DNA of 32,810 nt from an uncultured Oscillospiraceae bacterium (GTDB lineage: Bacteria; Bacillota; Clostridia; Oscillospirales; Oscillospiraceae): contig CANQVL010000031.1 in NCBI GenBank assembly GCA_947627285.1, forward strand, positions 1 through 32,810, read 5' to 3'. Below the pieces are notes generated by a model. It was not told the origin of the DNA, did not search any database, and was given only the letters and a program-made list of their open reading frames with translations. Below are positions 1 through 32,810 of the stretch, piece by piece; position 1 is the stretch's first letter; every line of letters begins with the position of its first letter. The position numbers and the translations under genes are program-made.

Positions 1-3000
1 CCTTCCACGTTCAGGACGACGCCGTCCTCGCTTATCACGCAGTCGCGGACGACCTCCTCGGTCCCGTCGGGGTGGACTACCACCGCCACCGTGCCGGGTC
101 CGACGTGGGTGACGGGCACCTCCATTTTGACGGATCCTTCACCCTGGACGTGGACGTTTACCTCCGGGGCCTCCTTCGTTGACCCCGCGGAGGGCACCTC
201 AACAGGGGCCTTTACTACCCCTTCTGACCCCCCTTGGGGCACCGTTACCTCCGCATTGGTAACGTTTCCAGAGGCATCTTTACCGGTGGTTCCCACCACT
301 CCTTCGGGGGTAGTGGTGGTCTCGACAGATGTCCCGTCGGGCTTCGTCGTGGTGGTCGTGGTGGAGCCGTCGGGGTTGGTGACGGTCTCGGTTTTGGATT
401 CGTCGGGGGCGCCGGTCCCGCCGGAGCCGGGATTCGAGGGGGCGGGGGGCGCCACGTAATCAGCGACGGTCACAGCTGCGGAATCGCCGGCAAAGCTGCT
501 CTCCGTGGCCTTCAAACGGACCTCGTACTCCCCGGCGGCAAGGCCGTCGATGGACTCTCTGCCTGCCTCCACGGTGGTCCACTCGCCGCCGTCCGTCCTG
601 TACTCGTAAAGCTTCCCGCTGTCAAGGCCCGTGACGGACCCGTCGGTCCCGGCGGAAGAGGTGGGCGCCTTTCCCTGAAGCTCCGGCGCGGCGGGACGAG
701 CGGGGACGTTAACAGACTGGGGCGGGCTGTCGATGACGGCGGGTCCGCTGCCCTTCAACACGATGTTGATTGGCTTGCCAAACCATTCCGTCCTGATTGC
801 GACCGCGCTGTCCTCGCCCACCGTGACGGCTTCATCATTCACGGTGTAGCTCCCCTCGCCAAAGCCGGTGAGCTTCTCGTTTTCATAGTCGATCGTCACG
901 TTCGGCGTTGCCGCGTAAGCGGGGTCCTGAACGGTGATCTCTGTCTCCTCGCTGTAGAACGCCTCGTTCGTGGCGGAAAGGCGCACCTGATAGCTGCCGG
1001 CGGCAAGCTCGGTCTCGCCAGTGAGGGGTTCCCAGCGGCTGCCGGCTTTGTACTCATAGGTCACGCCGTCGGTGAGGCCCGTAACCCTTCCATCGGCATC
1101 CCCCGGCTTGGAGGTGTAGCCGCCGGTAAGTCCGGCGGGCGCGGCGGGACGGGCGGGGACAGCCAGCTCCAGGGCGTCGCTGTCATTGGTCTTGACGCCA
1201 TCGCCCTTCTTGACAATAGAGATCCGCGCGCCGATCCAGGTCTCATCAATGCGGATCTTACCGTCTCCGTCGGCTTTCACGGGGGCTTCGTTGATTTTGT
1301 AATCGCCATTTGGTTCAAGCCCGGTGAGCTGTTCGGCCTTATAGTAGATGGACGCCTCCGGCTGGCGCTCCGCGGTGGGGTCGTATTTGTTGACGGTCAC
1401 CGTGACAGGAGTGCCGGCGTTCTGGTTTTCGTTGGCCTTGAAGCGCACATCGTAGCCGCCTGCCGCCAAACCGGTGATCTCCGTGCCTTCCACGGTCTGC
1501 CAGTCATCTTCGCCGCCGGTCTGCTTCTTCCACTCCATAGAGGTGTCCACGCCGGTGATGTAACCGTCGTTACCGGGAATGGTCTGCTCGTTATGCGCCG
1601 TGACGCCGGCAGGCGCGGCCTGCTCGCCCTTTTGGACGGCGACGGTGACCATGGCGGTGGTCTGTGCGATCTCCTTGTAGTTCTGCTTCGTCTTCTCGCT
1701 CGCCGTGAAGGTCACCTCGTAGGACGTGACGTCCACGGTGGGCTTGATACTGCCGTCTGTCCACGCGAAATCGCCGTACTCGTTGGACGTGAAGGAAAGC
1801 TCTACGCTCTCCAGCTTCCCGTCGGGGTCGTAGGTGATGGGGCCGCTCACCGTCGGGAAGACTATCTCCGGCGCGTCGGCCTGGGTGATGCTCCACTCCT
1901 GGGTGAGGTTAGTCGGCATCTCATAGTTGCCGATCTTATCGCCGGTGATCTCCGCTTTGGCCTCATAATTTCCGACGTCCGTATGTTTATCATCGGAGAG
2001 GCTAACGGTAAGCTCATCTTCGCCCTGCTGTCCCTCAAGTACAGCGCTGACAGAATGCTCGCTGCCGTTGTAGGTAAACGTTGTCTGCCCGTCCCATGTG
2101 AGGGTCAGCGGCGCCTGGGTGATCTCCCAGGAGAGATCCTTGTTGTCCCCGATGGTGTAGTTCTTTGACGCTGTGCCGTCAAGACCGGTGACAGTGGCGG
2201 TGTAGGTCTGCGCATCGGTTCCGGTGTCGCCGGACAGGGTGACGGTAACATTGTCATCGCCCACCTTATTTGTCACCTTCGCCGTGACCGTGTGCGCCTG
2301 CCCGTCGTAGGGGAAGGTGCTCTCGCCGTCAAGCTCAAACTCGGCAACAAGTGGCTTGATTGTCAGAGTACCGAGAGAACGGACCAGCTTATAATCATCC
2401 GTGCCGCCTTCAACGACCTCGCGCACACGGTACTCGCCCACGTTTTTGGGCGCAGCGGACGTCCACGCGTTGTCGACATAGTATTCCACGCTTTTCCCGT
2501 CCGCGCTGTCCCACGGGATATTCTGTCCGTTGTAGTCATTCTCCCGGGAATCGCCGGTCCCTTCGAGCTCAATGATCAGCTTGCCGTTTTCATAATAGCA
2601 CCTGTAGGTTTTTCCGGTTTCCAGCTGATAGCCGTTGATGTTGGCGGTGAAGGTGATGTCCTGCGTAGTGCCGCTCATAAAGCTGGCAGTCATCATCTCT
2701 TGTGTCGTAACCGAAACAGCACCGCTCGCCGTTACGGTGGCGGGGCTGGTTTCCGTCGCGTTCCTGTCAATCGCGATCTTGCCGCCGAACGCGCCCAACG
2801 CGGTCAGTGTCGAACCGCCCTTCATGATTAATACCGCGTCAGCGCGGTCAGAGGGATACCGTGTACCCGAAATCGTGGCGTCTTGGAACGTGTTATCGTA
2901 GAAAACGATCAAATTATCTGTATTGGAGGCAGATGCCGTTTTCTCGGGAACGGTCAGAGACGCCCCATTTTCCAGTGTCACAGTCGCTCCGGGCATAAAC

Positions 3001-4610
3001 TTGATGCGCTCATTGAAAGTCCAATTTCCGCTGAATGAGAAATCCATGTCTCCATCAAAAGGATAGATATAGTCTCTTGTTGAAAGCGCACCTGCTGCAG
3101 GAACAGTTATGGAGCTGGAGTAAAGCCCGCCGTCACCGTCAAATACGAGCTTTTCTCGTCCATCAATATATGTTTTCGACACAGACCCGCTCGTGAACCG
3201 GAACAGACCGTTGCTGTTGTCTACCTGCGGAAAACGCGTGCGCTGATATCCTCCGTCGGCAAACATTTTCACCGTTCCGGAAAGCGTGCTGTCATGCTGA
3301 AGAAGAATTTGTACCTCAATGTTGTGCATTTTGAACTCGTTCATGGGGTAAACATGTCCCGCCATAACAGCGCCCGATGCCGCCGAACCGCCGCGCCAAT
3401 TGATGACCACATACAAATCGTAGACCTTGCCGCCGGACGCAACGTCAATGGAGCCGCTGCCCCTGACATAGCCGTTCACATCCAGTAGCCCGCCCTCATT
3501 AACTTCGATCCTGCCGTTCAGTTGAACCTCTCCGTAGCCGCCGTTGACGTCCTGGTCATAATGGCCCGCAATGTTGCGTCCGGTTACGGCGTTGACAAGC
3601 ATTGTACCGCTCACCGAAACGACAGCGTCCTCGGGAACGGTGAGGGTGCAATAAAGTGTTCCGTTGGGCCCCGTAGTACCTTTTGCAGTCGTTCCGTCAG
3701 GAGAAAACCCGTTGGTATACCCGGCATCATTCTCCATACAGGGAATGAGGAACGTAATACCCGTTGGAACGGTAAATCCGTTTTCCGCTGTCCAGTCCAC
3801 AAGGAGCGATACGGTTTTGGCATCCCCAGCCTGCGCCGCCTCGATAGCTGAACCGTAGTCATAATAGAATTGACCGCCCACATCAAATACAGGCTCATTT
3901 GTTCCAATAAATTTAGCTTCGACCGTAGTGTCTTTGTCAAACTTCAGGGTAGTGCTGAGCTCACGGCTAAACAATTTGCCGTCAACGATCCAGCCAAAGA
4001 AACGGTATCCGTCAGACGGCTCTGCTTCAACAGAATACCCCTCTGCCGCCGTTTTATCGCTGAACACTTTTGTCGCGTCGAGCGGCACTTTGTCCACAGT
4101 AACGGTTCCATTCATTGGCTGGGTAAATGTAATGTTCGCTTTTGCGTCCAAAGCAATCAAGGAAATATTGGTGATGCTGATTGATGTTTCCCCGTCTGTG
4201 TAACTGCCTCCTTTGGCATTCAATTTAATGATGGCAGAACCGCTTGCAGCCAATTCTTTTTCAAAGGTGCCTTCGCCTGTTTTTGTCGCACCGTCGATTG
4301 TGACTGATTGTGAATTCGATGTAATACTATATTGAAAGGAAAGATGTACTTTTCCCTCACTGTTGTTTGTAAGTGTTAACGTGGAAGTTCCGGTTTTACC
4401 ACAACTCGCCGTCATCACACCGTTGATTTCAGTACCTTGTGCAGTCCATGTGCCGTTGCCATCGTCACTAAGACCAATGCGGTTATCATCTAAACTGCCG
4501 GAGACAGCGGCAAAGGATGTAATGACAGTACCGGGTAAAATGCTTATTATGAGCGCTAATGTTAAAGAAAAGACAAGCGCCCTTTTGAGAACGCTTTTAA
4601 TCAAATTCAT
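1..4610 (-). CDS. Large secreted repeat surface protein, 3' end outside window
   Basis: The frame is open from an ATG at 4610 to the window edge (1,536 codons), so the C-terminus is missing. Residues 1-35 form a signal peptide (basic start, hydrophobic core, SFAA). An InlB-like repeat (GYSVEAEP...FFGWIVDG) lies near residues 183-212. A region of strand-rich, glycine- and asparagine-containing motifs follows. Two MBG/YDG-type domains (FPYDGQAHTVTA, FTYNGSEHSVSA) lie near 750-910, and three repeats of the type LAAGxYxVRLxAT begin near 997, 1148 and 1302. From about 1385 a Thr-rich stalk (PDGSTTTTTTKPDG) begins. In clostridial S-layer proteins such a stalk normally leads into SLH domains, which would lie off the left edge; that is inference. 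The ATG overlaps the stop of the upstream Lgt-like gene (ATGA). GGAGG sits only 2 nt from this ATG but 7 nt from a TTG at codon 3, so the start could be TTG at 4604. Likely a cell-surface adhesin or S-layer component; ligand unknown. Confidence 0.88.
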   Translation of the reverse strand, partial: MNLIKSVLKRALVFSLTLALIISILPGTVITSFAAVSGSLDDNRIGLSDDGNGTWTAQGTEINGVMTASCGKTGTSTLTLTNNSEGKVHLSFQYSITSNSQSVTIDGATKTGEGTFEKELAASGSAIIKLNAKGGSYTDGETSISITNISLIALDAKANITFTQPMNGTVTVDKVPLDATKVFSDKTAAEGYSVEAEPSDGYRFFGWIVDGKLFSRELSTTLKFDKDTTVEAKFIGTNEPVFDVGGQFYYDYGSAIEAAQAGDAKTVSLLVDWTAENGFTVPTGITFLIPCMENDAGYTNGFSPDGTTAKGTTGPNGTLYCTLTVPEDAVVSVSGTMLVNAVTGRNIAGHYDQDVNGGYGEVQLNGRIEVNEGGLLDVNGYVRGSGSIDVASGGKVYDLYVVINWRGGSAASGAVMAGHVYPMNEFKMHNIEVQILLQHDSTLSGTVKMFADGGYQRTRFPQVDNSNGLFRFTSGSVSKTYIDGREKLVFDGDGGLYSSSITVPAAGALSTRDYIYPFDGDMDFSFSGNWTFNERIKFMPGATVTLENGASLTVPEKTASASNTDNLIVFYDNTFQDATISGTRYPSDRADAVLIMKGGSTLTALGAFGGKIAIDRNATETSPATVTASGAVSVTTQEMMTASFMSGTTQDITFTANINGYQLETGKTYRCYYENGKLIIELEGTGDSRENDYNGQNIPWDSADGKSVEYYVDNAWTSAAPKNVGEYRVREVVEGGTDDYKLVRSLGTLTIKPLVAEFELDGESTFPYDGQAHTVTAKVTNKVGDDNVTVTLSGDTGTDAQTYTATVTGLDGTASKNYTIGDNKDLSWEITQAPLTLTWDGQTTFTYNGSEHSVSAVLEGQQGEDELTVSLSDDKHTDVGNYEAKAEITGDKIGNYEMPTNLTQEWSITQADAPEIVFPTVSGPITYDPDGKLESVELSFTSNEYGDFAWTDGSIKPTVDVTSYEVTFTASEKTKQNYKEIAQTTAMVTVAVQKGEQAAPAGVTAHNEQTIPGNDGYITGVDTSMEWKKQTGGEDDWQTVEGTEITGLAAGGYDVRFKANENQNAGTPVTVTVNKYDPTAERQPEASIYYKAEQLTGLEPNGDYKINEAPVKADGDGKIRIDETWIGARISIVKKGDGVKTNDSDALELAVPARPAAPAGLTGGYTSKPGDADGRVTGLTDGVTYEYKAGSRWEPLTGETELAAGSYQVRLSATNEAFYSEETEITVQDPAYAATPNVTIDYENEKLTGFGEGSYTVNDEAVTVGEDSAVAIRTEWFGKPINIVLKGSGPAVIDSPPQSVNVPARPAAPELQGKAPTSSAGTDGSVTGLDSGKLYEYRTDGGEWTTVEAGRESIDGLAAGEYEVRLKATESSFAGDSAAVTVADYVAPPAPSNPGSGGTGAPDESKTETVTNPDGSTTTTTTKPDGTSVETTTTPEGVVGTTGKDASGNVTNAEVTVPQGGSEGVVKAPVEVPSAGSTKEAPEVNVHVQGEGSVKMEVPVTHVGPGTVAVVVHPDGTEEVVRDCVISEDGVVLNVE

Positions 4611-5302
4611 GACCTCCTTCGACCAGTGCTTCTTCCTTCTCTTGAGGATATCTCAAAATAAATAGCACTGCCTATGATAATACTTACAACTGCCCAAATA
4701 TGTCCAAAGTGAAGAGGGCCAAAAACGCGGGCGTTTGACCTGAACCATTCTTCAAAAAAGCGGAAAAAGCCATAAGCCATCATGTAAAATGGCCACACTT
4801 CACCGCGGGGTCCTTTGCCCATAACGCGTTTGTCAAGGAAAAACAAAAGGACTCCGTGAAAAACCAGCTCCGCCTCTCGGGTCGGCCAACGGTACACTTG
4901 ACTTCCCGGAATAGAACTGCCGAGGCAGCAGCCGGACATGATGCAGTTGATCCTCGCAAAGAACAGCGTTGTAACCGTTAAAACGGCGGCAACGTCCAGT
5001 ACATCGGCTATTTTTCGCTTAAAGAGCTTTGCGGTAAAAATACAGATTATCGGGAGAAGTATAATGCCTCCAAAAAGGCTCTGACCGCTTTGCAGAGGAT
5101 TCCCCCAATTTTCCATCCCCGCAAAAACTCTCACGCAAAAAACACCGACGAATGTGTGTATCAGCGAAACAACAGGAATTACCCAAATTGGCATTGGCAG
5201 CATGCCCCTGTATCTCCACAGCCAGAAGCAGTTGATTACCGCTCCCACGGCAAGGCACAGGGCAAGCGTATGTTCTTGCGCCCATTGGAGAACGCCTTCC
5301 AT
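4607..5302 (-). CDS. Divergent Lgt-family (prolipoprotein diacylglyceryl transferase-like) membrane protein
   Basis: A 231-residue protein with about seven hydrophobic segments. The Lgt family fold is suggested by SLFGGII (residues 76-81), RINCIMSGCCLG (117-128), PTREAELVFHG (140-150) and YGFFRFFEEWFR (177-188). Arg117, Arg181 and Glu185 match conserved Lgt positions. By my alignment, however, the Asn and essential Glu of the classical RxxNFxNxExxG signature are Cys120 and Cys125. It therefore belongs to a divergent branch and may not be a diacylglyceryl transferase. ATG 5302 is chosen because AAAGGAG sits 5 nt upstream; a longer TTG start at 5317 would lie before that site. The stop overlaps the start of the next surface gene, whose N-terminus has no lipobox. 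It lies about 100 bp downstream of an S-layer-like gene, with a hairpin between. Family placement is fairly sure; activity is not. Confidence 0.8.
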   Translation of the reverse strand: MEGVLQWAQEHTLALCLAVGAVINCFWLWRYRGMLPMPIWVIPVVSLIHTFVGVFCVRVFAGMENWGNPLQSGQSLFGGIILLPIICIFTAKLFKRKIADVLDVAAVLTVTTLFFARINCIMSGCCLGSSIPGSQVYRWPTREAELVFHGVLLFFLDKRVMGKGPRGEVWPFYMMAYGFFRFFEEWFRSNARVFGPLHFGHIWAVVSIIIGSAIYFEISSREGRSTGRRRS

Positions 5303-5351
5303 TTTAACTCCTTTCAATTCGCCAAATCGGTAAAAAATGGTATACCAAAAG

Positions 5352-5381
5352 CGGTGGCAAGCAGTTTACTGCCTGCCACCG
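5352..5381 (-). terminator. Hairpin after the N-terminal-SLH gene, possible leaky terminator
   Basis: A 13-bp stem with one A/C mismatch and a 4-nt loop. On the minus strand it is followed by GCTTTTGG, a short U tract. It sits just downstream of the 7491-5401 gene and before the Lgt-like gene. I see no convincing promoter between hairpin and gene, so partial read-through could set the ratio of S-layer-like protein to the downstream pair. Confidence 0.55.
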
Positions 5382-5400
5382 GGTAATGTTTTGGGGGTGA

Positions 5401-7491
5401 TTAGCCTCCAAAGGGAATATGAAGGATCACAACGATGGTCTCAGTGGCGTTGAAGCCCATGGACGCCTGAAGGTCGATGGTCACCGTCACGGGGACAGCG
5501 TAATAGCCGCTTCCCACTTCTTCTTTGGTAAGAGCATAGCTTCCTATATTAGTATTGCCTATAGTGTTTTTTCCGCTACCGAACATTGCGGTGACACCGG
5601 CAAAAAACTTCTGCCATTCGGACTGACCAGTTGGGTTGAACTCTTTGGAGGTCAACTCAATTCCGCCGACTTTGATGGAGGTCATTTTGCTGAGGACCTT
5701 ATTGATAAGGGCGCTATTGCTGTTGATGGTTCCGAGTAAAGACTTGATGTTGGGAGCGTCGTCCTCTCCGAAGATAGAGCTGTTATCAGCGGAGCCAAGC
5801 ACATTGAGAGCGGCACCAACGGTCACTTTTTCAAATGCGTCTTTATCGTTCTTGTGCTCCTTAAGCGCGTTCAGCAGGCTCGGCGGCATTTCCACGCCGA
5901 TAACGATGTACTTATCCTCACCGGTAACATTTTCAAGGATATCGCCAGTGCCATAGGTTTCCTTAATCTCATCCACAGTCATCTGCTTCATGGAGAGGTA
6001 TGTGGCAAGCTTACCGGCAAGAGCCTGGACTTTCTCAACATCATCGCCCTTGAGCTGGATGGTGAGGGAGACAGGTTTGGTATCGGTTGCACTGCCGTCG
6101 GGTGCCGTGACTGTGCCTTCAAGCTCCTTGTATGTATAGACATCGTTGTCATCCGGAGTCATCTCGCTCAGCTTGACAAAGAAGCCGTTGGCAACGTCAA
6201 CAAGGGCCGCCTTGAGGTTGGTGTTATTAAACTGCTTTTCCGCATAAACCTCGAGCTCTTCTTCGCCAACCTTGATTTTGAGAGTGGCTTCGCCGAATTT
6301 TTCGTCGAGGGCTTTTTTAACTTCGGTCATCAGACCTTCAAGTTTCTCACTGCCAACAGCCTCTTCGCTGGCGGAGATCTTATCGGCGTCAAGGGTCAGG
6401 GTGTAAGTGCCGTTGCTGCCATCGGCAATGATAAGATCTTGCAGACCCAGGTCTGTAAGGATGCCCTTGAGAGCAGTCCAGGTATCATCCGCCGCTTCCT
6501 CTGCCTTGTTGGTATCAACAACAACAGGAGGATTGTAGGGAGGCGCCGGTTCGGGGACAACTACGTCCTTGTCGGGGTCGGCGCTGACGTCGATGCCGTT
6601 TGCGGTGACGTTCTCGGCGGTCTCGGAGGCGGTGATCTCGGTGCCCACGGGGGCGCCGGATATGGCGACGTCGCTGACGGTCACGTTGACGGTGGGAGTG
6701 CCGGTGACGCCCTTCATGTCAACTGTGCCGGCCTCGCCGGAGACTACGATGGGCATATCGTTGGCGTCGCCAGTCACGGTCACGTTATCGGCGACCACGA
6801 GGGTGATCTTGCCGTCCTCGCCGATCTCAACGGTGTCGCCGGTCTCGTTGGCGTAGCCGCCGATGAGGTTGTCAAGCAGGAGCGCGGCGCCCTCGCGGGT
6901 CATAAGGCCCAGGGGGTTGACCTCGTTGTTGCTGCCCTTCACGGCGCCCATCTTGTGGAGCGCTTTTATGTAGGGGGCGGCATAGTCGGCGGCGTCGCCG
7001 ATGTCGTCAAAGTCCTCGGCGTCCTCCTCAACGGGATTCACGCCAAGGGTCTTGGCGATGGTGACGAACATCTGCTCGCGGGTGAGCTCGCCGTGAGGAG
7101 CGAGAGACAGGCTGACAGTCTCGCCGTTCTCGTCAAGGGTGGGAATTCCCGTGACGATGCCGGCTGCCACGACCTTGGCTGCAGCGGCTCTCTCCCACTC
7201 GACGGTGGGAATGTCGTCAAACGCGGAGAGGTCATCCTCCTTGACCAGGTTCAGGAGGTTGGCGATGATGGCAAAGCCCTCTATTCTGGACATTTTGCCC
7301 TGGGGGTTGAAGGCGTCATTGCCGTCGCCGGTGATGACGCCCTCATCGGCCCATCTTTCGATGGCGTCGGCGTAGCTTGCGTTGGTGGCTTCATCAATAT
7401 CCGTGAATTCAGCCGCCAGCGCCGCGACAGGTACAAGAGCCAGCACCATGCACAGGCTCAGTACGAGCGCAAGGATCCCTTTCTTCTTCAT
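5401..7491 (-). CDS. S-layer-like surface protein with three N-terminal SLH domains
   Basis: A 696-residue secreted protein. Signal peptide: residues 1-26 (MKKKGILALVL...AALA). Three SLH domains follow at about 29-82 (FTDIDEATNASYADAIERWA), 86-150 and 156-214. SLH domains anchor proteins non-covalently to secondary cell-wall polymers. A short Val/Thr-rich region at about 220-310 (VTVTGDANDMPIVVSG) leads to a Pro-rich linker (PEPAPPYNPP). The 370-residue C-terminal part is not recognised; it alternates strands with amphipathic helices, has no cysteine and ends in TIVVILHIPFGG. The start has GAGGTG 5 nt upstream. A near-consensus promoter and a structured leader of about 135 nt precede it, typical of an abundant surface protein. 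Very probably an S-layer or S-layer-associated protein. Confidence 0.9.
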   Translation of the reverse strand: MKKKGILALVLSLCMVLALVPVAALAAEFTDIDEATNASYADAIERWADEGVITGDGNDAFNPQGKMSRIEGFAIIANLLNLVKEDDLSAFDDIPTVEWERAAAAKVVAAGIVTGIPTLDENGETVSLSLAPHGELTREQMFVTIAKTLGVNPVEEDAEDFDDIGDAADYAAPYIKALHKMGAVKGSNNEVNPLGLMTREGAALLLDNLIGGYANETGDTVEIGEDGKITLVVADNVTVTGDANDMPIVVSGEAGTVDMKGVTGTPTVNVTVSDVAISGAPVGTEITASETAENVTANGIDVSADPDKDVVVPEPAPPYNPPVVVDTNKAEEAADDTWTALKGILTDLGLQDLIIADGSNGTYTLTLDADKISASEEAVGSEKLEGLMTEVKKALDEKFGEATLKIKVGEEELEVYAEKQFNNTNLKAALVDVANGFFVKLSEMTPDDNDVYTYKELEGTVTAPDGSATDTKPVSLTIQLKGDDVEKVQALAGKLATYLSMKQMTVDEIKETYGTGDILENVTGEDKYIVIGVEMPPSLLNALKEHKNDKDAFEKVTVGAALNVLGSADNSSIFGEDDAPNIKSLLGTINSNSALINKVLSKMTSIKVGGIELTSKEFNPTGQSEWQKFFAGVTAMFGSGKNTIGNTNIGSYALTKEEVGSGYYAVPVTVTIDLQASMGFNATETIVVILHIPFGG

Positions 7492-7626
7492 AATATCACC
7501 TCATTAAAATATTGCCGGGATCTCCGCTTAGATATTTCCACATAAGCGCTGTCGATCGGACGGGGGTCGCGGTCCCGCCGGCGCCGGTGTGATGTGGTAG
7601 GATCATAACTACAGATCCCGACTGTT
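7492..7626 (-). other. Structured 5' leader of the S-layer-like gene
   Basis: The predicted transcript leader is about 135 nt. Its ends are complementary: CGGGATCT at 7516-7523 pairs with AGATCCCG at 7613-7620, and TTGCC at 7512-7516 could pair with GGCAA at 7629-7633, at the transcript start. The enclosed 90 nt include the palindrome CCGGCGCCGG. Such leaders often stabilise S-layer mRNAs, but no known riboswitch was recognised. Confidence 0.45.
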
Positions 7627-7632
7627 GCGGCA

Positions 7633-7661
7633 ATTATAACATCACTCGGGGAAAATAGCAA
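7633..7661 (-). promoter_or_regulatory. Sigma-A promoter of the S-layer-like gene
   Basis: On the minus strand TTGCTA (7656-7661) and TATAAT (7633-7638) are separated by 17 bp. The -10 is extended by TG (TGTTATAAT). Transcription would start near 7626, giving a leader of about 135 nt before the ATG at 7491. Confidence 0.85.
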
Positions 7662-7711
7662 GTGTTTTCATATGGTAAATTGATATATTATTTTTAAATT
7701 TGCATGAACAG

Positions 7712-7747
7712 AAAAAATCCGCGCCCCGCACGGTGTGCGGGGCGCGG
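7712..7747 (-). terminator. Intrinsic terminator of the C-terminal-SLH surface gene
   Basis: A perfect 13-bp GC-only-rich stem (7719-7731 with 7735-7747, loop of 3 nt) is followed on the minus strand by ATTTTTTC (7711-7718). It lies 28 bp beyond the stop at 7775 and separates that gene from the promoter of the next. Confidence 0.93.
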
Positions 7748-7774
7748 AAAATGGGTGATATGGAAGAATTTGTG

Positions 7775-10700
7775 TTACTTTGTCAACTGGTCGTAGAGTG
7801 AGAGGATGGTTGCGAGCTGGGCCCTGTTGGAGGTGTCGGCGGGGTTGAATTTGTTGTTGTCGCCCTTAATGACCTCCTTCATGGAGCACCATGCCACGGC
7901 CTCGAACGCCCAGTCGGAGATGTCGGCAGCGTCGTCGAAGGGCAGATTGAACATCCAGTCGCCGGTGAAGCCGCCGGCGCCAAGCTTCTGCTCGTAGTTG
8001 TAGAGCATTGTCGCCATCTGCTCGCGGTTGATGGTGTCATTGGGTCCGAAATCGCCGGTGTCGTAGCCCTTGATTATGCCCTCGCTCGCCGCCCAGCGGA
8101 TCGCCTCGGTGTACCACTCGTTTTCGGGGACGTCGGGGAAGGGGATCTCATAGTCCACCTCGGGGCTGCCGTAAAGCGTCCAGAGGATGCCCGCCATCTG
8201 AGCGCGGGTGACGACCCTTTCGGGCTCAAATCCCAGGTCGGTGCCCTTCATGAGGTTGTTGGCTATGGCGTAGTCGGTGTAGGGGTGATACCACTGGGTG
8301 AGGTCGATGTCGGGGAACGCCAGGGACGGGCACTCGTAAACCGCCGCGGTCACGGTGACGTTGGAGGAGGGCATTTTGAAGGTGTAGGTGCCGTCCTTGT
8401 TGTCCGTGACCTCAACGTCCTTGCCGCCGGCGGCGGTGACGGTCACGGCGGAGACGTGGTAGTTCTCGGCGGGGGCCGGGGTGACGGTGACGGTCTCGCC
8501 GGCGGGGACGCTGGAGGCGGAGACCTTGAGCTCCACGTTCTCAGCCGCCTCGGTCTTCACGGAGTAGGTGTAGGGTCCGGCGTAGTAGACGGTATATTTG
8601 ATCTCACCTTCCACACTCTCGTCCTTGGTCACGGCATAATAGCCGGAGCCCTTGATGTCGGCGTTAAAACTGTGATTGCCCTTTTTCAGGGTAAATTCGA
8701 CTGTGCGGCTGACGGTCACGTCTTCGTTGCAATCCTTGTTGAGCTCGATCACATCGCCGTCCTTCGCGGCGTCAACGGCGTCTTTGAGGGTGTTGTAATA
8801 CTTGTCTTTGATCTTCGCCTCGGCGTCAGTGGTGGTGCGGAGCTCGAAGGTGGAGAAGCCGTCTGGGTTCTCGAATTTCACAACGCCGCTCTCTACCTTA
8901 CCGGTGTACCAGTGGACCGCGTTGTCTTCCTTGGTGTGCTTGATGTACACGGTGGCGCCTTCCACGGCAAAATTGGCGGGAACGGGCAGGACCATATCAA
9001 CGGTTCTGGAGACGGTGAGGGGGATCGGATCGGTGAGGTCAACGGAGTTGTTTTCAGTTACCTTCTGGATATCCGGCTCTGTGGAGGCGACAACGACTAT
9101 GACAGGGGAAATATTAAGCCTCAGAACGTTGCCGTCAGCACCCGGAGTGGTTGCACTGTATTCCTCTACTTCGATATTGACCGTGGTCAGAACGTGGAGG
9201 TAGACATCTTCACCTTCTTCTACCTCAACATCCTTCTCTTCCTTCAGCTTTTGCTTAGCGTTATCCGCCGTGCAAACGGTGTCGTCCTCGGTGACGGCGT
9301 TGCCCACGTCCTTAAGGCTTTCTGAGGCAAAGGACACGTCGGTGTTTTGGAGATCCTCTTCCTTTACTCCTTGTGTGTCTTCGCCAAATTTAAGAGTTGG
9401 CTCCTCGACGATTGTGATTCCGTCGCCCTCCTGTGTTTCCGCCGCGAAGCTTACGTTGACGGTGACATCGGCGGCGGGCATGGTGAAGGTATGTTTACCG
9501 TCCCCACCATTTGTAACTTTGATATCCTCAGTCCCGCCCACGGCGACGACGCCGATAAGCTTGTAGCCTTCGTCTATTTCCTTAACGGTAACTGTAATCG
9601 TATCGCCGCGGATAGCCGTTTTATTGTCAATTTCAGCCTTGCCGCCAGCGCCGGCGGTCAGGGTGACGGTGTAGATTCTGTAGACGGTCTTGCCGCCGTC
9701 TTTATCAACGGACTTGTACCCATCGGGAACGGTTACGGTGCTGCCTTCAATGACAAGCTCCACGCCGTCATCCCCGGCGGTGTACTTTGTGCTGCCGACG
9801 GTGAGGGCGCTATCCACAGTGGGCAGCTTGGCGGTGACTTCGCCCTCCACGGTTATGGAATCGCCGTCGCCATAGGTCAGGGTGGCGTCCGTCTCGGATT
9901 TGTTGGAAAATACAGCGCCGCTCACGGGGTCGGTGTAATCGTCCCCGGCTTTGACGGTGACCGTGGTGATCTCTACGGGCGCTTTGCCGTAGGCGGTGAC
10001 GTTGCTGGAGCCGTCGGTGACATTCTCATTCACCGTAAGCGCAAGCGTTAAATCAGTGTTTTCACTGTACTTGGTGGCGGTGGCGGTGTTGCCCTCTGTC
10101 TTGCAAACAAAGTTACCCTTGCCCACGCCGGAGAATGTTACCGTACCGAGAACGATTCGGTTGCCGGTGAGAGCCCTGTCCTTGGGAAGGTTGTCGGCGG
10201 GTTTGAAGGTGTAAACGCCGTCAGCCTCGGTCATACTCACATTATCGGCGGAAGTGATCTTGAAATTGAGGTGCGGCGCATTTTCAATTTCAAAGGACAG
10301 CTTAGCCTCCTTGAAGGAGTAGATGGACTTGTCTTCATCGGCGCTTTCCAGAATGATTTGGTACTCGTTGGCGTTTTGCATATGGATGTTTTTGATGAAG
10401 ATGATACGGGCATTCGTGGCAAAGGATTCTGCCGTTGAGTCTCCAATAGCCGTCACATAGCAGGCGTCGCCGCTCCCTGTGCCTTCACGCTTGGTAACGT
10501 GGGTATTGGGCACAAATCTGGATACGTTGGAGCTGAAGTGACCGCCGGTGATGGTGACCATACTGTCTTCCTTGGCGTCCACTGCCTCCGCATGGCGACC
10601 GTCAGAAGCCGGCGGGACCTCGGTGTTGGCGTTGAGTAGAATGTGCGTGCTCTCTCCTTCGATTTTGAGGTTTCCTTTTTCGACATACACGCCGTTAAAA

Positions 10701-12433
10701 CCGGCGGTGATCGTAGTATTCTTGATAGTAGCGTTTCCGCCGCGAATATATACGCCGATGCCGCCGTCGCACTCCTCCACGGGGTTGCCCAGATAATCTA
10801 CGCCGTCCGGCGCGGGAGCAAGGTTGACAAGGTTAGTTACCGAACCGCCGTTGATGGTCAGGTCGTTGTCGCTGTAAATCAAGGCATAGCGGGAAATGCT
10901 CGTAGCGGGTCCGCCAGGGACATTAGCTGAAACGTCAATGCCTCTAACCGTAACGTTATTGAGCGTCAAGGTGCCGTGATTGTCCACGGCGTACTCCTCT
11001 GCTTTATTGTAAACGGGGGCAGATTGAAGTGTGCTACCGCTGGTTTTGCCTTCCATGGTAAGCGTTGCTCCTTCATCAACGGTAATCGTGGCAAACTTTC
11101 CGGTGACCCCACCCTTCAGGGTTCGTCCGTTGAGGTCAATTGTAATTTCTTTTCCCGTGGGAACTGCCACATTCTCCTTATGATCATTAAATTCACCCTT
11201 ATCATAGTTAAGGATTATTTTCGTCGCACCCTGCTGGATGGCCTGATTGATGCTGGAATACGTATTTCCGCTATCATCCTCGATATACGCCGTTTCAACC
11301 TTCCAGCAATTCTGTTCAGTATAATCGGATTCTGTCTCCACCAGCGTAAATTTTCCTTTAATATGCTCTCGGAAATCAGTAGTAAAAATTCCGGAGTGAT
11401 TAGTATTTTCAAACTCTATTGAGCCATTTTCGCCGAATGTAATAGCACCTATAATTCCGGTTTTAGTCTCATTACCAATATATTTTAAGGTGCCATTAAC
11501 CTGAATATCACCATAATAAATCAGAGTATTCCCCGGAGACTGGCTAACTGATGTCAGGAGTCTGAGAGTTAGCGTTATTCCCTCTGGAATCTCATCTTTA
11601 GCTGACGGATGCTCCGCACTGCCGAAATCAGCAAACATATATAGCGAAGTTTTGCCAGCTTCAATGGCTTCAGAAATTGTACGGTAGAAGTTGGCTCCAT
11701 TTATATTGTCAGTAAATACGGGCGGAGTTCCCAGCTTGACCGTCAGAACACGGTTACCATCTTCATCAATTGCCACGTCCGCATAATATCCATCCGGGAG
11801 CTCCGCAACACTGCCTCTATCAGACCCCGTATATTTAAATGGATTCATGCCGCTGGTTGTAGAAATGACTTTAACATTCTCAGAGAAATAACACTTAGAT
11901 CCAAGGATTGGGTATTGATTCTTCCCTTTGTATGTACCGGAGTTTACCCTAATGTGCCAGGTTCCTGCATCTCTAACCGCATATCCGCTGGCTCCGCCTC
12001 CATCAACTTCCAAGTCCTCCAACGTCAGTTCGTGAGGATTTTTGGTATTTCTTCCTTCAGTCCTAATGACGGAAAGATAGCTACTTTTGCTTGTTATCTT
12101 GCCGTTTTTAATTGTGACTTTAACGGATTCTGTTGTTCCACCCTTGACCATAAGAAGTCCATTGTTAGAGCCTCTCGCTATATTGCCATTGTCGGAAATC
12201 GTGAATTTTCCCAAATCTAGCGTCAAGCTTCTCTGAATAGTAATTGGGGCGTCCACTTCACTAATATCCCCCGTCAGCTTGATCGCGTCAACTGTGGTAT
12301 CTTCGATAGCCTCTTTTAGACTTGCGAGGTCCGCAACTTCGCGGGTCTCCCCATCCTCCGCGAACGCTGTGCCCGCGAGTAGAAGGACGGCTGCTAATAT
12401 TGCTGCGAGCAGAAATAAAGTATTGCGTTTCAT
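7775..12433 (-). CDS. Large surface protein with beta-helix-like repeats and three C-terminal SLH domains
   Basis: A 1,552-residue secreted protein. Signal peptide: about residues 1-25 (MKRNTLFLLAAILAAVLLLAG...AFA). The N-terminal part has pectate-lyase-like strand repeats (LTLEDLEVDGGG, LTINGGSVTNL, ATIKNTTITAGFNGVYVEKG) and units of the form YxTLKDAVDAAKDGDVIEL. Two InlB-like repeats follow (VTLTAGAGGKAEIDNKTAIRGD..., VSASSVPAGETVTVTPAPAENYHV), each ending in a TFxMPxxxVTV motif. Three SLH domains occupy about 1371-1552 (FPDIDLTQWYHPYTDYAI, FPDVPENEWYTEAIRWAA, FDDAADISDWAFEAVAW) and should anchor it to the wall polymer. AGGAGG lies 7 nt before the ATG. The 5' third is clearly more AT-rich than the 3' part. 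The upstream region lies inside a putative invertible segment next to a recombinase, so expression may be phase variable. Function is probably adhesion or surface coating; substrate unknown. Confidence 0.92.
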   Translation of the reverse strand: MKRNTLFLLAAILAAVLLLAGTAFAEDGETREVADLASLKEAIEDTTVDAIKLTGDISEVDAPITIQRSLTLDLGKFTISDNGNIARGSNNGLLMVKGGTTESVKVTIKNGKITSKSSYLSVIRTEGRNTKNPHELTLEDLEVDGGGASGYAVRDAGTWHIRVNSGTYKGKNQYPILGSKCYFSENVKVISTTSGMNPFKYTGSDRGSVAELPDGYYADVAIDEDGNRVLTVKLGTPPVFTDNINGANFYRTISEAIEAGKTSLYMFADFGSAEHPSAKDEIPEGITLTLRLLTSVSQSPGNTLIYYGDIQVNGTLKYIGNETKTGIIGAITFGENGSIEFENTNHSGIFTTDFREHIKGKFTLVETESDYTEQNCWKVETAYIEDDSGNTYSSINQAIQQGATKIILNYDKGEFNDHKENVAVPTGKEITIDLNGRTLKGGVTGKFATITVDEGATLTMEGKTSGSTLQSAPVYNKAEEYAVDNHGTLTLNNVTVRGIDVSANVPGGPATSISRYALIYSDNDLTINGGSVTNLVNLAPAPDGVDYLGNPVEECDGGIGVYIRGGNATIKNTTITAGFNGVYVEKGNLKIEGESTHILLNANTEVPPASDGRHAEAVDAKEDSMVTITGGHFSSNVSRFVPNTHVTKREGTGSGDACYVTAIGDSTAESFATNARIIFIKNIHMQNANEYQIILESADEDKSIYSFKEAKLSFEIENAPHLNFKITSADNVSMTEADGVYTFKPADNLPKDRALTGNRIVLGTVTFSGVGKGNFVCKTEGNTATATKYSENTDLTLALTVNENVTDGSSNVTAYGKAPVEITTVTVKAGDDYTDPVSGAVFSNKSETDATLTYGDGDSITVEGEVTAKLPTVDSALTVGSTKYTAGDDGVELVIEGSTVTVPDGYKSVDKDGGKTVYRIYTVTLTAGAGGKAEIDNKTAIRGDTITVTVKEIDEGYKLIGVVAVGGTEDIKVTNGGDGKHTFTMPAADVTVNVSFAAETQEGDGITIVEEPTLKFGEDTQGVKEEDLQNTDVSFASESLKDVGNAVTEDDTVCTADNAKQKLKEEKDVEVEEGEDVYLHVLTTVNIEVEEYSATTPGADGNVLRLNISPVIVVVASTEPDIQKVTENNSVDLTDPIPLTVSRTVDMVLPVPANFAVEGATVYIKHTKEDNAVHWYTGKVESGVVKFENPDGFSTFELRTTTDAEAKIKDKYYNTLKDAVDAAKDGDVIELNKDCNEDVTVSRTVEFTLKKGNHSFNADIKGSGYYAVTKDESVEGEIKYTVYYAGPYTYSVKTEAAENVELKVSASSVPAGETVTVTPAPAENYHVSAVTVTAAGGKDVEVTDNKDGTYTFKMPSSNVTVTAAVYECPSLAFPDIDLTQWYHPYTDYAIANNLMKGTDLGFEPERVVTRAQMAGILWTLYGSPEVDYEIPFPDVPENEWYTEAIRWAASEGIIKGYDTGDFGPNDTINREQMATMLYNYEQKLGAGGFTGDWMFNLPFDDAADISDWAFEAVAWCSMKEVIKGDNNKFNPADTSNRAQLATILSLYDQLTK

Positions 12434-12475
12434 AGTGTTTCCTCCTCTTAAATTTTATTGAAATGGGTCGCCGGG

Positions 12476-12499
12476 ACAAAATTTCGCTTTTGTCCATAG
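12476..12499. repeat. Left inverted repeat of putative invertible segment
   Basis: A 24-bp sequence whose reverse complement is identical to 12712-12735. It lies 43 bp upstream of the start codon of the 12433-7775 surface gene. With two flanking bases, this copy is itself a dyad with 8-bp arms GGACAAAA/TTTTGTCC around a 6-nt spacer, which resembles the core site of a tyrosine recombinase. Confidence 0.9.
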
Positions 12500-12711
12500 G
12501 AGGTGAATGATTCTATGTACATAATATAGCGCAAAATACGATTAATTCTTATTATAGCATGACAAACGGGACCGACGGCGTTTTATGCCCTGCGGTCCTT
12601 GTTTCCGTGCAAATTTTTGTAATTATTTTTGTGCAAAGTCTTTACTTTTTCCGCTTGCTGTGATAATATCTTTGTGTATATCGTTTTGGGGACCCGTATT
12701 TGCCCTGTGTA
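12500..12711. promoter_or_regulatory. Putative invertible promoter segment (212 bp)
   Basis: AT-rich DNA between two perfect 24-bp inverted repeats, next to a tyrosine recombinase gene and upstream of a surface-protein gene. It carries promoter-like signals on both strands and an imperfect hairpin at 12569-12598 (GGACCG pairing with CGGTCC). No gene is visible inside it. By analogy with described phase-variable switches (established knowledge), inversion would turn the surface gene on or off. Inversion itself is inferred, not seen. Confidence 0.75.
12551..12558 (-). promoter_or_regulatory. Extended -10 promoter facing the surface gene
   Basis: On the minus strand TGCTATAAT gives a perfect TATAAT (12551-12556) with a TG extension; no good -35 is seen at 17 bp. 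It points to the surface gene start at 12433, with a leader of about 110 nt that includes the left inverted repeat. If it is the main promoter, the orientation shown here is the ON state. Confidence 0.6.
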
Positions 12712-12735
12712 CTATGGACAAAAGCGAAATTTTGT
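12712..12735. repeat. Right inverted repeat of putative invertible segment
   Basis: The 24-bp partner of 12476-12499. It ends one base from the recombinase stop codon (12737-12739), so inversion would leave the recombinase coding sequence intact. The outer two bases of the dyad differ from the left copy (TTTTGTAC against TTTTGTCC). Confidence 0.9.
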
Positions 12736-12736
12736 A

Positions 12737-13552
12737 CTAAGACACTAACCCCAATTTGTCCAGCGCCCTTCGGTGCTCGGCGCCGGTGGTTATGAGGTAG
12801 ATTCGCGTCGTATCTACGCTGCTGTGGCCCAGAACGTCCGCAAGCTTTACTATGTCGCGGGTGACGCGGTAAAAGGTCCTGGCGAACAGGTGCCGCAGGT
12901 TGTGGGGGAAGATCTTTGTCGCCTCCACGCCTGTTTTTTTGGACAGCGCCTTCATCTCCGCCCAGATCTGGCCCCGGCTCAGGGGCTTGCCGCTTCCGGT
13001 GAGGAATATCTCGCCGGAGGCGGTTTTCTTCTTTTTGGCGTATTTCAAAAGCTTCCGGCAGAGCTTGCCGGGGAGGAGTACGGTCCTGAGCTTGCCCTTC
13101 AGCCTTATGCGCGCCTCCCCCGCCCTTGCCGCCTCGACGGTTATGAAGCGCAGCTCGCTGACGCGTATGCCCGTGGAGCAGACTGTCTCCATTATGAGCC
13201 TCAGGCGCTCCGGCGCGGCGGCAAGGAGGCGCTCGTACTCCTCGCGGGTCAGCTCCCTGGACTGCTCCCTGAAGGCGCTTCGCTGGACGCGAATTGCCCT
13301 TACGCGCAGGTCGGGGCGGCGGAGGTATTCAAAATAGGCGTTCACCGCCGCGACCATGGCGTTCACCGTGGCGGCGGCGTAGCCCCGGCGCAGAAGGCCG
13401 TCGCGCCACTCCGCCGCCGCCTCGCGGGTCAGCTCCCCGCCGCCCAGATCCGTCAAAAATCTCGTGACCGCGCGAAGGTACTGCTCCCGCGTCCCCCGCG
13501 AGCGCTCCTTCTCCCGCAGCGCTGTTTCAAAACCGGCAAGGTCCTTTTCCAT
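12737..13552 (-). CDS. Tyrosine recombinase (XerC/D-like), probable DNA invertase
   Basis: A 271-residue site-specific recombinase. The N-terminal core-binding (SAM-like) domain spans about 5-85 and the catalytic domain about 100-271. The catalytic set is complete: Arg130 (CSTGIRVSEL), Lys152 or 154 (LKGKLR), His217-x-x-Arg220 (HNLRH), His243 (LGHSS) and nucleophile Tyr252 (TTRIYL). ATG 13552 is chosen because a terminator hairpin lies at 13575-13603; a TTG at 13642 would put that hairpin inside the gene. A TATAAT at 13571-13576 could be its -10. It lies directly beside a segment flanked by 24-bp inverted repeats, one of which abuts its stop codon, so it probably inverts that segment. No phage or transposon genes accompany it. 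XerC/D housekeeping duty is less likely given this context. Confidence 0.92.
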   Translation of the reverse strand: MEKDLAGFETALREKERSRGTREQYLRAVTRFLTDLGGGELTREAAAEWRDGLLRRGYAAATVNAMVAAVNAYFEYLRRPDLRVRAIRVQRSAFREQSRELTREEYERLLAAAPERLRLIMETVCSTGIRVSELRFITVEAARAGEARIRLKGKLRTVLLPGKLCRKLLKYAKKKKTASGEIFLTGSGKPLSRGQIWAEMKALSKKTGVEATKIFPHNLRHLFARTFYRVTRDIVKLADVLGHSSVDTTRIYLITTGAEHRRALDKLGLVS

Positions 13553-13574
13553 ACCGCTCCCGCTCCTTTGATTA

Positions 13575-13603
13575 TAAAAAATCCCCCCGCGTGTGCGGGG
13601 AGA
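13575..13603 (-). terminator. Intrinsic terminator of the upstream membrane-protein gene
   Basis: On the minus strand CTCCCCGC and GCGGGGGG pair around a 4-nt loop and are followed by ATTTTTTAT. It lies between the membrane-protein stop at 13629 and the recombinase start at 13552, so the recombinase is probably not co-transcribed with that gene. Confidence 0.85.
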
Positions 13604-13628
13604 TTTGTAATTTTGCGTTTTTTTGCGT

Positions 13629-14414
13629 TTATTTCTTTTCAACCGGCGTCATGCCCCGCATGAGGCACGAGGTCCCGGCGGCGATGTACACCGCGAATAT
13701 GATCAGCGCCGCGCGCAGGCCGGCGGGCCCGCCGTTCATGGCGGCTATCGGCAGGAGGTACACGGCGAGGAGGCTCATTATCAGCGTGCCGCGCAGGTCC
13801 CGCTTTCCGAAGGCGAAGCCGGCGGAGTAATAGGAGCTCACGGCACCGGCGGCAAGGGCGAGGCACGGATAGGCGTAATCCAGGAGCACCGGATTTCCCG
13901 CGTTTATCCTGTAAAGCGCCACCATCCAGTAGCAGAAAAGCAGCGCCGGCATGACGCTCCCCAGCTGCAAATAGGAGGAGGAGCGCATGGTATAGGAGCA
14001 GTACGCCATGACCGAAAGCCCGAAGCCCGCCAGGGCGAGCAGGAGAAGGAATACCCACCGGGCCATGCCCGTAAGACCCAGAATGTCGGCGTCGGACCGG
14101 GCGAGGAAAAAGGCGGCGGCGATCACGGCGACCCCCGCAAGCGCCTTGAGCGCGAAGGCCCAGTAGCTTTTCGTTTTAAAGGCCCCGGAAAAGCCGCTCT
14201 CGGCGGTGAAGCCTTTGGAGCATATGATCCCCGCGGCAACCGCGCCGGCTGTCACGGCGGCGGTCAGGACAATGAGCGCCACGGTGACGCCCGCGCCCGG
14301 CCTCGGAAGCCCGGACACCGGGTCAAAGACCGTATTCAGCTCCGCCCGCCTGATAAGCGCCCCCGCCGCGCCGAGCGCCAGCGCCATCCAGGGCAAAAAC
14401 GCACTTTTACGCAT
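13629..14414 (-). CDS. Multi-pass membrane protein of unknown function
   Basis: About 261 residues, mostly hydrophobic, with seven or eight predicted membrane spans (for example FLPWMALALGAAGALI, VALIVLTAAVTAGAVAAGIIC, WVFLLLLALAGFGLSVMAY, GTLIMSLLAVYLLPIAAMNG). No catalytic or transport motif was recognised. The start at 14414 (MRKSAF) follows GGGAG closely (2 nt); an alternative GTG a few codons upstream is possible. The gene is divergent from spoIID, with about 115 bp between the start codons, and has its own terminator. It may be sporulation-linked by position only; that is weak inference. Confidence 0.75.
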   Translation of the reverse strand: MRKSAFLPWMALALGAAGALIRRAELNTVFDPVSGLPRPGAGVTVALIVLTAAVTAGAVAAGIICSKGFTAESGFSGAFKTKSYWAFALKALAGVAVIAAAFFLARSDADILGLTGMARWVFLLLLALAGFGLSVMAYCSYTMRSSSYLQLGSVMPALLFCYWMVALYRINAGNPVLLDYAYPCLALAAGAVSSYYSAGFAFGKRDLRGTLIMSLLAVYLLPIAAMNGGPAGLRAALIIFAVYIAAGTSCLMRGMTPVEKK

Positions 14415-14449
14415 ATCTCCCACCACGTCCCAATAAATATAGATAGGCT

Positions 14450-14462
14450 TGTACAATGTACA
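14450..14462. promoter_or_regulatory. Palindrome between divergent genes, possible operator
   Basis: TGTACA-A-TGTACA, a 13-bp palindrome lying about 20 bp downstream of the predicted minus-strand -10 and 67 bp before spoIID. It could be a repressor site but no regulator is identified. Confidence 0.3.
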
Positions 14463-14480
14463 GTGGAAAGTCCATCTGCA

Positions 14481-14510
14481 ATTTTACATCAACAGGTCCC
14501 CTCAAGTCAA
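14481..14510 (-). promoter_or_regulatory. Possible promoter of the membrane-protein gene
   Basis: On the minus strand TTGACT (14505-14510) and TAAAAT (14481-14486) are separated by 18 bp, about 67 bp upstream of the start at 14414. Confidence 0.5.
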
Positions 14511-14528
14511 GCCAAACGGAGGTACAGC

Positions 14529-15554
14529 GTGAAGGTAATGCTTCTTTTTTCAACAATCCTGGTGATATTTGCCCTCATATTCCCGGTCGCCGCCGCCTGG
14601 AACAGCGCCCCGGCGGTCCCCGGTCCTGACGCCGGCGCCCCGGCGGGCGACACCGGCGGCGGCACGGAGGGCGGGCTATTTTATATCCCGCCGGAGTACG
14701 CCGCCCCCGCGAAGGACGCTCTCACCGAGATAAGCCTGCTGGCGGGGGGCGAAATAAGGAATATCTCCGTCCGCGACTACCTTCTGGGCGCGGTCAGCGC
14801 GGAGATGCCCGCGTCCTTTGAGCCGGAGGCGCTGCGCGCCCAGGCGGTGGCGCTGCGCACCTATCTCGCCCGCAAGCTCCTGCACTCCACCTCCGCCCAC
14901 CCGGAGGCGGACATCTGCGCCGACTCCTCCTGCTGCGCCGCCTGGAAGGACGAGGCGTATCTGCGGGAGAAGTGGGGCGATGGGTTTGAGGCGAACATGG
15001 CGAAAATAGCCGCCGCCGTGGACGGGACGGACGGGGAATATCTGGAATACTCCGGCGAGCCCGCCCTTGCCGTTTTTCACTCCTCATCCTCCGGCAAGAC
15101 CGAGGACGCGGGGGAGGTCTGGTCCGTGCCGGTACCATATCTTGTGAGCGTGGACACCCCGGAGAGCGCCGAGACCGTCCCCAGCTACACCGTCTCCGTC
15201 ACGGTCTCGGCAAGCGAATTCAAAGAGACGGTCCTCTCCGCCCACCCGGAGGCGGAGCTCAATGGGGAGCCCACGGGGTGGATAACCGACCCGCTCCTCA
15301 CCTCCTCCGGCAGGATAAGCTCGGTGCTCATAGGCGGCGTGCCGGTCACCGGGGCGGAGCTCCGGTCGCTTTTCGGACTGCGCAGTACGGCTATCGAGTT
15401 CTCCGCCACCGCCTCCGCTGTCACCATGACAAGCACGGGCTACGGGCACGGCGTGGGAATGAGCCAGTACGGGGCCCAGACGATGGCGCTGGAGGGGGCG
15501 GATTACAGGGAGATACTGGCAAACTATTACCCCGGAACGGAGCTCAAAGCATGA
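14529..15554 (+). CDS. spoIID: SpoIID/LytB-like septal peptidoglycan lytic transglycosylase
   Basis: A 341-residue membrane-anchored protein. Residues 1-23 are one hydrophobic anchor, followed by a Gly/Pro-rich linker and a SpoIID domain from about residue 65. Family hallmarks are AEMPASFEPEALRAQAVALRTY (from residue 91, with the catalytic Glu92), HSSSSGKT, and GYGHGVGMSQYGAQTMA near the C-terminus with YYPG. Cys130 and Cys136 match the spacing of the zinc cysteines described for clostridial SpoIID. In sporulating Firmicutes SpoIID strips stem-less peptidoglycan with SpoIIP and SpoIIM to drive engulfment. The GTG start at 14529 has GGAGG 6 nt upstream; the frame is open further upstream but has no better start. 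The 3' end overlaps the convergent tmcAL by 11 bp. A LytB-type vegetative paralogue cannot be excluded. Confidence 0.88.
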   Translation: MKVMLLFSTILVIFALIFPVAAAWNSAPAVPGPDAGAPAGDTGGGTEGGLFYIPPEYAAPAKDALTEISLLAGGEIRNISVRDYLLGAVSAEMPASFEPEALRAQAVALRTYLARKLLHSTSAHPEADICADSSCCAAWKDEAYLREKWGDGFEANMAKIAAAVDGTDGEYLEYSGEPALAVFHSSSSGKTEDAGEVWSVPVPYLVSVDTPESAETVPSYTVSVTVSASEFKETVLSAHPEAELNGEPTGWITDPLLTSSGRISSVLIGGVPVTGAELRSLFGLRSTAIEFSATASAVTMTSTGYGHGVGMSQYGAQTMALEGADYREILANYYPGTELKA

Positions 15555-16737
15555 CCGGGCTTGTCTCCCAATCCTGTCCGCCGCGTCTTTGGGCGGGGGC
15601 GGCGTATGCCAGGGAATAGACGTCAACGGCGAGCGTGTCAAGCCTGAAGATCCTCTGGGCCTCGGGCGGGAGGCGATTGCCAGAGGCGGGCTTTGTGATA
15701 ATGGGCTTTGACGCCCTTCTCTTTATGAGCTTCAGCGCCTCCCTGCCCCTTTCGTTGGCGGCAAGGAGGCGGAGATACGGGGGCTCGCCCCTCTGGGTGT
15801 CCGCCGTGACCCCCAGAAGCGCCGCCATAGCCATCCGTCGGAGACGGGCGTGGGCGTAGCGCTTCGTCTTCACCCTGTCCAGCACGGCATCTAAGGTGGG
15901 CTCGGTGCGGGAGAACCTTTCAAGCCTCATCCAAAGCCCCTCGGACCCGTCGGGGAGCCTTTGAAAGGCGTCCATGGGCAGGGTCCTGAGGGCGTACATC
16001 ACGGCGCTCTCAAGGTCGCGTACCGACACCGGCGCGCGGCCCGCGTCCGCCTCCCGCTTCAAAACGGCAAACGCCTCGGGGGGCATATATTCCGATGGGT
16101 CCCCGCCCTCCAGGAGGAGCCTTCGTATCTCCGACGCGCCGGCGACGCCGCCGGAGGGCGCGCCGTCGTGCCTCGCGCCGAATCTGGGCACGGCGAGTGG
16201 GACCATTTTCGATCCGGAGGCGAGCATGGCCTTCAAATATTCCACAGCCAGAATGTTGTTTGGCTCCCGCAGTAAAAGCGCCTCGTCGCCCAGGGCTCCC
16301 CTCAGCGCTTTTTCACGGGCGGCGGCGTAGGACACGCCGGACCCCAACTCGCGCCTTATCCGCAGGGAGACCTCCTCGGAACGCGCAGCCGTGGCGAGGG
16401 CAAGGAGCCTTTCGGCGTCGGGGCACTCGCAGCCGAAGGAGATAAAGTCCGCGCCGACGGCATCCAGCAGGGCGACGCCGCCGGAGGCGAACCGCTCCGC
16501 CGAGCCTATCGCCCAGGGAAGCGGCAGCTCAAAGACAATATCCGCCCCGCCAAGGACCGCCATCTCCGCCCTGGCGTGCTTGCCCACTATCGCGGGCTCC
16601 CCGCGCTGGACGAAGTCCCCGCTCATGACGCAGACGACGGCTGTGTCCCCGCCGCAAAGCTCCCTCGCTTGCGCAAGCTGATAGGCGTGCCCCAGGTGGA
16701 AGGGGTTATATTCGCATATGACGCCCGTTATTTTCAT
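15544..16737 (-). CDS. tmcAL: tRNA(Met) cytidine acetate ligase
   Basis: A 397-residue cytoplasmic enzyme of the former YlbM/DUF795 family. It starts MKITGVICEYNPFHLGH, where HLGH (14-17) is the nucleotidyltransferase-type ATP site. Further family features are VVCVMSGDFVQRGEPAIVGKHARAEMA, ADIVFELPLPWAIGSAERFASGGVALL and FGCE. TmcAL activates acetate with ATP to acetyl-AMP and acetylates C34 of elongator tRNA-Met. ATG 16737 is chosen for the conserved N-terminus and the purine-rich GGGGTGG upstream. It is divergent from acetate kinase, another acetate-using enzyme, with about 180 bp between the starts. Length agrees with the family. Tail-to-tail overlap of 11 bp with spoIID. Confidence 0.93.
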   Translation of the reverse strand: MKITGVICEYNPFHLGHAYQLAQARELCGGDTAVVCVMSGDFVQRGEPAIVGKHARAEMAVLGGADIVFELPLPWAIGSAERFASGGVALLDAVGADFISFGCECPDAERLLALATAARSEEVSLRIRRELGSGVSYAAAREKALRGALGDEALLLREPNNILAVEYLKAMLASGSKMVPLAVPRFGARHDGAPSGGVAGASEIRRLLLEGGDPSEYMPPEAFAVLKREADAGRAPVSVRDLESAVMYALRTLPMDAFQRLPDGSEGLWMRLERFSRTEPTLDAVLDRVKTKRYAHARLRRMAMAALLGVTADTQRGEPPYLRLLAANERGREALKLIKRRASKPIITKPASGNRLPPEAQRIFRLDTLAVDVYSLAYAAPAQRRGGQDWETSPVML

Positions 16738-16774
16738 GTTCCCACCCCTTTTTTCCCTTTCAGACCGGAAATTT

Positions 16775-16812
16775 TGCGCCGGCTTCATTTTTCTGCGCCG
16801 ATTTCATTTTTC
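16775..16812. repeat. Two tandem 19-bp repeats between tmcAL and ackA
   Basis: Copies at 16775-16793 and 16794-16812 read TGCGCCGgcTTCATTTTTC and TGCGCCGatTTCATTTTTC, differing at two bases. They lie just upstream of the acetate kinase -35 and in the tmcAL leader. Possibly a duplicated regulator site, possibly a chance duplication. Confidence 0.7.
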
Positions 16813-16815
16813 CTA

Positions 16816-16844
16816 TTGTGCATTTTCCGAATTTGGTTTAGAAT
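16816..16844 (+). promoter_or_regulatory. Promoter of ackA
   Basis: TTGTGC (16816-16821) and TAGAAT (16839-16844) are separated by exactly 17 bp. Transcription would begin near 16851, about 65 nt before the start codon. Confidence 0.75.
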
Positions 16845-16915
16845 AGGTATATGTCCAGCCTGTGCCGTTTTATTTTATACCAACGCTGACAAATTTACAA
16901 GGGAAGGTAATGAAA

Positions 16916-18106
16916 ATGAAAATTCTTGTCATCAACGCCGGCTCCTCCTCTCTCAAATATCAGCTCATGGACTCCGATTCCGGAACCGTATTCGCCAAGG
17001 GACTGTGCGAGCGGATCGGCATTGACGGCCGCCTCACCCACAAGGTCCCCGGACGTGAGGACGTGAAGTCGGACATCCCCATGCCCACCCACAACGAGGC
17101 GATAAAGGCCGTCATGGACGCCCTTGTGGACCCGGTGCGCGGCGTCATCAAGTCCACCGACGAGATCGACGCCGTGGGTCACCGGGTGGTACACGGCGGC
17201 GCGGAATTTGCCGCCAGCTGCGTCATTGACGACTCCGTCATCGCCGCCATCGAGCGGTGCATCCCCTTCGGGCCCCTCCACAACCCCGCCAACCTCATGG
17301 GCATCCGCGCCTGCATGGAGGCCATGCCCGGAAAGACGCAGGTCGCCGTCTTTGACACCGCCTTCCACCAGACCATGCCCCCCAAGGCGTACATCTACGC
17401 CCTGCCCTATGAGTATTACGAGAAGGACGGCGTGAGGCGCTACGGCTTCCACGGCACCTCCCACAAGTATATTGCAGGTCAGGCCCTCCGTGCGCTGGGA
17501 AAAGAGGGTCACCCCGAGGGAACGAAGATAATCTCCTGCCACCTGGGCAACGGCTCCTCCCTCGCCGCCATCGTGGACGGCAAGGTGGTGGACACCTCCA
17601 TGGGCCTCGGGCCTCTCGCCGGCTTTCCCATGGGCACCCGCTCCGGCGACATCGACCCCACCATCATGGAATATCTCATGGGCCGCTACGGTTGGGACAT
17701 CAAGGAAATGCTTAACGTGCTCAACAAGAAGTCCGGCGTGCTGGGCATCTCCGGCGTGAGCTCCGACTTCCGCGACCTCACTGCCGCCGCCAACGAGGGC
17801 AACGAGCGCGCCGCCCTCGCCCTTGACAAGTTCGCCTACGAGGTCAAAAAGTACATCGGCGCCTACGCCGCCGCCATGGGCGGAGTTGACGCCATAGTCT
17901 TCACCGCCGGCGTGGGCGAGAACGACGCGGACATGCGTATGCGCATCGCCTCCGGGCTTGAGTTCATGGGCGTGAAGATCTGCCCCCACTGCAACGCCAC
18001 CCGCGGCAAGGAGGAGATCTCCGCCGCCGACTCCAAGGTCAAGGTCTTCGTCATCCCCACAAACGAGGAGCTCATGATTGCCATGGACACCGCGGAGCTG
18101 GCTTGA
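16916..18106 (+). CDS. ackA: Acetate kinase
   Basis: A 396-residue enzyme (EC 2.7.2.1) that interconverts acetyl phosphate plus ADP with acetate plus ATP, the energy-yielding last step of acetate fermentation. The sequence begins MKILVINAGSSSLKYQL with Asn7 of the ATPase-fold phosphate loop. It contains VGHRVVHGG, VAVFDTAFHQTMP, RRYGFHGTSHKY, SCHLGNGSSLAAI, DTSMGLGPLAGFPMGTRSGDIDP, FTAGVGEN and PTNEELMIA, all conserved in the family. The second of two in-frame ATGs is chosen, with GGAAGG 8 nt upstream; the first, at 16910, has a spacing of only 2 nt. Its own promoter lies upstream and hairpins follow. No pta gene is seen beside it. Confidence 0.97.
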   Translation: MKILVINAGSSSLKYQLMDSDSGTVFAKGLCERIGIDGRLTHKVPGREDVKSDIPMPTHNEAIKAVMDALVDPVRGVIKSTDEIDAVGHRVVHGGAEFAASCVIDDSVIAAIERCIPFGPLHNPANLMGIRACMEAMPGKTQVAVFDTAFHQTMPPKAYIYALPYEYYEKDGVRRYGFHGTSHKYIAGQALRALGKEGHPEGTKIISCHLGNGSSLAAIVDGKVVDTSMGLGPLAGFPMGTRSGDIDPTIMEYLMGRYGWDIKEMLNVLNKKSGVLGISGVSSDFRDLTAAANEGNERAALALDKFAYEVKKYIGAYAAAMGGVDAIVFTAGVGENDADMRMRIASGLEFMGVKICPHCNATRGKEEISAADSKVKVFVIPTNEELMIAMDTAELA

Positions 18107-18114
18107 GAACTGGC

Positions 18115-18180
18115 TTGAAAGGGCTTCGCCCTTTCAATGCCATGATACCTTCAAAAAAGGGCGGAGCCCTTTTTTGAAGG
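18115..18180 (+). terminator. Two hairpins after ackA, probable terminator
   Basis: The first stem is TTGAAAGGGC/GCCCTTTCAA (18115-18137, loop TTC). The second is a perfect 15-bp stem at 18148-18180 with an A6 run in its left arm and a T6 run in its right arm, so it could stop transcription from either side. The second hairpin is also the first module of the repeat element described for this gap. Confidence 0.65.
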
Positions 18181-18323
18181 GGATGCGTGCGGAAAGTCCC
18201 CGTGAAAGGTCTGCGGACCTTTCGCGGGGGCTTTCCTGCTGTCGCGCGGCGCGCACGCCCCGAAGGGGCGCACACTTGCGCGACAAGAGGTGATTTTTCC
18301 GACGCGCATGTCGTCGGAAAAAT
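18148..18323 (+). repeat. Modular hairpin element, copy 1 (full form)
   Basis: Hairpin A 18148-18180; linker GGGGATGCGTGCGG (18179-18192); hairpin B 18191-18236 (GGAAAG...CTTTCC); hairpin C about 18240-18284, whose top is GCACGCCCCGAAGGGGCGCAC; linker AGAGGTG; hairpin D 18293-18323 (ATTTTTCCGAC/GTCGGAAAAAT). Compared with copy 2, the linkers and the C tip are the same but the stems of A, B and C have unrelated sequences that still pair. No gene is present in the 354-bp gap from 18107 to 18460. Confidence 0.75.
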
Positions 18324-18395
18324 ATTGGAATTGGAGATTGTTATCGGTGCGTTTCTGCGGGGTACTTTCTGTTGTTAAAGTGTTGAGATAGCGTC

Positions 18396-18424
18396 TTTAC
18401 AAGAAGGGGGGATTGTGGTACAGT
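18396..18424 (+). promoter_or_regulatory. Promoter of the deoC-udp-cdd operon
   Basis: TTTACA (18396-18401) and TACAGT (18419-18424) are separated by 17 bp. The start site would be near 18431, 30 nt before the deoC ATG. Confidence 0.6.
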
Positions 18425-18460
18425 AGCTGAAAAGGGGCGATTAAAAAAGAGGGGGTTTTT

Positions 18461-19138
18461 ATGGATATTTGTGAGATTTTGGGTAAGGTGGACCATACGC
18501 TTCTTGCTCAGGGGGCTACTTGGGGGGAGATACGCGGGGTGTGTGACGACGGGATGAGGTATCGCACGGCGTCGGTGTGTATCCCCGCAAGCTTTGTGCG
18601 GGCGGCAAAGGAGTACGTGGGGGACGCTCTGGCGGTCTGCACCGTCATTGGCTTTCCCAACGGCTACTCCACCACGGCGGCGAAGGTCTTTGAGACCGCC
18701 GACGCCATTGAGAACGGCGCCGACGAGATCGACATGGTTATAAACATCGGCTGGGTAAAGGACAGGCGCTGGGACGACATACTCGCCGAGATCCGCGCCG
18801 TCAAGACCGCCTGCGGGGAGAGGATACTCAAGGTCATCGTCGAGACCTGCCTGCTCACCGGCGAGGAGAAGGTGAGGCTCTGCCGCCTTGTCTCGGAGTC
18901 CGGCGCGGACTACATCAAGACCTCCACGGGCTTCGCCGGAGGCGGAGCGACGCGGGAGGACGTGGCGCTGTTCGCCGCGAATGTGGCGCCCCACGTGAAG
19001 ATCAAGGCCGCCGGCGGGATAAGCTCGCTTGAGGACGCCGAGGACTTCATAAGGCTCGGCGCGTCGAGGCTCGGGACGAGCCGGATTGTGAAGATAGTCA
19101 AGAACGCGGAAAAAAGCGCTGATAAAGGGGGAAAATGA
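18461..19138 (+). CDS. deoC: Deoxyribose-phosphate aldolase
   Basis: A 225-residue TIM-barrel class I aldolase (EC 4.1.2.4) that splits 2-deoxyribose 5-phosphate into glyceraldehyde 3-phosphate and acetaldehyde. The Schiff-base lysine is Lys153 in YIKTSTGF; Lys182 in IKAAGGIS and Asp91 in EIDMVIN complete the active site. VDHTLL at the N-terminus and [10 protein letters not shown] are also typical. AGAGGGGG precedes the ATG by 5 nt. It is followed after 1 nt by udp and then cdd, so deoxycytidine and (deoxy)uridine can be taken through uracil and deoxyribose phosphate to glycolysis. No phosphopentomutase gene is visible in the window. Confidence 0.97.
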
Positions 19139-19139
19139 A

Positions 19140-19910
19140 ATGCTGCCATCGGAAAAACAGTACCACATCCAATGCGCGCCCGGCGACGTGGGCAGATACG
19201 TGCTCCTGCCCGGCGACCCCGGCAGGTGCCGGTCCATCGCGGAGCTCTTTGACGAGCCCCGCTTCGTGGTCCAAAATAGGGAATACCGGGTCTACACCGG
19301 CACTCTCCTGGGGGAGAAGGTCTCGGTATGCTCCACCGGCATCGGCGGGCCCTCGGCGGCAATCGCCATGGAGGAGCTTGCGGCAATCGGCGCGGACACC
19401 TTTGTCCGCGTGGGGACCTGCGGTGGGATAGACATAGACGTGCAGTCCGGCGACATCGTGGTCGCCACAGGCGCCATACGCTTTGAGCACACAAGCGTGG
19501 AATACGCGCCCATTGAATTTCCCGCCGTGCCCGACTTTGACGTGGCGGCGGCACTGCGGGACGCGTCCGCGGCGCTGGGTTACCGCACCCACATGGGCGT
19601 GGTCCAGTGCAAGGACAGCTTCTACGGACAGCACTCCCCCGGTCGTATGCCGGTGAGCTTTGAGCTTCTGCAAAAATGGGAGGCGTGGAAGCGCCTGGGC
19701 GTCAAGGCCAGCGAGATGGAGTCCGCCGCCCTCTTTGTTGTCGCGGCGGCGCTGAAGGTCCGCTGTGGCAGCTGCTTCCACGTTGTTTGGAACCAGGAAC
19801 GGGAGGCGGCGGGCCTGGACCAGGCGGAGAGCCACGACACCTCCGCCGCCGTCAGGGTGGGCGTGGAGGCGGTAAAGCGGCTCATTGAGCTTGACCGCGC
19901 CGCCCGCTGA
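19140..19910 (+). CDS. udp: Uridine phosphorylase
   Basis: A 256-residue nucleoside phosphorylase-I family enzyme (EC 2.4.2.3) releasing uracil and (deoxy)ribose 1-phosphate. Hallmarks are LLPGDPGR (phosphate and ribose site), [37 protein letters not shown] and [12 protein letters not shown]. The CKDSFY and EMESAA motifs favour uridine over purine nucleosides. The ATG lies 1 nt after the deoC stop, with AAAGGGGG 8 nt upstream at the end of deoC. It is the middle gene of the pyrimidine salvage operon. Confidence 0.93.
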
Positions 19911-19931
19911 AATTTTAAAAGAGGTGATAAA

Positions 19932-20333
19932 ATGACCGCCGAGGAGCTTTGCAAAAAGGCCGTGGAAATGATAGACATGGCATACGCGCCATACTCCCGC
20001 TTCCGCGTTGGCGCGGCGGTGGAGTGCGACGACGGCACGGTCTACACCGGCTGTAACATAGAAAACGCCGCGTTCACCCCCACCAACTGCGCGGAGCGCA
20101 CCGCCATATTCAAGGCCGTCAGCGAGGGACACCGCCGCTTCCGCCGTATCGCTGTGGCGGCGGAGACCGAGGACTTCACCGCCCCCTGCGGCGTATGCCG
20201 TCAGGTGATGGCGGAGTTCTCTCCGGATATGGAAATCCTCATGGTAAACCGCGCCGGCGATGTCAAAACCCTCCCCCTCCGCCAGCTCTTCCCCTGCGGC
20301 TTTGACAGCACCAGCCTGACCCCCTGCCAATGA
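19932..20333 (+). CDS. cdd: Cytidine deaminase
   Basis: A 133-residue zinc enzyme (EC 3.5.4.5) that deaminates cytidine and deoxycytidine to uridine and deoxyuridine. The zinc site is Cys53-Ala-Glu55 (TNCAERTA) with Cys86-x-x-Cys89 (PCGVCRQ). Glu55 is the proton shuttle, and NIENAAF (42-48) binds substrate. Length and spacing match the homotetrameric Bacillus type. AGAGGTG lies before the ATG. It follows udp by 21 bp as the last gene of the operon and feeds uridine to udp. Confidence 0.97.
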   Translation: MTAEELCKKAVEMIDMAYAPYSRFRVGAAVECDDGTVYTGCNIENAAFTPTNCAERTAIFKAVSEGHRRFRRIAVAAETEDFTAPCGVCRQVMAEFSPDMEILMVNRAGDVKTLPLRQLFPCGFDSTSLTPCQ

Positions 20334-20352
20334 GCGGGGAACGAATTTCACA

Positions 20353-20381
20353 TTGACAAACTAACGCTGTTAGTATACAAT
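20353..20381 (+). promoter_or_regulatory. Promoter of the tetR-MATE operon
   Basis: TTGACA (20353-20358) is a perfect -35 and TACAAT (20376-20381) the -10, with 17 bp between. The whole spacer and the -10 are inside the palindromic operator, so repressor binding would block RNA polymerase. Confidence 0.88.
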
Positions 20382-20400
20382 ATACTAACAGCGTTAGTTT
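20358..20400. promoter_or_regulatory. Double TetR-type operator, 43-bp palindrome
   Basis: Perfect 20-bp inverted arms (20358-20377 and 20381-20400) surround CAA. Each arm contains a smaller dyad, CTAAC-GCT-GTTAG (20361-20373) and CTAAC-AGC-GTTAG (20385-20397), centred 24 bp apart. This fits two repressor dimers. The site overlaps the promoter and lies 18 bp before the tetR start, which indicates autoregulation. Confidence 0.85.
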
Positions 20401-20417
20401 GTTTAGGCGGTGATCCA

Positions 20418-20999
20418 ATGGCACGACAGGGGTTAACTCACGCGGACATCATAAATGCCGCCATTGAGCTCATAGAATCTGAGGGACTGCACAGCTTCTC
20501 TCTGCGGGAGCTGGCGGGCAGGCTCCATATCAAGGCTTCGTCGCTCTATAACCACATTCGTAATATGGACGAGCTCTACACCGAGATCGGTTATTACGCC
20601 ATTTCAGAACTGAAAAAGGCACAGCTCCGCGCCATTGAGGGTAAGGAGCGGACGCAGGCAATAGAGGCGCTTGCTGACGCCTATTACCGCTTCGGCAAGG
20701 AGAGGCCGGAGATATACAAGGTCATACTTTCCCTGCCGATGGTGAAAAACGACGCGATACACAAGGCGGGGTTTGACATCATAGAGCCCATCATGACCGC
20801 GATGGACGGCTACCGGCTGACAGATTTGCAGAAAAGGCACCTGCAAAGGGTTTTTCGCAGTATCATGCACGGCTTTATATCCCAGGAGGAGGCGGGCTGT
20901 TTTCGGCAGTTCCCGGAGGATGCCGCCGAAAGCTGCCGAATGGCAGTCCGGGGATTTATTTTGCTCCTGGAGATTTCAGAAAAAGAGGCGCGGATATGA
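20418..20999 (+). CDS. TetR/AcrR-family transcriptional repressor
   Basis: A 193-residue regulator. Residues about 5-52 form the TetR helix-turn-helix (IINAAIELIESEGLHSFSLRELAGRLHIKASSLYNHI). The rest is a helical ligand-binding domain of the type that carries a GF(I/V)xxE-like motif (HGFISQEEAG). GGCGGTGA precedes the ATG. The stop overlaps the start of the MATE exporter gene (ATGA), so the pair is translationally coupled. With the palindromic operator over the promoter, it most likely represses itself and the exporter until a toxic compound binds. The inducer is unknown. Confidence 0.92.
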   Translation: MARQGLTHADIINAAIELIESEGLHSFSLRELAGRLHIKASSLYNHIRNMDELYTEIGYYAISELKKAQLRAIEGKERTQAIEALADAYYRFGKERPEIYKVILSLPMVKNDAIHKAGFDIIEPIMTAMDGYRLTDLQKRHLQRVFRSIMHGFISQEEAGCFRQFPEDAAESCRMAVRGFILLLEISEKEARI

Positions 21000-22354
21000 A
21001 AACCGACAAAACTGAGCTTTTTGAAAAGACGCCCGTCCCGCGGGCGGTCCTGTCCCTTGTGGTCCCCACCGTCATAAGTCAGATAATAACCGTCATCTAC
21101 AACATGGCGGACACGTTTTTTATCGGTCAGCTGAACGACCCGAACCAGGTCGCCGCCGCGTCCCTCTCCCTGCCGCTGTTCCTGCTGACCACGGGTCTTG
21201 CAAACCTCTTCGGTATAGGCGGCGCCAGCCTCATCTCCCGCAGTCTGGGGCTGGGAGATACGGAAAAGGTCAAAAGGACCTCCGCCTTTTGTATATGGAC
21301 CTCGGCAGCGGCGGCGCTTATGTACGGGCTCGCGATTTACGCCTTTCGCGGGGCGGTTTTGCCCGCCGTGGGAGCCGACGAGTATACATACGGCTTTTGT
21401 GAAAGCTACCTCTTCTGGACCCTCACCGTGGGCGCGGTGCCCACGGTCCTCAACGCCGCCCTCGCCCACCTTGTCCGGGCGGAGGGCTATTCCGGGCAGG
21501 CGAGCTTCGGCGTCGCCCTGGGCGGAGTGCTCAACATCCTGCTTGACCCGGTGTTCATCTTCGGCTTTCACCTGGAGATCGCGGGCGCTGCCGTCGCCAC
21601 CATGCTCTCCAATCTGACGGCGACGGCGTACTTTGTGGCGCTGATCCTCGGCAGACGCGGCAGGTTCCACCTTACGCTCGACCCGAGATACTACTCCGTC
21701 TCCGACGGCATACCCCGCGAGGTCCTGCTGGTGGGGCTCCCCAGCTCCATAATGAACCTGATGGGCATATTCTCCAACATCACCCTCAACAAGCTCTTGG
21801 TCAATTACTCCAACGCCGCCGTCGCGGGGATTGGCATCGCCAAGAAGATCGACATGCTCGCCTTTGCCATCGCCAACGGTCTTTCCCAGGGCGTCATACC
21901 CCTCATCGGCTACAACTATTCCGCCAAAAACACACGCCGTATGCGTGAGGTCGTCAAGGTGACGCTACTTTTGAGCCTCGCCGTCACGACTGCCGGCGCG
22001 GTACTTTTGTTCACCTGCGCCAATCCCCTGGTGCGCGCCTTCATTAACGACCCCGAGACGGTGCGCTACGGCAGTATGTTCCAGCGCATAATATGTATCA
22101 CGGGCCCCTTCACCGCCATCACCACGGTCATCATATCCATCTTCCAGTCCGTGGGGCAGAAGGGAAAGCCCCTCATTCTCTCCATGCTCCGAAAGGGCGG
22201 CCTTGACGTGCCGTTCATGTTTCTCCTCGACCGCGCCGGCGGCGCCGACGCCATCGCCTGGGCCACCCCCATTGCCGACTGCGGCGCCATGCTCGTGGGT
22301 ATCCTCCTGTTCATCCCCCTCTGGAGAAAAATGAGCAGAGACACGCGGGATTAA
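20996..22354 (+). CDS. MATE-family multidrug/sodium antiporter
   Basis: A 452-residue integral membrane protein with about 12 membrane spans in two halves. It begins with FEKTPVPRAVLSLVVPTVISQIITVIYNMADTFFIGQL, characteristic of the DinF/NorM-like MATE family. Typical second elements are VRAEGYSGQASFGVALGGVLNILLDPVFIF and ANGLSQGVIPLIGYNYSAKN. MATE proteins expel cationic drugs or metabolites in exchange for Na+ or H+. It is coupled to the preceding tetR gene, so it is probably an inducible efflux pump. Substrate cannot be told from the sequence. Confidence 0.93.
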   Translation: MKTDKTELFEKTPVPRAVLSLVVPTVISQIITVIYNMADTFFIGQLNDPNQVAAASLSLPLFLLTTGLANLFGIGGASLISRSLGLGDTEKVKRTSAFCIWTSAAAALMYGLAIYAFRGAVLPAVGADEYTYGFCESYLFWTLTVGAVPTVLNAALAHLVRAEGYSGQASFGVALGGVLNILLDPVFIFGFHLEIAGAAVATMLSNLTATAYFVALILGRRGRFHLTLDPRYYSVSDGIPREVLLVGLPSSIMNLMGIFSNITLNKLLVNYSNAAVAGIGIAKKIDMLAFAIANGLSQGVIPLIGYNYSAKNTRRMREVVKVTLLLSLAVTTAGAVLLFTCANPLVRAFINDPETVRYGSMFQRIICITGPFTAITTVIISIFQSVGQKGKPLILSMLRKGGLDVPFMFLLDRAGGADAIAWATPIADCGAMLVGILLFIPLWRKMSRDTRD

Positions 22355-22396
22355 TAATTACGGGAGCCGAGCCTCGCGGCCCGACTCCCGTCAGTC

Positions 22397-22568
22397 TGTC
22401 GGCAAAGGCCCTTGGCCTTTGCCGACAAGGGGAACGTGCGGAAAAAAGCCGTGAATTTTGCGAAATTCACGGCTTTTTCCCTGCCGTTTTGCTGCGCGCA
22501 CGCCCCGAAGGGGCGCACGCTTGCAAAACAAAAGGTAATTTTTCCGACGTACATGCCGCCGGAAAAAT
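22397..22568 (+). repeat. Modular hairpin element, copy 2 (full form)
   Basis: Hairpin A 22397-22427 (14-bp stem); linker AGGGGAACGTGCGG (22428-22441); hairpin B 22440-22480; hairpin C 22486-22529 (GTTTTGC/GCAAAAC around the same CGCCCCGAAGGGGCG tip as copy 1); linker AAAAGGTA; hairpin D 22538-22568. It fills most of the 299-bp gap between the convergent MATE and icd genes. A weaker imperfect hairpin precedes it at 22361-22390. Confidence 0.8.
22440..22480. terminator. Bidirectional terminator hairpin between MATE and icd
   Basis: An 18-bp stem with one bulged A and a TGCG loop. One arm begins GGAAAAAAGCC and the other ends GGCTTTTTCC, so both strands have a U run at the 3' side of the stem. 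It is hairpin B of the repeat element and could terminate both convergent genes. Confidence 0.65.
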
Positions 22569-22653
22569 ATTTGATATGAGACATTACTCTTTTCCGGAGT
22601 TTGTCAACAATTTGACAGGCAGCTATATCGACGACAGGTTTTCAAAATCCCCG

Positions 22654-23853
22654 TCACTCCTCCAGCTTTTTCCTGACAGCGGCTATAAACTGGGCGGTGG
22701 TGACCTTTTTCACGTCGGGGTCACGGCAGAGGAGCGCCAGGTCGCCGGTCATGGTGCCGGAATTTATGGTGTCCAGGACGGCGGACTCAAGGCGTCCGGC
22801 AAAACCGGCAAGCTCACGGTTCCCGTCAAGCTCGCCGCGCTTGCGCAGGGCACCGGACCAGGCGAAGATGGTCGCCACGGGGTTCGTGGAGGTCTGCTCG
22901 CCCTTGAGGTAGCGGTAGTAGTGGCGTGTGACGGTGCCGTGCGCCGCCTCGTACTCAAAGTTCCCGTCGGGTGACACGAGGACGCTGGTCATCATAGCGA
23001 GGCTCCCGAAGGCGGTGGACACCATGTCGCTCATCACGTCGCCGTCGTAGTTCTTGCACGCCCAAATGAAGCCGCCCTTTGAGCGGATCACCCGCGCCAC
23101 GGCGTCGTCAATGAGGGTATAGAAATACTCTATCCCGGCGGCGGCGAATTTTTCGGCGTACTCCGCGTCAAACACGCGCTGGAAGATAAATTTGAAGGTC
23201 TGGTCGTACTGCTTGGAGATGGTGTCCTTTGTGGAGAACCACAGATCCTGCCTCACGGAGAGGGCGTACTCAAAGCAGGAGCGGGCGAAGGCCTCGATGG
23301 ACGTGTCCTTGTTGAACATGGACTGCAAAACCCCGGCGCACTCGTAGTCGTACACCGTCTCCCGGAAGCTCTCGCCGTTTTTGCCGGTGAATATGAGCTC
23401 CGCCCTGCCGGGTCCGGGGACGCGGTACTCAGTGGCCTTGTAAACGTCGCCGTAGGCGTGGCGGGCGATGGTTATGGGCGCCTCCCACGTGCTGACCACG
23501 GGCTTTATGCGTTTGGTCATTATGGGCGCGCGGAAAACCGTGCCGTCCAGCGCCGCCCTGATGGTGGCGTTGGGGCTCTTCCACATCTCATGGAGCTTGT
23601 ACTCCTCCACCCTCTGGGCATTGGGGGTGATGGTGGCGCACTTCACAGCCACGTGGAGCCGCTTCGCCGCCTCCGCCGCCTCCACGGTCACCCTGTCGGA
23701 GGTGGTGTCGCGGTTGGGAAGCCCCAGGTCGTAATACTCGGTGTTCAGCTCCAAAAACGGGCTCAGCAGCTCGTCCTTTATCTCCTGCCATATGACGCGG
23801 GTCATCTCGTCCCCGTCCATCTCCACTATGGGGTTCATTTTTATCTTAGACAT
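22654..23853 (-). CDS. icd: NADP-dependent isocitrate dehydrogenase, eukaryotic-type homodimeric
   Basis: A 399-residue enzyme (EC 1.1.1.42) that oxidises isocitrate to 2-oxoglutarate with NADP+. It is of the IDH1-like subfamily rather than the E. coli type: MDGDEMTRVIW, WKSPNATIR (Ser93), RHAYGDVYKATEY (Arg131, the counterpart of human Arg132), STKDTISKQYD (Lys209, the counterpart of Lys212), YDGDVMSD, EAAHGTVTRHYY and TSTNPVATIFAW. Length fits the subfamily. The ATG lies 1 nt after the aconitase stop, with GAAGGG upstream at the end of that gene, so the two are co-transcribed. In a fermenting anaerobe this supplies 2-oxoglutarate and NADPH for biosynthesis rather than respiration. Confidence 0.96.
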   Translation of the reverse strand: MSKIKMNPIVEMDGDEMTRVIWQEIKDELLSPFLELNTEYYDLGLPNRDTTSDRVTVEAAEAAKRLHVAVKCATITPNAQRVEEYKLHEMWKSPNATIRAALDGTVFRAPIMTKRIKPVVSTWEAPITIARHAYGDVYKATEYRVPGPGRAELIFTGKNGESFRETVYDYECAGVLQSMFNKDTSIEAFARSCFEYALSVRQDLWFSTKDTISKQYDQTFKFIFQRVFDAEYAEKFAAAGIEYFYTLIDDAVARVIRSKGGFIWACKNYDGDVMSDMVSTAFGSLAMMTSVLVSPDGNFEYEAAHGTVTRHYYRYLKGEQTSTNPVATIFAWSGALRKRGELDGNRELAGFAGRLESAVLDTINSGTMTGDLALLCRDPDVKKVTTAQFIAAVRKKLEE

Positions 23854-23854
23854 T

Positions 23855-26089
23855 TTAACCCTTCTTTCTGTTAACGGAATACCAGTTCATCAAACAGCCT
23901 GTAAGTATAATCTCCCGCTCCTTCTGAGTGAGCTCCGGGAGCTTCAGCGTGATATTATAAACGCTCCCGCCGGAGAGTACCCTTGCCGGGACCTCCCGCG
24001 CGCCCTCCGAGACCGCCTTTCTTATGCCGGGAACGTAGATGTAGTCCCCCGGCTCATACGGGAATTCGGTCCCCGCGTCGATGTTGAAGGGCAGCATACC
24101 CCAGTTTACGCAGTTGGAGCGGTAGCGCTTTGTGGCGTACTCGTAGCATATATTTGCCGCGCCGCCCAGGACCCTCTGGCAGGACGCCGCCTGCTCCCTC
24201 GCCGAGCCGTCGCCGGGGCGGTTGGCGAATATGGCGGAGCCCAGTGAGGTGTTCTCCGGGTCTGTGACGCCCAGCTTGCCGTATACCTCAAGGAGCCGCG
24301 CGTCCGGCTCCGCCTTTGCCCGCTCCGCTATCTCCTTTGCCCTGCCCACATATTTGGGGTCACGCCTTGACAGGGCGAAGGTGGCAAGCTTCATCGGGTT
24401 GGAGCGGTAGCTGGAGGTGTCGCCGGAGGGGATGAGCTCGTCGGTGGTGGTCACGGGGTCCCGCAGGACGCTCGCCAGCTCCAACACCAAATTCTCCTTC
24501 AGTGCCGGTATGCTGGGCCATTCCGTGATGTTGGGCCCCAGCTTCAGCTCCTCCTCAGGGTGGGGGTCGCCGAAGCCGTTGTACACGCGCCTTTCGTAGG
24601 CGCTCTTGTCATATTTGCGCTCCACGGGCGCGGGCGGCGTGTAATCCACCTCGTCCGCTCCGGTGAGGACGCCGCCGTTGCGGGCGGTGGCGGCTATGCT
24701 CCTGGCGTCCATCAGCGCCACGGCGGAGAGCTGCCCCTCGGCGGGCTTGGAGCCCTCCCGGTTGGGGAAGTTCCTGGTGCAGTGGCGTATGGATAGCCCG
24801 CCGTTTGCCGGCACGTCCCCCGCGCCGAAGCAGGGCCCGCAGAAGCAGGGCTTGAATACCGCGCCCATGGCGGTGAGGCGGCGCGTCACGCCGTTGTCCA
24901 TAAGCTCCATGGACACGGGCAGGCTTGGCGGGTACACCGTGAGCCCGAAGCCTCCGGCGCCGATGTCGCCGCCCTCAAGTATTGCCGCGGCCTCGGCGAT
25001 GTTGTCGTACATACCGCCGGAGCAGCCGGCGATAACGCCCTGGTCCACATAAAACCTGCCGTCCCGGACCTTTCCCAGAAGGTCAAGCCGTGCCTTGCCC
25101 TTGAATTTCTCCTCTGCGGATCTCTCGGTCTCCCGCAGTATGTCCTTAAGGTTCGCCTTCAGCTCCCGGATGGTATACGCCTCGCTGGGGTGGAAGGGCA
25201 GGGCAATCATGGGCTCCACGGCGGAGAGGTCGATCTCCACGCAGGCGTCGTAGTAAGCGCCCTCGCCGGGCTCCAACCTTTTATAGTCCTCCGCCCTGCC
25301 GTGGACGCGGTAATACTCCTCCACCCTGCCGTCCGTCTGCCAGATAGAGGATAGGCACGCGGTCTCCGTGGTCATAACGTCCACGCCTATCCGAAAGTCC
25401 ATGGAAAGCCCCTCAACGCCGGGCCCCGCGAACTCCAGCACGGAGTTTAAGGCAAAGCCGTTTTTGTAGACCGCTCCGCACAGCGCTATCGCCACGTCCT
25501 GGGGCCCCACTCCCCTCCTGGGCGCGCCGGTGAGGTACACCAGCACGGTGCGCGGGTAGGCGATGTCATACGTCGCCTCTAAGAGCTGCTTTACGATCTC
25601 GGGTCCCCCCTCGCCCACGCCCATGGTGCCGAGAGCCCCGTAGCGTGTGTGGGAGTCCGAGCCCAAGATCATCCTCCCGCACCCGGCAAGCTCCTCCCTG
25701 GCGTACTGGTGGATAACGGCGAAGGAGGGCGGCACGAAGATACCGCCGTACTTCCTGGCGGCGGAGAGCCCAAAGGCGTGGTCGTCGGCGTTTATGGTCC
25801 CTCCCACAGCGCACAGGGAGTTGTGGCAGTTCGTCATCACATACGGCACCGGAAAGCGCTCAAGCCCCGAACCCTTGGCTGTCTGGATTATGCCCACGTA
25901 TGTGATGTCGTGGGAGATGAGGCTGTCAAACCTGAGCCTCAGCGCCTTCCCGTCAGCGCCCACATCGTGGGAGGCGAGGATACCGTGGGCGACAGTCCTT
26001 TTTCTGCCCTCCCCGGCGTCGAGCCCGCGCCCCTCAAAGTCCGGCGCGCCTCCCACATAAAACGTCCCCTTATCGTGTAAAGTGACCAT
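23855..26089 (-). CDS. Aconitase-family hydratase (YbhJ-like clade)
   Basis: A 744-residue iron-sulfur hydratase. Substrate and cluster motifs are ILGSDSHTRYGALGTMGVGEGG (from 141), GCSGG (Cys356), CFCGPC (Cys415, 417, 420) and TRNFPNREG (438-446), the counterpart of the aconitase SRNFxGR loop. The swivel domain near the C-terminus contains a GAANICYEYATKRYRSNCVNWGMLPF segment. The sequence is shorter than classical AcnA (about 900) and resembles the predicted hydratase YbhJ in size and motifs. Being between citrate synthase and isocitrate dehydrogenase, it very probably interconverts citrate and isocitrate (EC 4.2.1.3). GGGGTGA lies upstream of the ATG and a near-consensus promoter precedes it. 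Cytoplasmic, oxygen-sensitive cluster expected. Confidence 0.88.
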   Translation of the reverse strand: MVTLHDKGTFYVGGAPDFEGRGLDAGEGRKRTVAHGILASHDVGADGKALRLRFDSLISHDITYVGIIQTAKGSGLERFPVPYVMTNCHNSLCAVGGTINADDHAFGLSAARKYGGIFVPPSFAVIHQYAREELAGCGRMILGSDSHTRYGALGTMGVGEGGPEIVKQLLEATYDIAYPRTVLVYLTGAPRRGVGPQDVAIALCGAVYKNGFALNSVLEFAGPGVEGLSMDFRIGVDVMTTETACLSSIWQTDGRVEEYYRVHGRAEDYKRLEPGEGAYYDACVEIDLSAVEPMIALPFHPSEAYTIRELKANLKDILRETERSAEEKFKGKARLDLLGKVRDGRFYVDQGVIAGCSGGMYDNIAEAAAILEGGDIGAGGFGLTVYPPSLPVSMELMDNGVTRRLTAMGAVFKPCFCGPCFGAGDVPANGGLSIRHCTRNFPNREGSKPAEGQLSAVALMDARSIAATARNGGVLTGADEVDYTPPAPVERKYDKSAYERRVYNGFGDPHPEEELKLGPNITEWPSIPALKENLVLELASVLRDPVTTTDELIPSGDTSSYRSNPMKLATFALSRRDPKYVGRAKEIAERAKAEPDARLLEVYGKLGVTDPENTSLGSAIFANRPGDGSAREQAASCQRVLGGAANICYEYATKRYRSNCVNWGMLPFNIDAGTEFPYEPGDYIYVPGIRKAVSEGAREVPARVLSGGSVYNITLKLPELTQKEREIILTGCLMNWYSVNRKKG

Positions 26090-26118
26090 TGTATCACCCC
26101 GTTTGTTTATTCCTATAA

Positions 26119-26147
26119 AGTATACCAGCTTTTATCGCCGGTTTCAA
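26119..26147 (-). promoter_or_regulatory. Promoter of the aconitase-icd operon
   Basis: On the minus strand TTGAAA (26142-26147) and TATACT (26119-26124) are separated by 17 bp, 30 bp before the aconitase ATG. Confidence 0.85.
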
Positions 26148-26231
26148 GTGCGGCGGTTCGGTCGTTTGCATAAAAGTTACAGGGGCAGACCGCGCCGCTT
26201 TTGGTCAAACATGAATTTTTTGTTCTGAAAC

Positions 26232-26260
26232 TTGCATTTTCTTTAGCGCGGCGCTATAAT
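26232..26260 (+). promoter_or_regulatory. Promoter of citrate synthase
   Basis: TTGCAT (26232-26237) and TATAAT (26255-26260) are separated by 17 bp. The start would be near 26267. It is back to back with the aconitase promoter, with about 85 bp between the two -35 elements. Confidence 0.85.
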
Positions 26261-26323
26261 GTTATCAGTGTCGCAAGGATTATTCTGCGCGGATACACGC
26301 AAAAAATGAAAGAGGGCGCCGAT

Positions 26324-27685
26324 TTGAATTCAAATTCGTCCGCGTCCCGCGAATACGCGGGGCTCATTACAGATAACCTGACAAGCACCTACCGCATACC
26401 CTCCGCCGCCTATGACGACTCGGTGAAGCGCGGCCTGCGCAACGCCGACGGCTCCGGCGTGGTTGCCGGCGTCTCCAAGATAGGCTCCGTCCGCGGCTAC
26501 TACATCGAGGACGGACAGCGCGTGCCCCACGAGGGCAAGCTTTTTTACCGCGGCTACGACGTGGAGGAGATAGTGAACGCCCACCGCAAGGCGGACACCT
26601 TCGGCTACGAGGAGGTGGCGTATCTGCTCCTGTGCGGGACTCTGCCCACGAAGGCCCAGCAGGACAGGTTCGTGGAGATCCTCTCCGCCGCCAAGACCCT
26701 CCCCGACGGCTTTTTTGAAAACGAGCTCATGAAGCGCCCCAGCCGCAACATAATGAACGCCCTTTCCCGGGCGGTGCTGTCCATGTACGCCTACGACGAC
26801 AACCCCGACGACACCTCCGTGGTCAACGTCCTGCGCCAGTCCATCGAGCTCATAGCGCGCCTGCCCACCATCGTCGCGCAGACCTACGCCATGAAGCGCC
26901 ACTACTACGACAACGCCTCCCTCTACATACACAACCCCAAGGCGGAGCTGACGCTTGCCGAAAACTTCCTCCGCCTCGCCCGCCGGGACAAGAGCTACAC
27001 GGACAAGGAGGCAAAGCTTCTTGACGCCCTCCTCATGCTCCACGCGGAGCACTCCGGCGGCAACAACTCCACCTTCGTCTGCCGCGCCGTGACCTCCACG
27101 GGGGCGGACACCTACGGCGCCATCGCCGCCGCCATCAACTCCTTGAAGGGCCCCCTCCACGGCGGCGCGAACGAGGCCGTCATGCACATGGTGGGGAACA
27201 TCCTGGACAACGTAAAGGACCCGAAGGACGACGGCGAGGTCGGCGACTACCTCGACAAAATACTTGACGGCAAGGCAAACGACGGCTCCGGCAAGCTCTA
27301 CGGCCTGGGACACGCCGTCTACACCGTCTCCGACCCCCGCGCCGTTATCATAAAGGAGCTCATCGGTGAGATGGCGGAGCTGAAGGGCCTCTCGGAGGAA
27401 TACCTTATCGCCGAAAAGGTGGAGCGCCTTGGCATACCCAAGCTCATGGAGCGCAAGGGCATGTCCATGCCGATCCCCGCAAACGTTGACCTCTATTCCG
27501 GCATCGTATACAAAATGCTGGGCATACCCGAGGACCTGTACACCCCCCTCTTTGCCGTCGCCCGCATATCCGGCTGGTGCGCCCACCGCCTCGAGGAGCT
27601 GATAACCTCCGGCCGCATAATGCGCCCCGCCTACCGCTCCGCCGCCACCCCCCAAAAATACGTCCCCATGGAACAAAGAAAATAA
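26324..27685 (+). CDS. gltA: Citrate synthase
   Basis: A 453-residue enzyme (EC 2.3.3.1/2.3.3.16) condensing acetyl-CoA and oxaloacetate. Catalytic residues are His279 (GPLHGGANE), His330 (GLGHAVYTVSDPRA) and Asp389 (ANVDLYSG). GKLFYRGYDVEEI and HAEHSGGNNSTF are also typical of the long clostridial form. A TTG start at 26324 is preferred because AAAGAGGG lies 7 nt upstream; the in-frame ATG at 26306 has no ribosome site, and earlier in-frame starts precede the promoter. It is divergent from aconitase-icd and completes the route from acetyl-CoA to 2-oxoglutarate. A strong terminator follows. Confidence 0.95.
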   Translation: MNSNSSASREYAGLITDNLTSTYRIPSAAYDDSVKRGLRNADGSGVVAGVSKIGSVRGYYIEDGQRVPHEGKLFYRGYDVEEIVNAHRKADTFGYEEVAYLLLCGTLPTKAQQDRFVEILSAAKTLPDGFFENELMKRPSRNIMNALSRAVLSMYAYDDNPDDTSVVNVLRQSIELIARLPTIVAQTYAMKRHYYDNASLYIHNPKAELTLAENFLRLARRDKSYTDKEAKLLDALLMLHAEHSGGNNSTFVCRAVTSTGADTYGAIAAAINSLKGPLHGGANEAVMHMVGNILDNVKDPKDDGEVGDYLDKILDGKANDGSGKLYGLGHAVYTVSDPRAVIIKELIGEMAELKGLSEEYLIAEKVERLGIPKLMERKGMSMPIPANVDLYSGIVYKMLGIPEDLYTPLFAVARISGWCAHRLEELITSGRIMRPAYRSAATPQKYVPMEQRK

Positions 27686-27703
27686 CCCCCCGCGTCACCA
27701 ACC

Positions 27704-27740
27704 AAAAAAGCACGGAGCAAACCCCGCCCCGTGCTTTTTT
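27704..27740 (+). terminator. Intrinsic terminator of citrate synthase
   Basis: AAAAAAGCACGG (27704-27715) pairs with CCGTGCTTTTTT (27729-27740). The T6 run ends the stem. A nearly identical hairpin follows the next gene at 28385-28421. Confidence 0.9.
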
Positions 27741-27764
27741 CTCCCATCTTCCCTGTTGCGGCTG

Positions 27765-27793
27765 TTGCTTATTACATGCCTGAGCGATATAAT
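27765..27793 (+). promoter_or_regulatory. Promoter of the GNAT-like gene
   Basis: TTGCTT (27765-27770) and TATAAT (27788-27793) are separated by 17 bp, about 45 bp before the start codon. Confidence 0.75.
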
Positions 27794-27838
27794 ATCAATT
27801 AAAGAAGGCTTTGATAATCGGGATTTGCGGAGGTATCT

Positions 27839-28318
27839 ATGGCTGAAATTTCATTTTGCAGTTTTGACCAAACACAATCGGACGTTCTTTTGCCGCAGAT
27901 GTTTGAAATACTTTCAACCAATATGAACAAAATCGCACCGACGGGCAGCGGCTATGAGGAGGATAAAAAAATTTGGCTTTCCTATATGATACCGAGCTTA
28001 AAAGAGAAGCAAATCATACTGATGTATGTAGGCGAGGTCTTAGTGGGATATTTTCAGTACAGCACGGACAAAAGCACAGTGCTGATCGAGGAAATTGAAA
28101 TTTTACCCGATTATCAGCGGACACTGCTTTTTTACCGTTTCCTGAAATATATAAGCAAAATCATTCCGAAAAACATTGAGTACGCGGAGGCATATATAAA
28201 TAAAAGCAATTCCAATTCTCAGCGTATCGCTCAAAAGCTCGGACTGCAAATAGTGGGAGAAAACCCAAACGGACATAGCCTCCGTTACCGCGGAAAGCTT
28301 CGCGGCACAAAATATTAG
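27839..28318 (+). CDS. GNAT-like N-acetyltransferase domain protein
   Basis: A 159-residue protein. The order of strands and helices fits a GNAT fold: a strand with ILMYVGEVLVGYFQYS (about 60-75), then IEEIEILPDYQRTLLFYRFLKYI (about 84-106, the position of the acetyl-CoA binding beta4-alpha3 unit), and YAEAYINKSNSNSQRIAQKLGLQIVGEN (about 114-141), typical of the last helix. The classical (Q/R)xxGx(G/A) loop is degenerate (DYQRTLLF), so activity is uncertain. GGAGG lies 5 nt before the ATG and the gene has its own promoter. Codon use is AT-rich, unlike the GC-rich neighbours, and it is enclosed by two near-identical terminators, suggesting acquisition by transfer. Substrate unknown. Confidence 0.8.
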   Translation: MAEISFCSFDQTQSDVLLPQMFEILSTNMNKIAPTGSGYEEDKKIWLSYMIPSLKEKQIILMYVGEVLVGYFQYSTDKSTVLIEEIEILPDYQRTLLFYRFLKYISKIIPKNIEYAEAYINKSNSNSQRIAQKLGLQIVGENPNGHSLRYRGKLRGTKY

Positions 28319-28384
28319 TCCCAATAAATCCTGATCCCCCCGGTAGAACCGGTGATTTATTTGTTGCGTAAACGCGCCAATCAG

Positions 28385-28421
28385 AAAAAGCACGGAGCAG
28401 TCCCCGCCCCGTGCTTTTTTT
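28385..28421. terminator. Bidirectional terminator, near copy of 27704-27740
   Basis: AAAAAGCACGG pairs with CCGTGCTTTTT, with T runs on both strands. It lies between the convergent GNAT-like and transglutaminase-like genes. The stem and loop differ from the earlier copy at only a few positions. Confidence 0.88.
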
Positions 28422-28450
28422 GATAGTAATTCTGTGTTTCAGGCGGAAAA

Positions 28451-29332
28451 TCACCTTGCCGCAGGGTCGTCCCACAGCGCCTCGGACGCGATTTTGAACG
28501 TCCGCTCCCGTGTCTCGGCGATCCGCTCCTCCACATCCGTACCGTACAATTCTTTACGATATTCAAGGTTCGTGATCCGCTGCCGCCGCAGGTCGAACCC
28601 CTCCGGGACCACATAGAAGGTGCCGTTCCCCTCCGGCTCGCCGAAGGCGGACACCGAATCGAAAAAGAAATAGTAGGAATTCTTGGCATAATACCAGTTC
28701 ACACCGGCGTTTCGTTTTTGCAGCTCCCCGATTTTAGCCGGATTTTGCCGGTTGAGAACGACAGACGCCGGGCTCCTCGACCCGAAAGCCCGTCTGAGCT
28801 CCAGGCAGGAAAGCGGGTTCACGCCGTCGGAGAAGTAACTGCCGTAGGTGGGGTCGAGGGCGATCCATTTTTTGCGCTTGCGGTCGTATATCTCCGTGAC
28901 CACATGGTTGTCCCCGTCATATGGAGAACAGGGCATCTGTCCCACCCGGCGGGCGTAAATTCCAAGGGCAAGACAGCACTCGGTCAATATCTTCGCCTTG
29001 TTCAGGCAGTTGATCCCCACGTCCGTCTTTTCAAAGCAATACTCCAGCAAGGCCAGCGAATTGCAGGCGATATGGTTGTCATAGTCGCTTTCGTGCTTCA
29101 ACCGCGGCGCGAGCCAGCGGCACAGCCTCAGCGCCCGCTCAAAGTCTCCGCCCTTCCCCGCGACCCGCTCAATGGGGTATTGCTCCCGAAGCGTTTGAAA
29201 CTCCGGGCAGTCAAAGACATACTCAATTTTCAGCGCTTCCCCCGCGTCAAGCACCGGAGCGTTAAAAAGCTCCCCGCTGTAAATATCCAGCACATAAGTA
29301 TAAGGAAATACTCCGTTTTCGTTTTTCGCCAT
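28451..29332 (-). CDS. Transglutaminase-like domain protein
   Basis: A 293-residue protein without a signal peptide or membrane span. The central region has a transglutaminase/papain-like core: INCLNKAKILTECCLALGIYARRVGQ (Cys109), GDNHVVTEIYD (His143) and KKWIALDPTYGSYFSDG (Asp160), in the usual Cys-His-Asp order. The N-terminal (about 1-60) and C-terminal parts (STFY...DLRRQRITNLEY) are not recognised. Family members cleave or cross-link peptides, and many are of unknown role. AAGGAG lies 9 nt upstream of the ATG. A small zinc-ribbon gene lies 122 bp upstream on the same strand. Domain call is good; function is open. Confidence 0.82.
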   Translation of the reverse strand: MAKNENGVFPYTYVLDIYSGELFNAPVLDAGEALKIEYVFDCPEFQTLREQYPIERVAGKGGDFERALRLCRWLAPRLKHESDYDNHIACNSLALLEYCFEKTDVGINCLNKAKILTECCLALGIYARRVGQMPCSPYDGDNHVVTEIYDRKRKKWIALDPTYGSYFSDGVNPLSCLELRRAFGSRSPASVVLNRQNPAKIGELQKRNAGVNWYYAKNSYYFFFDSVSAFGEPEGNGTFYVVPEGFDLRRQRITNLEYRKELYGTDVEERIAETRERTFKIASEALWDDPAAR

Positions 29333-29454
29333 AAATTTATTCTCCTTTTCTAAATAATACGACGCACAGCCTGCGTCATTTCGCGCAAAGCCTGACTTCC
29401 GATTTCCCTATGTGTTCCCGGGAGTATGACCGGGGATCCAATGCGGTTTATATC

Positions 29455-29652
29455 TCATTTCAGCTTGCTTGTGTCCTCAAGATAAATCGATAGTTCTCCA
29501 CATTTAGGGCAGATCGCCACTTTTGGCGGACCCATTCTGCCTGTGAACCTCCTGTTTTCATCAGAGGTTAAAACAATTCCGTATCCGTAACCCCCTACTT
29601 TAATTCCGCAGTCCTCCTTCATATCCGAACCGCATCTGATACACCTTCTCAT
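29455..29652 (-). CDS. Small zinc-ribbon protein
   Basis: A 65-residue protein with two knuckles, Cys4-x-x-Cys7 (RRCIRCGSDM) and Cys48-x-x-Cys51 (AICPKCGELSIY), which should bind one zinc ion. The middle (GIKVGGYGYGIVLTSDENRRF) resembles small clostridial zinc-ribbon nucleic-acid-binding proteins. ATG 29652 is chosen because GGAGG lies 8 nt upstream; the TTG 15 nt earlier overlaps that site. Partner and role unknown. Confidence 0.78.
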   Translation of the reverse strand: MRRCIRCGSDMKEDCGIKVGGYGYGIVLTSDENRRFTGRMGPPKVAICPKCGELSIYLEDTSKLK

Positions 29653-29716
29653 AATCGACGCCTCCAATTACTGTTCTTGCTCTTGCGATATTACTAAATC
29701 AAGAGATCCGCTTATT

Positions 29717-31339
29717 TCACGCGACCTGTTGATGGGCTGTCGCCGGCTCTAAATCGTACACGTTCGTAAACCGTCTCTTTCTCTCCGGAGCAAGGTGGTG
29801 GCTGACCAGGATCAGCGTAAGCTCCGGATTTGCCAGCAGGCTCTCCTCCACGATGCCCGCGTTTTTCTGATCCAGGGCGCTGGTGCCCTCGTCCACCAGG
29901 AGAATGGAGCGGTCATGTATGAGCGCCCTGGCGATAGCCACACGCTGCTTCTGCCCGCCGGAGAGATTGCCGCCGTCCTCGCCCACCGGGGTGTCCAGAC
30001 CCTCCGGCATGGCGGAAAGGTCCCCCGCGAGGGCGCTGTCCCGCAGTGCCTTCTCCATCTGGTCGTCAGAGAAGTCCTCCCCCAAAGTGATGTTGTCCCG
30101 GATGGTGGAGTTGAACAGGAACACATTCTGCTCGATGTAGCTCATCTGCTCCTGAAGCTGCTCGGCGGTGAACTCATGGGCGTCCGCGCTGTCGAACTGA
30201 ATGGTTCCGCGGTAATCCGGCAGCCACCCCAGCAAAAGCTTCAAAAGCGTGGACTTCCCGCACCCGGAGGGTCCGGTCAGAGCGTACTTGCCGCCCTTTT
30301 TGAAGGTGAGGGACAGGCCGTCGAGGACGGGCTTCTCGTCGTATCGGAAGGTCAGGTCCTTCACGGTGATTGCGCTTCTGATCGGCTCAAGCCCCCCGCT
30401 TTCTTTGTCCTGAACACCGTCCGCGTGAACGGTAATTTTCTCAAAATAGGGCTTTGTGGAGGAGAAGGACAACAGGTACTGGGCCAGGCTGCCGACGCTG
30501 TTGGATAGACCTCCCACCAGATTTCCCCCGCCCATCAGGGCGCCCTGGAGGATCACGCCTCGGATGGACAGCACGCCGATCAAAAGATTTATCAGCATCT
30601 GACAGCCTACGTTTACACAGCCGAATCCGGCGGTTATGAAAGCCTTCACATATCTCAACCTGAACCTGGGCTTTTCTATCTGTTCACTGGCACCGTCCGC
30701 GCCCTGGCAGAAGCGCGGTTCCCGGCCAAAGGAGCGCAGGACGTCGAAGCCGGACAAAATATCCTTGAGCTTCCCCGTGGCCTTGGCCTGCTCCGTCTCA
30801 CAGGCTTCGCCCAGCCTCTCCATGCGCTTTGTGAAAAGCTGTGGGGCAAGCAGCATAACTGCCGCGTTGACCAGCGCCGCCACCAGCAGCGACCAGTGGA
30901 GCGTCAGCAGAGCGGCGACGCAGAAGATGGCGGTTGCCGCCAGATCCACACACTGATAGAAGGGGGTCCACGCCAGATCCTCCATTTGATTCACGTCGCT
31001 CACGAACCAGGACAGGTATTCCCCCGTGTCCGTCCCGTGGAACTCCACATGGGATTTATGAAGCAGTGTCGCCGCCATGTCCCTCCGGACCGCGTTGTTC
31101 ATGGCGCGGATGGCGCGGGCCTGGAAATAATCCCGCAGACTGCCGACCCACAAAAGAATGACCCAGGCGCCCGCCATCATCAGCATCCAAAAGATAAAAT
31201 CGCTGAGACTACGGTCAATGATGCCCTCAAAGGCCCGCATCATCAAAAGATCGTTTCCGACCTGCAAGGCGCACACCACAAGCCCCGGCAGTATCGCCAA
31301 AAGATTGGCTCCCCAATATTTTTTCAAATAATAACGCAT
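29717..31339 (-). CDS. ABC exporter, fused permease and ATPase
   Basis: A 540-residue half-transporter that should act as a dimer. Residues about 1-295 are a type-I exporter membrane domain with five or six spans and the EYLSWFVSDVNQME coupling-helix region. Residues about 320-540 are the ATPase: Walker A GPSGCGKST (356-364), Q-loop near YIEQNVFLF, signature LSGGQ (459-463), Walker B ILLVDEGTSALD (from 479, with catalytic Glu484) and switch His514. All nucleotide-site residues are intact. AAAGGAG lies 8 nt before the ATG. It is 27 bp downstream of an XRE regulator and so probably co-transcribed. Substrate (peptide, lipid or drug) cannot be told. Confidence 0.93.
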   Translation of the reverse strand: MRYYLKKYWGANLLAILPGLVVCALQVGNDLLMMRAFEGIIDRSLSDFIFWMLMMAGAWVILLWVGSLRDYFQARAIRAMNNAVRRDMAATLLHKSHVEFHGTDTGEYLSWFVSDVNQMEDLAWTPFYQCVDLAATAIFCVAALLTLHWSLLVAALVNAAVMLLAPQLFTKRMERLGEACETEQAKATGKLKDILSGFDVLRSFGREPRFCQGADGASEQIEKPRFRLRYVKAFITAGFGCVNVGCQMLINLLIGVLSIRGVILQGALMGGGNLVGGLSNSVGSLAQYLLSFSSTKPYFEKITVHADGVQDKESGGLEPIRSAITVKDLTFRYDEKPVLDGLSLTFKKGGKYALTGPSGCGKSTLLKLLLGWLPDYRGTIQFDSADAHEFTAEQLQEQMSYIEQNVFLFNSTIRDNITLGEDFSDDQMEKALRDSALAGDLSAMPEGLDTPVGEDGGNLSGGQKQRVAIARALIHDRSILLVDEGTSALDQKNAGIVEESLLANPELTLILVSHHLAPERKRRFTNVYDLEPATAHQQVA

Positions 31340-31366
31340 TTTTACTGCTCCTTTCTATCAATCATG

Positions 31367-32263
31367 TCATTTCGAGATTTCTTTTTTCCCGTCTTCCCAT
31401 TTTTCATCCGGCCCAAAAAGCGGCAGCGGGGCGTACAGCCGCAGATAGTTTGACTCGGACTGCATCAGCGTCCGGGCGAGCAGGAGGAAGGGAATCAGCT
31501 TCCAAGGCTCTGCCACCTCATAGACTTTGGTGTCGCCCTCCTCCAGCTCCAGCTCCATGGAGGATACCAGCTCCAACTCCGCAAGCGCCTTAAGCAGCTC
31601 CTCCACGTCCTCCCGCGCCATTTGCAAATGCTTCGTCACGACGCTTGCAGAGAACCAGCCTATTTTCCGGTTATAGATGTACTCCACCAGCTCCAAACAC
31701 CCCGGCCTTGCCAAAACCGCAAAGAGCTTTCGGTATTCCTCCTTCGGCGCAAGCCACTTCGCCCAGCCGTCCTTGGGTCTTGGCCAGAGCGTCACGAAGG
31801 ACATGTCCTCGGCGTGAACGTCAAAGAGAATGCCGCCCTCCACCGCGATTTGCGAAAGCATAAGCTGATATGAAACGTCGCCGGAGGCGATCTGGCAGGA
31901 ATCAAGATAGCCCCATCTGGGCAGGTTGATCTCACCGAACTCGTCTGATATGAAGTGCTCTCTGGAGGACCAAACCAGCCGGCAGAACTGATCCAGCCGT
32001 TCCTTGGCGGGAAACCCCCGCAGCCACCGCCCCACAGCCTCCGCCGGGTCCTCCTGCTCCCCGCCCTCCATGCCAAAGAGTGCGTCGATGGTCACGCCCA
32101 ACTGCCGTGACAGGACCGGCAGCAGCTCAATATCCGGCGCGCCGCCCTTCTCCCACTTGCCCACAGCCTGATAGGACACCCCCACCAGCTTGCCCAGCTG
32201 CTCCTGTGTAAGCCCCCGCTCACGTCTGAGAGCGGCAATTCGTTCACTTAATATATTCTGCAT
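31367..32263 (-). CDS. XRE-family transcriptional regulator with C-terminal winged-helix-like domain
   Basis: A 298-residue regulator. Residues 1-65 form a Cro/CI-type helix-turn-helix (LSERIAALRRERGLTQEQLGKLVGVSYQAVGKWEKG). The remainder is not a known sensor; residues about 190-260 (KLFAVLARPGCLELVEYIYNRKIGWFSASVVTKHLQMAREDVEELLKALAELELV) look like an ArsR-like winged helix. ATG 32263 is preferred, though a GTG at 32272 is possible; AAAGGA lies upstream of both. The gene leads the ABC exporter operon. Two related 13-bp motifs at its promoter suggest autoregulation. Ligand unknown. Confidence 0.87.
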   Translation of the reverse strand: MQNILSERIAALRRERGLTQEQLGKLVGVSYQAVGKWEKGGAPDIELLPVLSRQLGVTIDALFGMEGGEQEDPAEAVGRWLRGFPAKERLDQFCRLVWSSREHFISDEFGEINLPRWGYLDSCQIASGDVSYQLMLSQIAVEGGILFDVHAEDMSFVTLWPRPKDGWAKWLAPKEEYRKLFAVLARPGCLELVEYIYNRKIGWFSASVVTKHLQMAREDVEELLKALAELELVSSMELELEEGDTKVYEVAEPWKLIPFLLLARTLMQSESNYLRLYAPLPLFGPDEKWEDGKKEISK

Positions 32264-32295
32264 CCAATGCACCGTCCTTTCGTTTTGCTGGTTTC

Positions 32296-32324
32296 ATTAT
32301 AACGCAAGTTACAGTTGTATTCAA
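32296..32324 (-). promoter_or_regulatory. Promoter of the XRE regulator and ABC exporter
   Basis: On the minus strand TTGAAT (32319-32324) and TATAAT (32296-32301) are separated by 17 bp. Confidence 0.85.
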
Positions 32325-32359
32325 TAGAGGCGTTTTTGCGTTATTTCAACTAACAGTTG
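32305..32359. promoter_or_regulatory. Two related operator-like motifs at the XRE promoter
   Basis: CAAGTTACAGTTG at 32305-32317 lies inside the promoter spacer, and CAACTAACAGTTG at 32347-32359 lies upstream. The second is a dyad (CAACT/AGTTG). They are 42 bp apart, about four helical turns, in the same orientation. Likely sites for the XRE regulator. Confidence 0.5.
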
Positions 32360-32415
32360 TGTTCTAAACACATTTGCATCAACACCGGCTTATCACCGTT
32401 AAGGCTCATATGCAG

Positions 32416-32447
32416 AAAAATCCCGCCGGCAATATGCCGGCGGGATT
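32416..32447 (-). terminator. Intrinsic terminator, probably of the nifJ-type gene
   Basis: A perfect 13-bp stem (32419-32431 with 32435-32447, loop ATA) is followed on the minus strand by TTTTTC. It lies about 190 nt beyond the nifJ stop, so the repeat element at 32454-32532 would be in the nifJ 3' untranslated region. Confidence 0.75.
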
Positions 32448-32453
32448 ACAGCC

Positions 32454-32532
32454 TGTCGGCAAAGGCCTCTGGCCTTTGCCGACAAGAGGAACGTGCGGGT
32501 GATTTTTCCGACGTACATGCCGCCGGAAAAAT
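32454..32532 (+). repeat. Modular hairpin element, copy 3 (short form)
   Basis: Hairpin A 32454-32484 (14-bp stem, nearly identical to copy 2), linker AAGAGGAACGTGCGG (32484-32498), then directly hairpin D 32502-32532. Hairpins B and C are absent. Sequence after D (ATTTGAT) also matches copy 2. Confidence 0.78.
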
Positions 32533-32560
32533 ATTTGATTTTGAGTTTTTTAACAATCTT

Positions 32561-32592
32561 GCGGACGGCATGACCTTCGTCATGCCGTCCGC
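32561..32592. other. Perfect hairpin after the nifJ-type gene
   Basis: A 13-bp stem, GCGGACGGCATGA with its complement, around a 6-nt loop. Neither strand has a U run after it, so it may be an RNA 3'-end stabiliser rather than an intrinsic terminator. Confidence 0.55.
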
Positions 32593-32636
32593 ACAATAGC
32601 CTATGAAATTTTTAACAGCTTAAGTCAGCCCGATCC

Positions 32637-32810
32637 TTACTCCTGAGAGTACATGGTCACAAGCCTGTTCAGGTGCTCCCAACGGTCCATGGCGGCCTTC
32701 TCGTTCTTGGCGAAGAGCGTGGTGGCGCGCTCGGGGAAGGAGCGGGTCAGGGCGCTGTAACGGGCCTCGTTCATGAGGAACTCCTGATAGCCGCCCGCGG
32801 GGGCCTTGGA
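32637..32810 (-). CDS. nifJ: Pyruvate:ferredoxin oxidoreductase, C-terminal fragment (gene continues beyond window)
   Basis: The last 57 codons of a minus-strand gene, ending TAA at 32637-32639. The peptide reads GGYQEFLMNEARYSALTRS, then FPERATTLFAKNEKAAMDRW and EHLNRLVTMYSQE. The EARYxALxRSxPExAxxLF...A..R...L pattern is typical of the C-terminus of large single-chain PFOR enzymes, which convert pyruvate and CoA to acetyl-CoA, CO2 and reduced ferredoxin. It would supply the acetyl-CoA used by acetate fermentation and citrate synthase. The call rests on a short tail. Confidence 0.8.
   Translation of the reverse strand, partial: SKAPAGGYQEFLMNEARYSALTRSFPERATTLFAKNEKAAMDRWEHLNRLVTMYSQE

Follow-up and report, generated by a model that had tools for sequence, protein, structure and literature searches.

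A probable invertible promoter with its own adjacent tyrosine recombinase ahead of an SLH surface-protein gene in an uncultured Oscillospiraceae bacterium

Switching by promoter inversion is a known mechanism. It is described for fim-like systems and, in gut bacteria, for the invertons that Jin et al. (2025) assign to group 139, with invertases of group 35; these invertons lie near tyrosine recombinases (PMC11892184). According to that article, 32 of the 33 members of group 139 are from the class Clostridia and one is from Intestinimonas; for the two members given there with coordinates, the repeats measure about 13 and 25 bp and lie about 228 and 206 bp apart, and shifts of orientation in reads are described for two members (PMC11892184). 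In Escherichia coli fim, as described, tyrosine recombinase genes lie upstream of an invertible promoter, which precedes an adhesin operon and in the OFF state is directed away from it (PMC11316696). The cwpV switch of Clostridioides difficile, whose RecV is a recombinase of the XerC/XerD family, also serves a clostridial surface protein, with 21-bp repeats lying 195 bp apart and 57 bp ahead of the start codon (PMC2784873).

The stretch of DNA analyzed here (the window) comprises 32,810 nucleotides from an uncultured Oscillospiraceae bacterium. It contains what is very probably an inverton, or invertible promoter, with a tyrosine recombinase of its own next to it. The position of the recombinase gene upstream of the switch and the direction of the predicted OFF promoter are as in fim; fim differs in that two recombinases are active, the repeats are 9 bp long and the element measures 314 bp, where the window has one recombinase and 24-bp arms. 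The kind of surface protein and the family of the recombinase recall cwpV. In contrast to what is predicted for the window, the cwpV promoter lies outside the switch (PMC2784873), and recV, which is unlinked to cwpV, acts on several switches (PMC2784873; PMC7446863). Group 139 is alike in the nearby tyrosine recombinase and in geometry (PMC11892184), and on comparison of geometry and description the family of the window likely corresponds to group 139 with group 35. The main text of Jin et al. (2025) has no occurrence of SLH, S-layer or Oscillospiraceae in a word search (PMC11892184). In the part of the inverton literature that we compared, neither the repertoire per genome nor the variant with an inactive recombinase paralogue, both considered below, was found.

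The perfect 24-bp inverted repeat reported in the preliminary description is present at 12476-12499 and 12712-12735, its arms 100% complementary and separated by 212 nt. By chance, a sequence as long as the window would be expected to hold about 1e-7 such perfect pairs within 500 bp, or 8e-7 when recomputed at 67% A+T. The segment between the arms (12500-12711, 212 bp), which is the predicted invertible unit and belongs to a family with homologous segments inverted at other loci, is AT-rich as described, with 38% G+C against 57% for the window and 64% for the recombinase gene. That the repeat has no further copy in the window holds more widely: the whole 2.81-Mb assembly searched (95 contigs, possibly incomplete) has just these two exact copies. 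One extra approximate arm site was detected in it by a 20-mer search with up to three mismatches; it lies on contig C29, next to a further recombinase copy. The right arm, a proposed recombination site, contains an internal dyad ACAAAA-6 bp-TTTTGT; we take both arms to be dif-like dyads around an asymmetric centre of 6 bp. This arm does lie next to the stop codon of the recombinase, with one base (12736) between them, and the left arm is separated by 42 nt from the ATG of the SLH gene (12433).

The controlled gene (7775-12433, minus strand) has an AGGAGG ribosome site at 12446-12441 and encodes a surface protein of 1552 amino acids. Pfam identified in it a pectate-lyase-like adhesive domain, InlB B-repeats and three C-terminal SLH domains, in agreement with the large SLH protein expected at this place; its N-terminus, judged by eye, resembles a signal peptide. 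A second SLH protein, also identified by Pfam, is encoded on the same strand at 5401-7491, and its gene is possibly co-transcribed with the first. The best homologue of the window SLH gene, in a congener (G410), is 45-51% identical and has a forward promoter TTGCAA-17-TATAAT, read by eye. No recombinase match occurs within the 9 kb examined at that locus, so it is unable to show a flipped copy. Elsewhere in the window, an open frame of 1536 amino acids without a Pfam match (3-4610) runs off the window end on the strand of the SLH genes, and genes for a TetR-type regulator and, after it, a protein of the MatE family occupy 20418-22354. PADLOC gave no match.

The tyrosine recombinase gene lies at 12737-13552 on the minus strand and is the probable invertase of the switch. 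It encodes 271 amino acids from ATG 13552, stop codon included in the coordinates; this is probably the start, following a ribosome site AAAGGAG read by eye, for which the alternative start TTG 13642 was set aside. The protein matches Phage_integrase (9e-25) and Phage_int_SAM_1 (6.5e-7) in Pfam. Numbered in the 301-aa frame from the TTG, its catalytic residues are Arg160, Lys182, Lys184, His247, Arg250, His273 and Tyr282, assigned by alignment with XerA and XerD together with known motifs. With an open frame, both domains and these aligned residues, the enzyme appears as complete as originally claimed. Each element of the set (Arg, Lys, His-x-x-Arg, His, Tyr) was found in all 89 aligned recombinases, seven of 96 sequences having been dropped beforehand. 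XerA, XerC and XerD, the recombinases of dif sites, are the nearest named protein families. However, the window type scores below each curated NCBIfam cut-off (XerA 136.8 of 220, XerC 96.1 of 335.15 and XerD 103.7 of 329.6 bits), has many copies per genome and has its sites beside adhesin genes.

PHROGs and Pfam both label this protein an integrase, as would be expected of the remnant of an integrative element in which the repeats arose by chance or from att sites and have no regulatory role. We consider such an origin extremely improbable, as the same genome has 16 recombinases in the same layout, each beside a repeat pair and followed, where tested, by surface-protein or prepilin genes, and no phage-type Pfam family was detected among 10 further frames of the window that were scanned.

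The window recombinase has 18 matches in its own genome, 16 of them at 45-100% identity and two at 27-30%. Each of the 16 has a repeat pair at its stop codon or no more than about 50 bp from it; on C2 and C33 the last part of the reading frame overlaps with the arm, and the weakest pair (C70) scores 12. The two distant recombinases have repeat scores of 7 and 8, which are control-like. Two types of repeat occur, ACAAAAT..ATTTTGT at 11 loci and ACATTAT..ATAATGT at five. Among the eight loci of the first type with a readable gene, an SLH protein comes first in seven, and on C29 a 531-aa protein without a Pfam match is followed by an SLH homologue; the other three loci of this type stop at a contig edge. 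At the second type, a prepilin N-methylation motif was present in all three first genes tested (C11, C37 and C40), and the first gene on C2 has the same N-terminus as that on C11. If each surface protein is governed by its own recombinase, one genome could display many combinations of adhesins and pilins, and a little-studied gut lineage is thereby tied to many surface proteins that could be switched one by one. Three contigs of this genome (C56, C70 and C27) end 248-494 bp past the recombinase stop, as happens where assemblers break at repeats or mixed orientations.

The same layout was traced across public relatives, represented by the best 80 of at least 480 confirmed loci. A repeat pair scoring at least 11 was found past the stop codon in 59 of the 74 relatives with enough DNA (six of the 80 were too short); the other 15 had none above the threshold, four of them with less than 400 bp to search. 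Counting loci of the own genome as well, 84 offered 600 bp for the search, and 71 of them had a pair reaching this score; in the same anchored search, none of 84 block-shuffled control stretches and two of 77 displaced ones did so. Two of the 75 counted pairs, at L077 and L082, are unlike the sites of other loci. An earlier count of an exact pair anywhere nearby (59 of 80 loci) was superseded by the search anchored at the stop codon. The nearest downstream open frame lies on the strand of the recombinase at 64 of the 71 loci with a readable same-strand gene, frames being chosen by length. Recombinase matches at E 1e-60 or better are present in 79 of 300 genomes drawn from Oscillospiraceae and in 43 of 106 genera, and a DNA search of 400 genomes of the family gave short matches in three besides the own genome. 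Similarity between recombinases is correlated with similarity between their sites over 55 loci, the rule that picked the sites having misplaced a few of these (Spearman 0.33, with 1 of 999 permutations as high). The family supplies many natural recombinase-site pairs with differing sites, which would be useful for studies of specificity.

Have these segments inverted? Among 115 pairs of homologous segments, 99 are in the same orientation and 16 in the opposite one. At L010 and L011, which are separate contigs of a single metagenome-assembled genome from rabbit gut and may be paralogues or strain variants, the segment is 96.7% identical only if flipped, while both flanks are 96.0% identical unflipped. 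In the window's own genome, the segments of C33 and C37 are 92.8% identical only when flipped, and their downstream flanks are 95.2% identical unflipped; the upstream flanks have diverged (53.4%), and orientation there was set by the recombinase gene. From these alignments we conclude that segments of the family have inverted. As the layout is conserved and both orientations occur, a family in which the segment is never inverted among relatives, the outcome named in advance as counting against a switch, is not what we see. The comparison of related assemblies for flipped segments, proposed in the preliminary description, thus showed both orientations for the family; in the sub-type of the window, all 10 homologues of its segment had the window's orientation.

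This uniformity, together with a promoter that is degraded relative to its siblings, is what a fossil switch would show, in which the recombinase formerly flipped the segment and the locus is now locked. We regard this as very unlikely, for the arms have remained perfect over 24 bp though the interior is only 63-71% identical to sibling segments, and the recombinase keeps an open frame and its catalytic residues. The preferred reading, a working inverton, implies that the window recombinase would act on the arms at 12476-12499 and 12712-12735 and that the segment 12500-12711 may still flip today.

The predicted promoter of the switch is TTTACT-17-TAATAT, with TGn before the -10 hexamer, at 12641-12669 on the plus strand; it points to the 3' end of the recombinase gene, which is OFF for the SLH gene. 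It aligns with TTTACA-17-TGATAAAAT, conserved in sibling segments (12 segments of the same type aligned), and departs from this consensus in both hexamers. By score the window segment was classed as ambiguous, with 7.5 for the OFF-facing against 7.0 for the ON-facing direction, its own score being weak. An extended -10 look-alike, TGCTATAAT, at 12551-12559 on the minus strand, is at present directed towards the SLH gene; it was found in the window segment alone, with no conservation across the 11 aligned siblings, and is probably incidental. Since the OFF-facing element is conserved and the ON-facing TGCTATAAT is the window's alone, the assembled state is read, with moderate confidence, as probably OFF for the SLH gene. 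A further weak site that points to the SLH gene, TTGTCC-16-TAAAAT (12479-12452), lies partly within the left arm; a transcript starting from it would begin within the ribosome site. A scan of 12400-12800 for consensus promoters gave one site against 1.0 expected by chance, and the comparison across siblings was used instead.

Over the family, 75 segments were scored on both strands with approximate weights, OFF meaning pointed at the recombinase. A one-sided promoter-like site was found in 60 (49 OFF and 11 ON) and 15 were ambiguous, while the same rule gave a one-sided site in 28 of 225 shuffled segments. A central hairpin, the proposed insulator or terminator, lies at 12557-12610, about 60% of the way along the segment from the recombinase side, with a minimum free energy of -22.0 against a mean of -12.6 in five shuffles. 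Over the 75 segments the best hairpin averaged -23.1 kcal/mol, against -15.6 in shuffles (five single-base shuffles each). The counts of T beside the central hairpins are alike on the two sides (4.0 and 3.8 of 12), and the hairpin, computed for one strand, would fold on either.

So strong a hairpin in mid-segment, a weak window promoter and a recombinase gene that reads towards the SLH gene are also compatible with a segment without a promoter, in which transcription arrives from outside by read-through from the recombinase and inversion makes or breaks a terminator. C. difficile cwpV, likewise serving a clostridial surface protein, is described as working in this way (PMC2784873). For the window we consider this unlikely: the excess of one-sided promoter-like sites in family segments over shuffled ones speaks against it, and so does the single base between arm and stop codon, where no separate promoter fits. 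Under the favoured promoter inversion, the recombinase would bind both arms and flip 12500-12711. The promoter in the segment, weak but at a conserved position and presumably active, would then face either the SLH adhesin gene, which is the ON state, or the 3' end of the recombinase gene, which is OFF; the central hairpin may keep transcription of recombinase and adhesin apart.

Relatives show a variant of what lies past the switch. Among 71 first genes past the switch, Pfam identified SLH in 14 and Phage_int_SAM_1 in 16, and at 17 of the 71 loci the first gene encodes a second recombinase-like protein, followed at most of them by a further same-strand open frame. One of these 17 proteins was short and was dropped from the alignment. 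In the 16 others, the column of His247 has Arg in 16 of 16, while His273 is not His and Tyr282 is not Tyr in 15 of 16 each; they keep conserved residues of their own, such as a P-R-x-L motif in 16 of 16. Examples directly after the distal repeat are L047 (1755-2624), L038 (5069-5932) and L026 (7332-8213), with 13 other loci. One paralogue modelled with AlphaFold2 (mean pLDDT 86.7, pTM 0.58) matched solved tyrosine recombinases throughout the matches listed, XerA best (E 8e-10), with lambda integrase and Cre also present and TM up to about 0.6. The modelled structure thus suggests that the fold was retained while the catalytic residues were lost. Such paralogues are present in congeners; the 15 matches in the own genome coincide with recombinases of the active type.

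We propose, from their residues, that these paralogues may be regulators of the switch that bind DNA and do not cut it, and from their position they would be transcribed from the switch promoter. A broader and tentative picture, which we think possible but doubtful, joins three elements: a repertoire resembling antigenic variation, an OFF promoter whose transcript runs antisense to the recombinase gene of the same switch, and, in relatives, an ON promoter driving the inactive paralogue ahead of the adhesin, the paralogue binding the arms and so holding or biasing the switch. Such feedback by the inactive paralogue, if true, would let a genetic switch adjust its own bias by simple and testable means. 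No inactive recombinase in inversion switches was recognised among the titles and abstract openings of the open-access articles listed.

In the own genome, the switch segments of L147 (C1) and L146 (C26) are 100% identical over 221 bp and the downstream flanks just 72%, which suggests recent exchange or duplication of switches. By eye, L141 (C56) and L144 (C27) have three repeat copies with a small extra segment, the third copy of L144 being cut by the contig end; this extra segment is inverted between the two loci and lies on differing sides of the main segment, as serial inversions among three sites would give. When 74 loci were each searched with their own site, four of them (L021, L056, L064 and L070) had at least three copies of it within 900 bp, just past the recombinase stop. 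Relatives of the recombinase on viral contigs, L091 (5001-5813 and beyond) and L090, also have a repeat pair past the stop codon, as read by eye.
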